Source: Candidatus Saccharicenans sp.
Lineage (GTDB): Bacteria; Acidobacteriota; Aminicenantia; Aminicenantales; Saccharicenantaceae
Direction of reading: 5' to 3'
NCBI GenBank assembly: GCA_026414545.1
Contig: JAOAIU010000048.1
Location: 1 to 64,000 of the forward strand
Length of the DNA: 64,000 nt
Every line of letters begins with the position of its first letter. The stretch's first letter is position 1. A program made the position numbers and the translations under genes. A model generated the notes under the pieces. It saw only the letters and a program-made list of their open reading frames with translations. It did no database searches and was not told where the DNA came from. Shown here piece by piece: positions 1 through 64,000 of the stretch.

Positions 1-2
1 GC

Positions 3-134
3 AGCAACCTCTACAAAAAACTGGAGCAATATGGTATAAAATTAAAGGCTGGAGCAGGCGAGGCGGTCGCTTCTTCTTCCGAAGAGGAAGAAGGGGAGGA
101 AAGTCCGAACTCCACAGGGCAGGATGGTCGCTAA
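3..134 (+). CDS. C-terminus of a sigma-54-type (NtrC family) response regulator, partial
   Basis: An open frame enters from the left edge and stops with TAA at 132-134. Its first residues read SNLYKKLEQYGIK, the usual end of the Fis-type helix-turn-helix of NtrC-family sigma-54 activators (helix 2 followed by Y/GI). The family normally ends within a few residues of this point. Here about 30 more codons follow, rich in Ser, Glu and Gly, and they lie inside the RNase P RNA gene that starts near 47. Only the last ~43 codons are visible, so receiver and AAA+ domains are inferred. The odd composition of the tail is probably dictated by the RNA gene. Confidence is moderate because the matching stretch is short. 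Confidence 0.55.
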   Translation, partial: SNLYKKLEQYGIKLKAGAGEAVASSSEEEEGEESPNSTGQDGR

Positions 135-418
135 CCGCGACGCCGGGCGACCGGGGGAGAGTGCCACAGAAAACATACCGCCCGCTTCTTCCGGAAGCGG
201 GTAAGGGTGAAAAGGCGAGGTAAGAGCTCACCGCTCCGCCGGCGACGGCGGAGGCAGGGCAAACCCCATCCGGAGCAAGACCAAATTAGCCCCGTTTGAG
301 GATGGCCCGTCCGATGGGGTGGGTAGGTCGCTAAACCGGACGAGCAATCGGCCGGTCAGACAAATGACCGCCGCTGCCTCAGGCAGTAACTGAATTCGGC
401 TTACGTCCTGCTCCGGCC
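47..418 (+). ncRNA. rnpB: RNase P RNA, bacterial class A
   Basis: This is the catalytic RNA of RNase P, which removes 5' leaders from tRNA precursors. The ends are fixed by the P1 helix: bases 47-58 pair with 407-418, with one G-U pair. The hallmark GAGGAAAGTCCG lies at 96-107, the ACAGAA-type element at 167-172, the GGTAAGGGTGAAAAGG core at about 200-215, and the terminal conserved block TTCGGCTTAC at 395-404. The length (~372 nt) is normal for class A. A run of T follows P1 at 420-426 and could help stop transcription. A possible -10 (TATAAA, 35-40) lies just upstream, inside the preceding coding frame. Confidence 0.95.
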
Positions 419-424
419 GTTTTT

Positions 425-452
425 TTGACAAAAAAAGTTTTTCTGTTATAAT
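425..452 (+). promoter_or_regulatory. Consensus sigma-70 promoter of the initiator tRNA gene
   Basis: TTGACA (425-430) and TATAAT (447-452) are both perfect hexamers, 16 bp apart. The predicted start at about 459 lies four bases before the tRNA. The -35 box shares its first Ts with the T-run that ends rnpB, so the RNA genes are packed head to tail. Confidence 0.85.
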
Positions 453-462
453 TGAAAACGAT

Positions 463-539
<77 letters not shown>

Positions 540-693
540 TTTTTTTTAAATACCCTCTTTACTTCAAATTTTTTCGGTTTATTTCAATGGGGTTCGCCTG
601 CCCTCCTGTCAAAGTCAGGCCTGAGAAATGAAAACCTGAAAACAACCAGATTTTATAATTGTGCTCTGGTACCGCCAATCCTCAACGTACATT

Positions 694-722
694 TTGATTT
701 AATCACCAAAATCTGATATAGA
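694..722 (+). promoter_or_regulatory. Promoter of the pepP-like gene
   Basis: TTGATT (694-699), 17 bp, TATAGA (717-722). Predicted start near 729, followed by AGGAGG at 741-746 and ATG at 752. The rest of the 540-751 gap holds a second TATAAT (654-659) without a matching -35 box. Confidence 0.6.
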
Positions 723-751
723 TGATTTTACAATTCAATGAGGAGGAATCA

Positions 752-2137
752 ATGTTCAAACCTGAAACTTACCAGCAAAGAAGAAAAAAGCTTAAGAGTC
801 TGGTCAAAAATGGTCTTTGTCTGTTCCCGGGCAACAGCGACAGCCCGATGAACTATAAGGCCAACGCCTATCCTTTCAGGCAGGACAGCACCTTCTTATA
901 TTTCTTCGGACTTGACTCCCCGGGGCTGGCCGCCGTCGTGGACGTGGATGAAGGCCAGGATATAATCTTTGGTGATGACGTGACCCTTGAAGATATCATC
1001 TGGGTAGGTCCCCAGCCGCAGATGAAGCAGCGGGCCGCGGCGGTGGGAGTCAAACAGGTTAAACCTTATGCGGCCATCAAGGAATATCTGCATAAGGCCA
1101 AGAGCCAGGGTCGGACGATCCATTTTCTTCCACCATACCGGGCTGAGACCAGTCTGCAGCTGGCCGACTGGCTGGAGCTGGCGCCGGCCGAATTGAAATC
1201 AGCCGCCTCCCTGGACCTGATACGGGCAGTTGTAGCTCTGCGTTCCGTTAAGAGCCCGGAAGAAATTAAAGAGGTGGAGAAGGCCCTGACCGTAACCAGG
1301 GAAATGTATCTGGCCGCCATACCCAGAGTCAAAACCGGGGCCAAGGAACAGGAAGTCCTGGCCTTCATGGATATGGTGCTGAGGGCCAACGGCCTGTCTT
1401 TTGCTTTCCCCCCGATCATCACCATCAATGGACAGATATTTCATAAGACTTCCTACGGAGATACCCTCAAGAAGGGCCGCATGCTGGTCATGGATGCCGG
1501 AGCTGAGTCGCCCAGGCACTATGCCTGCGACATCACCAGGTCAATCCCGGTGGGTGGAAAGTTCAGCCAGCGTCAACGAGATATTTATTCTATTGTCCTG
1601 AAGGGACAGGAGGAAGCCATCAAAACCATCTCCCCGGGTGTGAAGTACCGTGAAGTCCATCTTCGGACAGCCCGGGTCATGGCCGAGGGATTAAAGGATC
1701 TGGGTCTGATGACAGGCAATCTGGATGAAGCCGTTGAACAGGGAGCCCATGCCCTGTTTTTCCCACACGGCCTGGGCCACATGCTGGGGCTGGATGTCCA
1801 TGACATGGAAAACCTCGGGGAAAACCATGTTGGTTACGACCAGACCATTAAACGCAGCGAACAATTCGGACTGGGCTACCTGAGGCTGGCCCGAACCTTA
1901 GAACCAGGCTTCGTCCTGACGGTTGAGCCGGGAATCTATTTTATTCCCGCCCTGGTGGACTCCTGGAAAAAAGAAAAGAAACATCTTGAGTTCATCAACT
2001 ACGCTGCTGTGGAAAAATTCCTGGACTTTGGCGGCATCAGAATCGAGGATGACGTTCTGGTGACCGAGGATGGTTGCCGGGTTCTGGGTCCGAAAATTCC
2101 CAAGAAGATTAAAGACATTGAGAATCTTTTTTCTTGA
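752..2137 (+). CDS. pepP: Xaa-Pro aminopeptidase, M24B family
   Basis: A cytosolic metalloaminopeptidase that releases an N-terminal residue ahead of proline. The 461-residue protein has the N-terminal creatinase-like domain (about 1-170) and the C-terminal pita-bread catalytic domain. All five expected metal ligands can be placed: D248 (VMDAGA), D260 (CDITRS), H343 (HGLGH), E392 (TVEPGIY) and E432 (RIEDD). I chose the ATG at 752 because AGGAGG stands six bases upstream; an upstream in-frame ATG at 722 has no ribosome site and lies at the predicted transcript start. First gene of a run with the NusG paralogue and glmS. A proline dipeptidase role is the main alternative. Confidence 0.9.
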   Translation: MFKPETYQQRRKKLKSLVKNGLCLFPGNSDSPMNYKANAYPFRQDSTFLYFFGLDSPGLAAVVDVDEGQDIIFGDDVTLEDIIWVGPQPQMKQRAAAVGVKQVKPYAAIKEYLHKAKSQGRTIHFLPPYRAETSLQLADWLELAPAELKSAASLDLIRAVVALRSVKSPEEIKEVEKALTVTREMYLAAIPRVKTGAKEQEVLAFMDMVLRANGLSFAFPPIITINGQIFHKTSYGDTLKKGRMLVMDAGAESPRHYACDITRSIPVGGKFSQRQRDIYSIVLKGQEEAIKTISPGVKYREVHLRTARVMAEGLKDLGLMTGNLDEAVEQGAHALFFPHGLGHMLGLDVHDMENLGENHVGYDQTIKRSEQFGLGYLRLARTLEPGFVLTVEPGIYFIPALVDSWKKEKKHLEFINYAAVEKFLDFGGIRIEDDVLVTEDGCRVLGPKIPKKIKDIENLFS

Positions 2138-2190
2138 AAGACGGCCGTCGAAAAGCCGGGATAAAACTTGCTAATGGGTAACCGGTCAGA

Positions 2191-2697
2191 ATGATCAGGT
2201 GGTACGTCATCCGGACCAAGCCCAAGAAGGAATTCCAGGTCGAACATCTTTTCAGACAGGCCGGGTTTAAAGTCTACAACCCTAAATATCGCCAGGATGG
2301 AGCTATCCGGCCATTCTTCCCGGGTTATATCTTCCTCAGGTTCCAATATCCGGAACAATACCGAACGGTGATTTATACCCGTGGCGTGCAGAGGGTGGTT
2401 GGCAATGCCCAGGGTCCCATTTCCCTGGACGTAAAGATTATCAAGTGCCTTAAAGCCAGGGAGAAGAACGGGCTGATTGAACTTATGAAATATGGAGAGG
2501 AACCCCAGCCTGGCGATGAAATCGTGGTGATGGAAGGCCCCCTGAAAGGATTGAGAGGACTGTTCCAAAGGCATCTGAGCGACAGGGAGAGGGTGATGAT
2601 TCTGTTAAATTACGTGGCCTACCAGGGTTCGCTGATGATAGAGAAGAGCAAGATAAAAAAGGTCTGTCGGAAAGAAGGCCAGGCCAGGAGCGATTAA
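2191..2697 (+). CDS. NusG/RfaH-family transcription elongation factor paralogue
   Basis: A 168-residue protein with an NGN domain (about residues 3-100, starting WYVIRTKPKKE and containing FPGYIFLRF) followed by a KOW domain (about 105-165, with GDEIVVMEGPLKGLRG). NGN binds the RNA polymerase clamp and KOW contacts ribosome, Rho or other partners. The gene is not beside secE or rplK, where housekeeping nusG normally sits, and is shorter than many NusG proteins. That supports a specialised RfaH/LoaP-like paralogue. It lies 53 bp after pepP and 41 bp before glmS. In other bacteria such paralogues often control long polysaccharide or secondary-metabolite operons; the target here is unknown. Confidence 0.8.
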   Translation: MIRWYVIRTKPKKEFQVEHLFRQAGFKVYNPKYRQDGAIRPFFPGYIFLRFQYPEQYRTVIYTRGVQRVVGNAQGPISLDVKIIKCLKAREKNGLIELMKYGEEPQPGDEIVVMEGPLKGLRGLFQRHLSDRERVMILLNYVAYQGSLMIEKSKIKKVCRKEGQARSD

Positions 2698-2738
2698 AGG
2701 CCGGACCAAAATAAAGCCGGCCTGTTGAGGAAAAGGGC

Positions 2739-4553
2739 ATGTGTGGAATTTTCGGAATCATCTTCCAGGACAGGCGTCAGGAGCTTGGAAGAATTCTCCT
2801 GGAAGCCGGTCGGCGGCTGACCTATCGCGGATACGATTCGGTGGGAGTGGGCGTTTTTGATGGCGACCGGGTGGACCTCAGGAAAGATGTGGGAAAGATT
2901 GAAGAGGTCAACCAGAAGCTCCATTTTGAGGAGATGCAGGGTTATAAGGGCATAGTCCAGCTGCGCTGGGCCACCTTCGGCCAGCCGTTGCCGCGCAACG
3001 CCCAGCCCCATTTTGATTGCCGACAAAGACTGGTCGGAGCACATAATGGCAACATTGTGAACACCAGGGAATTGATTTCTACTTTAACAGATGCCGGTCA
3101 CAGATTCCGGGGCGAAAACGACGGCGAGGTCTGTGTCCACGCCGTGGAGGAAGCCCTGAAGACCTGTCGGGACTTGGGACAGGCTCTGGAGAGGGCTGAC
3201 CGCCTGCTCCAGGGTGACTATGCCTTCTGCCTGACTGAAGTCGGAAGCGGGTTAATGTACTGCGTAAAGAAATATTCCTCACTCTATCTCGGGGTGGGAG
3301 AGGGGTTTATCTGCTGCTCCTCCGACCTACCCTCCATCCTGCCCCTGACCAGAAAAATTGTGGCCATAAAAGATGGGGAATACGTGGAGTTTTCGGCCAG
3401 CTCCTACAGGATAAAGAGTCTGACCACCGGCCAGGAGCTGGAGCGAGAACCATATGAATGCACCCTTGACCTGGAACAGGCGCAGAAGGGCACATATCCC
3501 CATTTCATGATTAAAGAAATCCACGAACAACCGGAAAGAGCCCGGGCCCTTCTTGATTACCTGGAACAAGAGCAAAATATCCTGGAAACGGTAAATCTGT
3601 TGAATAAGGCCAGGCGGGTTTTCTTGGTAGGGTCTGGCTCTTCCTATAATGCCTGTACTATCGGAGCCTGCTATCTCAACTCCATCGGCCACCTGGAAGC
3701 TACCCCGGTGGTGGCCGGGGCGTTTGGCCAATTCTACAAGAATTTCAACCCGCACCAGGAGGCCTTCATCCTGGTTTCTCAGAGCGGGGAAACCAAGGAC
3801 GTCATTAACGTTCTGAACCTTCTGGAAAGCAGGAAGGCCCGGAACCTAATTGCCCTGGTCAATGTCCTGGGTTCTTCCCTGCAGGTGCGGGTCAGACATT
3901 ACCTGCCGTTGCTGACCGGGGTCGAGATCTCGGTCCCGGCCACCAAGACTTTTCTCAACCAGGTATTGACTTTTCTGATGCTGGCCTGCGAGCTGGCCAG
4001 GATTAAAGGCCAGAGAGTTCCGATTTCCCGCCAGGAGCTCAGGTCGCTGCCCGACTTGCTTAGCGAGACTTTGAATCAGAGCCCAGGCCCGGTTATAGAA
4101 CTGGCCCGGGTGCTGAAGGGAAAAAAATACCTGTATTACCTCGGCTACGGTATATCCTACGGCGCCTGCCTGGAAGGGGCTCTGAAGCTTAAGGAGGTAT
4201 CTTACATTCCCTGCGAGGCCATGTACTCTTCCGAATTCAAGCACGGCCCCCTGGCCATTATTTCACCCGACGACTGGGTGGTGTTCATCAGCACAACCGA
4301 GGATGCCAGGATGAGCATTTCCCACATGAACGAGGTAAGCTGTCGTTACGGGAAGATTGCCCTGATCGCTCCGGACCATCCGGGCCTGCGTCTTAATTCT
4401 CACTTTTTGATTCCACTGGTTTCGGATAATTATTATTTCAGTCCGATTCTCAGCGTGGTCATAGCTCAGCTTCTGGCCTATTATGTCAGCCAGGAATTAG
4501 GCCTGGACCCGGACCAGCCGCGAAATATCAGCAAGACTCTGACCGTTGATTGA
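2739..4553 (+). CDS. glmS: Glutamine-fructose-6-phosphate aminotransferase (isomerizing), divergent
   Basis: Makes glucosamine-6-phosphate from fructose-6-phosphate and glutamine, the first step toward UDP-GlcNAc for peptidoglycan and LPS. The 604-residue protein starts MCGIFGII, giving the N-terminal nucleophile Cys2, followed by RGYDSVG, HNGNI and GDYAF of the glutaminase domain. Two SIS domains follow (SQSGETKDV around 347; LKLKEVSYIPCEA around 478), then the C-terminal QPRN...KTLTVD. The substrate-channel motifs differ from the norm: TRWATHG appears as LRWATFG (residues 75-81) and NAHPH as NAQPH (87-91). The fold and catalytic Cys are intact, so I call it GlmS, with a possible specialised sugar substrate. 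Its end faces hyuB only 8 bp away. Confidence 0.85.
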   Translation: MCGIFGIIFQDRRQELGRILLEAGRRLTYRGYDSVGVGVFDGDRVDLRKDVGKIEEVNQKLHFEEMQGYKGIVQLRWATFGQPLPRNAQPHFDCRQRLVGAHNGNIVNTRELISTLTDAGHRFRGENDGEVCVHAVEEALKTCRDLGQALERADRLLQGDYAFCLTEVGSGLMYCVKKYSSLYLGVGEGFICCSSDLPSILPLTRKIVAIKDGEYVEFSASSYRIKSLTTGQELEREPYECTLDLEQAQKGTYPHFMIKEIHEQPERARALLDYLEQEQNILETVNLLNKARRVFLVGSGSSYNACTIGACYLNSIGHLEATPVVAGAFGQFYKNFNPHQEAFILVSQSGETKDVINVLNLLESRKARNLIALVNVLGSSLQVRVRHYLPLLTGVEISVPATKTFLNQVLTFLMLACELARIKGQRVPISRQELRSLPDLLSETLNQSPGPVIELARVLKGKKYLYYLGYGISYGACLEGALKLKEVSYIPCEAMYSSEFKHGPLAIISPDDWVVFISTTEDARMSISHMNEVSCRYGKIALIAPDHPGLRLNSHFLIPLVSDNYYFSPILSVVIAQLLAYYVSQELGLDPDQPRNISKTLTVD

Positions 4554-4561
4554 GAACCGGC

Positions 4562-6130
4562 CTATTCCTCCGGCCGTCCGTATCCTCCGCCACCCGGGGT
4601 TTCAATCCTGAGAATGTCTCCAGCTTCCAGTTTGAGGTTGACCTTGGAACCCAGAGTTTTCCGGCGTCCCCTTCTGATCAACAGGTTGACTCCTGCCCGT
4701 CCGGGCAATCCTCCGGCCAGACCGTATGGTCGCAGTTTTCTTCTGTCAGAAATTATGGTCAGGTTGACCGGGACCTGAAACTGGTATTCCCTGATCAGCC
4801 CATCCCCGCCGCGTTGGCTTCCGGCACCTCCCGAGTTTTTTCTCAGAGCATATTTTCTGATTTTAATCGGCAGGTAATTTTCCAGGGCTTCGATCGGCGT
4901 GTTCAAGGAATTGGTCATATGACAATGGACACCGCTCAGTCCAGGCCGGAGAGACGAGGCTCCCATGCCTCCGCCGATGGTTTCATAATAAGCAAAATTA
5001 GTGCGGGTCTGGGGGTTGAAGCCGCCAAAGGCCAGGTTGTTCATGGTCCCCTGACTGGCCGCCGGAATTTTCCCGGGCAGGGCCAGAGCCAGGGCACCGA
5101 GCAAGACGTCCACTATCCTCTGTGAGGTCTCCACATTACCTCCGGCTAGGGCTGAGGGAAAAGTGGCATTGACCACCGAGCCTTCTGGCGCGATTATCTT
5201 TACCGGTTTCATCAGACCGGTATTGAAAGGTATATCTTCTTCCACCAGCGACCTAAAAACATAAAGCACAGCCGAATAGGTAACGGCGTAATTGGCATTG
5301 ATGGAACCGGCTACCTGCTCCGACGAATCGCTGAAATCCACCCAGGCCTCATCATTTTTTATGGTCAGGGCCACCCGCACCTTGACCGTCTTCCGGTTGA
5401 CGCCGTCGTCATCCAGGTAATCCTCAAATTCGTAACGACCGTCGGGGATGGCCTTGATGGTCTCCCTGAGAATTCTTTCAGTGTAATCCTGAATCTGGTC
5501 AGCATAAAGGGTAAGTTTTTCCAGGCCGTAGCGGCTCAGCATTTCACCCAGACGCCTGGCCCCGCGGGAATTGGCAGCCACCTGGGCCAGAATATCACCC
5601 CTTCTCTCCTCAGGTGTGCGGACGTTGGCCAGGAACAGGCTCAGAGCCTCTTCGTTCAGACGACCCCGGCGGTAAAGCTTCAAGGGCGGGATAATCACCC
5701 CTTCCTGAAAAATCTCAGTGGCCAGCGGCATAGAACCGGGAGTGATGCCACCAACATCCGAATGATGGGCCCGGTTGGCCACCAGAAAGCAGAGGTTGCC
5801 ATCAACAAAATAAGGCTGGATGCAGGTGATGTCGGGCAGGTGAGTGCCGCCCTTATAAGGGTCATTAAGAATGACTACATCGCCCGGTTCAAAATCCACA
5901 GCTTGAAGGGCAGCCTGAACCGAGAGGGGCATGGCCCCCAGGTGAACCGGGATATGGGAACCCTGGGCAAAAGTTTCGCCCAGCCTGGTGAACAAGGCAC
6001 AGGAGAAATCTCTTCTTTCTTTGATGTTGGGTGATAAAGCCGTCCTCTGAAGTACAGCCGCCATTTCCTCGGTTATAGAGGTGAATAAATTCTTGAAAAG
6101 TTCGAGTTCTATCGGGTCAAACTGGTTCAT
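4562..6130 (-). CDS. hyuB: Hydantoinase B / oxoprolinase family protein (HyuB)
   Basis: The 522-residue B-type subunit partners the HyuA protein in ATP-dependent opening of cyclic amides such as hydantoins or 5-oxoproline; relatives also serve as acetone carboxylase subunits. Family features include NDPYKGGTHLPD (around 92), HHSDVGG (around 122), GGNVETSQR (around 327) and a Gly-rich end (GGGGYG). I chose the ATG at 6130, which follows the hyuA stop by two bases; a TTG two codons earlier overlaps that stop. The substrate cannot be read from sequence. No transporter or dihydropyrimidinase gene is adjacent. Confidence 0.85.
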   Translation of the reverse strand: MNQFDPIELELFKNLFTSITEEMAAVLQRTALSPNIKERRDFSCALFTRLGETFAQGSHIPVHLGAMPLSVQAALQAVDFEPGDVVILNDPYKGGTHLPDITCIQPYFVDGNLCFLVANRAHHSDVGGITPGSMPLATEIFQEGVIIPPLKLYRRGRLNEEALSLFLANVRTPEERRGDILAQVAANSRGARRLGEMLSRYGLEKLTLYADQIQDYTERILRETIKAIPDGRYEFEDYLDDDGVNRKTVKVRVALTIKNDEAWVDFSDSSEQVAGSINANYAVTYSAVLYVFRSLVEEDIPFNTGLMKPVKIIAPEGSVVNATFPSALAGGNVETSQRIVDVLLGALALALPGKIPAASQGTMNNLAFGGFNPQTRTNFAYYETIGGGMGASSLRPGLSGVHCHMTNSLNTPIEALENYLPIKIRKYALRKNSGGAGSQRGGDGLIREYQFQVPVNLTIISDRRKLRPYGLAGGLPGRAGVNLLIRRGRRKTLGSKVNLKLEAGDILRIETPGGGGYGRPEE

Positions 6131-6132
6131 GC

Positions 6133-8142
6133 TCAACTCGCCCTTTCAATTATCAGATTCAGGAAACGGTCGGTAGTGGCCACCTGACCCGGGGGTACAA
6201 AGGTGGTAGACTCAGCATCAACGATCAGAACCGGACCGGGCAGTCTGTTTCCGGCCAGCAGACGAGAACGGTCGATAACCTCAACCTGGTACTTATCCTT
6301 TTCATAATAAAGCCATTGTTTTTTTATCCTGGCTGAGTCCGGAATTTCTGGCCCTTCCTGATAAGGTCTTAGTTTAACCTTTGGAGCCTTGGCCACCGCC
6401 CGGACCCTCAGGTTGACTATTTCTACCGGCCGGTGCTGATGGTAATAAGAAAACAGGCGGCGGTGCTGGCGGTGGAACTCATTGAGGTAGCTGAATTTAT
6501 GGAAGGCTCCGGAACGATAGGGAATGGTCAATTCGTGAGATTGGCCGAGGTAGCGCAGGTCCAGGTGTCTTTCAATCAGAACCTCATCCGGATTAAATCC
6601 ATCTTCTGCCATCTCGGCCAGAGCCTGGCCAGCCATTTCGGCAAAAGCTCTTTCTAATTCTTCCGGGTCGGTCTTCTGGGCCAGCCGGATTAAAGACCGG
6701 GAATAATCCTTGACCGAATCGGCCAGCAGCAACCCCAGGGCCGAAAGCACCCCGGCAAACCTGGGAATGATGACCCGGGGAATCCTCAGGTGTTTGGCTA
6801 TTTCCACCGCATGCAGCCCACCCGCTCCACCGAATGATACCAGGGAGAACTGGCGGGGATCATAACCCCTTTCTACGGAAATGACCCTGATAGCCTTCTC
6901 CATGCTGGCGTTGGCAATGGCCACCACCCCGAGAGCGGTTTCGATCAGACTGCGGCCAATTTTTCGGGCCACCGTTTCCAGGGCCTTGCGGCTTCTTTCC
7001 GGGTATATTTTCATACGACCGCCCAGGAAAAATTCAGGGTCGAGCCGGCCAAGGCAGAGATTGGCATCGGTAACTGCCGGAATATCGCCCAGTCCGTAAC
7101 AGGCTGGACCGGGATTGGCCCCGACACTCTCCGGACCCACCCTCAACAGACCTCCTTTGTCCACATAAACAATTGACCCGCCGCCGGCCCCGACCGAATG
7201 AACATCTACCATGGGCAGGCGAACCGGAAAATCGCCCACCAGATTTTCTGTTGACATTTTAATCCGGCCGTCTATAAGAGAGACATCAGTCGAGGTCCCG
7301 CCCATATCAAAACTGATTACCTTGCGAAAGCCAGCCGAGCGGGCCAGGTGATAGGCGCCGACCACACCGCCGGTGGGCCCGGACAGAATGGTCTTGATCG
7401 GTTCCTGTCTGGCCCTTTCCGCTGAGATGTAGCCTTCGTTGGACTGCATGACCTTGAGCTGGGCTCCGGACATTTTTTCCTGCAGCTGACCCAGATAGCG
7501 GTCCATGACCGGCAGAAGATAGGCATTGATGACCGTGGTGGAGGCCCTCTCAAATTCCCGGTATTCAGGCATCAGGCTGGACGACGAGGAAACCTTGAAC
7601 CCGGCCTGTCGCAGTTTATCAGCCACGGCCCGCTCATGTTCCGGATTAGCATATGAATGCAGCAAACAGACAGCCACAGCCTCAACCTTCTCTTTCTTAA
7701 GAATACCTATAATTCGGTCCAGGTCCTTTTTCTGAAAGGGTTTTTCCACCCTCCCCCCGGCCTGAATTCTTTCTTCCAAACCAAAGCACAGGCCGGGAGA
7801 GATTATATGGCTGCGTTCTTCTCCCTTCAAGCTGTACAGGTGTTTTCTGGTCTGGCGACCGATGAATATAATATCTTCAAAGCCGGCGGTGGTGATAAAG
7901 GCGATACGGCCGCCTTTTTTTTCCAGTAAAGCATTAGTGCCGACGGTGGTGCCATGAATTATCAGGGCCCGGCTGGCCGGCAGGAAGTCGGCCAGTCCCT
8001 TCAGGATGGCCTCCGAGGGATCGGCCGGGGTGGAAGGAACCTTCCTGACAGTGAGGCGGCCGCCTGAATAAATCACAAAATCGGTAAAGGTACCACCCGA
8101 ATCTATTCCGATTCTCAAATCAGTTTTTCTGGTTTTTGCCAA
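6133..8142 (-). CDS. hyuA: Hydantoinase A / oxoprolinase family ATPase subunit (HyuA)
   Basis: A 669-residue ATP-binding subunit of the hydantoinase/5-oxoprolinase family. Actin-like nucleotide motifs are visible: IGIDSGGTFTDF near residue 12, GTTVGTNALLEKKG near 65, SGPTGGVVGA near 255 and FDMGGTSTDVSL near 278, with SFGGAGGLHA near 450. The start is a TTG at 8142; no ATG fits before the IDSGGT motif and an AGGAG lies about ten bases upstream. A strong promoter precedes it and hyuB follows directly, so the pair forms a two-gene operon. A role in recycling 5-oxoproline from peptide or glutathione breakdown would suit this peptidase-rich genome, but this is inference. Confidence 0.87.
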   Translation of the reverse strand: MAKTRKTDLRIGIDSGGTFTDFVIYSGGRLTVRKVPSTPADPSEAILKGLADFLPASRALIIHGTTVGTNALLEKKGGRIAFITTAGFEDIIFIGRQTRKHLYSLKGEERSHIISPGLCFGLEERIQAGGRVEKPFQKKDLDRIIGILKKEKVEAVAVCLLHSYANPEHERAVADKLRQAGFKVSSSSSLMPEYREFERASTTVINAYLLPVMDRYLGQLQEKMSGAQLKVMQSNEGYISAERARQEPIKTILSGPTGGVVGAYHLARSAGFRKVISFDMGGTSTDVSLIDGRIKMSTENLVGDFPVRLPMVDVHSVGAGGGSIVYVDKGGLLRVGPESVGANPGPACYGLGDIPAVTDANLCLGRLDPEFFLGGRMKIYPERSRKALETVARKIGRSLIETALGVVAIANASMEKAIRVISVERGYDPRQFSLVSFGGAGGLHAVEIAKHLRIPRVIIPRFAGVLSALGLLLADSVKDYSRSLIRLAQKTDPEELERAFAEMAGQALAEMAEDGFNPDEVLIERHLDLRYLGQSHELTIPYRSGAFHKFSYLNEFHRQHRRLFSYYHQHRPVEIVNLRVRAVAKAPKVKLRPYQEGPEIPDSARIKKQWLYYEKDKYQVEVIDRSRLLAGNRLPGPVLIVDAESTTFVPPGQVATTDRFLNLIIERAS

Positions 8143-8183
8143 GTACCTAGCACTCCTAACCGCTGTTAAATTTTGTGAATAGA

Positions 8184-8211
8184 TTTACAGGAATGAGGCT
8201 GGGCCTGTCAA
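8184..8211 (-). promoter_or_regulatory. Promoter of hyuAB
   Basis: On the minus strand, TTGACA (8211-8206), 16 bp, TGTAAA (8189-8184). The -35 hexamer is perfect. Predicted start near 8177, giving a leader of about 35 nt before the TTG at 8142. Confidence 0.6.
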
Positions 8212-8220
8212 GAAAAAGAT

Positions 8221-8439
8221 TTATTTGCAGGTAGAGCAACTATGAGAGGAACAACCGGAGCAACTGCCCGAGCCGCCCTTGAGTCGACTGGCTCCGCCGC
8301 CTATTCCAAAAGCAGAAATGATCCGCTTGACCCGTTCGCTCTGACAATCAGGGCAGGTGATTTTAACGAGGCTGTTCAGTTTGACCAGGACCTCAAATCT
8401 CTTCTGGCAATTCTCGCAGATATATTCGTATATTGGCAT
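8221..8439 (-). CDS. FmdB-type zinc ribbon protein
   Basis: A 72-residue protein starting MPIYEYICENC. Two CxxC pairs (C8/C11 and C29/C32) form the zinc ribbon of the FmdB regulatory family. The C-terminal third is a Gly/Ser/Cys-rich tail with about five more cysteines, including the CSGC and CSTC pairs, which may bind metal. FmdB was named for a link to formamidase/amidase operons, and here the next genes downstream are hyuAB, which act on amide bonds. Molecular role unknown. A GAGGGT ribosome site precedes the ATG, and a TATAAT (8463-8458) lies about 20 bases upstream of it. Confidence 0.8.
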   Translation of the reverse strand: MPIYEYICENCQKRFEVLVKLNSLVKITCPDCQSERVKRIISAFGIGGGASRLKGGSGSCSGCSSHSCSTCK

Positions 8440-8457
8440 TTTCTACCCTCAATTTTA

Positions 8458-8463
8458 ATTATA
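8458..8463 (-). promoter_or_regulatory. Candidate -10 element of the FmdB-type gene
   Basis: TATAAT on the minus strand, 19 bases before the start codon. The -35 region (CTTAAA or TTAAAA near 8480-8486) is weak, so only the -10 is convincing. Confidence 0.35.
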
Positions 8464-8517
8464 CTACAGGCCCGGAGAATTTTAAGTTTCGCCCCGTGGC
8501 CAGTTCCCGGATTTTGT

Positions 8518-8922
8518 TTATTTCACCACCGGAACCACTTCTGGGGCGGATGTGGCCACTACCTCAATCTCGATCTTAACATCCCGTGGCAACCTGGCCA
8601 CCTGGAAGGCGGCCCTGGCCGGGAAAGGCTCGGGAAAGTACTGGGCGTAGACGGCATTCATCCTGGAAAAATCATTCAGGTCAGCCAGGTAGACGGTAGC
8701 TTTAACCACTTCGGACATGGAACTTCCGGCTGCTTCCAAGATGGCCTGAATATTTTTAAGAACCTGGTGGGTCTGTTCCTCTATGGAAGCACCGGCTATT
8801 TCGCCCCTGACTGGGTCCAGAGGTATCTGTCCCGAGACAAAAATAAAACCGTTGGATTTTATGGCCTGAGAATAGGGACCGATAGCCCTTGGGGCCCGGT
8901 CGGTATTAATCGCTTTCTTCAT
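8518..8922 (-). CDS. ridA: RidA family 2-iminobutanoate/2-iminopropanoate deaminase
   Basis: A small cytosolic enzyme that hydrolyses reactive enamine/imine intermediates released by PLP enzymes. The 134-residue length from the ATG at 8922 is typical. Motifs include [20 protein letters not shown] at the N-terminus, [10 protein letters not shown] mid-protein, and [21 protein letters not shown], which carries the carboxylate-binding Arg and C-terminal Glu. A GGGAGGAGG ribosome site lies just before this ATG. An in-frame upstream ATG at 9012 would add 30 basic, hydrophobic residues but has no such site. It follows pepD, with a gap of 107 bp. Confidence 0.9.
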
Positions 8923-9029
8923 GGTCCTCCTCCCTTGTTTGAGCGCAGACCAAAGCCTGGATGGAAGAGAAGAAAATACTCCCAAAAGCAGAAGAAATTT
9001 TCTTCTCATCATTTTTGACCTCTTTAATT

Positions 9030-10481
9030 TCAGGTTAATTTTTCCAGGGCCACCAGCAGGAACTGCCAGAACTTTTCCACCGAAGAAACACTAACTTTTT
9101 CGTCCGGTGAATGCGGATAGCGGATGGTCGGACCAAAAGAAATCATATCCATCCCGTCATACTTCTCTCCAATTATCCCGCATTCCAGCCCGGCATGGAC
9201 AGCTTTGACTTCTGGTTCTTTCTGAAACAGTTGGCGATAGATATCCACCATTTTCTGCAGTAGCCTGGAATCGAGATTGGGGGTCCAGGCCGGATAGCCC
9301 TGGGGTTGATTGACTCTGGCTCCAGCCAGTTGGCAGCAGGACCTGATCACCAGCCTGACCGCTTCCAGGGCGGTGTAGACCGAGCTCCTGGTGTTGCAGA
9401 TTATCCTGGCTGCTTTTGGCTCGATGTTAACGATGGCCAGGTTGCTCGAGGTTTCGACCAGGCCGGCAATCTGAGGATGCATGGCCATCACCCCGTGGGG
9501 GAGGGCCAAAATAAGTCTCAGCAACCGGTTCTGGGCCTCAGCCGTTAGCGGAAAACCAGAGTCGATAGAGTCGCTTATATCATAGGCCAGCTCCGGCTCA
9601 GTCACCTTGAACTCGGCTTTTATAGCTTCAAATTCCTTTTTTAGAAAATTGACCAGTGCCCTGCGTGAAGCTTTTTCCAATCCAACCAGGGCCCAGGCTT
9701 CCCGGGGTATGGCATTTCGCTTGCTGCCGCCGCTGAAAGAAATCAACTCCAGCTTGAAATTTTCCGAAGCTACGGCCAGAGCCCGGGCTAGAAGTTTCAG
9801 GGCGTTACCACGTCCTAGGTTTATGTCCAGACCGGAATGACCTCCACGCAGCCCGGAAATTTTAACCAGCAAAACCTGGCCGGGTTTCTTTCTCTTGCGG
9901 TCGAGCGGCAGGCTGATTTCTGAATCGGCTCCGCCGGCACAGCCGATGGTAAAAGTTCCTTCATCCTCGCTATCCAGGTTAAGTAACAGCTTCCCGGTCA
10001 ACATATCCTTGCCAAGCTTGAAGGCTCCGGTCAGGCCGGTCTCCTCGTCAACTGTGAACAGGCATTCCAGCGGGCCATGGGTCAGGGTTTTGTCTTCAAG
10101 AATGGCCAGGCAGGCAGCCAGGCCGATGCCGTTATCAGCGCCCAGGGTGGTACCCCTGGCCTTAACCCAGTCGCCGTCGAGGTAGGCCTGAATCGGGTCT
10201 TTCATGAAATCATGACTGATGTCTGAGTTCTTCTCGCAGACCATGTCCAGGTGAGCCTGGAGGACCAGGCCCGGAGCATTTTCTTTTCCGGGAGAGGCCG
10301 GTTTGCGGACCACCACGTTCCCGACTTTATCCTGTCTGGTTTCCAGGCCCCAGCTTCTGGCCAGGTTGATGATATGAGCGGCCAGGGCTTTTTCATTTCC
10401 GGAACCATGGGGAATGGTCAGGATCTGGCTGAAGTGTTTCCAGAGCTTTTCCGGTTTCAGAGAAGTCAAATCATTGCTCAT
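9030..10481 (-). CDS. pepD: Beta-Ala-His (aminoacyl-histidine) dipeptidase, M20C
   Basis: A broad-specificity cytosolic dipeptidase of the PepD/M20 type, 483 residues, the usual length. Metal-site motifs are in order: [10 protein letters not shown] near 80, ADNGIGLAA near 122, DEETGLTGA near 152 and [11 protein letters not shown] near 210, where a lid domain begins. The ending ([13 protein letters not shown]) is also family-like. The ATG at 10481 has a clear GGAAGGAG site. The gene is divergent from znuA; both promoters must lie in the ~73 bases between them. It is one of seven peptidase-family genes in the window, and part of protein/peptide use. Confidence 0.92.
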
Positions 10482-10512
10482 TTTTAGCTCCTTCCGTAAA
10501 TTATTGATATGT

Positions 10513-10518
10513 TATAAT
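10513..10518 (+). promoter_or_regulatory. Candidate -10 element of the znuACB operon
   Basis: A perfect TATAAT 37 bases before the likely GTG start, in the AT-rich gap between divergent pepD and znuA. No good -35 box is visible, which would fit an activated or repressed (Zur-type) promoter. I could not find a convincing operator palindrome. Confidence 0.4.
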
Positions 10519-10554
10519 ATCATAAAAATAAGGTATCATTTCAAGCTGCGGCAG

Positions 10555-11481
10555 GTGGTGAAATTGACCGGAAAGAATGTCTTCAAACTCAGAGTAGCTA
10601 TCACCGTTTCGATTATTATTACGATTTTGGCCGGAGCGACGTGGCTGCTGGCTGCTCCAGAGGGGCGACCGGTCCTGGTGACTACTATTTTCCCCCTGGC
10701 CGAACTGGCCAGGGGAGTGGCCGGAAATCGAGCTGAAGTCCGCCAGGTCATCCCACCGGCGACCGAAATCCATAATTTCCAGTTGACTCCATCCGACCTT
10801 AAACTTTTGAACAAAGCCGACCTGGTAATTGCCGTTGGCGGGGGACTGGAACCCTGGCTGGTCAGGCTGGAAAAATCTCTCGGACAAAAAGACGCCAGGA
10901 CCCTGAGATTCATCGATTTCCTGCGCTCAATCAGTTATCCGGCCCTGAGGCAGGATGACCCGCATGTCTGGCTGGATTTTCAAGCTGACCTGCTCCTGGT
11001 AGAGAGACTGTTGGAAGAACTGTCCAGACTGGACCCGGAGGGCAGCGGTTATTACCAGGAAAGAGCCCGGGCTCTCAACCTCGAGCTTTCCGCTCTTGAT
11101 TCCAGCTTTCGGCGAGAACTGGCCAGCTGCAGGCAGAAAGAAATTATCATTGCCGGCCATCAGGCCTTTGCCTATCTCACCGCTCGTTACGGCCTGGTGT
11201 CGGTAAGTCTGAGCGGCCCCCATCCCGAGGCTCTGCCCGGGGCCAGAAGACTACAGGAAATAATCAAATTGATCAAAGATAAAAAGATTGAGGCAGTTTT
11301 TTATGAGAGCTCGGAACCCCCGGCTTATGCCAGCACCATTGCCCGGGAGACCGGGGCCAGGCTCTTCAGCCTTTCGGCCGGAGTTAACCTGACCGGGGTC
11401 CAGCTAAGTTCGGGAAAGACCTTTCTGGAGCTGATGGCCGATAATCTTAAGATTCTAAAATCAGCGCTGGGGTGCGAATAA
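10555..11481 (+). CDS. znuA: Zinc/manganese ABC transporter substrate-binding protein (ZnuA-like)
   Basis: A periplasmic solute-binding protein of cluster A-I (ZnuA/TroA/PsaA), about 308 residues. It starts with a hydrophobic signal segment ending near LLAAPEG. Metal-ligand positions are recognisable: the first His in TEIHNFQLTPSD, the second in DDPHVWLD, the third in AGHQAFAYLTARYG, and an acidic residue region near the C-terminus. It lacks the His-rich loop of many ZnuA proteins. The start is uncertain: GTG codons at 10555 and 10558 suit the signal peptide, while an open frame runs back into pepD without support. Zinc versus manganese cannot be decided. Confidence 0.85.
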   Translation: MVKLTGKNVFKLRVAITVSIIITILAGATWLLAAPEGRPVLVTTIFPLAELARGVAGNRAEVRQVIPPATEIHNFQLTPSDLKLLNKADLVIAVGGGLEPWLVRLEKSLGQKDARTLRFIDFLRSISYPALRQDDPHVWLDFQADLLLVERLLEELSRLDPEGSGYYQERARALNLELSALDSSFRRELASCRQKEIIIAGHQAFAYLTARYGLVSVSLSGPHPEALPGARRLQEIIKLIKDKKIEAVFYESSEPPAYASTIARETGARLFSLSAGVNLTGVQLSSGKTFLELMADNLKILKSALGCE

Positions 11482-11483
11482 GC

Positions 11484-12242
11484 ATGGCAGGCAAAATGGA
11501 AGAAATCGTCCGGGTGGAAGGAGTAAGCTTTGCCTATGATGGCCTGCCCGCCCTGGTGGACATAAATTTATCCATCTATCGGGGCGATTTCCTGGCCATC
11601 ATCGGGCCGAACGGCTCCGGCAAAACCACATTGCTGAAAATAATGGTGGGACTATTAAAGCCCCGGCAGGGTCGGGTCTGGTTATTCCAGCAGCCGCTGG
11701 AAACATTCAACCAGTGGTTCAGAATCGGTTACATCCAGCAGAAGGCTACTAATTTTGACCCGATTTTTCCCATTTCTGTGGCCGAGGTGATTGCGGCCAG
11801 CCTGAACTCGGCGTCCCGACCGGCGGGGGCAGTCCGCACCCCGGTCAGGCAAAAGATTCTGGAAGCGCTTCAAATAGTTGGTCTTGAACAGGAGGCGGAC
11901 AAACCCCTGAACAGCCTGTCTGGCGGACAGCAACAAAGAGTATTCATAGCCAGAGCCCTGGCCACTGACCCTGAAATTCTGTTGCTGGATGAGCCGACTA
12001 CCGGAGTTGATTATCCTTCCCAAGAAAACTTTTATGACCTCCTGGGACAGTTGAATAAGCAGAAGCAACTGACCATCGTTCTGGTAACCCACGATTATGG
12101 TATAGTCAACCGCCATGTCAACCGGGTGGCCTGTCTGAACCAGAAATTGGTTTATCATGGAGAGCATTCCGAATTCTGCCAGTCTGACAGGTTCCGTCAG
12201 CTTCTGCATGGCGGCCATCACCTGATATCCCACCGGCATTGA
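11484..12242 (+). CDS. znuC: Zinc/manganese ABC transporter ATP-binding protein (ZnuC-like)
   Basis: The cytosolic ATPase that drives metal import. About 252 residues, with Walker A GPNGSGKTT near residue 38, a Q-loop (YIQQKA), the signature LSGGQQQR near 147, Walker B LLLDEPTTGVD near 170 and the switch His in VTHD. I chose the ATG at 11484, two bases after the znuA stop. A GTG at 11472 overlapping znuA and an ATG at 11496 are alternatives, since no strong ribosome site decides. It sits between the binding protein and the permease, in the standard order for this transporter class. Confidence 0.9.
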   Translation: MAGKMEEIVRVEGVSFAYDGLPALVDINLSIYRGDFLAIIGPNGSGKTTLLKIMVGLLKPRQGRVWLFQQPLETFNQWFRIGYIQQKATNFDPIFPISVAEVIAASLNSASRPAGAVRTPVRQKILEALQIVGLEQEADKPLNSLSGGQQQRVFIARALATDPEILLLDEPTTGVDYPSQENFYDLLGQLNKQKQLTIVLVTHDYGIVNRHVNRVACLNQKLVYHGEHSEFCQSDRFRQLLHGGHHLISHRH

Positions 12243-12259
12243 ACATGAGCGGAGACCTG

Positions 12260-13048
12260 ATGATTAGCAGCCTTTTCCTCCGGGCCCTGCTGGCTGGTGG
12301 TTGTCTGGCGCTGGCCTGCGGTCTGCTGGGAGTTTTCCTGGTTCTGAGACGTGATGCCATGATCAGTCACGGCCTGTCGCATGTGGCTTTTGCCGGCGTG
12401 GCCCTGGGACTGGCCCTGAACCTGATGCCAGTAGTTTTTTCAGTAGCCGTTTGCCTGGCTGGCTCTATTGTGATCTTAAGGCTCAAGGAACAGGCCCGGC
12501 TCCCCGGCGATACAGCCATAGCCCTGCTGAGCAGCGCCGGCCTGGCCTTGGCCATTCTCCTAATGTCCATCAAAAGAGATTTCGGAGCCGAACTGATGTC
12601 ATACCTTTTCGGGGACATCCTGGCCATTGGCCCCTCGGAAATCTATCTGGCAGCCGGTCTGGCGGTTGCGGTACTGGCAGCTATCTTGCTAAATTTACCC
12701 AGGCTCATGTTCATGACTTTTGACCGGGAAGCAGCCTCGGTGGCAGGCATCAGATTGTCCAGGCTCGACCGATTGCTGGTAATGTTATCGGCCGTAACCA
12801 TAGTTCTGGGACTGCGAATTGTCGGCCTGCTTCTGGTAACGGGATTAACAGTCATTCCGGCTGCCTCCGCCCTGCAGCTGGCCAGAAATTTCCGGCAGAC
12901 GCTATTCCTTTCATGCCTGTTCAGTCTGCTTTCAATTATGGGCGGCATTACCCTGGCTTATGTTCTGGACCTGCCGGCTTCGGCCGCCATCATCTTCCTC
13001 TCCCTTATTATTTTTAGCCTCGGCTACATGATTAGAAAACGTCGGTAA
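12260..13048 (+). CDS. znuB: Zinc/manganese ABC transporter permease (ZnuB-like)
   Basis: An integral membrane subunit of the ABC-3 family, about 262 residues with eight or so hydrophobic segments. Family marks are RRDAMISHGLSHVAFAGVALG near the N-terminus, a stretch with the Gly-rich GLRIVGLLLVTGL, and AASALQLARNF in the coupling region. The ATG at 12260 has GGAG five bases upstream; an ATG at 12245 and a TTG overlapping the znuC stop are possible but lack a site. Last gene of the operon; the 141 bases to the converging ftcD end show no clear terminator. Confidence 0.88.
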   Translation: MISSLFLRALLAGGCLALACGLLGVFLVLRRDAMISHGLSHVAFAGVALGLALNLMPVVFSVAVCLAGSIVILRLKEQARLPGDTAIALLSSAGLALAILLMSIKRDFGAELMSYLFGDILAIGPSEIYLAAGLAVAVLAAILLNLPRLMFMTFDREAASVAGIRLSRLDRLLVMLSAVTIVLGLRIVGLLLVTGLTVIPAASALQLARNFRQTLFLSCLFSLLSIMGGITLAYVLDLPASAAIIFLSLIIFSLGYMIRKRR

Positions 13049-13189
13049 TCGTTAGCTGCAGCAGTTTTTAGGGGCGACCGGACCGGAATTTAATCGGGGC
13101 GCGAACCTAACGGAAATATGCCGGTGTCCAACTTTCCCTGTCGCCAGACCCGAAATTTAAAAATCAGGAAGGCTCTTCGCACTATCTAG

Positions 13190-14866
13190 TTACTCTGAGC
13201 TCAGGGCTCTGGTCATTAACTTTTCCAGCTTTTGAACGCTGTTTTCCAGCTTTTTCTTCAGCTGTTCAGCCCTGGCCACGGTCCTTTTCTTGAACTTTTC
13301 GTCCTTGATTCCCGGAAGGTTTATACGGACGTTGTAGTAAGCGCCCAGTCCAGAGCTTCGGGCAACCAGACCGGCCACTCCGGCATCGCTGACCGAATTT
13401 TTGTTTCCCCGGCTGGCGGCCAGGGTAGCCAGCTCCACCAGTTCCAGAGATTTTTCCAGGACAGACAGGGGGACCAGGGTTGCTTCCTTGTTAGCATTTT
13501 CAATGGCTTCTTCTCTTTCCTTTGCTTGCTCTTCTGTGGTTTTTGGCAGGCGATAGGCCTCCATGACCCGGTTAAAAGCCCTGGTATCCTGGTCTACAGC
13601 CTGAAGCAGCTCATCCTTCAACTTCTGGCCCTTCAGGGCTACCATCTTCATCTCCTCAAAAACCTGTTCGTAACCTTTCTTGCCGACGGTCAGGTTGGCT
13701 ACCATGGATGAAAGAGCAGCCGACAGGCTGCCGCAAAGAGCAGCCACGCTGCCACCACCCGGAGCCGGGGAATCCATGGATAGTTCATCAACAAATTCAT
13801 TCAATCCAAGCCGGATAAGTGATTTTTCGTCGGGAGGAAACTGGTATTCAATTATTTTTTTAGCCGGGTCAAAGGGAACGATGTCGCTTAAGCCCAGAGA
13901 CCTGACCGCTATCCTGACCAGCTCTTTATTCGGGACCCCAGGACTCTTGCCCTGTTTTTCCAGGTAATGGCGGCCGGCCATCAACAGGGCTTCCAGGGGA
14001 ATCAGACCGACCAATTCGCTTCCGGTCACCCGAACCCCCATCTTCTCGGCCAGCCGGCAAGCCTCATCAAAGACGACATGTGGCGGGGTAATCTTATAAT
14101 TGGTAAAATTGATGGAAATCTGGGCGATGCCGTATTCGTCAATATACCAGCCGACGGCCTTAACCGCCTTGAACTTGCCGGGAACCTTGACCGGCTGCCC
14201 TTTCTTGTCATAAACGATGTTACCCTTTTTATCTCTTTTCGGTCTTCCGCTTTCCCTGAGGTGAGAAGCGATTTCCTGAGCAATCTTTCTGTCCCTGGTA
14301 TTTAGGTTAATGTTATAGGCAATCAGAAACTCCCTGGCTCCGATGACCGTGGCCCCGGCTCGCGGATTGAAGACCGCCGGACCATAATCCGGCTTCCAGT
14401 TGGGGTCCTGGAGTTTATCGGCCAGACCCTCGTATTCTCCAGCCCTGATACTGGCCAGATTTTTTCGTTCAGGCCTGGTGGCTGCTTCTTCATAAAGATA
14501 AACTGGAATGCCCAGCTCTTCACCCACTCTTTGGCCGAGCTCGTTGGCCAGCCTGACGCAATCCTCCATGGTAACTCCGGAAACAGGGACAAACGGACAG
14601 ACATCGGTGGCTCCTATCCTGGGGTGAGCTCCCTTATGCTGACTCATATCGATTAGTTCAGCCGCCCTGCTGATGGCCTTGAAGGCAGCCTCCTTTACGG
14701 CCTCGGGCGAGCCGATGAAAGTGACCACCGTCCGGTTGGTAGCTTCTCCGGGGTCCACATCCAGGAGCTTGACGCCCGGAGTTGATTCTATTTCGCGAAC
14801 AATAGCCTGAATCTTGGCCCGGTCGCGACCTTCGCTGAAATTGGGTACGCACTCAACGATTTTCAT
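13190..14866 (-). CDS. ftcD: Bifunctional glutamate formimidoyltransferase / formimidoyl-THF cyclodeaminase
   Basis: Transfers the formimino group from formiminoglutamate (histidine breakdown) to tetrahydrofolate, then removes ammonia to give 5,10-methenyl-THF. The 558-residue protein is a fusion. The transferase part (about 1-330) starts MKIVECVPNFSEGRD and includes GAHPRIGATDVCPFVPV. The cyclodeaminase part (about 350-555) starts DELSMDSPAPGGGSVAAL and includes GNKNSVSDAGVA. The fused form is the vertebrate layout and is also found in some anaerobic bacteria; many bacteria split it. The start ATG lies inside the last codons of the upstream M16-family gene, a 14-base overlap. No hut genes are in the window, so it may also serve one-carbon supply. 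Confidence 0.93.
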   Translation of the reverse strand: MKIVECVPNFSEGRDRAKIQAIVREIESTPGVKLLDVDPGEATNRTVVTFIGSPEAVKEAAFKAISRAAELIDMSQHKGAHPRIGATDVCPFVPVSGVTMEDCVRLANELGQRVGEELGIPVYLYEEAATRPERKNLASIRAGEYEGLADKLQDPNWKPDYGPAVFNPRAGATVIGAREFLIAYNINLNTRDRKIAQEIASHLRESGRPKRDKKGNIVYDKKGQPVKVPGKFKAVKAVGWYIDEYGIAQISINFTNYKITPPHVVFDEACRLAEKMGVRVTGSELVGLIPLEALLMAGRHYLEKQGKSPGVPNKELVRIAVRSLGLSDIVPFDPAKKIIEYQFPPDEKSLIRLGLNEFVDELSMDSPAPGGGSVAALCGSLSAALSSMVANLTVGKKGYEQVFEEMKMVALKGQKLKDELLQAVDQDTRAFNRVMEAYRLPKTTEEQAKEREEAIENANKEATLVPLSVLEKSLELVELATLAASRGNKNSVSDAGVAGLVARSSGLGAYYNVRINLPGIKDEKFKKRTVARAEQLKKKLENSVQKLEKLMTRALSSE

Positions 14867-16328
14867 ACTTCATGACTCCTTTCTGTAACACACCCTGAAA
14901 TTGACCCTTGCGGTTATAGACATCAATTTTGTCAAATTCTTTTAAGTAGTCAAGAGTAGTGGCCGCTTCGGCCGCGATGACCACCAGCGGCCTGGTGGAG
15001 AGGTATCTTCTGGCGGTTAGCTGAACGCTTTCGGCGTTTAGGAGCATTATGTTCTGCGGATATTTTGCCCAAAAATCGGGGGGCAGCTGGAAAAGTTCCA
15101 GCAAGCCGATTCTCTTGCTTAGGGCCTCTGGCGACTGCAATTGAATGGGGAGATTGCCCATCAGGTAAGCTTTGGCTCTCTCCAGTTCTTCTGGCTCGAT
15201 CCTTTCATCGTACAGGCTGCGCATGGTCCGGCTGATGGCGGTCAGAGCCTGGCCAAGGGCCGGGGGAGAGGTCTTGGTCCTGACCCAGTACAGACCATTT
15301 CCCTGGAAAAAACTGAGCTCGCTGAAAGCATAGAAGGCCAGGCCTTTAAGCTCCCGCAGTTGAAGGAAGAGACGGCTGCCAGTGGTTCCTCCCAGCAGGT
15401 GGTTCAGAACCAGCAGCGAATAGTAATCTGGACTGGAAATGGGAACAGTCAAGTTACCGGCCACCACCGCCACCTCCGGGCCGGGGACATCCAGAAAACA
15501 GACCTGGTCGAAATCCCTGTTTTCTAGTTTCTGGACCGGGGGCCTTTCTACCGGCCGCGGCACCCAGCGCCGGAAATGCTGGACGACCAGACGCCTGGCT
15601 TCAGTCAGCGAGACCTGACCGTTGAAAATGATGATGGAATTATTCGGCCGGAGAAACCTCTGGTGAAACTGATTTACTTCCCGCACAGAGATGTTTTTGA
15701 TGGCCTCGGCCTCCAGTGCCCCGGGGTTATAACCGGAGCCGGCGAATATCTTTTTAAGAAAGAAATCGTAAGCGGCGTTTTCCGGGTCCTGATTGCGGCG
15801 CAGGAGCTGGTAATAAAGTTCCCGCTTAACTGCGGCCAGCTCCAGGGATGGAAAGGATGGTTCAACAAAAAACAGACTGATCAAGGCCAGGGCTGGCTCC
15901 AGGTTCTCATCGAGAAAGGAAAAAGAAAATATGGTGTAGTCAGCCTGGACCTCGATCGAATATTCTATCCCCAGGAAGGCCAACCTTTCTTCCACCTCAT
16001 TCGCCCCGGCCGTGGTTGTGCCGCGCAGCATCAGGCGGGCCGTGGTGGTGGCCAGCCCGGGCAGCTCGGCCGGAGAATCGCTTTCGCCGGCCTGGATCAC
16101 CACCTGGAGGTTGAACAAATGGTTATTGTTGCGAGCCACAACCAGCAATTTCAGGCCATTGCCGAGAACTTCGGATTCAACCGGGGGCAGGAGCAGAGGT
16201 GACAGGGGCTCGGGGTAGGGAGGGAGCCGTCTGAATTTTTCCTGGGATTCCAGAGCTGGCGAAATGAAACAGAAAATTAAAATAAACGCCAGGAACTCCG
16301 GCCAGAGATTATATGAACGGTTTTTCAT
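14853..16328 (-). CDS. M16-family peptidase homologue without zinc-binding motif (second of pair)
   Basis: A 491-residue exported M16-like protein with an N-terminal hydrophobic segment (about residues 9-26). The family fold is suggested by LGNGLKLLVV near 55, GLATTTARLMLRGT (91-104) and YFLSFF-type helices. Where active enzymes have HxxEH (GLAHFLEHML), residues 94-98 are TTTAR, so all three site residues are lost. Some M16 pairs pair one active and one inactive subunit; this would be the inactive type, but its neighbour is degenerate too. It follows that neighbour by two bases and overlaps ftcD by 14. Likely a structural, binding or chaperone-like periplasmic protein; function unknown. Confidence 0.8.
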   Translation of the reverse strand: MKNRSYNLWPEFLAFILIFCFISPALESQEKFRRLPPYPEPLSPLLLPPVESEVLGNGLKLLVVARNNNHLFNLQVVIQAGESDSPAELPGLATTTARLMLRGTTTAGANEVEERLAFLGIEYSIEVQADYTIFSFSFLDENLEPALALISLFFVEPSFPSLELAAVKRELYYQLLRRNQDPENAAYDFFLKKIFAGSGYNPGALEAEAIKNISVREVNQFHQRFLRPNNSIIIFNGQVSLTEARRLVVQHFRRWVPRPVERPPVQKLENRDFDQVCFLDVPGPEVAVVAGNLTVPISSPDYYSLLVLNHLLGGTTGSRLFLQLRELKGLAFYAFSELSFFQGNGLYWVRTKTSPPALGQALTAISRTMRSLYDERIEPEELERAKAYLMGNLPIQLQSPEALSKRIGLLELFQLPPDFWAKYPQNIMLLNAESVQLTARRYLSTRPLVVIAAEAATTLDYLKEFDKIDVYNRKGQFQGVLQKGVMKYENR

Positions 16329-16330
16329 AT

Positions 16331-17695
16331 TTAATACCTGGGTATAATGGTCAAGAAACAGAACTTCTCCTCCCTGATCTGTCGCCTGGCCAGAGCCAGG
16401 ATAGAATAGGGGGTGAGTTTTTCCAGACGGTTCAGCTCCCCGGAGATATCGGGTACCCGGCCTTCTTTCAGGTAGAGGTCAGCTAAGGCCATGGCTCTCG
16501 ACAGATTGTTGCCGGTCATCTGGTTGAGGTAGTTAAATTTATGATTATTCTTGGCTTTTAGGAATTCCCTTTCGGGCATCATTTCTGTCTTCAGCCGATT
16601 GAGCTCATCGGCCAGGACCTTCTTGGCCCGTTCCACCATGATCTGGGTATTGGCCAGCAGGAATATTTTCAGCGATTGAAACTGGCCTCTCTCTTCCAGA
16701 CCTCCGCTCAGGAACAGGGCCAGGCGTTCTTTTTTTACCAGCCGGTTCACCAGGCGGCTGGTCCCACCCTGAACCAGGGCCTGCTCCATAAGTCTCAGTA
16801 TCAGCAGGTCTTCTGGACGCAGGCTTTCCAGCCTCACCCCGAACTGCAGGGCCGGCGAGGAAACCAGGGGGTCAACCATCACCTGGTCACGGGCCGATAA
16901 GGAAGGAATGAATTCGGGCAGGGGATAGGGCTCAGGTTCCTCTCCCCGCGGAATAGTCTCAAAGTAACGGCTGACCAGTTCTCTGGCCCTGGCCAGTTTC
17001 AAGTCGCCGCTCAAACAGAGCACGGCATTATTGGGCACATAGTATTTCCGGTAAAATCGCAGCACATCTTCCAGGCTGATGCTTCTGATGGAGTCGGCCG
17101 TGCCGGTCAGAGAATGTCCATAACGGAAGTCAGGATAAAGTATCTGGTCGATCAGAAAGAAATATCGGCTGAATGGTTCTTGCAGGTAACGCTGATTCTC
17201 ATTGCGGACCAGATTTTCCTTTTCCCTGGCCAGGATGGCCTCGGTAACCTGCAAAAAATGCATGCGGTCTGCTTCCAACCATAAAACCAACCCCAGCTGA
17301 TTGGATGGTACAGTTTCATAAAAAAATGTCTTGTCGAAAGTGGTGGCCGCATTCAGTTCGCCCCCGACATTCTGAATATAATTGATATGCTGCAACGGTC
17401 CGACATTTTCCGACCCCTGAAACATCAAGTTCTGCATCAGGTAGGCCAGGCCATCCTTGCCCTCAGGGTCGTGGACCGACCCCACGCGGTAAGCCACGAC
17501 GGCCGTGATGACCGGCAGGGAAGGGTCCTCAACCACAATCACGGTCAGGCCATTTTTCAGTCGGAAGCTGGCCGGGTTAAAAATCTGGGAACTGGCCTGG
17601 GCCGACCACAGAACCGCCTGCAGGAAAAGAATGGTCAGCAGCACCAGCCCGGGGAGTTTCGGCCAGCTCATGGCTCTTCCTGTCCGTCTTCTCAT
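16331..17695 (-). CDS. M16-family peptidase homologue without zinc-binding motif (first of pair)
   Basis: A 454-residue M16-like protein with a signal-type hydrophobic segment (about 14-32). The start of the domain (FRLKNGLTVIVVEDPSLP) and the region after the active site (NAATTFDKTFFYETVP) are clearly family-like. The catalytic HxxEH is replaced by YLMQN at 85-89 within GLAYLMQNLMFQGS. A Glu at the spacing of the third zinc ligand (E166) appears to be kept. Reading the minus strand around 17400-17460 confirms the substitution, with no frameshift. The ATG at 17695 is preceded by AGAGGA; an ATG at 17671 is also possible. Probably acts with the next gene as a heterodimer. Confidence 0.82.
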   Translation of the reverse strand: MRRRTGRAMSWPKLPGLVLLTILFLQAVLWSAQASSQIFNPASFRLKNGLTVIVVEDPSLPVITAVVAYRVGSVHDPEGKDGLAYLMQNLMFQGSENVGPLQHINYIQNVGGELNAATTFDKTFFYETVPSNQLGLVLWLEADRMHFLQVTEAILAREKENLVRNENQRYLQEPFSRYFFLIDQILYPDFRYGHSLTGTADSIRSISLEDVLRFYRKYYVPNNAVLCLSGDLKLARARELVSRYFETIPRGEEPEPYPLPEFIPSLSARDQVMVDPLVSSPALQFGVRLESLRPEDLLILRLMEQALVQGGTSRLVNRLVKKERLALFLSGGLEERGQFQSLKIFLLANTQIMVERAKKVLADELNRLKTEMMPEREFLKAKNNHKFNYLNQMTGNNLSRAMALADLYLKEGRVPDISGELNRLEKLTPYSILALARRQIREEKFCFLTIIPRY

Positions 17696-17913
17696 CTTCC
17701 TCTGTAAACAATCAGCCTATAAATATCATAAAAGTCTCAAAAGTTAAACCAGCCAGGTTGCAATTATCATGGCTTTGTGCCAAAATGGCTACCAATTGAA
17801 TATCCTACCAGTTCTGCTTATGACGAAAAAAGAATAGAATTAAAAGGCCAGGTACATGGGATTAATATTAAGAAGAGTCAATAAATATAAATAGTTCGAA
17901 GGCGAGGAGAGAC
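17696..17913. other. Divergent gap between the M16 pair and ahcY
   Basis: 218 AT-rich bases holding the promoters of both directions. A TATAAA at 17886-17891 lies 23 bases before the ahcY start, with no good -35 box. I looked for the conserved core of a SAH riboswitch ahead of ahcY and did not find it. No small gene is convincing. Confidence 0.5.
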
Positions 17914-19170
17914 ATGGAATTTGAAGTCAAGGATTTGAAGCTGGCAGAAGAAGGTCGGCGCCGCATAGAATGGGCGGCCCGGTCTATGCCCGTTCTGAAC
18001 AGGATCAGGGAAAAATGGGAGAGAGAAAAACCCCTGGCTGGCCTGCGCCTGGCGGCCTGCCTTCATGTTACTTCTGAGACGGCCAACCTGATGCTGACCC
18101 TTAAGGCCGGTGGAGCCGACGTCCGTCTGGCTGCTTCCAACCCGCTCAGCACCCAGGACGAGGTGGCTGCGGCCCTGGTTAAATTCGAACGAATCCCGGT
18201 CTTTGCCATCAAGGGTGAGGACCAGAAGAGTTACTACCGGCACCTGGAAAAGACGCTTGCCCATCGGCCTCAGGTCACCATGGACGACGGGGCTGACCTG
18301 GTTTCTACCCTTCACCAGAAAAAGACCCGGATGCTGCCTGAAATAATCGGCGGGACGGAAGAGACGACCACCGGGGTAATCAGGCTGCGCAGCATGGCCG
18401 AAAATGGAGTCCTGGGCTACCCGATTATTGCCGTCAACGATGCCCTGACCAAACACCTGTTTGATAACCGTTACGGCACTGGTCAGAGCACCATCGATGG
18501 CCTCCTGCGCTGCACTAATATCCTGCTGGCCGGGTTGACCGTGGTGGTCTGCGGTTATGGCTGGTGTGGCAAGGGAGTGGCCACCAGGGCCCGCGGCGCC
18601 GGGGCCAGGGTGATCGTCTGCGAGGTGGACCCCCTGAAAGCTCTGGAAGCCCTCATGGACGGCTTCCAGGTGAAGACTCTATCGCAAGCAGCCGGTGAGG
18701 GAGATGTCTTCATCACCGTAACCGGAAATAAGAACGTCATCCGGGCCGAGCATTTTCGCCAGATGAAAGACGGGGCCATCATCGCCAACGCCGGCCATTT
18801 CAACGTGGAGATTGACCTGCCAGCCCTGAAGGCGTTGTCCCGGAGCCGCCGGACGATACGGCCGTTCGTGGAGGAATACCGCCTGGCCCGGAATAAGCGC
18901 TTGTTTGTCCTGGCCGAGGGACGGCTGATTAACCTGTCCGCAGCCGAAGGGCACCCGGCCATGGTCATGGACATGAGCTTTGCCAATCAGGCCCTGAGCG
19001 TACTCTACCTGAAAGAGCACGGCCGCGACCTGGAAAAACATGTCTATCCCGTGCCCGAAAATATTGACCGGGAAATCGCCCGGCTCAAACTGGAATCGAT
19101 GGGCATAAGAATAGACCGGTTGACAACCGAACAGAAAAGATACCTGAAGGGCTGGCAGGAAGGCACCTGA
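17914..19170 (+). CDS. ahcY: S-adenosylhomocysteinase
   Basis: Hydrolyses S-adenosylhomocysteine to adenosine and homocysteine, NAD-dependent, cytosolic. 418 residues, the common prokaryotic length. Visible marks: [14 protein letters not shown] near 46, [14 protein letters not shown] near 76, DDGADLV near 124, [10 protein letters not shown] near 146, the NAD fold [14 protein letters not shown] near 208 and [14 protein letters not shown] near 345. A GGCGAGGAG site precedes the ATG. Single gene between divergent and convergent neighbours. It would supply homocysteine, the acceptor of the methyl-transfer module at the right end of the window. Confidence 0.95.
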
Positions 19171-19217
19171 AACCAGAGTCAGTCCGGCCCAACTAAGCCC
19201 GGGGACAAGAAATGAGC

Positions 19218-20000
19218 TCAGTCCTTGACCAGTTTTTTCAATTCTTCTAAGTATTTTCTGACGGTCTCCCGGTCTTCCTGAGCCACCAGCTTCGGATAGA
19301 GCTTTTCAAAATTTTCCTTGGCCGAGCGATAAAGCCCGGCATTGAACTGGGCCCGGGACAGGTTGAAAAGAAAAGTAGTGTCGTCGGGAACTATTTTTAC
19401 TGCCTGCTCGAAGGCCAGCACCGCTTCATTCAGGTCGCCAGTCTTCTCCAGAATAAGACCGCGCAGGTTATGAGCCATGGCAAAGCGATTTTTAACCTGG
19501 ATGGCCTTCTGCACGTGGTCATAAGCTTCATCATATTTTTCCTGAACAAAGTACATCCTGGCCAGGTTATAATAGGGCAATTCCCGGGTGGGATAATTTG
19601 GGTCCAGCAGGGCTTGACGGTATTCAGCCTCAGCCCGGTCATACTGGCCCAGCTCAAAGTAAATGGTGCCGAGGTTGTTATGGGCTTCGCTGAATTGGGG
19701 GTTGGCTTCCAGAGCCTTCTTGAAGGCCTGGATGGAAGCCTCGAAATTGCCCTTCATGGACTGGGTCAGTCCCAGGGCATTCCAGGCCAGATGGTTCTTG
19801 GGGTTCAGAGATAGACTCTTATTAAAATATTTAATAGCTTCATCAAGGTTATTGTTGTTCAGGTAAAATAAACCGAGGTTGTACTGGTACTGCGGGTCAT
19901 TGGCCCTGGCTTTTTCCAGCTTGCTCTGGGTGGAAGCGCAGGTGGTCAAGGCCAGGAGTAAAAAAAGTATCAGCACCGTTTGCCTCTTTTGCTGTTTCAT
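19218..20000 (-). CDS. TPR-repeat lipoprotein
   Basis: A 260-residue protein with a lipoprotein signal ending LALTTC and then at least five tetratricopeptide repeats (about residues 40-215), for example YNLGLFYLNNNNLDEAIKYF and AHNNLGTIYFELGQYDRAE. Such proteins act as assembly platforms at the cell envelope; the PilF/BamD-type fold is possible but not provable. The ATG at 20000 has GGGAGGG nearby; an ATG five codons upstream does not. It follows gpsA by 34 bp and is probably the last gene of the asnS-to-gpsA run. Confidence 0.85.
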   Translation of the reverse strand: MKQQKRQTVLILFLLLALTTCASTQSKLEKARANDPQYQYNLGLFYLNNNNLDEAIKYFNKSLSLNPKNHLAWNALGLTQSMKGNFEASIQAFKKALEANPQFSEAHNNLGTIYFELGQYDRAEAEYRQALLDPNYPTRELPYYNLARMYFVQEKYDEAYDHVQKAIQVKNRFAMAHNLRGLILEKTGDLNEAVLAFEQAVKIVPDDTTFLFNLSRAQFNAGLYRSAKENFEKLYPKLVAQEDRETVRKYLEELKKLVKD

Positions 20001-20034
20001 CTTTCCCTCCCACAATCTAATTTCCTATGTATTC

Positions 20035-21039
20035 TCAAACCTTTTCTTCCTTCAGACTCCTGGACATCAGTTCTTCCAGAGCCTTGTGCGCTGGCTTGCC
20101 AAGGTAGAGAACCTCGTAGACCTGCTGACAGATGGGCATCTCAATCTTTTTATGGTGGGCCAGCTTGTGAACGGTCAGGGTATTCCTGACGCCCTCGGCT
20201 ACCATTTTCATTTCCGAAAGTATCTGCTTCAAAGATTTACCCCTTGATAGTTCCAGACCAACCCGGTAGTTCCGGCTCATTTCGCTGGTACAGGTCAGGA
20301 CCAGGTCCCCCAGGCCAGCCAGCCCGTAGAAAGTTTCTTTCCTGGCTCCCAGGGACAGGCCCAGCCTGGTTATTTCTACCAGGCCGCGGGTAATGAGGGT
20401 AGCCCGGGAATTGTTGCCATAGCCTAGGCCGACAGAAATACCGGCGGCAATGGCGATGACATTTTTGACCGCCCCGCCCAGTTCTACCCCGATGACATCG
20501 GTCGAGGTGTAAATCCTGAGCTGCCGGCTGGAAATGGTTTCCTGGAGTTCCCTGGCCAGTATCTGGTCGCGGCTGGCCAGAACCAGGGCCGTGGGATGAC
20601 CGGCGGCCACTTCCCTGGCAAAACTCGGTCCGGACAGGACGGCCGGCTTCAATTTCCGTCCGGAATCAAAGACTTCTTCCATGACTTCGGTCATGGTCTT
20701 GAAAGTCTTCTGTTCCAGGCCCTTGGTCAGACTGATTATCAGCTGGCCCTTCCTCAGGTGCTCGTCCATTCTCTGATAAATCTGCCGGCAGAACTGCGAG
20801 GGCACAGCCACAAAGACCACCTCGCTACCTTCTAGGGCATCAGCTACGGTCTTGTGGAATGTGACGGTAACCGGAAATTCGAACCCCGGTAGGAAGGTGT
20901 GATTGATCCTGGTCTGGATCAGGTCGGCCAGGACCTCTTCCTCCCGGACCCACAGTTTGGTGGGAAAGCCCAGCCGGCCGAGATAATAGGCCATGGCTGA
21001 ACCCCAGCTTCCGGCTCCGATGACTGCGAATTTAACCAT
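20035..21039 (-). CDS. gpsA: Glycerol-3-phosphate dehydrogenase [NAD(P)+]
   Basis: Reduces dihydroxyacetone phosphate to sn-glycerol-3-phosphate, the backbone of phospholipids. 334 residues. The Rossmann motif AVIGAGSWGSAMA is at residues 5-17; SLTKGLEQ near 104, LSGPSFAREVA near 135, the catalytic GAVKNVIAIAAG near 189 and the GLAGLGDLVLTC motif near 245 are all present. The start overlaps the end of plsY by 8 bases. The plsY-gpsA neighbourhood makes one supply line: GpsA makes the substrate that PlsY acylates. Confidence 0.95.
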   Translation of the reverse strand: MVKFAVIGAGSWGSAMAYYLGRLGFPTKLWVREEEVLADLIQTRINHTFLPGFEFPVTVTFHKTVADALEGSEVVFVAVPSQFCRQIYQRMDEHLRKGQLIISLTKGLEQKTFKTMTEVMEEVFDSGRKLKPAVLSGPSFAREVAAGHPTALVLASRDQILARELQETISSRQLRIYTSTDVIGVELGGAVKNVIAIAAGISVGLGYGNNSRATLITRGLVEITRLGLSLGARKETFYGLAGLGDLVLTCTSEMSRNYRVGLELSRGKSLKQILSEMKMVAEGVRNTLTVHKLAHHKKIEMPICQQVYEVLYLGKPAHKALEELMSRSLKEEKV

Positions 21040-21625
21040 TCAACCTTTCTCCAAACTTCCTTTCTGTTCCTGACAGCAAGCGCTTCAGATTTTCTCTATG
21101 CCTGAATAATACAAGAATGAAAAATAACCAGCCGACCCAGAACAGGAAATCTTCTCCGGTCAGGATGAGAACCAGGATGGGCAACGTTAACAGACCGCTC
21201 AGGGTCGCCAGGGAAACATACCTGAAAGATACAAGCATGACAAGAGTGATAGCCAGACTGATGAGCAGAGGCAGGGGAGCCAGGTACAGGAATCCACCGA
21301 CAGTAGTGGCCACTCCCTTGCCGCCCCGAAACCTCAAGTAAACGGGATAACAGTGACCAACGACCGAGGCCAGCAGGCCCCAGACAGCCAGCCTGCGGTC
21401 GGCAAAAATGCTCACTGCCAGGAAAGCTGGCAGAAAACCCTTTAGCAAGTCAACGACCATAACCGGAATGGCCAGCCTCCAGCCACCATAACGAAGGACA
21501 TTGGTAGCCCCGGTTGAACCGCTGCCGACTTCCCTTATATCTTTCCTGGACGATTTTTTTACCAGCAAGAAGCCGGTGGGAAAGGCGCCCAGGAAATAAG
21601 AAGCAACTAGCAAAAGTATTTTCAT
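21032..21625 (-). CDS. plsY: Glycerol-3-phosphate acyltransferase PlsY
   Basis: A membrane enzyme that transfers an acyl group from acyl-phosphate to glycerol-3-phosphate. 197 residues, five or so transmembrane segments. Conserved loops are present: GAFPTGFLLVK near 13, the REVGSGSTGATNVLR block near 31 and the RFRGGKGVATTVGG block near 98. The start forms an ATGA overlap with the stop of thpR. It depends on PlsX to make acyl-phosphate; plsX is not in the window. Confidence 0.94.
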   Translation of the reverse strand: MKILLLVASYFLGAFPTGFLLVKKSSRKDIREVGSGSTGATNVLRYGGWRLAIPVMVVDLLKGFLPAFLAVSIFADRRLAVWGLLASVVGHCYPVYLRFRGGKGVATTVGGFLYLAPLPLLISLAITLVMLVSFRYVSLATLSGLLTLPILVLILTGEDFLFWVGWLFFILVLFRHRENLKRLLSGTERKFGERLNG

Positions 21626-22179
21626 TTAAGGTAATGCCTGCTGATTATCCTGTACTCGGGGCCCTCCGGTCGAAGGATACTCTGAAAGAGTTCTATTTCT
21701 TTTACCTCCATGGTGCCGAATTCCTGCTGACCGAGCCTATCCAGTTCAGCCTTCAGTCGGTCCTGTTTCTGGGGTTCTCTGGCCCGGCCTATCGTCAGGT
21801 GAGGGGAGAAGGCCCTTTCTTCCCTTTCAAACCCTTCCCGGAGCAGGGTTTCTTCCAGGTCGGCCTGAAGAGAAAAGAGTTCCTGTCCGGCTTCGAGCCC
21901 CACCCAGATTACCCTCATCCGGCTCTGGCCGGGTGGAAAGCTCCCCGTGCCCCGGGCGGCCAGGTTGAACTTATGGTGTCTTCCGGCCACTTCTTCCAGA
22001 ATGGCCTTGATGATTTCAATCCGAGGTTCGGCTATTTCTCCTATAAACTTAAGAGTCAAATGATAGTTTTCCGGAGCCACCCACTTGATGCCCGTAGCCA
22101 CCGGCTTAAGTTGCCGCACGGCCGCGGTCAAACGGTTTTTAATTTCCGGGCTAAGGTCGATGGCGATGAAGGTTCTCAT
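21622..22179 (-). CDS. thpR: RNA 2',3'-cyclic phosphodiesterase (2H family)
   Basis: Opens 2',3'-cyclic phosphates at RNA ends; historically called 2'-5' RNA ligase. 185 residues from the ATG at 22179, starting MRTFIAIDLSPEIK. The two catalytic HxTx motifs are HLTLKFIGE near residue 41 and HLTIGRARE near 128. The ATG shares one base with the cinA stop (TGATG), so translation is probably coupled. A TTG three codons upstream is an alternative. In many genomes thpR sits beside cinA, as here. Confidence 0.9.
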   Translation of the reverse strand: MRTFIAIDLSPEIKNRLTAAVRQLKPVATGIKWVAPENYHLTLKFIGEIAEPRIEIIKAILEEVAGRHHKFNLAARGTGSFPPGQSRMRVIWVGLEAGQELFSLQADLEETLLREGFEREERAFSPHLTIGRAREPQKQDRLKAELDRLGQQEFGTMEVKEIELFQSILRPEGPEYRIISRHYLK

Positions 22180-23462
22180 CAGGAGCAAGCCTCTTTCTTC
22201 ATTTCTAACAATTTTAACCTTAACATATCCAGGGCTTTTTGAGTAGCCTGGAATTTTACCTGTTCGCGACTGCCGCGGAACAGGTTCCTGCTGACAATTG
22301 AACCTCCCGGAAAAGCCAGAGCAACATAAACTAACCCGACAGGCTTGGCCTGGCTGCCGCCTCCCGGCCCGGCAATTCCGGTGGTGGAAAGGGCAAAATC
22401 AGCCCCGGACTTTTTTCGCATTCCTTCAGCCATGGCCCGGGCCACCTCTTCGCTGACCGCTCCTTTATCGGCAATAAGCTCCTCTGGTACTCCCAGTTCC
22501 AGGGTTTTGCTCCGATTGCTGTAGGTTACAACTCCTTCCAGAAAATAGTCCGAGCTGCCAGGGATACTGGTAATCCTGTTGGCCAGCAACCCGCCGCTGC
22601 AAGACTCAGCACAGGCCAGGGTCCAGCCCGAAGCCCGGAGTTGCTCTCCAACCACCTGTTCCAGAGGCTGGCCCTCGGCTGAGTAGACCAGTTGACCGAG
22701 GAGACTGACAATTCGCGTCTTTACCCGATGGAATGCTTTCTCCTCAACTTCCGGTCGGACACTTCTTACCGGCATTTCTAGCCGGATTTGAACGTCTGCG
22801 GGCGAAGCCAGGGTAATCAGCCGCAGACCAGAAGGCAGGTGCCTATAAACGGGCTTGATCAGGTCTTCCACCATGGATTCTCCGGCCCCGGTAATCCTGA
22901 TCACCGAGCGCAGGACCCTTACTTCCCCGAACTTCCTCAGGCGCGGCAGAACCAGATTTTCAACCATCGGTTTGAGTTCAGACGGAGGTCCCGGCAGCAA
23001 GACCATGACCCGGTTTCTTTTCTGGAGCCACAACCCGGGGGCCGTCCCGTTGGGGTTTTCCAGCACCTCGGCTCCTTCGATCACGTAGGCCTGGCGGCGG
23101 TTGGATGGTGTCATCTTCAAGCCGCGGCTTTCAAAACGCTGTCTGATATTATCAAGAATTTTCCGGTTGAAGACCAGGCGGACTCGGAGGACCTCAGCCA
23201 CAGCCTGCCTGGTGCGGTCGTCATCAGTCGGGCCCAGACCTCCGCTGACCAGAATCAGCCAGCTTCGCTTCCAGGCAATTCTCAGAACCTGTTTGAGTTC
23301 CTCCAGTTGATCGCTGACCACCGTCTTGTAAGATAGCTGCCAGCCCAGCTCCTGGAGCTTTTCGGAAATAAAAAGCGAATTGGTTTCCAGAAAATATGGG
23401 GTCAAAAGTTCGCTGCCGACAGCGATAAACTCCACAGTCTTGGCCTGGAACCGATTCTTCAT
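22179..23462 (-). CDS. cinA: CinA family nicotinamide-nucleotide amidohydrolase
   Basis: A two-domain protein of about 427 residues. The N-terminal MoaB/MogA-like domain (EFIAVGSELLTP near 10, SGGLGPTDDDRT near 72, LLPGPPSELKPM near 152) acts as an ADP-ribose pyrophosphatase in relatives. The C-terminal domain (LACAESCSGGLLANRIT near 283, STTGIAGPGGG near 358) is the NMN deamidase of the pyridine-nucleotide salvage route. I chose the ATG at 23462, directly after pgpA; a TTG four codons earlier would overlap pgpA. The older competence/damage-inducible name does not imply transformation here. Confidence 0.93.
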   Translation of the reverse strand: MKNRFQAKTVEFIAVGSELLTPYFLETNSLFISEKLQELGWQLSYKTVVSDQLEELKQVLRIAWKRSWLILVSGGLGPTDDDRTRQAVAEVLRVRLVFNRKILDNIRQRFESRGLKMTPSNRRQAYVIEGAEVLENPNGTAPGLWLQKRNRVMVLLPGPPSELKPMVENLVLPRLRKFGEVRVLRSVIRITGAGESMVEDLIKPVYRHLPSGLRLITLASPADVQIRLEMPVRSVRPEVEEKAFHRVKTRIVSLLGQLVYSAEGQPLEQVVGEQLRASGWTLACAESCSGGLLANRITSIPGSSDYFLEGVVTYSNRSKTLELGVPEELIADKGAVSEEVARAMAEGMRKKSGADFALSTTGIAGPGGGSQAKPVGLVYVALAFPGGSIVSRNLFRGSREQVKFQATQKALDMLRLKLLEMKKEACS

Positions 23463-23463
23463 G

Positions 23464-23919
23464 TTAAAGTCCAAAAACCAGTATCACCAGCCGGAGCAGA
23501 ACGTTGACCACCAGGCCGCTGCCCAGGTCATCGGCCATTATGCCCCAGCCAGCGGGCAGGGTCTCCAGCCTTTTAACTCCCATGGGTTTAATGATATCGA
23601 GAAAGCGAAAGACAATAAACGCCGGGGCCAGGATAATCCAGTCCGGTCTGAGAAGAAATAAGGCCAGTAGCTGGCCGGCCACTTCGTCGATAACTACCTT
23701 GCCCGGGTCTTTCAGGTTGAGGCTCCTGGCATAAACGGATGAAAAATAGATTCCGGCCGCAATTATGACCAGCAGGAGCGCCAGATAAAGCGGCCAGGAT
23801 AAGCGGTAAAGATAATACCTGTATAAAACCACCATGGCCAGGCTGGCCAGGGTTCCGGGAGCCAGGGGAAATAAACCAATGCCAAAAAAAGTCGAGATTA
23901 TTTTGGCCAGTTTAATCAT
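23464..23919 (-). CDS. pgpA: Phosphatidylglycerophosphatase A
   Basis: Removes phosphate from phosphatidylglycerophosphate to give phosphatidylglycerol. 151 residues with three or four membrane segments. Family marks: FGIGLFPLAPGTLAS near 13, DPGKVVIDEVAGQLLAL near 72 and FRFLDIIKPMGVKRLE near 106, ending with GWGIMADDLGSG. It overlaps the end of rimO by 8 bases and leads into cinA, the common pgpA-cinA order. With plsY and gpsA it makes this operon a phospholipid cluster. Confidence 0.94.
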   Translation of the reverse strand: MIKLAKIISTFFGIGLFPLAPGTLASLAMVVLYRYYLYRLSWPLYLALLLVIIAAGIYFSSVYARSLNLKDPGKVVIDEVAGQLLALFLLRPDWIILAPAFIVFRFLDIIKPMGVKRLETLPAGWGIMADDLGSGLVVNVLLRLVILVFGL

Positions 23920-25234
23920 GCGTCACCTGTCCCACCAGGTCGTAATCGAGAGATCGTTTTATCCGGACTTTGAGGAAAGGGGGAAGGCCCATTTTCCTGA
24001 GTCCCGGGGCGGCTTCGACCAGAACCTGCCCGTCAACTTCAGGAGCCTGAAACCTGGCCCGGGCAGCCAGATAACCGGGCTTCCGGGCCTCTGACCCGTC
24101 AACGATTACATCCAGGATTTGTCCGCGAAAGGTGGAGTAAAACTGCCGGGAAATTTTCCTCTGCTGCTGCATGACCGCTTGCTGTCTTCTCTTCTTTTCA
24201 GCCTCAGAAACGGTATCAGGCAGACGGGCTGCCCGGGTCCCCGGTTCGGCCGAGTAGCAAAAGACGCCCAGGTGCTCAAACCTGGCCCGGGCCACAAAAT
24301 TCTGTAATTCCCTGAATTCCTTTCGTCCTTCACCGGGAAAGCCGACAATCAGAGAACTGCGGATGGCCACGCCCGGAACCTTTTTTCTGATCTTATCCAG
24401 TAGTTTCAGCGCCCGTGTACCACCCAGCCCCCGACCCATCTTCTTCAGGATGGAATCGGAGGAATGCTGGAAGGGCAGGTCCAGGTAGCGACACATCTTG
24501 GGTTCCAGCATCATCTCCAGCAGGCTGTCGTCGACCTCTTCCGGATAGCCATAGAGCAGCCGGATCCATTCTATGCCCTTTACAGAAAGCAGTTTTGACA
24601 GCAAGGCAGTCAAGGCCGGCTTTTTCCTGTCTCGTCCAAAGTAGGTAGTATCATGGGAAATCAGATTAATTTCTTTTATGCCCAGGGCGGCCAGGTTCCT
24701 TACTTCTCTCACCACCGATTCAACCGTCCTGGATCTATATGGTCCCTTGATCAAGGGTATGCTGCAGAATGAACAGCGGTGGGAACACCCCTCTGATATT
24801 TTGACATAGGCCCAGTAGGGACCGGTGGAAATCACCCGGGGCGTCCTATGATCCAGAAGAAAGGTAACGGGCCGAGGCACATCCTTTTTCTTTTCGATTA
24901 TCTCGTCTATCCGGTCGAAAGCCCTGACCCCGCTCCAGACATCAACCTGTGGATAGCGGGCCCTGAGGTAATCAGGGAATCTTTCCGGGTAACAGCCGAC
25001 CACCGCCAGCAGCCTTCCGGGTTTAGATTGCTTCCAACGAAGACCCAGGTCGATCGCCCGGTGAGCTTCTTCCCGGGCTGGCCCGATAAAACCGCAGGTG
25101 TTGATGATCAGAATATCGGCCTGAGACAGGTCAGCGGAAAAACTGTAACCCCTGGAATCCAGCCTGGCCAGCATGACCTCGGAATCGACCAGATTCTTGG
25201 CACAGCCGAGAGTGAGCAGTGAAATTTTTGGCAT
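23912..25234 (-). CDS. rimO: Ribosomal protein S12 methylthiotransferase
   Basis: A radical-SAM enzyme that adds a methylthio group to an aspartate of ribosomal protein S12. 440 residues: the N-terminal UPF0004 domain with LLTLGCAKNLVDSE and NTCGFI, the radical-SAM cluster motif CSHRCSFC near residue 145, and a C-terminal TRAM domain (FRGQILDVIVDG). LGCAKNLVDSE distinguishes RimO from MiaB. The start at 25234 gives the standard MPKISLLTLGC; the frame stays open another 93 codons upstream, but that stretch lies inside asnS and has no family similarity. The start is 10 bases after the asnS stop. Confidence 0.94.
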   Translation of the reverse strand: MPKISLLTLGCAKNLVDSEVMLARLDSRGYSFSADLSQADILIINTCGFIGPAREEAHRAIDLGLRWKQSKPGRLLAVVGCYPERFPDYLRARYPQVDVWSGVRAFDRIDEIIEKKKDVPRPVTFLLDHRTPRVISTGPYWAYVKISEGCSHRCSFCSIPLIKGPYRSRTVESVVREVRNLAALGIKEINLISHDTTYFGRDRKKPALTALLSKLLSVKGIEWIRLLYGYPEEVDDSLLEMMLEPKMCRYLDLPFQHSSDSILKKMGRGLGGTRALKLLDKIRKKVPGVAIRSSLIVGFPGEGRKEFRELQNFVARARFEHLGVFCYSAEPGTRAARLPDTVSEAEKKRRQQAVMQQQRKISRQFYSTFRGQILDVIVDGSEARKPGYLAARARFQAPEVDGQVLVEAAPGLRKMGLPPFLKVRIKRSLDYDLVGQVTHD

Positions 25235-25244
25235 CAATCCAAAG

Positions 25245-26537
25245 TCAGGGATAAATTCTGTAGAGCAGCCTGGGAAAAGGAATGGTCTCCCTGATATGGG
25301 GCAGCTTGCAGATCCAGGCCACCGTCCTTTCCAGTCCGAGCCCGAAGCCGGAATGGGGAAAGGTTCCATAGCGGCGCAGGTCGACGTACCACTTGTAGGC
25401 TTCCTCGGGCAGGTTGAATTCCTTGATTCTCCTTTCCAGTAGCTCCGGGTCGTGAATTCTCTGCCCGCCGCCGATAATCTCCCCGTAACCCTCCGAGGCC
25501 ATGAAATCAACACCCAGGGCCAGGTCTGGTCTCTGTGGGTCGGGTTGCATATAAAAAGCCTTTATCTTGGCCGGAAAATGGGTGACACAGACGGGACGGT
25601 CATAAATCTGGGAAAGAATTGTCTCTTCGGGGGCCCCAAAATCATCGCCATAGACCATTTTTGAACCGTGCTCGACCAATTGTTTTACCGCCTGGTCATA
25701 GGTAAGACGAGGGAAGGGCTTGGTTATTCTCTCCAGCGGGGCTGTATCCCTTTCCAGGATTTCCAGGTCGCTCTTTCGCCTTTCCAGGACCCTTTCCAGG
25801 ATGAACAGGATGAGGTCCTGGCCCAGCTCGATTATGTCCTCCAGGGTGGCAAAGGCCACTTCCGGTTCCACCATCCAGAACTCGATCAGGTGGCGTCGGG
25901 TTTTGGATTTTTCGGCCCTGAAGGTCGGTCCGAAACAGTAAACCTTTCCAAAGGCGGCAGCCGTAGCCTCGTTGTAAAGCTGGCCGCTCTGGCTGAGGTA
26001 GGCTTTCTGGTCAAAGTACTGTGTTTCAAACAGGGTGGTAGTGCCCTCGCAGGCGCTGGGGGTCAGGATTGGAGTATCCATCAACCTGAAGCCACGGCCA
26101 TCAAAGAAATCACGGATGGCCCTGACCGTTTCAGCCCTGACCTGAAGTATGGCATGCTGCTTCTGGGAACGCAACCAGAGATGGCGATGCTCCATCAGGA
26201 AAGGAACCGAATGTTCCTTGGGAGTGATGGGGTAATCCCTGGCAATCTGGATTACTTCAATGTCGGTTATCTCCAGCTCAAAGCCTCCGGGTGCCCGCCG
26301 GTCCTCCCTGACTTTACCCCTGACGATGACTGATGATTCCTGAGTCAATTCGTCAAAGACCTTGAACAGAGGAAAATCTTTGTCCTGGTGGAAGATTGTA
26401 CCCTGGATGAGACCGGTGCCATCTCGAACCAGAAGAAAACGCACCTTGCCGCTGGATCTTTTGTTGTAAACCCAGCCGCGGATTTCTACTTCCTGTCCAT
26501 TATGCTGACTGATATCCTCTATGTAGACCCATTTCAT
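25245..26537 (-). CDS. asnS: Asparaginyl-tRNA synthetase
   Basis: Charges tRNA-Asn with asparagine. 430 residues: an OB-fold anticodon-binding domain (about 13-105, [18 protein letters not shown]) and the class II catalytic core with motif 2 ([20 protein letters not shown] near 205) and motif 3 ([13 protein letters not shown] near 398). [11 protein letters not shown] supports Asn rather than Asp specificity, although an AspS-like enzyme cannot be wholly excluded. No ribosome site precedes the ATG, and the promoter places the transcript start about three bases upstream, so it is probably leaderless. First gene of the run down to gpsA. Confidence 0.9.
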
Positions 26538-26546
26538 AATGGAAGA

Positions 26547-26574
26547 ATTATATCAAAATGACTACCTAAATCAA
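26547..26574 (-). promoter_or_regulatory. Promoter of the asnS operon, probably giving a leaderless mRNA
   Basis: On the minus strand TTGATT (26574-26569), 16 bp, TATAAT (26552-26547). The expected start at about 26540 is only three bases from the ATG at 26537, and no Shine-Dalgarno sequence is present. Confidence 0.6.
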
Positions 26575-26671
26575 TCTGCCGCCCTTTCAGCTGTTGCTTC
26601 TCTCAGAGAACAATGCTAATCCGATTCTTGCAAATTGGAGGCCGATGTTTTAAGTTATCGGAGAGCGAAGC

Positions 26672-27211
26672 ATGGCTGAAATTAAACCCTACAAGCCGGT
26701 CAAACTGGTCTGCGGAATAATATTTCCCGGAGAAGAAATCCGGAAGCAGGCTGAATCCAGCCTGTCAGAAAAATTCGGGCCGCTGGACCTGGCCAGTCCT
26801 TCCTTTTCTTTTACTTATACTGATTACTATCAACCGCAGATGGGCCCGGTTCTTTACCGGGCCTTCGTCAGCTTCGTCCGGTTGATTCAGCCCGAAGAAC
26901 TGCCAGGCATCAAAGTCTGGACTAACCGCCTGGAAGAAGATTTCAGGCTCCTGTTCCGATTCCCGGATAGACCGGTCAACCTCGACCCCGGTTACCTTAG
27001 CGCCTCCGCCCTGGTCATGGCCACGGCCAAGGATTTTGCCCACCGCATCCCGATCGGACAGGGAATATATGCCCACCTGGAATTGCTTTTTACCAGGAAA
27101 GGAGTCAAATTGCTGGACTGGACCTATCCCGATTTTCGGCAGACTGGCTACCAGGAATTTTTTCTTCGGGTGAGAGAAATCTACCTGGGGCAGCTCAGGA
27201 ATAAATCTTAA
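26672..27211 (+). CDS. DUF4416 family protein
   Basis: A 179-residue soluble protein matching my memory of the DUF4416 family: an opening KPVKLVCGIIFPGEE, a central FTDYYQPQMG-like FTYTDYYQPQMG and a closing WTYPDFRQTGYQEFF. No catalytic residues can be named and no signal peptide or membrane segment is seen. GGAG precedes the ATG. It stands alone, divergent from asnS and ending four bases from the converging methyltransferase gene. Function unknown. Confidence 0.75.
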   Translation: MAEIKPYKPVKLVCGIIFPGEEIRKQAESSLSEKFGPLDLASPSFSFTYTDYYQPQMGPVLYRAFVSFVRLIQPEELPGIKVWTNRLEEDFRLLFRFPDRPVNLDPGYLSASALVMATAKDFAHRIPIGQGIYAHLELLFTRKGVKLLDWTYPDFRQTGYQEFFLRVREIYLGQLRNKS

Positions 27212-27215
27212 GGTT

Positions 27216-28019
27216 TCAGTCTTCTTTCTGCCCCGACCGGGCCCAGGCCAGAAACTTTTCCCTGGCCCCGGGCCGATTGTTCAGGAACTCGCTGACGATA
27301 ATCGTAGCCTGAAAATCAGGATGCAGCGGGTCGGCAATCACCGCGTCAAGGCCATGTCCGATGAGATTACTGAGGAAGGTCAGGTTGACCACCCTCCTCC
27401 GTGGCAGACCGTAAGAAATATTGCTCAACCCGGCCACGGTCTTTATACCCGGAAATTCCTTCCTGGCCAGCAACAGGCTTTCGAGGAAGAGCCGTCCGGC
27501 TTCGGGCTTCACGGCCAGCGGCCTCACCAGCAGGTCCAGGAAGATGTCATCCTTCCCGAGCGAGGTCTGGCTGAAAAGCCTGTTGAGGACCTTCCCGGCA
27601 ATGCTTATCGTCCGGTCTGGAGTCTCGGGGAAGCCGGCCTCGTCGAAACAGGAAACGATAACCCTGGGCCGGTATTCTCCAACCAGCGGAATTATTTCTT
27701 CCATTTCCTTTTGCTTGCCGGGTATTGAATTCAAAAGCGCCTGGCCGCGGTGAACTCTCAACCCCGCTTCCATGGCAGTCGGATTGCTGCTGTCTATAGA
27801 AATCGGCAGCGAAACTCTGTCCTGAAGAACCGGAATTACCCGGGCCAGTACTTCGGGTTCCCGGTCCAGCAGGGTGGAGGCATTGAGGTCAAGATAGGAA
27901 CAACCTGCCCTCTGCTGTTCTAGGGCCAGTTCGACCAGGAAACCGTGGTCTCCTTTGAGCAGGGCCTCCTCCACTGGCCTGCGGCTGGAATTTAAAAGCT
28001 CTCCTATGATGAGCAGCAT
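27216..28019 (-). CDS. Methyltetrahydrofolate-type methyltransferase (pterin-binding domain)
   Basis: A 267-residue TIM-barrel protein of the pterin-binding family (DHPS/MeTr/AcsE). It begins LLIIGELLNSSRRPVEEAL, with the N in the position that contacts the pterin in MeTr proteins, and has YLDLNAST near 42, PISIDSSNPTAMEAG near 72 and VAGLSNISYGLP near 190. The SNxSxGLP motif is typical of corrinoid-dependent methyl-THF methyltransferases and argues against folP. A corrinoid partner is not adjacent, but one lies at 60958-61632. It would link methyl-THF to a B12 protein; the actual partner is inference. It is the last gene of the serA-nifS run. Confidence 0.8.
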   Translation of the reverse strand: MLLIIGELLNSSRRPVEEALLKGDHGFLVELALEQQRAGCSYLDLNASTLLDREPEVLARVIPVLQDRVSLPISIDSSNPTAMEAGLRVHRGQALLNSIPGKQKEMEEIIPLVGEYRPRVIVSCFDEAGFPETPDRTISIAGKVLNRLFSQTSLGKDDIFLDLLVRPLAVKPEAGRLFLESLLLARKEFPGIKTVAGLSNISYGLPRRRVVNLTFLSNLIGHGLDAVIADPLHPDFQATIIVSEFLNNRPGAREKFLAWARSGQKED

Positions 28020-28047
28020 CTTCAGGTCCGGTTATCAATAATCCCGG

Positions 28048-29202
28048 TCAGACTTCAGGTTGAAAAGGGGAGATAGCCCTCAGCCGGGCAACAATCTCCG
28101 GCATCTCTTTCAAGACAATCTCCACATCCTGTTCGCTGTTAAACCTGCCCAGCGACATCCTGATGGCTGACCTGGCAATTTCCGGCTTCAGGCCAATGGC
28201 CAGGAGCACATGCGAAGCTTCTTCCGATTCCTCGCTGCAGGCCGAGCCGGTTGAGACATAAATCTCCCTGGTGGCCAGGGCCAGCAGAATGGCTTCGGCT
28301 TCCAGCCCGGGATAGGCAAAATTTATGGTGGACTTTATCCTGTTTTCAGGATGTCCGTTGAAAATTATGTTAGGAATTCTCTCTTCCAGACCAGCCTTTA
28401 ATTTATCGGCCAGCTTTTCCAGTCGGTCCTTATCTTTCTTCCATCTGTCCCGAAGTATTCTGGCCGCTTCACCGAAGCCGACAATTCCGACCGTATTCTC
28501 AGTTCCGGCCCTCAGTCCGAATTCCTGATGTCCGCCGTGGATGAAAGGCATGATGGAGGTTCCCTTTTTGATGTAAAGGGCTCCCACACCCTTGGGTCCA
28601 TAAATTTTGTGCGAGGAGACGGTCATCAGGTCGACGCCCAGTTTCCTGACGTTGACCTCCATCTTGCCAAAAGCCTGGACGGCATCGGTGTGAACCGGGA
28701 CACCATGACGGCCAGCTATTTTGATTATTTCTTCCAGCGGTTGTACGGTACCGATTTCATTGTTAGCCATCATTACCGAGACCAGGGCCGTGTTGTCTGA
28801 GACCACCGATTCCAGGTAATTGAGGTCGACTACCCCGTAGCGGTCAACCGGAAGGTAATGAACGAGATAACCCTTCTTCTCAAGATACCGGGCCGTTTCC
28901 AGGACGGCCGGATGCTCTATGGCTGAGGTTATGAATTCCTTTTTCTCGGGCCTGGCTTCCAGGAGCCCGATGATGGCAAAATTATCCGATTCTGTTCCTG
29001 AGCCGGTGAAAATTATCTCGCTGCGATGAGCACCGATAGCTGAGGCTACCTGCTCCCGGGCCTCGGTCAGCATGTCTTTAACCTGGCGCCCGATGGGATA
29101 GAGGGACGAGGGGTTGCCGAAATGTTCCCGGATGAACCAGGCCATCTTTTCAGCAACCTGAGGGTCGAGCGGGGTGGTGGCGTTATTGTCCAGATATACC
29201 AT
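28048..29202 (-). CDS. Cysteine desulfurase (NifS/IscS family)
   Basis: A PLP enzyme that takes sulfur from cysteine for Fe-S clusters and thio-cofactors. 384 residues. It starts VYLDNNATTPLDP, has the PLP lysine K199 in SSHKIYGPKG, HTDAVQAFGK ahead of it and the sulfur-accepting Cys in STGSACSEES near residue 325. The long active-site loop marks the class I (IscS/NifS) group. No iscU/nifU or iscR neighbour is visible. It may serve the radical-SAM (RimO) and tRNA-thiolation needs of the cell. The start ATG gives the usual N-terminus. Confidence 0.93.
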   Translation of the reverse strand: MVYLDNNATTPLDPQVAEKMAWFIREHFGNPSSLYPIGRQVKDMLTEAREQVASAIGAHRSEIIFTGSGTESDNFAIIGLLEARPEKKEFITSAIEHPAVLETARYLEKKGYLVHYLPVDRYGVVDLNYLESVVSDNTALVSVMMANNEIGTVQPLEEIIKIAGRHGVPVHTDAVQAFGKMEVNVRKLGVDLMTVSSHKIYGPKGVGALYIKKGTSIMPFIHGGHQEFGLRAGTENTVGIVGFGEAARILRDRWKKDKDRLEKLADKLKAGLEERIPNIIFNGHPENRIKSTINFAYPGLEAEAILLALATREIYVSTGSACSEESEEASHVLLAIGLKPEIARSAIRMSLGRFNSEQDVEIVLKEMPEIVARLRAISPFQPEV

Positions 29203-29277
29203 GTCGGTTATCCAAAGATATTTTACACCTTTCTACCGATTAAGGAAGCGCTGCCCGGGTCAGCTGAATTTACGGCC

Positions 29278-30183
29278 TCAGTTCCGGGCGAATTTTTCCT
29301 TAAGGATTCTGACCACTTCCATCCCGGCTCTTTTCTGGCCTTCCTCGGCAGCCGCACCCAGGTGAGGGGTGGCTGTTACCCGGGGATGGTCGATGAGCGA
29401 GAAGTCCTCGGGTGGTTCTTTCTCGAAAACATCCAGGGCCGCAGCCCTGACCTTGCCGGAATTCAGGGCGTCGAGCAGCGCCTTTTCGTCAACCACGCCG
29501 CCGCGGGCCACATTGACGATGACCACGCCATCCTTCATCAGGGCAAATTCAGCCTGGCCCAGGATGGGCTTGGGAGTTTTGGGAACATGCAGAGTAATGA
29601 TGTCAGCTTGCTTGATAAGCTCTTCCAGGCTAACCTGTTTTATCGGAAGGTCAGTGGTAATCTGAATGACATCATATGCCAGGACATTCATTCCAAAGGC
29701 CAGGGCTCTTTTGGCTACTTCTTTTCCGATCCGCCCGAAGCCGATGATGCCCAGCGTTTTCCCGTAAAGTTCCGTCCCGGTAAAAGCTTTCTTTTCCCAT
29801 TTATGCTGTTTCATGGCCAGATTGGCCGGGCCGTGGTGACGGACAGCTCCCAGCATCAGCCCCAGGGTATGTTCGGCCACCGAAATGGAAGTGGCCGCCG
29901 GAGTGTTGGCCACCTCGATTCCTTTCTCCCTGGCTGCCGCAACATCGATGTTGTCCAGACCAATGCCCGCTCTGATTAACAGTTTCAGGTTCTTCCCGGC
30001 CTCGATAACCGGTCTGGTAATTTTGGTGGCACTGCGGACAACGGCTACCTCAAATTCTGGAATAAGCTGAACCAGCTCCGGCTCAGACAGTCCAGTCTTG
30101 ACGGTTACCTCGAACCCGGGAACTTTTTGCAGCTCGGCTACAGCCTCTTTATCTAGAGTATCGGCTATCAATATTTTTGTCAT
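29278..30183 (-). CDS. serA: D-3-phosphoglycerate dehydrogenase, short form
   Basis: Oxidises 3-phosphoglycerate to 3-phosphohydroxypyruvate, the first step of serine synthesis. 301 residues, so it lacks the C-terminal ACT or allosteric domains of long SerA and should not be feedback-inhibited in the usual way. NAD fold GIIGFGRIGKEVAKR near 145; catalytic Arg in NVARGGVVDE, Glu in DVFEKEPPED and His in ATPHLGAAAEEGQ. The ATG at 30183 is spaced six bases from GGGAGGG and overlaps the aminotransferase stop (ATGA); an ATG two codons upstream touches the ribosome site. Other 2-hydroxyacid substrates remain possible. Confidence 0.9.
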   Translation of the reverse strand: MTKILIADTLDKEAVAELQKVPGFEVTVKTGLSEPELVQLIPEFEVAVVRSATKITRPVIEAGKNLKLLIRAGIGLDNIDVAAAREKGIEVANTPAATSISVAEHTLGLMLGAVRHHGPANLAMKQHKWEKKAFTGTELYGKTLGIIGFGRIGKEVAKRALAFGMNVLAYDVIQITTDLPIKQVSLEELIKQADIITLHVPKTPKPILGQAEFALMKDGVVIVNVARGGVVDEKALLDALNSGKVRAAALDVFEKEPPEDFSLIDHPRVTATPHLGAAAEEGQKRAGMEVVRILKEKFARN

Positions 30184-31328
30184 TGCCATCCCTCCCTCAA
30201 AATCTTTTGAGCGGCGGCCACGGAGGCTCCCGCCTGGAACTGGTCGTAGCCCAGGTCCAGAAGAGTCATTTCCAGCGCTGACAGAGCAGTAATTATGTCG
30301 AAGCCGCCCATGTAACCCAGGTGAGCAATTCGGAAAAATTCACCCTTGTGCGGTTCCTGGGCATTGGATATATAGGCCATGTACTTGCTTTGCATAGTCT
30401 TGACCAGCTTGTTGCCGTCCACTCCGGCCGGGGTCTTTACGGCGGTCAGAATATTGCCGGGTTTCTTGGCCAGCAGTTCCAGGCCTATGGCCCTGACTGC
30501 AGCTCTGGTGGCTTCTCCCAGAATCTGATGGTGTTTGAGGAGGTTATCAAGTCCCATATTCTTGATGATATCAAGGGCCTTTTTCTGCTGAATTATGAGA
30601 GATACGGCCGGAGTCCAGGGAGTGGTTTGCTTCTCCAGGTTTTTCCGGTATTTCTTTATATCAAAATAAAATTTGGGCAGTTTGGAAGTCTCAACCAGCT
30701 TCCAGGCTTTCGGGCTGAAGGCCAGGTAAGCCAGTCCAGGGGGGATCATGAATGATTTCTGGGAACCCGTGACCAGAACATCTATCTTCCAGTCATCCAT
30801 GTAGCAGGGAGTGGCCCCCAGGCCTGAAATTCCATCGACCACCAGGATGGCTTCGGTTGCCGCCACCACCTCACCGAAGCCCTTGATATCAAATATGGCC
30901 CCGGTCGAGGTTTCCGATAGGGTGGTAAAGACGGCCTTCACTCCAGGATTCTTTTTTATTTCTTCGGCCAGTTGCTCCGGGCTGAAATCCTCTCCCCAGG
31001 GCAGAATGACCTCCCTGGTGTCCAGTCCAAAAGCCCGGCAGATGTTGCCCCATCTCTCTCCGAACTTGCCGCCGTTGATGGTGATAACCTTATCTCCGGG
31101 CGAGAGAGTATTTATGACCGCGGTTTCCATGGCCCCGGTGCCGGAAGCGGCCAGGATGTAAACATCTTCCTTGGTACCAAAAACATATTTCAGACCTTCG
31201 GTCACTTCCATGAAAATCTTGGAGAATTCTGGCGTTCGGTGGTGAATGATAGGCTCCGCAGCCACGGATAGGACTGTTTCGGGAACCGGTGTGGGACCTG
31301 GAGATAAAAGATAATACTTTTTTATCAT
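30180..31328 (-). CDS. Class V aminotransferase (serine-pyruvate / alanine-glyoxylate type)
   Basis: A 382-residue PLP enzyme. It opens YYLLSPGPTPVPETVL, has ASGTGAMETAV near 62, VVDGISGLGATP near 172, and the PLP lysine in VTGSQKSFMIPPG near 196. By family it is serine-pyruvate/alanine-glyoxylate aminotransferase. Its ATGA overlap with serA suggests that it works as the phosphoserine aminotransferase of the serine pathway, as proposed for similar serA-linked enzymes in other lineages; no serC is visible here. A strong AGGAGG site precedes the ATG. The physiological reaction is inference. Confidence 0.87.
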   Translation of the reverse strand: MIKKYYLLSPGPTPVPETVLSVAAEPIIHHRTPEFSKIFMEVTEGLKYVFGTKEDVYILAASGTGAMETAVINTLSPGDKVITINGGKFGERWGNICRAFGLDTREVILPWGEDFSPEQLAEEIKKNPGVKAVFTTLSETSTGAIFDIKGFGEVVAATEAILVVDGISGLGATPCYMDDWKIDVLVTGSQKSFMIPPGLAYLAFSPKAWKLVETSKLPKFYFDIKKYRKNLEKQTTPWTPAVSLIIQQKKALDIIKNMGLDNLLKHHQILGEATRAAVRAIGLELLAKKPGNILTAVKTPAGVDGNKLVKTMQSKYMAYISNAQEPHKGEFFRIAHLGYMGGFDIITALSALEMTLLDLGYDQFQAGASVAAAQKILREGWQ

Positions 31329-31364
31329 ATTATTCCTCCTAGAAGTTTGGCATATCTATCAAAT

Positions 31365-31393
31365 AATTAACCTAAATTGAATACGAAAGTCAA
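31365..31393 (-). promoter_or_regulatory. Promoter of the aminotransferase-serA operon
   Basis: On the minus strand TTGACT (31393-31388), 17 bp, TTAATT (31370-31365). Predicted start near 31358, about 30 bases before the ATG at 31328. It separates this operon from the upstream M20 peptidase gene. Confidence 0.5.
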
Positions 31394-31396
31394 CCT

Positions 31397-32527
31397 TCAC
31401 AACTCCAGAAGAAGCCTGGTCAAAAGCGCCGTCCTCTGGATTAAGGTCGGCAACATCAGGTGTTCATGCGTAGCATGCATGCCCTCGCCCTCGGGGCCGA
31501 GCCCGTCGAGACAGGGAAGTCCAAGGTGAGAAGCGATGGAGGCGTCAGAACCCCCACCGCTGCGTCCGGGGACCAAGTCCATGCCGAGCGAGGCGGCAAT
31601 TTCCTGAGCCTGTTTGAACAGAAGCCTGGAAGCCGAACTGAACTCCATCGGAGGGGTGAAGCTTTGCAGGCTGGCCTTGACCCTGGCCCCTTTCAGCGTA
31701 GGCCGCAGTTCCCGCAGGTATGATTTCAGATTGTTCAGGTCCTGGGATGTCCAGAACCTGAGGTCGCAGATGGCCCAGGCCTTTTCCGGGACTACGTTGG
31801 CCTTTTCTCCGCCGCCAATCAGTCCGATATTTAGGCTCATGTCTTTTATCTTCAATTTTTTCAATTTATGTATTTGAGCCATTAATTCTTCAATGGCGTT
31901 TACGCCCTTATCCGGAGTGCTGGCATGGGCCTGGCGGCCGGTGCAATCCAGCCTGACCACTACCCGGCCTTTTCTCTGGACCTTAATCGTTCCTCCCGGA
32001 AGGCCCGGCTCCAGGCAGAGGACCAGCCCGGCTTTCCGGGCCAGAGCGGCAATCTGGCGGTGGCTTTCCTCGTTTCCCGTTTCCTCAGCCGAATTTATGA
32101 ATAGCCAGATTTTTCTACGCGGAATGATTCCCAGATTACTGATAGCCCCCAGGGCGAAAACGGCCATGACAATACCGGCTTTCATATCCAGGGCCCCGGG
32201 TCCGTAAACCCTGTCTCCGGCCAGATAAAAGGGCATCTTCTCGATGGTTCCCAGAGGCCAGACAGTGTCGATATGGGTTAAGACCAGAATCGGGTTTCCC
32301 GAGGCTCTGTTTCCCGGCCATCCGAATTCGACCAGGTGGAGGTCGCCAATCTCTTTCTGGGGAAATTTCCTGACCCGGCCTCCGAGACCGGCCAGCTGCT
32401 TCAGAACTTCGGCGCAGCATTTGTCTACTGCCTTTTTTTCGGATGTGGGAGATTCCAGCTGGACCAGGTTTTTCAGGAGCCTGACCATCTCACCCTGCCG
32501 AGACTGGAAGTACCTCAGGAAATCCAT
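31397..32527 (-). CDS. M20 family metallopeptidase (glutamate carboxypeptidase-like)
   Basis: A 376-residue two-zinc exopeptidase of the CPG2/M20A type. Metal and catalytic motifs: VLTHIDTVWP near 86, GPGALDMKAG near 110 (bridging Asp), INSAEETGNEESH near 145 (catalytic and ligand Glu) and a late ligand His in MHATHEHLMLPT near 355. No signal peptide is seen, so it should be cytosolic, finishing peptides or acylated amino acids. GAGGAGGG precedes the ATG. A DapE- or ArgE-like role is less likely from the motif set. Its own promoter lies upstream. Confidence 0.88.
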   Translation of the reverse strand: MDFLRYFQSRQGEMVRLLKNLVQLESPTSEKKAVDKCCAEVLKQLAGLGGRVRKFPQKEIGDLHLVEFGWPGNRASGNPILVLTHIDTVWPLGTIEKMPFYLAGDRVYGPGALDMKAGIVMAVFALGAISNLGIIPRRKIWLFINSAEETGNEESHRQIAALARKAGLVLCLEPGLPGGTIKVQRKGRVVVRLDCTGRQAHASTPDKGVNAIEELMAQIHKLKKLKIKDMSLNIGLIGGGEKANVVPEKAWAICDLRFWTSQDLNNLKSYLRELRPTLKGARVKASLQSFTPPMEFSSASRLLFKQAQEIAASLGMDLVPGRSGGGSDASIASHLGLPCLDGLGPEGEGMHATHEHLMLPTLIQRTALLTRLLLEL

Positions 32528-32553
32528 TGTCCCTCCTCTCTTCTATTGAATGA

Positions 32554-32582
32554 TTATATTCACAGCAGGAAAATTTTTAAAG
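32554..32582 (-). promoter_or_regulatory. Promoter of the M20 peptidase gene
   Basis: On the minus strand TTTAAA (32582-32577), 17 bp, TATAAT (32559-32554). Predicted start about 20 bases before the ATG at 32527. Confidence 0.5.
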
Positions 32583-32667
32583 TAAAATGACCTGGCTAAA
32601 GTTTCTGCCACACAACGTGTCCAGGAATCTTTGGCGGCCTAAGACCGATATTTGAAACCAGGTCTAT

Positions 32668-32696
32668 TTGATTCTCCAGCCGAATTGAATTAAATT
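32668..32696 (+). promoter_or_regulatory. Promoter of the GH63-like gene, probably leaderless
   Basis: TTGATT (32668-32673), 17 bp, TAAATT (32691-32696). The expected start falls on or within a base or two of the ATG at 32703, and no ribosome site is present. Confidence 0.5.
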
Positions 32697-32702
32697 TTAG
32701 TT

Positions 32703-35057
32703 ATGAAAAGATTAAAGCCGGCGTGGTTGCTAGTTCCGATTATCCTTCTGCTAGGCCTTTCATCCAGCGGAGAGGTTTATTATCCCTGGAGAAATACTTT
32801 TATCGGAGCCCTGGACCCCAGGGCCTGGCCGGGAATGATGATAGTGGCCAGCCCGGCCTCAGCCTTCGCTTTTGCCCCCGTGGTTTACCGCCAGGACAAG
32901 CTGGCCGAGTTTCACGACTTTTTCTATCTGGTGTCCGAGGTGGGACCGCACTCTCCTGACGGTCTGTACGCCTCTATGAAGTTTGACCTCAGGCTTCCAT
33001 TCAAAAAAGGGCGGGAAACGCCCATCTTTCTTAAACCCACCCTTGATGATTATGTCATGCTGGTCGAGTGGAGCCGTCGCGATGAACAGACGGTCGTCGG
33101 CCGCTATCGTTTCCCGGAACTCCTGGACCGGGTGGTTCTTATTTTCTATTTCCCCTGGGATTTCAAGGGAAATTACTATTACCTTCCGGCCTCGGGTTAC
33201 ATCCATGGTCAGTCGGCCAGCCGCCAGGACGAACATTTTCTCTGCTGGTTGAGTCTGGTCCCGGAGAAGGTTGAACCGGTGGACAACAGACTTCAGTTGA
33301 CCTTCAAGATTAATCGTGAAACCGAACTGCACTTTGCTGCCGGCAGCGGTGACAGCCTGGAAACCATAAATGACCGGATTTACCGATACCGGAGCGGGGG
33401 AGCGATTAACGATATCCTGAGCGAGGAACGACTGGCTTATAACAAGAAACGACTCCAGGTTACCGGGTTGTATGAAGGAGTTTCTGAGGCTATCACCAAC
33501 AATCTTTTCTGGATGTCTCTTTACCAGAACGGGCATCACCGCTTTTATACTCCCGCCGGCCGGGGCTGGATATTTCCGCGTCCCGACGGTCAGCCCGACC
33601 ACTGGACTATTTTTGAATGGGATTCCTTTTTCAACTCACTGGAAATAGCAGTCGAAAGCCAGAAGCTGGCTGGCGATGTGGTCCGGGCCGTCCTTCAGAC
33701 TCAATATCCCAACGGTAACATCCCAAACTGGCGCGGTCGCTTCAACGGCACGCCCGACCGCTCTCAACCGCCGGTAGGGTCCTTCACTGTGCTCAAGCTT
33801 TTCCTCAGGACCGGCGACCGGGAGCTGATCCAGTTCGCCTACCCCTACCTGAAGAAGTGGCACCAGTTCTGGACAGAAATCCAGCCCGGAGGCCATCCCA
33901 GAAGGGACGGCAATGGAGATGGCCTGCTGGAATGGGGAAGTGATGCCGGGCTGGTGGCCGGAGAGGTCCCGCCCTGGGAAAAAGAGGCCAGCGGGAAACA
34001 GCGGGCCATGTGGGAGTCGGGCCAAGATGACCTGCCCAACTGGGACGAGGCCGGTTTCAATGACCGAACCGGAACCATGGAAATGAATTGCGTGGACCTG
34101 AACAGCCTCTATGCCCTTGATTCTTACTGCCTGGCCAGGCTGGCTGAGTTTCTCGGCCTAGAAGAGGATAGAAAAAAATTCCAGGAAGAATATGAAAAAA
34201 TTAAGAGGCTGGTAAATCTCTATCTCTGGAACGAAAAGGAAGGATTTTACTTTGACCGTCACTGGGACGGTCGTTTTTCCACCAGGAAAGCCGCCTCCAA
34301 CTTTTTCCCCCTGGTGGCCCGAATTCCCGATGAAAAACAGGCCCTGAAAATGCTGCGACACCTGCTGAACCCAGAAGAATTCTGGGGCGACTTTGTCCTG
34401 CCGACCATCTCCCGGGATGACCCGGCTTTCGCCGACCAGCAATACTGGCGCGGGACTATCTGGCCTCCGACCAATTACTTGGTTTACCAGGGACTGAAGG
34501 CCTACGGGCTGGACATGGTGGCAGCCGACTTTGCTGGGAAAAGCACCGAGCTGTTCCTGAGGATATGGAAAAACTACCAGCTCTGCCCGGAGAACTTCGA
34601 TTCCAGGACCGGAGAAGCCGGAGGACAGCGCTTCCAGAGCTGGGGCCCGCTTTTTGCCCTGATCGGGCTGGAAGAATACCTGGATGTCACCCCCTGGGAC
34701 GGCTTCAGGTTCGGGCAGCTCAAGCCAGAGAAAAAGGGCCTGTTAAAAAGGATGTCAATTCTTGGCCGTCATTACGAACTGGAAATGTCTCCTTCCAGGG
34801 TAAGACTCGCAGAAGAGGGAAGGGAGCTGGTCAGGACTGACAGTCCGGCCATCTTCCGTCATTTCCTTTACTCCGCCCGCGAAATTTCGTTTGAGGTAAA
34901 AAGCCTGAAGAAGAACACCATAAGGCTAAACCTGGGAACCAGGAAAAAAGGACAGATACTCGTCAACGGCAAAGAAGCCGGTAAGTTTGATGGACGTCAG
35001 GTTGAGTTCAGTGTGCCGGAGGGAGAACAGTCGGTGGTTATAATCGTCCAGGACTGA
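32703..35057 (+). CDS. Exported GH63-like glycoside hydrolase
   Basis: A 784-residue protein with a hydrophobic N-terminal signal (about residues 7-21) and an (alpha/alpha)6-barrel of the GH63/GH37 type. Visible marks: EWDSFFNSLE near 307, the QTQYPNGNIPNWRG block near 345, GNGDGLLEWGSDAG near 403, and QQYWRGTIWPPTNYLVYQGL near 580, followed by FQSWGPLFALIGLEEYL. These match bacterial GH63 members and mannosylglycerate hydrolase-like enzymes that act on alpha-linked glucosides or mannosides. The C-terminal ~100 residues look like a beta-sandwich extension. Substrate is unknown; a periplasmic oligosaccharide would fit the signal. It stands alone, divergent from the M20 gene. Confidence 0.78.
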   Translation: MKRLKPAWLLVPIILLLGLSSSGEVYYPWRNTFIGALDPRAWPGMMIVASPASAFAFAPVVYRQDKLAEFHDFFYLVSEVGPHSPDGLYASMKFDLRLPFKKGRETPIFLKPTLDDYVMLVEWSRRDEQTVVGRYRFPELLDRVVLIFYFPWDFKGNYYYLPASGYIHGQSASRQDEHFLCWLSLVPEKVEPVDNRLQLTFKINRETELHFAAGSGDSLETINDRIYRYRSGGAINDILSEERLAYNKKRLQVTGLYEGVSEAITNNLFWMSLYQNGHHRFYTPAGRGWIFPRPDGQPDHWTIFEWDSFFNSLEIAVESQKLAGDVVRAVLQTQYPNGNIPNWRGRFNGTPDRSQPPVGSFTVLKLFLRTGDRELIQFAYPYLKKWHQFWTEIQPGGHPRRDGNGDGLLEWGSDAGLVAGEVPPWEKEASGKQRAMWESGQDDLPNWDEAGFNDRTGTMEMNCVDLNSLYALDSYCLARLAEFLGLEEDRKKFQEEYEKIKRLVNLYLWNEKEGFYFDRHWDGRFSTRKAASNFFPLVARIPDEKQALKMLRHLLNPEEFWGDFVLPTISRDDPAFADQQYWRGTIWPPTNYLVYQGLKAYGLDMVAADFAGKSTELFLRIWKNYQLCPENFDSRTGEAGGQRFQSWGPLFALIGLEEYLDVTPWDGFRFGQLKPEKKGLLKRMSILGRHYELEMSPSRVRLAEEGRELVRTDSPAIFRHFLYSAREISFEVKSLKKNTIRLNLGTRKKGQILVNGKEAGKFDGRQVEFSVPEGEQSVVIIVQD

Positions 35058-35098
35058 GCAGCCTGGAGGACCGGTTATCTTCGTCCAGAGGAGGCCGG

Positions 35099-35737
35099 CT
35101 ATTCGCGAAGAAGAAGTACCGGATAACCGGCAGAAGACAGTCGCTCGGCCAGTTTCCTGGCCTCAGCCTCAGTGGAAGCCTTAAGCCGGACTCGGTGGAA
35201 GGTCCGGCCGCTGGTCTCGAAAGCGGAAAGGTAGACGCCTGAAAATTCTGCCTGTAATTTCTGGAGGAGAGCCAGAGCATTTTCCTGGATTGCGAAAGAG
35301 CCAACCTGAAGAATGTAAGCGCCTGACTGGGGCCCCGCTTTTGGGGGTTCCTGGCCGGTGACTTCAAGCCTGACCCTGGCTGTACCTGGGCCAACCATGC
35401 CCAGCAGCCGGGCGGCGGCGTAGGACAGGTCAATGATACGTCCCTTGACGAAAGGCCCCCGGTCATTTATCCGGACCGTCACCTGACGGCCATTTTCCAG
35501 GTTGGTAACCAGCACCATCGTTCCGAAAGGAAGCGTCGGATGGGCTGCCGTCAAGTCATTCTGGTCAAAGATTTCCCGGCTGGAAGTCGGACGGCCATGG
35601 AACTCAGGACCGTACCAGGAAGCAATTCCCGTTTCCACCAAACCTCTAGTCTCGGGGCTTATGGCCGGCCTGGACGGCCGGCAGGAATAGAGGGAGGCAG
35701 AAAAAATGAGCAAAAATAAAAAAAACACTTTACGCAT
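35099..35737 (-). CDS. rlpA: RlpA-like septal ring lytic transglycosylase lipoprotein with SPOR domain
   Basis: A 212-residue lipoprotein: signal with lipobox ASLYSC near residue 19, a double-psi beta-barrel (about 37-125) and a C-terminal SPOR domain (about 138-212, GAYILQVGSF). The barrel has GIASWYGPEFHGRPTSSREI and RINDRGPFVKGRIIDLS, which carry the RlpA-type catalytic Asp and His. RlpA cuts denuded peptidoglycan glycans at the division septum, and SPOR binds them. It indicates a diderm envelope. Single gene between the GH63-like and LOG genes. Confidence 0.92.
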   Translation of the reverse strand: MRKVFFLFLLIFSASLYSCRPSRPAISPETRGLVETGIASWYGPEFHGRPTSSREIFDQNDLTAAHPTLPFGTMVLVTNLENGRQVTVRINDRGPFVKGRIIDLSYAAARLLGMVGPGTARVRLEVTGQEPPKAGPQSGAYILQVGSFAIQENALALLQKLQAEFSGVYLSAFETSGRTFHRVRLKASTEAEARKLAERLSSAGYPVLLLRE

Positions 35738-35850
35738 GCATCCTTATTTTGCCAGTGTCCGTCCTGATTTTCAAACTGATTGACAACTAAAGGTAAATCG
35801 GGCAAAAATTGATTTATCATAAATAATTCAATAGCAGGCAGGAGTTGAAG

Positions 35851-36597
35851 ATGAAGAAATTAGAAGCGAGAAAGCTGGAAATGCCGGAATCCCCCTACCG
35901 CGACCTGGAATTCCTGGAATCTCTGGAAGGCAGAACCCTGAGGATACTCAGTGAATATGTCTGGCCCATGGCCAGGCTGGAAAAGCTGAAGGTGGAGAGC
36001 ACCATTCTGTTTCTGGGCTCGGCCAAGGCCAGCCCGGGCAGCTCCGATTGCATCCTGCACAAGTATTACTGGGAAGCCGAAGAACTGGCTTACCGAATTA
36101 CCAAGTGGGGCATGAACATCAAGCCCAAGGGAAGAAAGTACGTGATCTGCACCGGCGGCGGCCCGGGAATCATGGAAGCGGCCAACCGGGGAGCCACCCG
36201 GGCCGGTGGCAAGAGCATCGGCATGAACATTTCTCTTCCGCAGCCTCAGCTGCCAAATCCTTACATCACGCCCGAATTGAATTTTACCTTTCATTACTTC
36301 TTCATGAGGAAATTCTGGCTGATGTATAAGGCCAAGGCGGTCATTGCCTTCCCCGGTGGTTTTGGCACTCTGGATGAATTCTTCGAGATCATCACCCTGC
36401 TGCAGACCGGAAAAGTATCGCGCAAGGAAGTATTGTTAATTCTTTACGGCAAAGAATATTGGGATAAAGTGATTAATTTCCGGGCCCTGGTTGAGTGCGG
36501 GGCCATCACCGAGGAGGACGTCAGGCTATTCTCGGTTTTTTCATCCCCCCAGGAAACTTTTAATTTCCTTAAGAAATGCCTGCCGGAAATGCACTAG
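35851..36597 (+). CDS. LOG family protein (TIGR00730-type nucleotide phosphoribohydrolase)
   Basis: A 248-residue Rossmann-like protein. The two LOG motifs are present: GGGPGIMEAANRGA near 108 and PGGFGTLDEFFE near 172. Relatives release nucleobase from nucleoside 5'-monophosphates; plant LOG activates cytokinins. Older annotations call the family lysine decarboxylase, which is wrong for these motifs. I chose the ATG at 35851, six bases after AGGAG; a TTG two codons earlier overlaps that site. Its TAG stop shares the palindrome CTAG with the TAG of the converging vanZ-like gene. Confidence 0.88.
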   Translation: MKKLEARKLEMPESPYRDLEFLESLEGRTLRILSEYVWPMARLEKLKVESTILFLGSAKASPGSSDCILHKYYWEAEELAYRITKWGMNIKPKGRKYVICTGGGPGIMEAANRGATRAGGKSIGMNISLPQPQLPNPYITPELNFTFHYFFMRKFWLMYKAKAVIAFPGGFGTLDEFFEIITLLQTGKVSRKEVLLILYGKEYWDKVINFRALVECGAITEEDVRLFSVFSSPQETFNFLKKCLPEMH

Positions 36598-36992
36598 GGA
36601 AGATGGTTTGAATTCTCGGCCTGCTGCTCTTTTTTAAGAAAATAGAGCCAGAAGACTACCAGCCCCACCAGAACCCCGATGATATCGGCCACCCAATCCT
36701 TCCAGTCGCATTGCCTGCCTGGAACCAGGCGCTGGTGCAGCTCGTCCAGCAGGCCGATTGAAATTCCAGCCATGAAAGTCAGGTAGGCTCGCAGAAAGGG
36801 CAGGCCGGGCAGGTTGTGGAAAAAACCGAGAGCCAGCAGGAAACCCAGACCCACGAATTCCAGCCAGTGAGCTCCTTTATCCCAGAAGATCAGGCCAAAC
36901 TTTAATTTTAAGGTTCGGCTGGAGAGAAAAAAAATGAGACCGCAATAGATTACTGCCGGAGCGAAATAAAGCCAGGCCTTCTTAAATTTCAT
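36594..36992 (-). CDS. VanZ-like membrane protein
   Basis: A 132-residue protein with four hydrophobic segments and the VanZ signature: FFLSSRTL after the first helix, FWDKGAHWLEFVGLGFLLALG, and GLLDELHQRLVPGRQCDWKDWVADIIG. VanZ gives low-level teicoplanin resistance in enterococci, but the family is widespread and its chemical role is not known. The ATG at 36992 has AAGGTG in range; a TTG six codons upstream is an alternative. It may act on the cell envelope. No van regulator or ligase is near, so a resistance role should not be inferred. Confidence 0.85.
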   Translation of the reverse strand: MKFKKAWLYFAPAVIYCGLIFFLSSRTLKLKFGLIFWDKGAHWLEFVGLGFLLALGFFHNLPGLPFLRAYLTFMAGISIGLLDELHQRLVPGRQCDWKDWVADIIGVLVGLVVFWLYFLKKEQQAENSNHLP

Positions 36993-37067
36993 CCAGGACA
37001 CCTTTCTCAATAAATGGTATTTTACCAGCGGGCGGGATTATTACAAGTCTCAGGGTCGGGGGTTTTC

Positions 37068-37096
37068 TTGACTATCGGAAAAGGGTATGATATCTA
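37068..37096 (+). promoter_or_regulatory. Promoter of the purO-to-GH57 run
   Basis: TTGACT (37068-37073), 17 bp, TATCTA (37091-37096), with the start expected near 37103. AGGTG at 37099-37103 then precedes the ATG at 37110. Confidence 0.5.
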
Positions 37097-37109
37097 ACAG
37101 GTGAAAATC

Positions 37110-37844
37110 ATGCATAAACAAACGACTTACCTCAGTGGCCTGGAATACCCGGGCCGGTTCATCATCGCCGGGCAGCTAAAGGAAGGCGATGAACTCTGCC
37201 TGGTATACGGACTGACCGGCCGTTCACCGGCTAGCCAGGCCAGGCGCCTGGTGAAGAAGGAAAACGGCATCTGGGTCGAACCGACTGACCCCCAGGTGAT
37301 TCTGTCAGGCAAGCCTGAGCTCCTGATCTATCCCGCTGTACTGTATTCCTCCTCTGGACTGGTCGTTTCCAACGGCAAACACACCACCGACATCATGAGC
37401 CAGCTGGAAGCGATGCGCCAGCCGTTGTTCGCCCTGGTCAGGGCTCTGAAAGACTGGAAATATGAACCAGATGATCCGATTTTTACCCCCAGGATTAGTT
37501 TGGCTTTTGGCGGGGGGTTTAACCTGGCCATGAGTGTCATCAGAAGGGGAGAATTCGGTTCGGTCATAAGGAATTATTTTGAACTGCCCCTTATTCCCGG
37601 CAAGGGCTGGCTGGTGATGACCTACATGGGCATAAACGTCGACCCGCTGCCTTCATTTTTCGGCGAGCCCATTTCCCTGGAAATGTCTGGAAGGACTGCC
37701 GAAGAGGTGGCCCAGGGTGTTTTCGACTCACTGGCCCCGGCTCCGGGTAAGCCCGATTTCAGGGTGGCCCTGGTCGCCCTGCGGGCCTCGGTTCACGACG
37801 GCCAGGTTCAGGAAATAAAAATAATCAACAAGCATGAAGGATAA
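37110..37844 (+). CDS. IMP cyclohydrolase, PurO-like
   Basis: Closes FAICAR to IMP, the last step of purine synthesis. 244 residues. The opening TYLSGLEYPGRFIIAGQL resembles the YPGR start of archaeal PurO and bacterial IMP cyclohydrolase-like proteins. NGKHTTDIM (compare NGDHTD) near 91 and PRISLAFGGG near 131 also fit. It is not related to the PurH cyclohydrolase domain. The ATG at 37110 has AGGTG upstream; a GTG three codons earlier is possible. The next gene, four bases away, supplies the formyltransferase step, so the two replace a single PurH. Confidence 0.85.
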   Translation: MHKQTTYLSGLEYPGRFIIAGQLKEGDELCLVYGLTGRSPASQARRLVKKENGIWVEPTDPQVILSGKPELLIYPAVLYSSSGLVVSNGKHTTDIMSQLEAMRQPLFALVRALKDWKYEPDDPIFTPRISLAFGGGFNLAMSVIRRGEFGSVIRNYFELPLIPGKGWLVMTYMGINVDPLPSFFGEPISLEMSGRTAEEVAQGVFDSLAPAPGKPDFRVALVALRASVHDGQVQEIKIINKHEG

Positions 37845-37848
37845 GAAC

Positions 37849-38931
37849 ATGGAAACCAAAGACCAGAGGACTGCTCGGACCCAGTACCAGACCAAGGTCA
37901 GCGAAGATTTCCCGGCCTCCCTCGTGGTCGGGGAAACACGTTTTACCAAGAAAATTTCAATGCGCTACGGGGAGAACCCAGGTTACCCGGCGGCTTTTTA
38001 CCAGGAAGAAGGAGCCTCGGGTCCTAACATGGCCACCATGGAAGTCCTTCAGGAAGGCAGCAAGGGCCTCAGTTACATCAACGTTGGCGACATGGACCTG
38101 GGACAGCGGCTGGCCAAGAAGTTAACCGAGGTTTTTCCCGGCCAGTCCGTGGCCGTTATCATCAAGCACGAAATGCCGAGCGGGGTAGCCCTGGCCGCGA
38201 CCGGCCTGGAGGCTTTTCAAAAAGCCTGGCAAACCGACCCCCTGTCCAACTTTGGAAGTGTCGACGTCTTCAACTTCCGGGTGGAGGCCGACCTGGCCCG
38301 CCTGCTGGTGGAAAGTCCCAGAAACATAGAGGTAGTTTATGCTCCCGACTTCAGCCCCGAAGCCCTGGAAATTCTGGCCACCAGAAAAGTTCTTCGGGTA
38401 GTAAAAATGGGGGCGGCTCTGGACCAACCAGCGGTTGACGACGGACTGGAAATCAAAAGAGTGGCCGGCGGACTGCTCGTTCAAAAAAGATTCAATTCCC
38501 GCATTGTTTCTCCTGACTTCATCGATGTCGTTTCAAAGAAAAAACCAGATGAGCGACAGCTGCGGGCCGCCCTGCTGTGCTGGACTGTGGCCTGCTATAC
38601 CCGTTCCAATGCCATTGTCATCGGGACCGAAGACAAAATCCATGGAATCGGTTCCGGACAGCGCAGCCGGATAGATGCCGCCGAAGATGCCATCAGATTG
38701 TCCGGCCGCGGCTATGGACCTCAGGGCTGCGTCCTGGCCTCCGACGCTTTCATGCCTTTTCCGGACGTGGTAGAACTGGCTGCCAACCATGGAATTACCG
38801 GTATCATCTATCCACTGGGCTCGGTCAAAGACCAGGAGGTCATAGCCAGGGCCGACGATTTGGGCCTGGTGATGATGGTAACCCGCAAACCCGGAGAGGT
38901 TGACTGCGAACGTTGCTTCCTTCATAGATAA
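37849..38931 (+). CDS. AICAR formyltransferase domain protein (PurH-like, without IMP cyclohydrolase domain)
   Basis: Formylates AICAR with 10-formyl-THF. About 360 residues, compared with about 520 for bifunctional PurH: the N-terminal cyclohydrolase (MGS-like) domain is missing. The transformylase domain is complete, from MRYGENPGYPAAFYQ near residue 42 through IIKHEMPSGVALA near 107 (the Lys-His pair), SNAIVIGTEDKIHGIGSGQ near 255, to DAFMPFPDVVELAANHG near 302 and the ending EVDCERCFLHR. The ATG at 37849 is preceded by AAGGA; an ATG at 37834 overlaps the upstream gene. Together with the PurO-like gene it rebuilds the last two purine steps. Confidence 0.9.
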   Translation: METKDQRTARTQYQTKVSEDFPASLVVGETRFTKKISMRYGENPGYPAAFYQEEGASGPNMATMEVLQEGSKGLSYINVGDMDLGQRLAKKLTEVFPGQSVAVIIKHEMPSGVALAATGLEAFQKAWQTDPLSNFGSVDVFNFRVEADLARLLVESPRNIEVVYAPDFSPEALEILATRKVLRVVKMGAALDQPAVDDGLEIKRVAGGLLVQKRFNSRIVSPDFIDVVSKKKPDERQLRAALLCWTVACYTRSNAIVIGTEDKIHGIGSGQRSRIDAAEDAIRLSGRGYGPQGCVLASDAFMPFPDVVELAANHGITGIIYPLGSVKDQEVIARADDLGLVMMVTRKPGEVDCERCFLHR

Positions 38932-38963
38932 TCTTTCAGAAGGAAATCAGCCTGACATCCTCC

Positions 38964-39434
38964 GTGAACCGACAGAATAAGAAAGAAACATGGTTAATTT
39001 ATGCGATTCAAAAACACCTGGCTTCTCGTCTTCATTACGACCTCAGGCTGGAGGAAAACGGCGTATTAAAAAGCTGGGCCCTGCCCAAAGAACCCCCGAC
39101 CAGCAGCTTCGATAAACGGCTGGCCGTCCAGGTGGAGGACCATCCTCTTGGTTATGAAGATTTTGAAGGAACGATTCCCGAAGGCGAATACGGAGCAGGG
39201 CGGGTGGAAATCTGGGACCGAGGATTCTATAGACCGCTTCATCAGGATCAGAACCTTCGAGAAATTCTGATTCATGGAAAAAAATTGCGTGGCGTTTACA
39301 CCCTGGTCAGGATAAAAGACCGCAAAAAAGGCAAGGAAAACCTGTGGCTGTTTTTTAAGAACAAGAATCAAGAAAAGGCCCGATGGCAATATGAAAAGAA
39401 CTCACTCAGACAACCCGCAAAGAAATCACAATAA
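38964..39434 (+). CDS. Stand-alone LigD-type DNA 3'-phosphoesterase domain protein
   Basis: A 156-residue protein equal to the 3'-phosphoesterase domain of DNA ligase D. It has IQKHLASRLHYDLRLEENG near 16 (metal-binding His and Arg cluster), HPLGYEDFEGTIPEGEYGAG near 60 (second His and Glu) and VEIWDRG near 79. LigD phosphoesterase trims 3'-phosphates and ribonucleotides at breaks during end joining. Here neither ligase, primase nor Ku lies nearby. The start is a GTG at 38964 that gives the normal N-terminus. Its 3' end overlaps the M28 gene by 44 bases. Confidence 0.85.
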   Translation: MNRQNKKETWLIYAIQKHLASRLHYDLRLEENGVLKSWALPKEPPTSSFDKRLAVQVEDHPLGYEDFEGTIPEGEYGAGRVEIWDRGFYRPLHQDQNLREILIHGKKLRGVYTLVRIKDRKKGKENLWLFFKNKNQEKARWQYEKNSLRQPAKKSQ

Positions 39435-40827
39435 TCACCGGTGGTTGCTGGCGGCCCTGACCCTGTTCTGGCTGGTCGGCTGTAACCATCGGGTTCAAGA
39501 CAGGAGCTCGTCACCTTCGGTGCGGCCGGAGCTTCTGGAAAAGTTCGAAAAAATAAGGTCTCTGGGTCTGCACCAGGAGAAAGCTCACGAATTTCTCAGG
39601 CTGGTCACTTCGGTTGGCGGCCGCCTGACCGGAAGCAGCCAGGCTGACCGGGCCGTTGAGCTAACCGCCAGATTGATGACCGAGCTGGGCTTCGACCGGG
39701 TATGGACAGAGCCGGTTAAGGTCGGGCACTGGGTCAGGGGAGAGAAAGAACTGGCCACCATCAGAAGCTCGAAGCTAGGAACTCAATCTCTGGAAATTTG
39801 CGCCCTGGGCCACAGCCTCGGAACGGCGGTTGAGGGTCTGGAAGCCGGACTGGTTGAGGTGCGGAGTTTTGAGGAACTGGCTTCTTTGAAGGACAAGATT
39901 TCAGGCCGGATAGTCTTCTTCAACGTGCCCATGAACAGAACAGTGCTCGAACCCTTCGCCGCTTACGGCCAGGCTGCCAGTTTTCGCGTTCACGGGGCTT
40001 CCGAAGCAGCCCGGTACGGAGCCCGAGCCGTCCTCATCAGGTCCATGACTTTCAGGCTCGACCACAATCCTCACACCGGACTCATGGAATATGATGAGCG
40101 GCAGCCAAGAATCCCGGCTGCCGCTATAAGCACGGCCGGGGCTGAACTCCTTCATAGCTGGCTGCAGGTTGACCCTGAACTTAAGGTCTGGCTGAGAATG
40201 AATTGCCGCCAGGAAGAACCCGTGACCTCGGCCAACGTCATCGGACAGCTAACCGGCTCCGAGTTCCCGGAAGAAATAATCCTGGTCGGCGGCCATCTCG
40301 ACAGCTGGGACCTCAGCCCCGGCGCCCACGACGACGCCGCCGGCTGCGCCGTGGCTATTGAGGTCCTGAGACTGATAAAAGAAACCGGGCTGAAGCCGAA
40401 AAGAACAATCCGGGCAGTCCTGTTCATGGACGAAGAATTTGGCGGCACCGGCGGAAGAGCTTACGCTGCTTCTGACAACAGGAACGGGGAAAAACATCTG
40501 GTGGCCATAGAACAGGATCGGGGTGGGGCCGCTCCGCTGGGACTGGCCTTCAGCCTGGAGAACCTGCTGGATCGGCTTAAACCACTACTATATTACCTTG
40601 AGCCCATGGGAATAAACTGGCTAAGGACCGGGGGCGGGGGAGTTGACATCGCCCCCTTGCAATCGAAGGGTACAATCCTGGGAGGTCTTATTCCCGAATC
40701 CCAGCGCTATTTTGACTACCACCACGGCGCCCTCGACGGGCCGGAAACCGTGCATCCCCGGGAACTGGAACTTCAGGCAGTAATACTGGCCATAGTCATT
40801 TATTTCCTGGCCGAGGAAGGAGTCTGA
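39391..40827 (+). CDS. M28 family metallopeptidase, lipoprotein
   Basis: A 478-residue exported aminopeptidase/carboxypeptidase Q-like protein. A basic N-terminus and hydrophobic stretch end in the lipobox WLVGC near residue 31. A PA-like insert is followed by the catalytic domain: VGGHLDSWDLSPGAHDDAAG near 303 (His and bridging Asp), FMDEEFGGTGG near 350 (catalytic and ligand Glu), AIEQDRGG near 372 and HHGALDGPETVHPREL near 452. The di-zinc ligand set looks intact. The first 44 bases lie inside the preceding gene, which implies coupled translation. It would work at the envelope on imported peptides. GH57 follows two bases after its stop. Confidence 0.88.
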   Translation: MKRTHSDNPQRNHNNHRWLLAALTLFWLVGCNHRVQDRSSSPSVRPELLEKFEKIRSLGLHQEKAHEFLRLVTSVGGRLTGSSQADRAVELTARLMTELGFDRVWTEPVKVGHWVRGEKELATIRSSKLGTQSLEICALGHSLGTAVEGLEAGLVEVRSFEELASLKDKISGRIVFFNVPMNRTVLEPFAAYGQAASFRVHGASEAARYGARAVLIRSMTFRLDHNPHTGLMEYDERQPRIPAAAISTAGAELLHSWLQVDPELKVWLRMNCRQEEPVTSANVIGQLTGSEFPEEIILVGGHLDSWDLSPGAHDDAAGCAVAIEVLRLIKETGLKPKRTIRAVLFMDEEFGGTGGRAYAASDNRNGEKHLVAIEQDRGGAAPLGLAFSLENLLDRLKPLLYYLEPMGINWLRTGGGGVDIAPLQSKGTILGGLIPESQRYFDYHHGALDGPETVHPRELELQAVILAIVIYFLAEEGV

Positions 40828-40828
40828 A

Positions 40829-42151
40829 ATGCGATTGAACTTTGTCTGGCATTTTCACCAGCCGATATATCACCTGCCGGACTCAGAGGTCTACCTTCTG
40901 CCATGGGTAAATTACCATGCCACCAGGAATTACTGGCAGATGTTGAAAATTGTGGAGGAAACAGAATTCCCCTGCACCATCAACCTGGTGCCCTGCCTTC
41001 TGGAACAGCTCGTTGCCTACGCTATGGGACGGGCGGTCGACCCGGTCCTGGAGTCCCTGCGGAAAGCCCCGGAAAAACTGACTCAGGAAGACACCGACCG
41101 GCTCCGCCGGTTCTTTCCTCATTTTCACCAGGAAGCGACAGCCGTCGGGTTGCAGCGTCGGGTGCTGGAGTTCTTTTTTTCTCCGCTTGTCCGCCCGGAA
41201 GATAAGAGCCGGGAAGAGCTACTGGACCTGAGAGAGAAGATTCTCTCTGGACTAATCCCTTACTTCCAGAAGCTACGTTCCGAACGACGGCTGGAGCTAA
41301 CGGTTACTCCCTATTATCATCCGCTGCTTCCGTTGCTGGCGGACCTGGACCAGGCCCGGCCTGAAGCTCCCGACCTGCCATCTTTCCAACACCCGGAAGA
41401 TGCGGCCTGGCATCTCAACCGGGCCAGGGAGTATTTCAGACAGCTATTCGGCTTCTGGCCCGCCGGCCTCTGGCCTTCAGAAGGCGCTCTCAGCCAGGCG
41501 GCCTGCGTTCTGATTGCCGAGAGCGGCTATGAATTTACCATGACCGATGAACATCTTCTCTGGAAGAGCCTGGACCACCGCCCCGACCCTGTGCTTCTCT
41601 ATCAGCCTTATGATTGCCACGGCCTTAGAATCTTTTTCCGTGACCGGGAACTGTCCGACCTGATTGGGTTTGAGTACCACCGCTGGCCGGCAGAAAGAGC
41701 TGTGGATGACTTCCTGCGAAAGCTGGAGAAAAGGGCCATGGCCGTCCCCGAAGAAGCTGTCTGTTCAATAATACTCGACGGCGAAAATCCCTGGGGTGCC
41801 TATAAGAATAACGGAATAGATTTTCTCAGGCTGCTCTTTGAGAAAATCAAGGCCTCGGGGCATTTCCAGCTTGTGTTGCCCGGAGATTATCTAAAGAGTT
41901 CCCAGCCGGCAAAATCGCTGGAGCTGGTTTCCGGAACCTGGATGAGCAGTTTCTTCAAGTGGGTTGGCCATCCGGAAAAAGTCCAGACCTGGATGAGACT
42001 GGCCGGGCAGAGAGAAAAATCCGGTTTTTCACAATATCTGGCTGTGGCCGAAGGCTCGGACTGGTTCTGGTGGGCAGGAGAAACTGAAGAAAAAGAATTC
42101 GAGTTGCTGTTTTCGAGTTACCTGGAAAAAGCCGCGAGCCGGGAGAAGTGA
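40829..42151 (+). CDS. GH57 glycoside hydrolase (alpha-amylase/amylopullulanase-like)
   Basis: A 440-residue GH57 enzyme for alpha-glucans. The family start is LNFVWHFHQPIY. The nucleophile is E218 in LWPSEGALSQ and the acid/base D317 in SIILDGENPWGAY. Both are the GH57 types found in alpha-amylases and amylopullulanases (WPSEGAVS, DGENxWE). No signal peptide, so it should act in the cytosol on glycogen or maltodextrin. ATGA-type overlap with the next GH57 gene. Activity could also be transglycosylation; the family cannot be resolved further by eye. Confidence 0.88.
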   Translation: MRLNFVWHFHQPIYHLPDSEVYLLPWVNYHATRNYWQMLKIVEETEFPCTINLVPCLLEQLVAYAMGRAVDPVLESLRKAPEKLTQEDTDRLRRFFPHFHQEATAVGLQRRVLEFFFSPLVRPEDKSREELLDLREKILSGLIPYFQKLRSERRLELTVTPYYHPLLPLLADLDQARPEAPDLPSFQHPEDAAWHLNRAREYFRQLFGFWPAGLWPSEGALSQAACVLIAESGYEFTMTDEHLLWKSLDHRPDPVLLYQPYDCHGLRIFFRDRELSDLIGFEYHRWPAERAVDDFLRKLEKRAMAVPEEAVCSIILDGENPWGAYKNNGIDFLRLLFEKIKASGHFQLVLPGDYLKSSQPAKSLELVSGTWMSSFFKWVGHPEKVQTWMRLAGQREKSGFSQYLAVAEGSDWFWWAGETEEKEFELLFSSYLEKAASREK

Positions 42152-44112
42152 GAATGGAAAAACTGACTTTTCTCTTTGCCGTTCATAACCATCAGCCTCT
42201 GGGTAATTTTGCTGAAGTTTTCCGCAAGGCTTTTGACCGGGCATATTTGCCTTTTCTGGAAACGGTCAGCCGATTCCCGCGATTTCGTTTTGCCCTGCAT
42301 TTCTCCGGTTTCCTCTGGGATTACCTGCTGAAGGAAAGAAAAGACTGCCTGGAGCTAGTAAAGAAAATGGTAAATTCAGGCCAGGTAGAGCTGCTGGGCG
42401 GCGGTTATTACGAACCGGTCCTGAGCCAGATTCCGGAACGAGACCGGCTGGCTCAGCTGGCCATGATGACTGAATTTATTCAGGAAAATTTTGGAGTCAG
42501 GCCGGAAGGGCTCTGGTTGACCGAAAGAGTCTGGGAGCCGCACCTGGCCAGCTTGCTCAACCGGGCCGGTTTCCGTTATACGCTGCTGGATGAAGAACAT
42601 TTTCGCTACGCCGGAATTAAAAACATCCACGGCTATTATCTGACCGAAGACGAAGGCCTGACCTTCAACGTTTTTCCGATCGACAAGACGCTTCGTTATT
42701 ACATACCTTTCAGGTCGATAGCCGAACTAAATTCCTATTTCCAGAGATTAACCGGCGAGGGCCGGGAGGTGGCCATTATCGGGGATGACGGTGAAAAGTT
42801 CGGGCTCTGGCCGGGAACTGACCAGTGGGTCTATGAACAGGGCTGGCTGGTACAGTTCCTGAAATTTCTGGAGGATAGTCCAGTGGAGATGATGACCTTC
42901 AGCCAGTATCTCAAGAACAGACCTCCGCTGGGCCGGGTTTACCTGCCCCCGGCTTCTTATGAAGAGATGATGGAATGGGTGCTGGGAGCCGAAGACCAGC
43001 TTCAGTTCATCCAGCTTAAGAACAGCTTACCTCCGGCTGCCCGCCGTTTCCTTCGAGGTGGACTGTACCGGGACTTTTCCCTGAAATACTCAGAAAGTCA
43101 CCATCTCCGCTGTCGCCAGCTTCAGGTATCGGCCGCAGTCAGTCAGAGCGATATCCTGGAGGCCAGGAAAGACCTGTACCAGGCTCAGTGCAATGATGCC
43201 TACTGGCACGGAGTGTTCGGCGGATTGTACCTGCCCCATCTGAGAAGGGCCGTCTATGAAAAGCTGATTTCGGCTGAGTTAAAGGTGCCGTTCCTCAGCG
43301 GCTGGGAAAAACTTGATTTTGACCTGGACGGCCAGGATGAATATATTTTGAAGACCCCTTCTTTCTTCTTGTGGATAAAGCCAGAGGCCGGAGGGGGAAT
43401 CACCGAAATTGACGACCGTCATCTGGGCTTTAACCTGACCGATGTCCTGACCAGGCGCCAGGAGTTCTACCATCTCTATTCAACTGCCCACGGCGAAAAC
43501 CGGGAGGGCAAATCCATCCACGAGCTCAGCCGGGCTCTGCCCCCAGAAGCTCAGCAGTGGTTAAAATTCGATAATTATCGGCGCCTGTCCTTTCTGGAAA
43601 GGGTATTCAGGCCAGACCTAAATCAGGAAGAATATGGAGAAATTTACTTTCGTGAACCGGGTGGTTTTATCGAAAAACCTTTTGCCACCTGGCTGGAAGA
43701 GGACACTCTGGTTCTGGAAAGACAGGCCCCGCTGGAATGGCCGTCGGGAAATGGTCGAATCAGCTTGAATAAACGGGTCAGACCTGGGCTCAGGGCTATT
43801 CTGTTCGTCTACGAAATAGAAAACCTGGCAGACCATGAAGTGGAAATTAAGCTGACCTCGGAGTGGAACCTGGCCTTTTTTGAAAATGAATACCGGGTGG
43901 CAACAGACCGGGTAGAATTCCGCGGTGGAGAAATATGGCTGGAGGCCCATGGAGCCGAAGCTATCTGGGTCTTTCCGATAAAAACCGTCTCACAATCCGA
44001 AAAGGACTATGAAATAATTGTTCAGGGTCACAGTTTCCATCCCGTCTGGCGTCTGGCTCTGGCTCCTCAAGAAAAAAAACTGGTTTATCTGACCCTACAA
44101 CACAGAAGGTGA
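42148..44112 (+). CDS. GH57 4-alpha-glucanotransferase/alpha-amylase with C-terminal beta domains
   Basis: A 654-residue protein with the architecture of Thermococcus 4-alpha-glucanotransferase: a GH57 barrel (about 1-300) that opens FLFAVHNHQPLGNF, a helical middle domain and a C-terminal beta-sandwich domain (about 380-650, DUF1926-like, with TSEWNLAFF). The nucleophile is E126 in WLTERVWEP and the acid/base D214 in IIGDDGEKFGLWP. It should reshuffle or trim linear alpha-glucans in the cytosol. The stop codon lies within the upstream arm of a terminator hairpin, closing the run that began at purO. Confidence 0.9.
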   Translation: MRMEKLTFLFAVHNHQPLGNFAEVFRKAFDRAYLPFLETVSRFPRFRFALHFSGFLWDYLLKERKDCLELVKKMVNSGQVELLGGGYYEPVLSQIPERDRLAQLAMMTEFIQENFGVRPEGLWLTERVWEPHLASLLNRAGFRYTLLDEEHFRYAGIKNIHGYYLTEDEGLTFNVFPIDKTLRYYIPFRSIAELNSYFQRLTGEGREVAIIGDDGEKFGLWPGTDQWVYEQGWLVQFLKFLEDSPVEMMTFSQYLKNRPPLGRVYLPPASYEEMMEWVLGAEDQLQFIQLKNSLPPAARRFLRGGLYRDFSLKYSESHHLRCRQLQVSAAVSQSDILEARKDLYQAQCNDAYWHGVFGGLYLPHLRRAVYEKLISAELKVPFLSGWEKLDFDLDGQDEYILKTPSFFLWIKPEAGGGITEIDDRHLGFNLTDVLTRRQEFYHLYSTAHGENREGKSIHELSRALPPEAQQWLKFDNYRRLSFLERVFRPDLNQEEYGEIYFREPGGFIEKPFATWLEEDTLVLERQAPLEWPSGNGRISLNKRVRPGLRAILFVYEIENLADHEVEIKLTSEWNLAFFENEYRVATDRVEFRGGEIWLEAHGAEAIWVFPIKTVSQSEKDYEIIVQGHSFHPVWRLALAPQEKKLVYLTLQHRR

Positions 44113-44137
44113 CGGTCTGAGACCGGGAACCTTTTTT
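44106..44137 (+). terminator. Intrinsic terminator after the second GH57 gene
   Basis: Nested stems: AAGGT (44106-44110) pairs with ACCTT (44129-44133), and CGGTC (44113-44117) with GACCG (44121-44125), loop TGA, followed by a T-run to 44137. It overlaps the stop codon. Confidence 0.6.
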
Positions 44138-44153
44138 CAAGAGATTTATATGG

Positions 44154-44159
44154 TATAAT
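44154..44159 (+). promoter_or_regulatory. -10 element of the branching enzyme-glgC operon
   Basis: A perfect TATAAT 17 bases after the terminator T-run, 35 bases before the ATG at 44194. The -35 region is only T-rich (TTTTTT/CTTTTT around 44131-44137), so activation by a regulator is possible. GAAGGGAA supplies the ribosome site. Confidence 0.45.
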
Positions 44160-44193
44160 TTAGCCGAACTCGCAAGCTGGAGAAGGGAATTTA

Positions 44194-45879
44194 ATGAAAG
44201 ACCAGATTGAACCCGGGAAGAAATATTTCTGCCTGGTCCTGCACAGCCATATTCCCTATGTCCTGAACCACGGGACCTGGCCCCACGGAACCGACTGGCT
44301 TTTTGAAGCCGCGGCCGAAACCTACCTGCCCATTCTTGATGTCTTAAACCGGCTGGAGAAAGAAGGCCTCAAGTCTGGCCTGACCATAAGTTTTACTCCC
44401 GTCCTGATTGAGCAACTTAAGGGTCAGAAATTCGTCCGGGGATTCATAGATTACCTGACGATGAAGCTGGAAGCGGCGGTCAACGATTATCTATACTTTC
44501 AGAAATCGGGACAGCAGGAACTCCTGCCCCTGGCCCTGTTCTGGCGGAAGTGGTATGAAAAGACCTTCCGGCTGTTCGTCGACGAGTTTGGCTCCGACCT
44601 GGTATCGGCCTTCGCCCGATTTCAGGAATGTGGCCAGGTGGAAATAATCACCTCAGCCGCCACCCACGGCTACCTGCCGCTTCTTTCTCGAGATGAGAGC
44701 GTGGCCCATCAGGTTCAGCAGGGAAAGTTCGTTTACAAGAGATATTTTGGCCGCCAGCCGGCTGGATTCTGGCTGCCGGAATGCGCCTACCGACCCGCTT
44801 ATTCCTGGAAACCTCCTCTGGGGCAATCCGAACCTTATACCAGAAAAGGAGTTGATGAAATATTAGGAGAGCATGGACTGGGCTACTTTTTCGTCGATGC
44901 CCACCTCCTGAAGGGCGGGGAAGCTCGCGGTGTTTATCTGGAAAAATTCCCGGCCCTCAGGCATCTATGGGAAAGATATCGAGAAAAATTCAAAGCCGCG
45001 CCGGCCAGGCCGCAGGACCCATACCAGCCTTACCTGGCCCATCCTTCCCATGTCAGTTTCCTGGCCAGGGACGAAGTCTCTGGAAAACAGGTCTGGAGCC
45101 GTTTTCAGGGTTACCCTGGCGATGGCCATTACCTTGAATTCCACAAAAAGCATTTTCCAGGAGGAATGCGTTACTGGCGCATCACCGCCCCCGATTCCGA
45201 CCTGGCCAATAAACTTCCTTATGATTACGACCAGGCTCTGGACAGGACCGAAGCCCATGCCGGGCACTTCGTCTGGCTCTTAAATCAAACCCTGAAGAAC
45301 CACCAGGCCGGGGTGATTCCGTCGCTCTATGATACCGAGCTTCTCGGTCACTGGTGGTTTGAGGGCCCGGAATGGTTCTACCGGGTGATCAAGAAGCTCT
45401 GCGGACCAGAGTCAGCGGTCAGGCCGGTCACTGTCTCCCGCTGCCTGGAAGAGGTTCCGGCTAGCCTGATCGTTTCTTTGCCGGAAGGCTCGTGGGGAGA
45501 GGGTGGTTACCACTGGATCTGGTTCAACGAAGACACTTCCTGGATCTGGTCCAGAATATATGAACTCGAGAATGATTGCCGGGCCTGGCTGGCCGATCCT
45601 GGAGAACTCCGGCGGCTCAACCCCCGCCTGGTCAAGCTGCTCTTTCAGGAAAAATTCCTGCTGGAAAGCTCCGACTGGCCCTTTCTGATTTCTACCATGA
45701 CCGCCCGTGATTATGCCGAGGCCCGGGCCAGCCTGCATTTTGAGAGAGCCAAGAGAATCGTTCGGCTGCTCAAAAGGGGCGGGGAAACCAGCCCGGAAGA
45801 AAACTTCTTCCTTGATAGGATAGAAGAGGAAGATTCCATATTCAAGGAGATCATGCTACCCGATGGAAACATTCTATAA
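44194..45879 (+). CDS. 1,4-alpha-glucan branching enzyme, GH57 type (with DUF1957)
   Basis: Introduces alpha-1,6 branches in glycogen. 561 residues: GH57 barrel opening FCLVLHSHIPYVLNHG, nucleophile E196 in FWLPECAYRP, acid/base D380 in YDTELLGHWWFEGP, and a C-terminal DUF1957 helical domain with LPEGSWGEGGYHWIWFN. This exact combination is that of the characterised GH57 branching enzymes, which are unrelated to GH13 GlgB. First gene after the promoter at 44154; its last 17 bases overlap glgC. It forms the synthesis set with glgC and glgA. Confidence 0.92.
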   Translation: MKDQIEPGKKYFCLVLHSHIPYVLNHGTWPHGTDWLFEAAAETYLPILDVLNRLEKEGLKSGLTISFTPVLIEQLKGQKFVRGFIDYLTMKLEAAVNDYLYFQKSGQQELLPLALFWRKWYEKTFRLFVDEFGSDLVSAFARFQECGQVEIITSAATHGYLPLLSRDESVAHQVQQGKFVYKRYFGRQPAGFWLPECAYRPAYSWKPPLGQSEPYTRKGVDEILGEHGLGYFFVDAHLLKGGEARGVYLEKFPALRHLWERYREKFKAAPARPQDPYQPYLAHPSHVSFLARDEVSGKQVWSRFQGYPGDGHYLEFHKKHFPGGMRYWRITAPDSDLANKLPYDYDQALDRTEAHAGHFVWLLNQTLKNHQAGVIPSLYDTELLGHWWFEGPEWFYRVIKKLCGPESAVRPVTVSRCLEEVPASLIVSLPEGSWGEGGYHWIWFNEDTSWIWSRIYELENDCRAWLADPGELRRLNPRLVKLLFQEKFLLESSDWPFLISTMTARDYAEARASLHFERAKRIVRLLKRGGETSPEENFFLDRIEEEDSIFKEIMLPDGNIL

Positions 45880-47047
45880 GAAAGTCCTGGTCATGATCCT
45901 GTGCGGCGGAAAAGGGGAGAGGCTCTATCCCCTGACCAGGGACCGGGCCAAGCCCTCGGTTCCCTTCGCCGGCAGCTACAGAATCATCGATTTCAGCCTG
46001 TCCAACTCCCTGAATTCTGGCTTCCGTCGCATCGCCCTGCTCACCCAGTACAAATCACTTTCCCTGGAAAGACACATCCTCCAGGGCTGGAGCATCTTCC
46101 ACCCGGAAAGCAACGAATACATCATCTCCCTTCCGGCCCAGGGCCGGGTCAGCGAGCACTGGTACGAGGGAACGGCTGACGCCGTTTTCCAGAACATCTA
46201 CACCATCCAGCAGGAAAACCCGGATGTCATCCTGGTGCTGTCCGGTGACCACGTCTACCGGGCCGACTACCGGAAGGTTCTTAAATTTTTCCTGGATAAA
46301 AAAGCCGAAGCCGTGGTCATGACTCACACCTGGCCCGTGGCTGAGGCCAGCCGATTCGGCGTGCTCGGCATCGACCAGGACCACCGGATCATCAATTTTG
46401 CTGAAAAACCCAAGAAACCCTTTCCGTTGCCCTGGTCGCCGGAGCTGGCTTTAATTTCCATGGGAGTTTACATGTTCTACACCCCAGTGCTGGTCAAGGC
46501 TCTGATCAAGGATGCCCGCAACCCCAGGTCCAGCCACGACTTCGGCAAGGACGTCTTGCCGGCAATGATAAAAGAGAACCGGGTCTATGCTTACATTTAC
46601 GAAGACTACTGGCAGGATATCGGGACGATCGACGCCTACTGGCGGGCCAACATGGACTTCTTGTCAGACAACCCACCGTTCCGGCTTAACGACCCCGGCT
46701 GGCCCATCAGGACCTACAAGCCACAATATCCGCCTTCCTACGTGTCCGGAGGAAATATCAAGAATTCTATCATCGGAGATGGTTGTCTGATTAACGGTGG
46801 CCAGGTCCAGGACTCGATTCTATCCTACGGGGTTACGGTGGAGCCGGGAGCGGTGGTTGAAGAATCCATCATCTTTGAAGGTACGGTTATCAAGAGCGGG
46901 GCCCGGATAAAAAGGGCTATAATAGATAAGAAGGCAGTGGTACCCGAAAAGTTTGTCATCGGTCATGACGACAGCCGAGACGCTGATTATTTCAAGATCA
47001 GCGCCGGCGGTATCAGGACCGTGCCCAAGGGCTGGAGGCTGGAATGA
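45863..47047 (+). CDS. glgC: Glucose-1-phosphate adenylyltransferase
   Basis: Makes ADP-glucose from ATP and glucose-1-phosphate, the committed step of glycogen synthesis. 394 residues: nucleotidyltransferase domain with LCGGKGERLYPLTRDRAKPSVPFAG split by the start of the fold (residues about 13-38), SGDHVYRADY near 124, NFAEKPKKP near 174, and YWQDIGTIDAYWRAN near 251. A left-handed beta-helix domain (about 290-380) follows. The start overlaps the branching enzyme gene by 17 bases, and the stop overlaps the kinase start as ATGA. The usual allosteric sites (fructose-1,6-bisphosphate/AMP) cannot be judged by eye. Confidence 0.94.
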   Translation: METFYKKVLVMILCGGKGERLYPLTRDRAKPSVPFAGSYRIIDFSLSNSLNSGFRRIALLTQYKSLSLERHILQGWSIFHPESNEYIISLPAQGRVSEHWYEGTADAVFQNIYTIQQENPDVILVLSGDHVYRADYRKVLKFFLDKKAEAVVMTHTWPVAEASRFGVLGIDQDHRIINFAEKPKKPFPLPWSPELALISMGVYMFYTPVLVKALIKDARNPRSSHDFGKDVLPAMIKENRVYAYIYEDYWQDIGTIDAYWRANMDFLSDNPPFRLNDPGWPIRTYKPQYPPSYVSGGNIKNSIIGDGCLINGGQVQDSILSYGVTVEPGAVVEESIIFEGTVIKSGARIKRAIIDKKAVVPEKFVIGHDDSRDADYFKISAGGIRTVPKGWRLE

Positions 47048-48390
47048 TAACATCCTACCGGATGCAGCCGGCTAACTTCAACCCCGAAATTCCCAAAGAG
47101 CTGGTGCTGCTGTCGATCATTGCCCAGAGCTTCTTCCAGCCGTTTTCCCTGGAAGATAATCTGCTGGTTATTTTAACCGCCCTGACTTCTGGGGCGGGCA
47201 TCGGTTTTAACCGGGCCACTCTATTCCTGAGCGAAGGGGATAAGCTCAAAGCCACCATGTGGCTGGGCCCGAGGTCTCCGGAGGAGGCCGAGGCCATCTG
47301 GACCATGCTCAGCTCACCGGGTCTGGGCTACGCTGAAATCGTGGAGCACAACCGGGAGCTGATCAGCCGCCTCCAGCCCGACCTCCAGCCGAAGCTCAAG
47401 GCCCTGGAGTACAACCTGGAAGACGAAGACCTGAAGTTCCCGGCCGCCGCGGCCCGGGATAAAGAAATAGTGCTGGTGACTGAAGCCAGCACCGACCCCA
47501 GGGTTGACCGCCGCTTCCTGAATTTTGTTCAGGTTGACGAGTTTCTGTGCCTGCCCCTGGTTGCCCGCAATGAAGTCATGGGAGAAATTGTGGTGGACAA
47601 CGCCATCACTCATGCCCCCATCACCTCCAGGGACATCGAACTGGCCAGCCTGTGTGCCCTGCTGGCCGGGAATTACATCCATACCACCAGGCTTTACAAG
47701 AAAGTCCTGGAAATGGAAAAACTGGCCGCCCTGGGCGAGATGGCTGCTTTCATCTCCCACCAATTGAGAAATCCGATTGTGGCCATCGGTGGGTTTACCA
47801 GGCAGCTGGTCAACCAGCCCTGCAACCCGGAAAAATGCCAGAGAAACCTGCACATCATCCAGGAAGAAATCAAACATCTGGAAGAAATAATTTTTCGGAT
47901 GAGTCATTTTTTGCGGATAAAGATCAAAGAACTGGTGCCGATAGACTATCGGCCTATTCTGCTGGGGATTAGAGAAAGACCGGACATAAAAGCCAAGGCC
48001 GCCGATAAAACGATTACCATCAGTTTGCCAGAAAACAATTCCCTGATACTGTGCGACCCGGTTTATTTCGAGGAATCGATGGTCAATCTTCTGGATAATG
48101 CTCTGGACGTAACCCCGGCCGGTGGCCGGGTCTATATTAGGGCCTGTCAGAGAAATAAGAAATGGGTAACCATTACCATCAAGGATTCGGGTCCGGGACT
48201 CGATGAAAAGAGCCAGGAAAAGATGTTCAGTCCCTTCTTCTCCACCAAGGAAAGCGGACTGGGACTGGGACTGCTGTTTGTCCGGCGTGTCCTGGAATCC
48301 TGCGGCGGCAAGATTGAAGTCCGGAGCAAACCGGGCCGGGGCACCATGTTCAGACTTTATTTTCTGGCCAGAGAAAGGGGGTCTTCATGA
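47044..48390 (+). CDS. Cytosolic GAF-domain sensor histidine kinase
   Basis: A 448-residue kinase with no signal or membrane helices: a GAF-type sensor domain (about 20-215; VLVTEASTDPRVDRRFLN, MGEIVVDNAITHAP), a HisKA helix with the phospho-acceptor H239 in AFISHQLRNPIVAIGG, and an HATPase domain with N box NLLDNALDVTP, G1 DSGPGL and G2 STKESGLGLGL. It should sense a cytosolic signal. It sits within the glycogen run, coupled to glgC upstream and to the receiver gene downstream (ATGA). The ligand is unknown; a sugar or nucleotide state would make sense, but this is inference. Confidence 0.9.
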   Translation: MITSYRMQPANFNPEIPKELVLLSIIAQSFFQPFSLEDNLLVILTALTSGAGIGFNRATLFLSEGDKLKATMWLGPRSPEEAEAIWTMLSSPGLGYAEIVEHNRELISRLQPDLQPKLKALEYNLEDEDLKFPAAAARDKEIVLVTEASTDPRVDRRFLNFVQVDEFLCLPLVARNEVMGEIVVDNAITHAPITSRDIELASLCALLAGNYIHTTRLYKKVLEMEKLAALGEMAAFISHQLRNPIVAIGGFTRQLVNQPCNPEKCQRNLHIIQEEIKHLEEIIFRMSHFLRIKIKELVPIDYRPILLGIRERPDIKAKAADKTITISLPENNSLILCDPVYFEESMVNLLDNALDVTPAGGRVYIRACQRNKKWVTITIKDSGPGLDEKSQEKMFSPFFSTKESGLGLGLLFVRRVLESCGGKIEVRSKPGRGTMFRLYFLARERGSS

Positions 48391-48740
48391 AAAAGATACT
48401 GCTGGTGGAAGACGACAAGAGCTTGAGCCTGCTCTACCAGGAAGAGCTATCCAGAGAAGGTTATGAGGTGGTCCTGGCCGCCGATGCCGAATCGGCCCTG
48501 GAACTGGTTCGGTCCGGCGGATTTGACTTGATCATCACCGACATCCGGATGCCCGGCAAAGACGGCATCGAGCTTATCTCCAGCATCATGGGCATGAGAA
48601 AGGATATACCAATCATCATCAACACTGCCTACCAGAGCTATAAGGGCGACTTCATGACCTGGGCGGCCGATGCTTACCTCATCAAGTCTTCTTCTCTGGA
48701 TGAACTGAAATTAAAAATCAGGGAACTCCTGGCCGATTGA
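48387..48740 (+). CDS. Single-domain response regulator (CheY-like)
   Basis: A 117-residue receiver domain only. Acidic pocket D9/D10, phospho-acceptor D52 in LIITDIRMPGKDG, the conserved Thr region in IIINTAYQS near 78, and Lys in AYLIKSSS near 103. There is no DNA-binding or enzymatic output, so it must act by protein contact or pass phosphate to another protein. The ATGA overlap with the kinase makes them a cognate pair. A gap of 34 bases leads into galT. Confidence 0.92.
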   Translation: MKKILLVEDDKSLSLLYQEELSREGYEVVLAADAESALELVRSGGFDLIITDIRMPGKDGIELISSIMGMRKDIPIIINTAYQSYKGDFMTWAADAYLIKSSSLDELKLKIRELLAD

Positions 48741-48774
48741 CGATTAGCAGCAGAAACTGAAAGGTTGAACTTAC

Positions 48775-49821
48775 ATGCCTGAACTCAGAAAAGACATATT
48801 AACCGGTCGGTGGGTGATCATCTCCACCGAAAGAAGCAAGAGGCCCGACGACTTCCGGCCGGCTGAAAGTTCGGAACCGAAGAGGGAGAGCCTGGCCTTC
48901 TGTCCATTCTGTCCGGGCAATGAATCCAAGACCCCGCCCGAGGTCTATGCCGTCCGGGAAGACAGCTCTGAACCCGACCGTCCCGGCTGGACGATAAGGG
49001 TTGTTCCCAACAAGTTCCCCGCTTTGCAACCCGGTTCCCCGCCACCCAAGAAAACCAGGGGTTCTTACCAGTGGATGGAGGGAGTCGGGGTCCATGAAGT
49101 CATCATCGAAACGCCTAACCACAACCAGGAACTTTCCGACCTGCCTGCCGACCACCTGGCCCGAATTATCCAGGTGTTCAGAGAACGGACCATCAACATC
49201 GAAGAAATCTACCACCATCAGTATGTTCAGATTTTCAAAAATAAGGGAAAGGAAGCCGGAGCTTCCCTGTCTCATCCTCACTCCCAGCTGATTGCCACGC
49301 CGATAGTCCCAAAGAGAATAAAGGAAGAAATTTACGGGGCGGAAAGAATTTACCGCAACCAGTTCCGGGAGTGCGTTTTCTGCCGGATGCTAAGAGAAGA
49401 ACAATCTGGGGGCGAGCGTCTGATTTACCGGAACGAAAAATTTATAGTGTTAGCCCCCTATGCCTCGCGCTTTCCTTTTGAAATGGCCATCTTCCCGCTG
49501 AGGCATGCCGCCTTCTTCCGGGCGATAACTGACGAGGAAACGGCCTACCTGGCCGAAGCCCTGAAACAGGCTCTGGGCAGGCTCAGGCTCCAGCTGTCCG
49601 ACCCGGCCTACAACCTGGTTTTCCATCATGCTCCCAATCCCCAGGTTTCAGAAAAGGCCTGGCCCGGCATCGATTCTTATTACCACTGGCATATCGAAGT
49701 GATGCCGATACTGACCAAAGTGGCCGGTTTCGAGCTGGGCACCGGCTTCTACATCAACCCGGTACCGCCGGAAGTGGCCGCTGAATACCTCAGGAAGAAC
49801 GAGCCCCTGCCGGCCAGCTGA
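48775..49821 (+). CDS. galT: GalT-family hexose-1-phosphate nucleotidylyltransferase
   Basis: A 348-residue HIT-superfamily enzyme. Zinc-site Cys pairs CPFCPG near 43 and CVFC near 199, the catalytic SHPHSQLIATPIVPKR near 164, and HWHIEVMPIL near 305. By family it is galactose-1-phosphate uridylyltransferase. No galK or galE accompanies it; it stands at the end of a glycogen run beside glgC and glgA. Relatives include ADP-glucose phosphorylases, so the substrate may be ADP- or UDP-glucose. I keep the family symbol with this caution. Its 3' end overlaps glgA on the other strand by 32 bases. Confidence 0.87.
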   Translation: MPELRKDILTGRWVIISTERSKRPDDFRPAESSEPKRESLAFCPFCPGNESKTPPEVYAVREDSSEPDRPGWTIRVVPNKFPALQPGSPPPKKTRGSYQWMEGVGVHEVIIETPNHNQELSDLPADHLARIIQVFRERTINIEEIYHHQYVQIFKNKGKEAGASLSHPHSQLIATPIVPKRIKEEIYGAERIYRNQFRECVFCRMLREEQSGGERLIYRNEKFIVLAPYASRFPFEMAIFPLRHAAFFRAITDEETAYLAEALKQALGRLRLQLSDPAYNLVFHHAPNPQVSEKAWPGIDSYYHWHIEVMPILTKVAGFELGTGFYINPVPPEVAAEYLRKNEPLPAS

Positions 49822-51277
49822 GCATCTGGCAGTAGAGATCAAAATAATCCTCTGCTGACTTTTCCCAGGAAAAGTCGCTGCTCAGCCCGTTGTCCACCAG
49901 CCGGGACCAGAAAGGCTCCTTCCGGTAAAAGGCCAGAGCCCGGGAGACGGCCTCAACCAGGGAGCCGGTCTGGTAATCCTGGAAAAGAAATCCGTTGCCC
50001 TGAAGCGTGGATGGGTTGAATTCAGAAACAGTATCTCTCAGTCCGCCGGTGCTCCTGACAATCGGGACTGTCCCGTAACGCAGACTGTACATCTGGGTCA
50101 GGCCGCAGGGCTCATAGCGAGAGGGAATCAGGAAGAAATCGCTCCCGGCATAGATCAACCTGGCCAGGCGGTCATCAAAGGCAATCTTCAGACCGAAGCG
50201 GTCGGGATACTTTTTCTGGGCTTCGACCAGCAGATTCTGGATTTCGATTTCCCCGGTTCCCAGGATAACCAGGTAAAGTTCTTTTTTTAGCAGCTCGTCC
50301 AGGCTCCTGGCCAGCAGGTCAAAGCCCTTCTGCCCGGCCAGTCTGGAAACCATGCCCACCACCGGGCGGGCCGAGTCCAGGGGAAAATTAAAGTGCCGGA
50401 GAAGTTCCAGCCGACAGACTGACTTTCCGGCCAGGTTGCCTCTGGAATAATGGGCGGGCAGAGCCGGGTCGGTTTCAGGATTCCAGTCCAGATAATCTAT
50501 GCCATTCAGAATGCCAAAAAGACGCTCTGACCTCTTGCGCAAAACTCCCTCCAGTCCGCAGCCGAATTCGGCCGTCTGTATTTCCCGGCTGTAGGTCGGG
50601 CTGACCGTGCTAATGGCATCAGAGTACAGGAGGCCAGCTTTTAGAAAATTGACCTTTCCGTAGAATTCCAGGTCTTCCGGATTGAAGAGATGTCCGGGAA
50701 GCCCGACCCGGCCGAGCAGGTCAGCAGGAAACAAACCCTGGTAGGCCAGGTTATGAATGGTAAAAAGAAGCCTGGTGTTAACAAAAAAACCGTCAATCGC
50801 CGGCCGGTGCCGAAGGTAGGCAAAGGTCAGAGCCGATTGCCAGTCGTGGGCATGAATTATGTCTGGCTTAAAGGGCAGATTCCGTAGCGTTTCCAGGGCG
50901 GCCAGCGAGAAGAAGGCAAAGCGCTCCCCGTTATCCGGGTAATCACCTTCAGGCGTACTGTAAAGATAGTCCCGGTCAAAAAGCCGGGGATTATCTATGA
51001 GGTATACCCTGAAACCTTCCGCCTGAAATTCATGAACGGAAAAAAACTTTTCTGGACCGGGCCAGTTTAAGGTTAATTGCCTGAAGACCGGTTTTAGGGG
51101 CAGGTTCTTCTTCCTTACCTCTCGATGAAGCGGCATGATGGCTACCACCTCAAGTCGAGGGTTACGGGCCAGGTACTTGGGCAGAGCCCCGGTGACATCA
51201 GCCAGTCCGCCGGTCTTGGCCAGGGGGGCCAGCTCCGGTGTCAGGAAAACCACTCTGATTCTGGTGTCTGAGCTCAT
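49790..51277 (-). CDS. glgA: Glycogen synthase (ADP-glucose, GT5)
   Basis: Adds glucose from ADP-glucose to a growing alpha-1,4-glucan. 495 residues. The N-terminal Rossmann domain has APLAKTGGLADVTGALP with ADP-binding K21; HAHDWQSAL near 140; the C-terminal half has MVSRLAGQKGFDLLA near 310 and SRYEPCGLTQMYSLRYGTVP near 392, with STGGLRDTV. AAGGAG precedes the ATG. It is convergent with the GH57-glgC-galT run, with the 3' ends overlapping 32 bases. Transcript collision there could balance the two. It follows the CBM9-like gene by 9 bases. Confidence 0.94.
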   Translation of the reverse strand: MSSDTRIRVVFLTPELAPLAKTGGLADVTGALPKYLARNPRLEVVAIMPLHREVRKKNLPLKPVFRQLTLNWPGPEKFFSVHEFQAEGFRVYLIDNPRLFDRDYLYSTPEGDYPDNGERFAFFSLAALETLRNLPFKPDIIHAHDWQSALTFAYLRHRPAIDGFFVNTRLLFTIHNLAYQGLFPADLLGRVGLPGHLFNPEDLEFYGKVNFLKAGLLYSDAISTVSPTYSREIQTAEFGCGLEGVLRKRSERLFGILNGIDYLDWNPETDPALPAHYSRGNLAGKSVCRLELLRHFNFPLDSARPVVGMVSRLAGQKGFDLLARSLDELLKKELYLVILGTGEIEIQNLLVEAQKKYPDRFGLKIAFDDRLARLIYAGSDFFLIPSRYEPCGLTQMYSLRYGTVPIVRSTGGLRDTVSEFNPSTLQGNGFLFQDYQTGSLVEAVSRALAFYRKEPFWSRLVDNGLSSDFSWEKSAEDYFDLYCQMLSWPAGARSS

Positions 51278-51286
51278 AACAACTCC

Positions 51287-52129
51287 TTAGATAACAATTT
51301 CCCTGCGGGAAAAATTTATCAGAGAAAAACATTCTGGTATATGAGAATCATAAACTCCGTGAGCGTTAAGGGCCCAGCCGGGCGAGGGTTCGAGGCGACA
51401 CCCGCCGGCTTCCAGGGCTTCAAACCGGGAAAAACTCATTCTCCAGACATCTCCATCATCAGGGGGGAGGGGCCGTCCCTGGGCCAGCACCTCCATCCCT
51501 TTCCAGGGAAAGGCCAGCTCCACCGTCCAGCCGCGGTCGATATCTGAAGAATCATTCAGAGTGCCGTCTACCCGGACTGCCCATTTCAGACCTGGAAAAT
51601 CCCAATCCATAAAGGCCCAGCGCCGGCCGCGGGGGTGACGCCCCCAGCGGGAGGCATCCTGAAAACCGCCCAGTACATCAACCTGCCTGCGGTACAGGTC
51701 AAATTCCGGCCGATCAAAAAAACTTCCCGGCTTCAGGGCTTCCTGCCAGATGTAAAAAACTTCATAGATGGTGCCCAGAGCGTTGACCTGCAGTTCGTAA
51801 TAGCAATCCGGACCGGCAATAAAAACCTCGACATCATTCTCAAGCCAGAGAAAAGAATCTCTCTCAGCGAGATGGGCCCGAACATCCGGTTCTTCCACCC
51901 AGAAGGCCAGGTAAAAATGCTCGTCATCCCAGAGCCCGGCTATCCTGGTATCTAGAAAAGCCGGTCGCCCGGTTACCAGGTCGACAAACCGTTCCGAACG
52001 GGGGGCCCGGGTCCAGGCCGGCTTATTCAGATCTCCGTCTATCACCAGGGGCCGGGGAGTGCGCAGGCAGGTATAGCAGGCCGGAGCAGCGGGCATAAGG
52101 TTACTGAAATCATATTTCCTGTTTTTCAT
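51287..52129 (-). CDS. CBM9-like carbohydrate-binding domain protein
   Basis: A 280-residue protein with the family 9 carbohydrate-binding beta-sandwich fold seen in many unannotated bacterial proteins: RPLVIDGDLNKPAWTRAP near 27, GLWDDEHFYLAFWVEEPDVRA near 64, DNDVEVFI-like LENDVEVFIAG near 97 and WTVELAFPWKGM near 205. No signal peptide is visible, so unlike xylanase-linked CBM9 it seems cytosolic. It precedes glgA by 9 bases in the same run, so glycogen or maltodextrin binding is a reasonable guess. No catalytic motif found. Confidence 0.75.
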   Translation of the reverse strand: MKNRKYDFSNLMPAAPACYTCLRTPRPLVIDGDLNKPAWTRAPRSERFVDLVTGRPAFLDTRIAGLWDDEHFYLAFWVEEPDVRAHLAERDSFLWLENDVEVFIAGPDCYYELQVNALGTIYEVFYIWQEALKPGSFFDRPEFDLYRRQVDVLGGFQDASRWGRHPRGRRWAFMDWDFPGLKWAVRVDGTLNDSSDIDRGWTVELAFPWKGMEVLAQGRPLPPDDGDVWRMSFSRFEALEAGGCRLEPSPGWALNAHGVYDSHIPECFSLINFSRREIVI

Positions 52130-52167
52130 GCCGGTAAACCCCTGTCCAGACTCATCGATGAAAATTT

Positions 52168-52196
52168 ATATTATCAACAAAAGCGCCTGATGACAA
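52168..52196 (-). promoter_or_regulatory. Promoter of the CBM9-glgA operon
   Basis: On the minus strand TTGTCA (52196-52191), 17 bp, TAATAT (52173-52168). Predicted start about 30 bases before the ATG at 52129. Confidence 0.5.
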
Positions 52197-52220
52197 TCAG
52201 CAGTTAAAAGTCCAGCCCGG

Positions 52221-52249
52221 TTGACAGCACCTGCGGGGTGGGGCAGAAT
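52221..52249 (+). promoter_or_regulatory. Promoter of the Nudix gene, probably leaderless
   Basis: TTGACA (52221-52226), 17 bp, CAGAAT (52244-52249). The start is expected at 52256-52258, next to the ATG at 52259. No ribosome site is present. Confidence 0.45.
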
Positions 52250-52258
52250 TAAAAGCCG

Positions 52259-52642
52259 ATGATAATAGTGGCTGCGGTCTTGAAGAAAGAGGGCCGAGTG
52301 TTGCTGGCCGAAAGAAGCGGGGAGGCTGAACCGTCCGGCTGGGAATTTCCGGGAGGAAAGGTCGAACCCGGAGAGACTCCGGAACAGGCTCTGGTCAGAG
52401 AAATCAGGGAAGAAATGGGGGTGGCCATTCAGGTAATCCGTTTCCTGGCAGCAGTTAACCTGCCGGGGTCCAATGAAAACAGCTTGATGGCCTTCGAAGC
52501 CAGGCTGGAATCGGAGAATATCAATCTGACCTCTCACCGGCGCTATGCCTGGGTTGCGCCGGAGGAGATTGGAAATTATGATCTCCTGCCCGCCGACCGG
52601 GAGCTCGTCCTGAAACTGAGTGCCAGGAACCTTCTGAGCTGA
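52259..52642 (+). CDS. Nudix hydrolase (MutT-like (d)NTP pyrophosphohydrolase)
   Basis: A 127-residue Nudix protein. The box GGKVEPGETPEQALVREIRE plus EMG (residues about 35-57) fits Gx5Ex7REUxEExGU fully. Size and the start IIVAAVLKKEGRVLLAER match MutT/NUDT-type enzymes that clear oxidised nucleotides such as 8-oxo-dGTP; CTP or other NTP substrates are possible. No Shine-Dalgarno site, and the promoter is immediately upstream. The rlmI-like gene follows after 72 bases. Confidence 0.88.
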   Translation: MIIVAAVLKKEGRVLLAERSGEAEPSGWEFPGGKVEPGETPEQALVREIREEMGVAIQVIRFLAAVNLPGSNENSLMAFEARLESENINLTSHRRYAWVAPEEIGNYDLLPADRELVLKLSARNLLS

Positions 52643-52714
52643 GACGGAAAACGAACCGGTCGACACCGGCGCCCGTCAGGCCCTGGCGGAATGAGATAAA
52701 ATAATGGAGAAACA

Positions 52715-53929
52715 ATGAACAGCACGGGAAAAGCCGGGAAAAACCGCGAAAACCAGAGAGTCCGGGAGGGAATAGTTCTGAAGCCCGGACGGGAAAAATC
52801 CGTCCTCAGCCGGCATCACTGGATTTTCTCCGGGGCCATTCAGTCCTACCCGGAGAATTTCCTCAATGGAGGAATCTATCCCGTTTATTCTGCCGCCGGC
52901 CAGCTGCTCGGACATGGCTATTTCAACCAGAAATGCTCCCTGGCCGGAAGATTGTTGAGTTTTGGCGCGGAGGAGCCAGAGCTGGCCCTGAAAAGAAACC
53001 TGCAGCAGGCGGTTCAGCTCAGGCAACGTGTCTACCCACAGGGACAGGCGGTCAGGCTGGTCAACGGAGAGAGCGACCATCTGCCAGGATTAGTGGTGGA
53101 CCGTTATGGTCCTGGCCTGGTCATTCAGGTGTCAACGCTGGGCATGGAAAAAATCAAGGACCGGATTCTGGATTTGCTTAGAGACATTCTTAAACCGGCC
53201 TATATTTATGAAAAATCGCTGGTACCGTCGCGCCAGGAAGAAGGTTTATCTGAGTTTGAGGGCTTGCTCAACGGAAAACTGGAAGAACCGATAACAGTCG
53301 AAGAGCAGGGATTGAAATTCAATATCTATCTGACCGAATCTCAAAAAACCGGATTTTTTCTGGACCAGCGCGAGATGCGTCAGCTGGTGCGTACTCTGGC
53401 CGGGGGACTGGATGTCCTGGATGGCTTCTCCTACACGGGCGGCTTCGCCGTGGCTGCCTTAAAAGGGGGCGCCCGCCGGGTGGACCTGGTCGATTATTCA
53501 AAAAGGGCTCTGGAAACAGCCGGAGCCAACCTGCGCCTTAACGGCTTTTCGCAAGATTCTTTCAGGCTGGTCAACCAGGATATGTTCAGGTTCCTCGAGG
53601 AAAGAGGACACCTTGAATACGGTCTGGTTATTCTGGACCCACCGGCCTTTGCCCGCAAGAAAGCCGACGAAAAGCAGGCAGTTAAGGCCTACCGGCAACT
53701 AAACCGGCTGGCCATGGAGAGGATGGGACCTGGAAGTTTTCTGCTGACATTTTCCTGCTCCTATTACATGGATAGCCAGACCTTCCAGAAAACCATTTTC
53801 CAGGCTGCCCTGGAGGCTGGTCGGGAGGCCAGGATAATCCAGCGCCACCGCCAGGCCATGGACCATCCGGTGAGCATTTTTCACCCGGAGAGTGATTATT
53901 TGAAAGGTCTGCTGCTGTATCTCAGTTAA
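52715..53929 (+). CDS. Class I SAM-dependent rRNA methyltransferase, RlmI-like
   Basis: A 404-residue protein: an N-terminal PUA domain (about 18-95, VLKPGREKSVLSRHHWIFSGA), a middle region with VNGESDHLPGLVVDRYG, and a C-terminal Rossmann methyltransferase with YLTESQKTGFFLDQREM near 205, VLDGFSYTGGFAVAALKGG near 231 and the catalytic VILDPPAFARKK near 304 followed by FSCSYYM. This is the RlmI/RlmK layout, methylating C5 of a cytosine in 23S rRNA in E. coli. The target base here is not certain. GGAG five bases before the ATG supports the start. Confidence 0.9.
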   Translation: MNSTGKAGKNRENQRVREGIVLKPGREKSVLSRHHWIFSGAIQSYPENFLNGGIYPVYSAAGQLLGHGYFNQKCSLAGRLLSFGAEEPELALKRNLQQAVQLRQRVYPQGQAVRLVNGESDHLPGLVVDRYGPGLVIQVSTLGMEKIKDRILDLLRDILKPAYIYEKSLVPSRQEEGLSEFEGLLNGKLEEPITVEEQGLKFNIYLTESQKTGFFLDQREMRQLVRTLAGGLDVLDGFSYTGGFAVAALKGGARRVDLVDYSKRALETAGANLRLNGFSQDSFRLVNQDMFRFLEERGHLEYGLVILDPPAFARKKADEKQAVKAYRQLNRLAMERMGPGSFLLTFSCSYYMDSQTFQKTIFQAALEAGREARIIQRHRQAMDHPVSIFHPESDYLKGLLLYLS

Positions 53930-54271
53930 GAAAAGAAAGACACTCCTTACACCGGATTGGCCGCTTCATATTGATTTCATATTGATTAAGGGATTAACCG
54001 CCAGCAGATCTGGAACTTCGAAGCTTTCCTCCTCCTGAAGCTGCCACTGATATATGAACAGTCATTCATGTGTTAAGCCGGTTCGACCGGAAAGGTCGGG
54101 AAAACTGGTCCCGAGGCCAGCCGGGAATAAGAGCCATGTCTAACTGTTTCTGGAATTGTGGCCAGGAGCTGTCCCGGCCAGACTATCAACCGGACAGAAC
54201 CCCAGGTGGGTTCGCTGAGGCAATTTGCCCCGGCAGCTAAAATTAAATATAATTCTAACCAAGGAGGCACG
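53930..54271. other. 342-base gap with tandem repeat, alternative hairpins and a promoter
   Basis: No convincing coding frame. It holds a perfect 11-bp tandem duplication (53965-53975 and 53976-53986), an ATGAA/TTCAT inverted repeat (54054-54069), and two hairpins that compete for the same strand: TCGGGA 54096-54101 with TCCCGA 54109-54114, or TCCCG 54109-54113 with CGGGA 54122-54126. A promoter (TTGCCC 54225-54230, 17 bp, TATAAT 54248-54253) serves the next gene, with AAGGAGG at 54261-54267. Most of the hairpins lie upstream of this promoter, so they would need another transcript. Confidence 0.5.
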
Positions 54272-54739
54272 ATGGAAGCCCGGGAAATAATCAGAAGAAC
54301 TCACCGCATCGCCGCCCTGGTCGGCTTTTCGGTCCTGGGGGCGATGGCTCTTTATCTGGTGCTGGTGGAACTCATCAGGAGCAAAATGGCTCCTTTCCAC
54401 GGACTTTACCCCATAAATGACCCGCAGACTGTGAAAAACCTTCGTTACCTGTTCTACGGGCTGTCGGCCGCGAGCGTTATCCTGGCCCGCCTCCTGCAGT
54501 CCATCTTGTTAAGAAAAAAACCGGGGGACAGCCCGGAAGACTTGCTTAACAAACTTCACCGGACCTCCCTGGTCATGGTCATCATGAGCGAGCTGCCGGC
54601 CTTATTCGGGCTTATTCTATTTTTAATCCGGGGATTATACCGTGATTTCTATATCCTGCTTGTAATTTCGGTGGCTGTCCTCTTCATCTTCTTTCCCAGG
54701 CGCCGGGCCTGGGAAGAATGGCTGCTCAGTCAAACCTGA
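54272..54739 (+). CDS. Small integral membrane protein, unknown function
   Basis: A 155-residue protein with about four hydrophobic segments (residues about 15-35, 60-82, 100-120 and 125-142). Opening MEAREIIRRTHRIAALVGF, a loop HGLYPINDPQTVKN and a basic end (FFPRRRAWEEWL). I do not recognise the family. The start is well supported by AAGGAGG four bases upstream and a promoter just ahead. It lies before the M1 peptidase gene (gap 119 bases) and may be co-expressed with it. Confidence 0.7.
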   Translation: MEAREIIRRTHRIAALVGFSVLGAMALYLVLVELIRSKMAPFHGLYPINDPQTVKNLRYLFYGLSAASVILARLLQSILLRKKPGDSPEDLLNKLHRTSLVMVIMSELPALFGLILFLIRGLYRDFYILLVISVAVLFIFFPRRRAWEEWLLSQT

Positions 54740-54858
54740 GCCCCCGCCCGACAGGCAGGAGAAAGAACGGTTCCAGGGTGTTCGGGCAAAAAACGAATCC
54801 GCCAATTCTTGTTTTTCGTATATATAACCTGAATATTTTTTCTGGAAGTGAGGGCCGA

Positions 54859-56961
54859 ATGAACAAACCGAATTCAGCAAAAACCAGCCTGGCCTGGGGG
54901 CTGTGGCTGGTGCTGTGGCTGGCCAGCGGTCTTGCCGCCCCGGCCCAGGAACGCCCATTAAGCTATGACCTCAAGGTGGAATTGCTGCCGGAAAGCGCCA
55001 CCCTCCAGGGAAAGGAGACCATAATCTGGACTAACCGCAGTTCGGATTATATCCCCGATCTACAGTTCCACCTTTACTGGAATGCCTTCAAGAACGAACT
55101 TTCCACCATGGCCCGGGAGTCGGCCCGGGAAAGGACTATTTCCAGGTACCGGCCTAAAAAAGACGAGTGGGGCTGGATCAAGCTGGTTTCGTTCAGCACG
55201 GGTTCTGGCCTGGACCTGATGCCGGCAGCCACCTTTATCAGCCCTGATGAACCACATAATCCAGATGACCAGACTGTGCTGCGGGTGGAGTTGCCCGAGC
55301 CTCTGGCTCCGGGTCAGACCATCACTCTTAACCTGGAATTTCAGGCTAAGATACCGAGGAATGGTCTGAGGACTGGTTATTACCGCGACGGATTTTTCAT
55401 CGCTCAGTGGTTTCCCAAGCTGGGCGTTTACGAGGAGGGCCGGGGCTGGAACTGCCATGAATACCACCTGAACTCGGAATTCTACGCCAATTTTGCCGAT
55501 TACCGGGTCCAGATTACCGTGCCCGGCCGGATGGTGGTCGGAGCCAGCGGGGAAGAAGTGGCCAAAGTGGAAGATCCGGCCAGCGGCAAGACCACCTATA
55601 CCTACGTCCAGCAGAACATCCACGATTTTGCCTGGACGGCCTCGCCCAGGTTTGTCAAGCTGGAACGCTGGTTCAGGGGAGAGGAAGAAGTCAGACCAGA
55701 AGAATACCGGCAGATGGCTGACATCCTGGGGTTGAGCCCGGAAGAACTCAGGTTGCCCGAAGTCAGGATGATTCTGTTGATTGAAAAGCAACATCAGCAC
55801 CAGGCCGAAAGGCATTTCCGGGCGCTGCGGGCTGCTCTGAAATATTACGGCCTGTGGTACGGCCCTTATCCCTACCGAACAATAACTTTGGTCGACCCGC
55901 CCTATCGAACCGGCAGCGGTGGAATGGAATATCCAACTCTTTTTACTGCCGGTACCTCAGTCATTCTGGAAAAGGATGTGCTGTCGCCAGAGCAGGTCAT
56001 CATCCATGAATTCGGTCACGGTTACTGGTATGGAATGGTGGCCAACAACGAGTTCGAGGAGGCCTGGCTGGATGAAGGCATAAACACCTATTCCACCGGA
56101 AAAGTGACGGACCAGGCTTACGGACCGGGGCGCCTGCCTTTCCGTTTCAATGGTCTACCGCTCAGCTGGCTCCTCGGGTTGCCCGCAGTTTACGACTGGC
56201 AACTGGGTCGGATAGTTTCGGCCCCGGTGGCCGAGCTCGACCCGATAGTCACTGCCTCCTGGAAGTTTTATAATTCAATGAGCTATTCTCTTAATGTTTA
56301 CTACCGAGCGGCCACCTGTCTCCACACCCTGGAAAGACTGCTGGGAGAAAAAACCTGGGCCAGGATCATGCGAACCTATCACCTGAGATACCGCTTCCGT
56401 CATCCGAAGACTGAAGACTTCATCAAGGTGGTTAACGAGGTCTCCGGCCAGGACCTGACCTGGTTCTTTCAGGAATTCTTTTTCAGCGCCAAGAATTTTG
56501 ATTATGCCATCAGCTCGGTAGAAACCAGGCTAAAACCCGAAAAATACCGCGGCCTTTTCGATAACCTGCCAGGCAGGAATTCCTCCCGAAACCGGGCCGG
56601 GTCCGCAGAAAAATCTTCTTCCACGAAAGCAAAAATATACCAGACCGTGATTACCCTCCGCCGCTATGGCCAGGCCCATCCTGGACCGGGACACTACCTT
56701 AAGCTCCGGATTGACTTTGAGGACGGCAGCAGCGAGTGGCGCAACTGGGATGGCCAGGCCCGGTGGGTTCGCTTTTATTTTGAAAAGCCGGCCCGGGTCA
56801 AAACGGCCATCCTCGACCCGGAAACCATCTGGCTGGTGGACAGCAATTTAACCAACAACAGCTATTCCAGCAGGGGGCCGGGGGCCAAGCTTCTATCCAC
56901 CACCGGAAAACTGGTCTGGTTCCTGCAGCACCTGCTGTTGACTTTCTCCGGCTTGCTGTAA
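54859..56961 (+). CDS. M1 family metallopeptidase, exported
   Basis: A 700-residue gluzincin aminopeptidase-like protein. A signal peptide (about residues 10-30, ending LAAPAQE) leads into the N-terminal beta domain (YDLKVELLPESATLQGKE). The zinc site is complete: H383-E384-F-G-H387 with E406 in AWLDEGI, 19 residues after the second His. The substrate-side GGMEYPTLF near 350 replaces the usual GAMEN, as in the M1 subgroup of large periplasmic enzymes. The C-terminal end is hydrophobic (WFLQHLLLTFSGLL). I prefer the ATG at 54859, after GAGGG; the frame is open further back but overlaps the previous gene. Confidence 0.88.
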   Translation: MNKPNSAKTSLAWGLWLVLWLASGLAAPAQERPLSYDLKVELLPESATLQGKETIIWTNRSSDYIPDLQFHLYWNAFKNELSTMARESARERTISRYRPKKDEWGWIKLVSFSTGSGLDLMPAATFISPDEPHNPDDQTVLRVELPEPLAPGQTITLNLEFQAKIPRNGLRTGYYRDGFFIAQWFPKLGVYEEGRGWNCHEYHLNSEFYANFADYRVQITVPGRMVVGASGEEVAKVEDPASGKTTYTYVQQNIHDFAWTASPRFVKLERWFRGEEEVRPEEYRQMADILGLSPEELRLPEVRMILLIEKQHQHQAERHFRALRAALKYYGLWYGPYPYRTITLVDPPYRTGSGGMEYPTLFTAGTSVILEKDVLSPEQVIIHEFGHGYWYGMVANNEFEEAWLDEGINTYSTGKVTDQAYGPGRLPFRFNGLPLSWLLGLPAVYDWQLGRIVSAPVAELDPIVTASWKFYNSMSYSLNVYYRAATCLHTLERLLGEKTWARIMRTYHLRYRFRHPKTEDFIKVVNEVSGQDLTWFFQEFFFSAKNFDYAISSVETRLKPEKYRGLFDNLPGRNSSRNRAGSAEKSSSTKAKIYQTVITLRRYGQAHPGPGHYLKLRIDFEDGSSEWRNWDGQARWVRFYFEKPARVKTAILDPETIWLVDSNLTNNSYSSRGPGAKLLSTTGKLVWFLQHLLLTFSGLL

Positions 56962-56977
56962 CTTAGAGGAGATGACC

Positions 56978-57841
56978 ATGAGTTTGCGAACTTATTTCAC
57001 CCCCGGCTTCAACAGAGCCCTGTCCAGGTTCAGGCTGTCAGTTTATGTCTGGCTGACACTGCTGGCCCTGGCCCTGGTGGCCATAGCTCCCATCAATTCT
57101 CTCCTGAGAAACAGCTTCAGCCATTTTTATCTAACGGACAAACCCAGCATGCCCTTTGAGCTGCACCTGGCCGAGGTCTTCCTGGCTAACCAGGAAATTC
57201 TTGGCCCTTACACCGGTTTTCTGCTGACGCTGGTGTTGCTTTCTGTCCTCATTTTTGCCTTCCTCAGCGCCGGCCTGTTCGGCCGGATGCTCAGCCCGGA
57301 TCCGGTGGTGACCTTCAGAGAATTTCTGGCCGACGGAGCCCGCTACTTCTGGAAATTCATCCTTTCTCTGCTTCTCTTTCTGCCATTCCTGGTTATCCTT
57401 TTTATCCTCTTCCGACTGCTGATAGCCCCACTGAACCTGTGGTCAAGCCGGGCCCTGACTGAATGGCCGGTAATCATCGCTGCCAACCTGAGGATGTTGC
57501 TCCTGATTCTACTGTGGACCGCCTTCAAGTTGCTCCTGGACCTGGCCAGAATAATCATGGTCTCTGAGTCAAAGAGGGTAATCCCGGCTTACCTCTCTGC
57601 CCTTCGTTTCTTGAAGGGAAACTTTCTTGGGCTCTGGGGTCTGTATCTACTGCTTGGCCTGGCGGTTATAATCATCTCAGGCATATGGCTCCTGGTGCTT
57701 CGCCTTTTTCCTGCCGGCATGGTGCCGGGAGTTCTGGCCTTTATTATTCTGGGCCAGACTTATATAATCTTCAGGGTGCTGGCCCGGCAGGTTTTTATCG
57801 GAATAGAATATGCCTACTATCTCCGGCGGAAAGGTGCTTGA
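56978..57841 (+). CDS. Polytopic membrane protein, unknown function
   Basis: A 287-residue protein with about six hydrophobic segments (around residues 22-42, 72-100, 118-148, 165-190, 222-248 and 252-275). Composition is Leu/Ile/Phe-rich with few charges, and an Arg-rich amphipathic loop SESKRVIPAYLSALRFLKGNF. It resembles uncharacterised membrane proteins found beside M1 peptidases but I cannot name a family. The ATG at 56978 has AGAGGAG six bases upstream. It follows the M1 gene by 16 bases and precedes the beta-CASP gene by three, so one transcript is likely. Confidence 0.7.
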   Translation: MSLRTYFTPGFNRALSRFRLSVYVWLTLLALALVAIAPINSLLRNSFSHFYLTDKPSMPFELHLAEVFLANQEILGPYTGFLLTLVLLSVLIFAFLSAGLFGRMLSPDPVVTFREFLADGARYFWKFILSLLLFLPFLVILFILFRLLIAPLNLWSSRALTEWPVIIAANLRMLLLILLWTAFKLLLDLARIIMVSESKRVIPAYLSALRFLKGNFLGLWGLYLLLGLAVIIISGIWLLVLRLFPAGMVPGVLAFIILGQTYIIFRVLARQVFIGIEYAYYLRRKGA

Positions 57842-57844
57842 ACC

Positions 57845-59245
57845 ATGAAGGTCAAATTCCTGGGAGCCGCTTCTCAGGTCACCGGCTCCTGTTTTCTGCT
57901 TTCGGCTAACGGCCTGAACTTCCTGGTGGACTGTGGTCTTTACCAGGAACGCGACTTCCAGGCTCGAAACTGGGAACCTTTTCCCTTCCCACCGCAGAAA
58001 ATCGATTTCATCCTTCTAACCCATGCCCACCTCGACCACTGTGGGCTCATCCCCAAGATTGTCCGTGAAGGTTTCCGGGGACGGATTCTCTGCACTCCGC
58101 CCTCGGCCGAGATTCTGCCCATCGTCCTGCTAGACACGGCCAAGCTCCAGGAAGAAGATGCCCAGATCAAAAAGAAAAGGCATGAAAGAGAGGGGCGGCG
58201 CGGACCATACCCGGAAATCCCTCTTTACACCACGGACGACGTGGAAAAAGCCCTGCCGCTGGTGGAAGCGGTTGATTATCATCACAAGGTCAGCCTGGGT
58301 TCGGGAGTCCAGGCCACCTTCCGCGAAGCCGGACATATCCTGGGTTCGGCCATCATCGAGCTCACGGTTGAGAACGGCAGCGGGAGCCGGAGAATCCTTT
58401 TCAGCGGAGACCTGGGACAGTGGAATAAACCACTGGTTCGTGACCCGGAAACCTTCGAACAGGCCGACTACATATTCTTGGAATCAACCTACGGCGACCG
58501 AGAGCATGACCACCCGGAAAATGTCTCCGAACGGCTGGCCGAAAATGTTAACCAGGTCCTGGTCCGGGGCGGCAACCTGGTCATTCCTACTTTTGCCATC
58601 GAACGGGCCCAGGAACTGATGTTTCACCTCAGCCACCTGGTCAGGGAGAAAAAAATTCCCCAGCTACCGGTATTCCTGGACAGCCCGATGGCCATTTCGG
58701 TGACCAATGTTTTCAGCCATTACCTGAAATTCCTTGATGAGGAGTCCAGGTCTCTGTTCTCATCCGGAAAGAACCCCTTCGAATTCCCGGGACTGAAGCT
58801 GGTTCAGAGCTTTGAAGAGTCCAGGCTGATAGAGAAAACCCGCGGTTCGGCCGTTATCATGGCCGGTTCGGGCATGTGCACCGGAGGCCGCATCAAGCAG
58901 CACCTGGTCAATAATATCAGCCGGCCGGAATCAACCATCCTGTTTGTCGGTTACCAGGCCAGGGGAACCCTGGGTCGGCAGATACTGGAAGGACAGTCGC
59001 CGGTGAGGATTTATGGCCAGATGTACCAGGTCCGGGCCACCATCGACCAGATTCAGGGCTTCTCGGCCCACGCCGACCGGGCCCAGCTCTGGAAATGGCT
59101 TAGAGCCCTGAGCAGGCCACCTCGCACCATTTTCCTGATACACGGTGAAAAGGAGATTATCCAGCATTTTGCCGGAGAAATTACTGAACAAACTGGCTGG
59201 CCGGTGGAGATTCCCGGTTACCTGAGCGAATATCAGCTGGATTAA
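57845..59245 (+). CDS. Metallo-beta-lactamase/beta-CASP RNA nuclease
   Basis: A 466-residue protein of the CPSF73/YSH1-like bacterial group. Metal motif 2 HAHLDHCGLIPK near residue 60, motif 3 REAGHILGSAIIEL near 160, motif 4 LFSGDLGQWNKPL near 185, and the beta-CASP domain with FLESTYGDREHD near 212, FLDSPMAISVTN near 278, and FSAHADRAQL near 400, followed by the final His in FLIHGEKE. There is no KH domain. The family has endo- and 5'-exonuclease activity on RNA. The ATG follows the membrane gene by three bases. Confidence 0.9.
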   Translation: MKVKFLGAASQVTGSCFLLSANGLNFLVDCGLYQERDFQARNWEPFPFPPQKIDFILLTHAHLDHCGLIPKIVREGFRGRILCTPPSAEILPIVLLDTAKLQEEDAQIKKKRHEREGRRGPYPEIPLYTTDDVEKALPLVEAVDYHHKVSLGSGVQATFREAGHILGSAIIELTVENGSGSRRILFSGDLGQWNKPLVRDPETFEQADYIFLESTYGDREHDHPENVSERLAENVNQVLVRGGNLVIPTFAIERAQELMFHLSHLVREKKIPQLPVFLDSPMAISVTNVFSHYLKFLDEESRSLFSSGKNPFEFPGLKLVQSFEESRLIEKTRGSAVIMAGSGMCTGGRIKQHLVNNISRPESTILFVGYQARGTLGRQILEGQSPVRIYGQMYQVRATIDQIQGFSAHADRAQLWKWLRALSRPPRTIFLIHGEKEIIQHFAGEITEQTGWPVEIPGYLSEYQLD

Positions 59246-59483
59246 ACTCCTCAGAGGCCTGCGAGGCGGAAGAATTATCTTCCCGGGACTGGAACGTCCC
59301 GATGAGAAAGTCCTAAAAAACTCGGATTGTCTGGCAGCTATTCATCCCCCGGCCACTGGATAATCAAATAAAAGCCTTAATGAACCGCAGGCCCGGGTCT
59401 CGTCATTTCAAGGCCTGAATCGCTTGCCCTCCAGCATGATATTAAGACAGGTGAGGATCAGGAAAGCCGGGAGTTGAGTGGTC
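59246..59483. other. Convergent gap between the beta-CASP gene and mttB
   Basis: 238 bases with no convincing gene. One perfect 6-bp hairpin, CGGGAC (59284-59289) with GTCCCG (59296-59301), is present but not followed by a T-run, so it is not a standard terminator. Confidence 0.4.
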
Positions 59484-60965
59484 TCAGGTCTGAACTTCCG
59501 GAACCGCGGGCAGCTCTTTCAGGCCGCAGGAGGCGGCACAGGCTGTCATGATTTTCTTCAGCTCTCCGGATTTTTCCAAACAGAGCCCGGGCCTCTGGTA
59601 AAGGGATAACCTCCTGGTAATTTCCCGGCTAGCCCTCTGAAAAATATCCAGCCGACCCAGCGCTGTCCAGGTATCGTAGACATCGCGGTCCAGGACCGAG
59701 GAGAAATAATGCTCCTGCCGGTACCATTTCCTGGTGTGGGACAGAACCAGGAAATTGAAATCCGGGCCGAGCTCGGCAAATAGATGCCGGGCCAGCGGCT
59801 TTTCCCTGAGGGCTATCCCTCTGACCAGCCTCAAGCACTGGCCGCAGATGTCGTTGTCAATGACCAGCTTTTCCAGACTCTGGGTGCTCTCGAAATTCAG
59901 CATTCCAGCGCCAGAAACCACATTGATTCCAGCCAGGGCGGCCAGAGTAGCTCCCATGGCCGTTTCCAGCCCAGCCTGAGCGTCAACCAGCTTGGAATCG
60001 CTCAAGCCCATGTAAGCGTGAGTGGGCAGGTTGAGATGTTTAGCCACCTGGGCGAAGGCACAATCAATCATCATGGTTTCCGGGGCACCCATGGGAGTGG
60101 TGCCCTTCCTCATGTCAAACCCGGCTGGGGAACCGCCGAAAATGACTGGAGCCCCCGGCCTGGCCAGCTGGCAGATGACCAGCCCGCCGAAACTTTCGGC
60201 CAGCTGCTGGACCAGGGTACCAGCCAGAGTTACGGGAGAAGTGGCCCCGGTCAGGCCCATCGGTATCAGCTCCGAGGGTACCCCCATCCGGCTACAGTCA
60301 ACAAGACTCTGAGCAGTCAAACGGCTCCATTTAAGGGGAGGGGAGGGACAGGCATCAAATATGGCCAGGGGTTTTTCCGCCAGTCGTTTTTCATCTCCCC
60401 GCACCGCCACCAGCAGGTCCAGCATGGGCCTCAGGCTTTCCACTCTGAAAATTCCGGTGACGAAAGGCTTTCGGCAGAAGAGCAGTCCCAGGTAAAGCCG
60501 GTAGATGTCGGCAATTTCCTTGGGAACGTCGGTGCTGACCAGGGCGGTGCTCTGAAAGTCCAAATTTTCCAGTGTTTCAACCAGCCTGTAAAGTGTAACC
60601 AGGTCCGAAGTCCGGGCTTCCCTTTCTTTCTGAGTTTCCGAGTCCAGAATCTTGATGGCCGCAGAGCCCGGGTCATAGTGCACTTCATCCTGCCCCACCA
60701 GGTATTCCCGGCTGCCGTCCAGGTCAAAGAGCCTGATTTCTGAGGGGCAGGTCTTCAGGCTCTGTTCCACCAGGTCTCTTTTAATATAGACCCTGTACCT
60801 GGCCCGGTCTATTTTCTGGCCGGCATCCTCCAGGAGCTTCAGGGCTTCCTCATTTTCAACAAATAAGCCCGTTTCTTCCAGCAGTTCAAAGGCCTCGTCA
60901 ATAATCTGTTCAACCGCTTCCTGGCTCAAGAACCTGACCCGGGGCCTGAGCACCTCTTCAGCCAT
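59484..60965 (-). CDS. MttB superfamily methyltransferase, non-pyrrolysine
   Basis: A 493-residue TIM-barrel enzyme of the trimethylamine methyltransferase (MttB) superfamily. LSQEAVEQIIDEAFELLEETG opens the family fold; DPGSAAIKILD near 98, IPMGLTGATSPVTLAGTLVQ near 237, and HAYMGLSDSKLVDAQAGLET near 315 follow. The reading frame has no in-frame TAG, so it is not a pyrrolysine-type MttB. Members without pyrrolysine demethylate quaternary amines such as glycine betaine or carnitine. The donor here is not identifiable by eye. Strong GGAGGG site; it overlaps the corrinoid gene by 8 bases. Confidence 0.88.
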   Translation of the reverse strand: MAEEVLRPRVRFLSQEAVEQIIDEAFELLEETGLFVENEEALKLLEDAGQKIDRARYRVYIKRDLVEQSLKTCPSEIRLFDLDGSREYLVGQDEVHYDPGSAAIKILDSETQKEREARTSDLVTLYRLVETLENLDFQSTALVSTDVPKEIADIYRLYLGLLFCRKPFVTGIFRVESLRPMLDLLVAVRGDEKRLAEKPLAIFDACPSPPLKWSRLTAQSLVDCSRMGVPSELIPMGLTGATSPVTLAGTLVQQLAESFGGLVICQLARPGAPVIFGGSPAGFDMRKGTTPMGAPETMMIDCAFAQVAKHLNLPTHAYMGLSDSKLVDAQAGLETAMGATLAALAGINVVSGAGMLNFESTQSLEKLVIDNDICGQCLRLVRGIALREKPLARHLFAELGPDFNFLVLSHTRKWYRQEHYFSSVLDRDVYDTWTALGRLDIFQRASREITRRLSLYQRPGLCLEKSGELKKIMTACAASCGLKELPAVPEVQT

Positions 60966-61632
60966 GACTCCCTCCCCGGCCGGACATCAGACTCCGGGCC
61001 ACGGAGACCGCCTGAACGGCGCTTTCTCCATAACCGTCGGCCCCGATTTCCCGGGCAAACTTTTCGGTAACCGGGGCTCCGCCGACCATCACTTTAATTT
61101 TATCCCTCAGGCCCCGGCTGACCAGCAGGTCCACTACCTTCTTCTGGTTGAGCATGGTGGTGGTCAGCAGGGCCGATAGGGCAATAATATCCGCTCGCTC
61201 CCGCTCGGCCATGTCCACAAATTTATCAATCTTAACATCGGCCCCCAGGTCAATGACCTCAAAGCCGGAAGCCCGCAACATTGAGGCCACCAGGTTCTTG
61301 CCGATATCGTGAATATCGCCTTCAACCGTGCCGATGATCACCCGACCGGCCGACTTCAAACTCTGCCCGGCCGATTTCAGGGCTTCCTGCAGTACAGTCA
61401 TGGCCGCCTTCATGGCCTCAGCTCCGGCAATGAGCTCCGGCAGGAAATAATCGCCGGCTTCCCACAGACGGCCCACTTCCTCGATGGCCGGGACACAGGC
61501 CTTCTCGATGACCTGAAGCGCCTCCAGCCCAGAGGCCAGGGCTTTCCTGGCCAGGGGACCAGCTTCATCAACCTGGCCCTGAATTATCGATTGTTTTAAG
61601 GAATGAAGAAGGTTATTTAACTCTGGTTTCAT
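60958..61632 (-). CDS. Corrinoid (B12-binding) methyl carrier protein, MtbC/MttC type
   Basis: A 224-residue two-domain carrier. The N-terminal helical cap (about 1-90, GDYFLPELIAGAEAMKAAM) is followed by the cobalamin-binding Rossmann domain: GDIHDIGKNL with H108 as lower axial cobalt ligand, SALLTTTMLNQK near 145 and VGGAPVTEKFAREIGADGYG near 182. It shuttles methyl groups on cobalt between MttB and a second methyltransferase. I chose the ATG at 61632, with GGAGG eight bases upstream, rather than one six codons earlier. Confidence 0.94.
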   Translation of the reverse strand: MKPELNNLLHSLKQSIIQGQVDEAGPLARKALASGLEALQVIEKACVPAIEEVGRLWEAGDYFLPELIAGAEAMKAAMTVLQEALKSAGQSLKSAGRVIIGTVEGDIHDIGKNLVASMLRASGFEVIDLGADVKIDKFVDMAERERADIIALSALLTTTMLNQKKVVDLLVSRGLRDKIKVMVGGAPVTEKFAREIGADGYGESAVQAVSVARSLMSGRGGSHG

Positions 61633-61656
61633 CCAGGATTCCTCCGCCAATCTCGT

Positions 61657-62553
61657 TCAACCGATTTTATCAGAAAACTGGACAATTTTTTCCGAAATTT
61701 TTTTTATGTATTCTGGTGAGGTTCCGCAGCAGCCGCCGATGACTCTGGCCCCGGCCCCTATCAGTCCCGGAATATGATCAGCATATTCATCCGGGCCCAG
61801 CTGGTAAAAGGTGGAACCATCCGACCTGACCTGTGGCTGTCCGGCGTTGGCCTGGGCTATCAGCGGCTTTTCCGACAGAGACCGAAAGGCCTTTATCAAC
61901 CCGACCATGTCCGCCGGGTTCAGGGTGCAGTTGGCCCCGAAAGCTTCCACCTCATTCTCCTCCATGGCCCGGACAAAGGCCTCGGGCGACACTCCCATCA
62001 TGGTGTAGTAGCCGCGTCGGGTCAGACTAAAAGTCATGGTCACAAAGACCGGAAGAGAAGAGGTTTCTCTAGCCGCCCTTAAAGCCATCAGCGCCTCTCT
62101 CAGGTCATACTGGGTTTCTATCAACAGAAAGTCGACTCCGCCCGCGGCCAGGCCTTCAACCTGTGGCCGGAAAGCTTCCACCAGCCTGCCTTCGGTCAGG
62201 TCGCCAACCGGTTTTAAGAATTTGCCCGTTGGCCCGATGCTTCCGCCGATATAGCCACCTTCAGGACAGACACTGCGGGCCAGCCGAGCAGCCTTCAGGT
62301 TCAGTTCAAAGGTTCTGTCTTCCAGCCCATAACCGGCCAGCTTGAGGGTATTGCCTCCGAAAGAATTGGTCAGGACGGCCCGCGAGCCGGCTTCAAAATA
62401 AGAGCGGTGGATTGAGGCCACGGCTTCGGGCTTTTCTTCATTCCAGGCTTCCGGGCAGTGACCTGGAGGGAGCCCGACCCGAAACAATTCGGTGCCCATG
62501 GCTCCGTCCAGTAGAAGAATCTGGTTTTCTGTTAGCTTCTTTATATCAAGCAT
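61657..62553 (-). CDS. Homocysteine S-methyltransferase domain protein (MetH N-terminal-like)
   Basis: A 298-residue zinc-dependent barrel matching the N-terminal domain of cobalamin methionine synthase. LLDGAMGTELFRVGLPPG near 14, TNSFGGNTLKLAGYGL near 62, and zinc ligands C209 (GANCTL) and C275/C276 (IGGCCGTSP). There is no folate, B12 or activation domain, so it needs an outside corrinoid protein, which is the next gene 24 bases downstream. It should pass methyl groups from the corrinoid to homocysteine to make methionine. The ATG at 62553 lies after GGAGGG and inside the end of the reactivase gene. Confidence 0.9.
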   Translation of the reverse strand: MLDIKKLTENQILLLDGAMGTELFRVGLPPGHCPEAWNEEKPEAVASIHRSYFEAGSRAVLTNSFGGNTLKLAGYGLEDRTFELNLKAARLARSVCPEGGYIGGSIGPTGKFLKPVGDLTEGRLVEAFRPQVEGLAAGGVDFLLIETQYDLREALMALRAARETSSLPVFVTMTFSLTRRGYYTMMGVSPEAFVRAMEENEVEAFGANCTLNPADMVGLIKAFRSLSEKPLIAQANAGQPQVRSDGSTFYQLGPDEYADHIPGLIGAGARVIGGCCGTSPEYIKKISEKIVQFSDKIG

Positions 62554-64000
62554 CTTTTTCCCTCCAGTAGCTTCGGCCAAGGCTCAGGGCCTTGAGGAAT
62601 TCGCTTTGAAAATCTTTCATGGCCGCCAGGGAAACGGGCTGAACTAGGACAGGAAGTCTGGCCACAGCCTTCCTGGCTTCCCCGCTCATGAGCATCAGTT
62701 CTGCCCCGGCCAGGGAAGCATTGCCGGCAAAAATGATCTTCCGGCGGGGAAGGGGAGGGAGAAGGCCAACGGAGATACACTGACCAGGGTCGACCGAGCT
62801 GCCAAAGACTCCTGCCAGGTAAATGCCGTCCAGTTCGGCCCAGTCCATCCCGGCAGAACGCAGCAAGAGCCGCATTCCACTCTTGATGGCAGCCAGGGCC
62901 AGCTGCAGTTTTCTAATGTCAAGCTGGCTCAGGGCCAGTCCCGGGGCCACCGCAATTTCAGACCGGCCTGCGGCTATTCTCCCCGAAGACTGTAACAGAC
63001 CGGCCTTCAATGACCCGGCCAGAACTCCCAGCAGGCCCGAACCGCAGAGTCCGGATGGCTTGAGCTGGCCTATCGTCCGGTACTCAAACCTACCATCAGA
63101 CCACCTTGCGTATTCAATCGCCCCGGCGACGGCTGGTTGTCCGCAGGAAATTCCGCTGCCCTCAAAGGCCGGGCCAGCGGCAGTAGAAGCGACCATGATT
63201 TTTCGGCCCCGCTTCAGGACTATTTCTCCGTTAGTTCCGAGGTCCAGGTAAAGATAATTGCCGGTCCTGTTCAGAAGTCCAGTATAAATCAGCCCGGCTG
63301 AAATATCACCGCCGACAAATCCGCCCAGGTTGGGGCTGATGAAAACCATGGCCCGGGGATTAACCCGAAGCTGAACCGAGGAAGCCAGGACCGGGTCATG
63401 AGACATGAAGACCGGCTTAAAGGGCGCCCGCCCCAGGGAATCAACCGGTTTATTAAGGAACAGATGGTTCATGACCGCATTGCCGGCCAGGCAGACGGCA
63501 TAAATCCACCGGGGTTTGATTGCGGCTTCCCGGACCAGGACTTCTGTCAGATTGCTGATTGATTTAAGGGCGGCCAGCCGAAGTTTCTTCAGGTGGCCAG
63601 GTTGGCCAGTGGCCAGGCCAACCCGCGAAATAAGGTCGGCTCCAAAGGCAGCCTGCAGGTTGGCGGCACTGGCCGAGGCCAGAATTTTTCCATTGGACAG
63701 GTCAAGAAGCCGGGCTGAGACGGTGGTCGTTCCAAGGTCCAGAGCCAGACCGAAAACCCTGTCATCGGTGCGACCAGGCTCCAGGTTCAGCAGTATTCTA
63801 TCATCATAAATAACGGCCGTGGCCTGGCCTGTCAGGAGGCCCCGGCTTCTAAGTCCGGGCAGCACTGCCGAAGCAGAAGCCAGTTCCTTGAGGCCGAGGC
63901 TGGACTTGATGGCCGACAGCAGTCTTTTTTCTACGGATAAATCTTCCGCTGAGAAGCGAAGCACATATTTTTTTACCATCGGTTTGAAATCACTAAGAGC
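62546..64000 (-). CDS. Corrinoid reactivation protein (RACo-like, ASKHA ATPase domain), 5' end cut by window
   Basis: The visible 484 residues cover a linker and an ASKHA actin-like domain: GLALDLGTTTVSARLLDL near residue 83, MNHLFLNKPVDSLGRAPF near 165, FISPNLGGFVGGDISAG near 215, LDLGTNGEIVLKRGRK near 245 and GLCGSGLLGV near 317. RACo-type proteins return inactive Co(II) corrinoid to Co(I) using ATP and an N-terminal 2Fe-2S domain. The ATG at 63979 is probably internal: the frame is open to the window edge and reads ALSDFKP-MVKKYVL, like the linker after the ferredoxin domain of RACo. So the Fe-S domain should lie just outside. It overlaps the next gene by 8 bases. Confidence 0.85.
   Translation of the reverse strand, partial: ALSDFKPMVKKYVLRFSAEDLSVEKRLLSAIKSSLGLKELASASAVLPGLRSRGLLTGQATAVIYDDRILLNLEPGRTDDRVFGLALDLGTTTVSARLLDLSNGKILASASAANLQAAFGADLISRVGLATGQPGHLKKLRLAALKSISNLTEVLVREAAIKPRWIYAVCLAGNAVMNHLFLNKPVDSLGRAPFKPVFMSHDPVLASSVQLRVNPRAMVFISPNLGGFVGGDISAGLIYTGLLNRTGNYLYLDLGTNGEIVLKRGRKIMVASTAAGPAFEGSGISCGQPAVAGAIEYARWSDGRFEYRTIGQLKPSGLCGSGLLGVLAGSLKAGLLQSSGRIAAGRSEIAVAPGLALSQLDIRKLQLALAAIKSGMRLLLRSAGMDWAELDGIYLAGVFGSSVDPGQCISVGLLPPLPRRKIIFAGNASLAGAELMLMSGEARKAVARLPVLVQPVSLAAMKDFQSEFLKALSLGRSYWREKDA

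Follow-up and report, generated by a model that had tools for sequence, protein, structure and literature searches.

A corrinoid operon in Candidatus Saccharicenans that probably encodes a dismantled methionine synthase with its methyl donor entering through an MttB-family enzyme

Candidatus Saccharicenans (Aminicenantes) is an uncultured fermenting bacterium. Most characterised bacterial MttB-family systems pass methyl groups to THF. The window (the whole stretch of DNA analysed, 64,000 nucleotides from position 1 of contig JAOAIU010000048.1) ends in a corrinoid gene cluster that raises the question of whether methyl groups are passed to homocysteine instead. The following genes were considered:

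17914 to 19170, plus strand: SahH, S-adenosylhomocysteine hydrolase, 418 aa (PF05221, 2e-66; PF00670, 2e-56); homocysteine supply
27216 to 28019, minus strand: MeTr, methyl-THF:corrinoid methyltransferase homologue, 267 aa (PF00809, 4e-20)
59484 to 60965, minus strand: MttB-superfamily methyltransferase, non-pyrrolysine, 493 aa; proposed methyl-donor:corrinoid methyltransferase
60958 to 61650, minus strand: Corr, stand-alone methyl-corrinoid protein, 230 aa when read from TTG (PF02607 and PF02310)
61657 to 62580, minus strand: HMT, MetH-type homocysteine S-methyltransferase, 307 aa from TTG (PF02574)
62546 to 64000, minus strand: RACo, ATP-driven reductive activator of corrinoids of the RACo/AcsV type, truncated where the window stops

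The first-pass annotation had described four contiguous genes, and both gene calls on the contig and profile matches to the families agreed. RACo, HMT, Corr and MttB follow one another in that order on the minus strand and form one operon. The full RACo gene runs past the 64-kb window (contig positions 62546-64351, 601 aa). The 8-base overlaps reported earlier at two junctions were recovered between the MttB ATG (60965) and the Corr stop (60958), and between the HMT ATG (62553, GGAGGG upstream) and the RACo stop (62546); both depend on choosing ATG starts with good Shine-Dalgarno sequences. From this ATG, HMT comprises 298 rather than 307 aa. Corr probably starts at ATG 61632 (224 aa). The same operon was found in each of the five genus genomes and in three genomes of a sister genus in the same family; in the fifth genus member (G201) it lies on a short contig that ends within RACo. 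Because the operon recurs in these genomes, the four-gene arrangement is not due to chance. SAM, SAH and cobalamin riboswitches were searched for in the window and 20 related loci, and none was found at gathering thresholds; a riboswitch tie of the operon to methionine or B12 was dropped.

Corr matched PF02310 (1.5e-32) and PF02607 (5.5e-21) and scored above the TIGR02370 cut-off. Its GDIHDIGKN motif (DxHxxG) aligned with 1y80 and 7xcn, and it was the only methyl-corrinoid protein found in the host genome. RACo comprises an N-terminal 2Fe-2S Fer2 domain, PF17651 in the middle (3e-48) and C-terminal ASKHA domains (PF14574, 6e-62), as in RACo/AcsV-type activators, and scored 295 bits against the RACo structure 3zyy. 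HMT matched PF02574 at 6e-71 and was the only such protein in the host genome. Its three Zn cysteines (in NC and GGCC) were invariant across 18 aligned proteins, and it scored 234 bits against PRK07534, under the cut-off of 338. HMT is by its sequence MetH-like and not BHMT-like, scoring 188 bits with MetH of Thermotoga (1q7m) and 65 bits with human BHMT.

MttB matched PF06253 (E=4e-89) and scored 377 bits against TIGR02369, under the cut-off of 525; it was the only PF06253 protein in the host genome. The reading frame has no internal stop and no TAG, and a leucine aligns with the pyrrolysine of 7xcl, which places the protein in the non-pyrrolysine branch. An Rfam PYLIS_3 match inside mttB was attributed to mttB homology and a pyrrolysine enzyme was rejected, TAG being absent. 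The closest solved structures were those of MtgB (2qne, 9yce). In the superfamily tree, into which the first-pass annotation had proposed placing the protein, it fell in a subfamily of its own, separate from alphaproteobacterial MtgB, and no characterised member stood in its clade among the tree rows. The Sinorhizobium meliloti and Terrarubrum proteins grouped with Desulfitobacterium hafniense MtgB, apart from this clade. Neighbouring transporters were considered as pointers to the donor and gave only an APC-type amino-acid permease gene, which often heads the operons of relatives and whose substrate is not assignable; no permease gene adjoins the operon in the Saccharicenans genus. The donor, for which the first-pass annotation had proposed a quaternary amine, may be a small methylated amine, perhaps an N-methylated amino acid or a betaine.

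In relatives, among them Asgard archaea, Krumholzibacteria and Latescibacteria, the same MttB subfamily accompanies HMT, Corr and a MetH activation domain encoded as a separate protein, and in many lineages this domain occupies the place of RACo. The domain was recognised by PF02965 matches and by a profile match to TM0269 (1j6r) at 9e-19. Its AF2 model had a pLDDT of 92, and 18/18 Foldseek matches with E<0.001 were methionine synthases with, or structures of, the activation domain. Across 96 non-redundant loci of the MttB subfamily, Corr was present at 74, HMT at 37, RACo at 38 and the activation domain at 38. Neither MeTr nor MTHFR was encoded at any of the 96, and no pterin gene lay within 4 kb of MttB, the folate methyltransferase searches having covered the PF00809 family; other MttB subfamilies of the same phylum do adjoin MeTr. 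The MttB and HMT clades each span Bacteria and Asgard archaea, and alphaproteobacterial MtgE falls outside the HMT clade. MttB and HMT distances correlated at r = 0.89, a value reached in 0/2000 permutations, although this co-diversification could come partly from vertical inheritance within phyla. The absence of folate genes at the 96 loci, the co-diversification and the separate subfamilies together make transfer from MttB to corrinoid to homocysteine the best reading of the route.

Other methionine genes were sought in the host genome. A full metH elsewhere, which the first-pass annotation had suggested looking for, was not found, and neither was MetE or core-MetE (PF01717). MTHFR was absent by Pfam from 5/5 genomes of the genus, and a profile built on sequences of family f4 and the sister genus had no match in the genus, on which ground a diverged MTHFR was rejected. 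Chance loss through incompleteness of the MAGs (90-93% complete) was rejected because the gene is missing from all five. A Dehalococcoides-like route via acetyl-CoA synthase was rejected, no PF03598 protein being present in 26 genomes of the class. Gene order, families, catalytic motifs, conservation and, at the sensitivity used, the absence of alternatives are established by sequence, and the operon appears to be the only recognised methionine synthase in Saccharicenans.

The first-pass annotation had also likened the products to a dismantled methionine synthase. This was supported by the activation domain of relatives, the MetH-like HMT, the lack of a detectable MTHFR or acetyl-CoA synthase in the genus and that of MetH and MetE in the host's own genome. 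The operon is probably a dismantled corrinoid-dependent methionine synthase in which the methyl donor enters via MttB and not via folate. MttB would demethylate a small methylated amine and methylate cob(I)alamin on free Corr, and HMT would move the methyl group from Corr to homocysteine, which SahH would regenerate from S-adenosylhomocysteine. On accidental cobalt oxidation, RACo with its ferredoxin domain would re-reduce the cofactor with ATP, doing the job of the MetH activation domain in relatives. Here we infer the class of donor, the direction of transfer, the partner interactions and essentiality.

The earlier claim that MttB replaces the folate domain stood only in part. No folate module is present in the operon; the replacement is possibly incomplete, a weakening due to MeTr, which lies 32 kb away in the same window, has intact pterin-site motifs (best PDB matches 4o0q, 2yci and 2e7f) and is kept in 5/5 genomes of the genus. 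Because the gene is kept across the genus, some methyl-THF is probably used. MeTr may be a second methyl input to Corr, feeding methyl-THF into the same protein as a minor or salvage source.

A rival reading has Corr exchanging methyl groups with MttB, HMT and MeTr, as in Ruegeria MtgBCDE, with MttB as an optional catabolic input and methyl-THF, made by an MTHFR that escaped recognition or obtained by salvage, as the main methionine donor. The genus-wide retention of MeTr is consistent with it, as are the f3, f7 and f9 relatives, in which HMT adjoins MeTr and MttB-Corr is located elsewhere (L100-L102), and R. pomeroyi, in which MtgC and MtgD serve both purposes (PMC12478193). Folate would become the normal donor if the genus had an unrecognised MTHFR, yet two profiles found none in five genomes and MeTr adjoins the cluster at 0/96 loci. 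Moreover, a 100% complete genome of the same phylum (G161, locus L050), in which the cluster HMT is the sole PF02574 protein, has no MTHFR and no MeTr, its PF00809 being DHPS only. We consider this two-donor arrangement unlikely.

HMT could also methylate homocysteine by itself, with betaine/DMSP or S-methylmethionine as donor, beside a separate demethylation by MttB, Corr and RACo with an acceptor encoded elsewhere. The P. inhibens Bmt, a PF02574-type protein of a split synthase, does use betaine and DMSP cofactor-free in vitro (PMC12366255). The higher score to MetH than to BHMT, the overlap of the HMT start with the RACo stop inside a corrinoid operon and the activation domain in the same gene set of other lineages, superfluous for an enzyme that works without cofactor, make this highly improbable. 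An ordinary catabolic system of the MtgABC type, delivering methyl groups to THF with HMT as a passenger, would follow the majority of characterised systems and could draw on MeTr in trans, but is scarcely credible when methyl-THF so formed could not be oxidised by the known route without MTHFR, MeTr or MTHFR is adjacent at none of the 96 loci and no homocysteine methyltransferase other than HMT turned up in the genome.

Entry of the methyl group via MttB, the preferred reading, has a precedent in MtgBCDE of Ruegeria pomeroyi (PNAS 2025), the Phaeobacter inhibens split methionine synthase and the Sinorhizobium meliloti locus (PMC12478193), and the present system is apparently a folate-free variant of that known principle. 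The first-pass annotation had not mentioned the Ruegeria/Sinorhizobium MtgBCDE system. In the Ruegeria type, MtgB (MttB-family), free corrinoid MtgC and PF02574 protein MtgE share methyl groups and usually replace MetH; methionine formation there cannot do without the folate module MtgD, and the genomes have MetF (PMC12478193). Both systems combine MttB, a corrinoid protein and a PF02574 HMT with separate reductive activators. Here, however, the cluster has no pterin MtgD, the genus no MTHFR/MetF, and the MeTr homologue lies at a distance. MtgB and MtgE belong to other subfamilies (28% and 38% identity) and do not qualify as orthologues, and the activators there are RamA and DUF1638 in aerobic proteobacterial hosts. 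The wider proposal, for which we see even chances, is a folate-independent, B12-dependent methionine synthase that is fed by a methylated nutrient (an amine or amino acid), was assembled independently of marine MtgBCDE, is common to Bacteria and Asgard archaea, and is the sole one in Candidatus Saccharicenans.

If true, widespread uncultured anaerobes make methionine, and hence SAM, without methyl-folate, and their methionine supply depends on B12 and an external methylated nutrient. Genome-based auxotrophy prediction would change, since such organisms would otherwise be called methionine auxotrophs or their MttB read as catabolic. The system would form a new class among folate-independent methionine synthases and would help to explain the frequent methylamine-type genes of fermenters not known for growth on methyl groups.

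Homology to MetH, including its Thermotoga/Clostridia form in which activation is the task of a separate protein, extends to the HMT and corrinoid modules and, in relatives, to the activation module; the Zn cysteines and DxHxxG motif are both present. The proteins are not fused, MttB stands where the methyl-THF module would, the pterin module is absent from the operon, and RACo there takes the place of the activation domain, which relatives' clusters encode as a separate gene. Desulfitobacterium MtgABC (glycine betaine methyltransferase) and Eubacterium MtpB/MtcB/MtyB likewise combine a non-pyrrolysine MttB enzyme, a corrinoid protein and an activator of the RACo/RamA type; there the methyl group goes to THF, whereas the paired acceptor enzyme here is HMT, and the cluster MttB lies in a different clade from MtgB. 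MesA-D and core-MetE (PMC7857596, PMC7005905) also form methionine without folate, the likely donor for MesA-C being a corrinoid protein, but belong to PF01717/COG0620, a family with no member in the host genome. BHMT needs no corrinoid, and HMT lies outside its branch of PF02574; the net chemistry would match if the donor were a betaine.

The four contiguous open reading frames described in the first-pass annotation were present on the minus strand, and the two 8-base overlaps claimed there were borne out when starts with good Shine-Dalgarno sequences were chosen. The gene for the ATP-driven corrinoid reactivase (RACo) is cut by the window end; on the continuing contig it reaches 64351 and encodes a 601-aa protein with an N-terminal 2Fe-2S domain.

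60965, minus strand: MttB ATG, overlapping the stop of the free methyl-corrinoid protein gene (Corr) by 8 bases.
62553, minus strand: homocysteine methyltransferase (HMT) ATG, overlapping the RACo stop by 8 bases.

Proteins were assigned with Pfam and NCBIfam: MttB to PF06253 (4e-89), Corr to the methyl-corrinoid proteins (PF02607 and PF02310, score exceeding the TIGR02370 cut-off), HMT to the MetH-type homocysteine methyltransferases (PF02574, 6e-71), and the reactivase to the RACo/AcsV-type activators (PF14574, PF17651). The DxHxxG motif of Corr reads GDIHDIG, and the RACo structure 3zyy was matched over the activator's length (295 bits). HMT retains the three zinc cysteines, invariant across 18 aligned proteins, and is much closer to the MetH module of Thermotoga (188 bits) than to BHMT (65 bits). 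The solved structures nearest to MttB were those of MtgB (2qne, 9yce). MttB is a non-pyrrolysine member, since its frame is open and leucine occupies the pyrrolysine position. The Rfam pyrrolysine insertion sequence PYLIS_3 nevertheless exceeded its gathering threshold at 59906-60005 (minus strand) inside this TAG-less gene, and likewise in TAG-less mttB genes at four other loci (L094, L201, L204, L213); the model seems to pick up mttB homology and can therefore mislead annotation.

The source genome (2.52 Mb, 93% complete) was searched for other methionine, B12 and folate genes. As to a full metH elsewhere, a point raised by the first-pass annotation, the operon HMT was the sole PF02574 protein; the operon MttB was the sole PF06253 protein. 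Neither MetE/core-MetE nor MTHFR was found in this genome. The remaining B12-binding proteins, judged from translations and neighbours, were B12 radical-SAM-like enzymes and a glutamate mutase subunit, so Corr was the sole methyl-corrinoid protein found. Genes of the glutamate mutase/methylaspartate pathway, assigned from translations (L115, G000:C24:18000-28000), suggest glutamate or histidine fermentation.

27216-28019, minus strand: homologue of methyl-THF:corrinoid methyltransferase (MeTr; PF00809, other than DHPS), pterin-site motifs kept.
17914-19170: S-adenosylhomocysteine hydrolase, a homocysteine source.
13190-14866: formiminotransferase-cyclodeaminase, a supply of methenyl-level folate C1 units.

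The genes, their motifs and conservation, and the absence of alternatives at the sensitivity stated are direct observations. From these we infer the donor, transfer direction and partner binding: MttB would move a donor methyl group onto Co(I)-Corr, HMT would transfer it from CH3-Co(III)-Corr to homocysteine to give methionine, and RACo would restore Co(I) using ATP. Because MeTr is retained and may feed the same Corr, the main rival is a hub in which the one corrinoid protein also receives methyl groups from methyl-THF. MeTr was conserved in 5/5 genomes of the genus, with MTHFR detectable in 0/5 by PF02219; nor did the genus yield a match to a second profile, made from the diverged MTHFR sequences of family f4 and the sister genus, which scored 7e-173 in its source lineages. 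A Dehalococcoides-style methyl source is unlikely because acetyl-CoA synthase was not found in any class genome tested.

Each of the five genus genomes contained exactly one PF02574 protein, always in the same operon; MttB was 88-89% identical to named Candidatus Saccharicenans (Aminicenantes) records. A truncated second MttB (77% identical; L132 5246-5863, G201 C17 end) lies at a contig end of one genus member and may be either a genuine second copy or a product of mixed strains. In the sister genus this operon is likewise present, with a MeTr-MTHFR pair at a separate site, and one of its genomes (G170) has an additional 71-aa PF02574 fragment. At L120 (3122-4847), L121 and L123 (sister genus, family f4), MeTr adjoins a short diverged MTHFR (263-267 aa; PF02219 about 1e-9 to 1e-12). 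Class mates lacking MttB (families f5, f8) carry an 800-aa MetH and an HMT-MTHFR fusion. In G161, a 100% complete genome of the same phylum, the cluster HMT was the sole PF02574 protein, MTHFR was not found and PF00809 was represented by DHPS only; the folate route therefore seems absent altogether there.

Loci of this MttB subfamily (80 from GTDB genomes, plus the phylum's loci) were reduced to 96 non-redundant loci. Same-strand neighbours up to 4 kb away were counted, many contigs being short: Corr at 74, HMT at 37, RACo at 38, an activation domain at 38, and MeTr and MTHFR each at 0/96. Among the 49 loci with full flanks, HMT was present in 20 and a reactivase in 41. HMT-bearing clusters occurred in Heimdallarchaeota, Krumholzibacteria, Latescibacteria, Zixibacteria, KSB1, one Coprothermobacterota bin and several acidobacterial families; HMT was not nearby at Chloroflexota loci. 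MeTr adjoins other MttB subfamilies of the same phylum (L045, L088) in the classical methyl-to-folate layout.

Placement in the MttB superfamily tree, proposed in the first-pass annotation, gave a separate clade (93 rows, SH-aLRT 100) in a rapidly built tree, some branches of which are long. D. hafniense MtgB grouped outside it with the MttB proteins of Terrarubrum and of the S. meliloti mtg locus. Cluster HMTs and free Aminicenantes HMTs formed one group (96/91), separate from MetH, HMT-MTHFR fusions and alphaproteobacterial MtgE. Over 26 loci, MttB tree distances correlated with those of HMT (0.89) and Corr (0.75), with 0/2000 permutations as high. The HMT gene has changed place within Aminicenantes: it lies beside MeTr (three families), alone (others) or in the operon (Saccharicenans family).

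In surrounding orders and classes, the MttB-Corr unit occurs with RACo or with an adjoining 200-270 aa protein. The latter is a free-standing MetH activation domain, as identified by PF02965 matches, a profile match to T. maritima TM0269 (9e-19) and an AF2 model (pLDDT 92) for which all 18 Foldseek matches (E<0.001) were methionine-synthase structures consisting of or containing the activation domain. It lies between Corr/HMT and MttB (L094, L098, L201, L213, L217 and others), has Cys residues close to its C-terminus, and was found in clusters of Acidobacteriota, Asgard archaea, Krumholzibacteria and Latescibacteria. Its association with the set is the strongest independent evidence for action on homocysteine, because a part of MetH is kept next to these genes though the fused MetH is missing. 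Both reactivators were present together at some loci and are therefore not strictly alternatives.

The principle was published in 2025 for Ruegeria pomeroyi, whose corrinoid protein MtgC works both in the demethylation of glycine betaine and in the synthesis of methionine (PMC12478193). Methionine formation in that organism requires the folate module MtgD, and MetF is also present. The Saccharicenans operon, in contrast, has no folate module and its genus no detectable MTHFR; its MttB and HMT are 28% and 38% identical to S. meliloti MtgB and MtgE (the PF02574 protein), and belong to other subfamilies. Bmt of P. inhibens can act alone in vitro (PMC12366255), and folate-independent methionine synthases are known within the unrelated MetE family (PMC7857596). 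No description of an MttB-HMT-activation-domain cluster was found in full-text literature beyond the work cited, a coverage outside which many subscription papers fall. On a Terrarubrum plasmid (L227 7992-10530), an MttB gene comes immediately after bmt, and sarcosine oxidase genes lie alongside; this is a further MttB-HMT pairing, in an alphaproteobacterium.

Riboswitches were not found at gathering thresholds in the window and 20 related loci. At 23 loci (L162 3107-4600 and 22 others) the cluster has a gene for an APC-type amino-acid permease (PF13520) close by, mostly immediately upstream of RACo and co-directional; it is absent at the operon in this genus. The permease hints at an amino-acid-like donor or methionine traffic, and may import the methyl donor. 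The window also contains a hydantoinase B/A pair (PF02538, PF01968; 4562-8142, minus strand). Some N-methylhydantoinases lead to sarcosine, and the pair could be relevant to methylated-amine supply.
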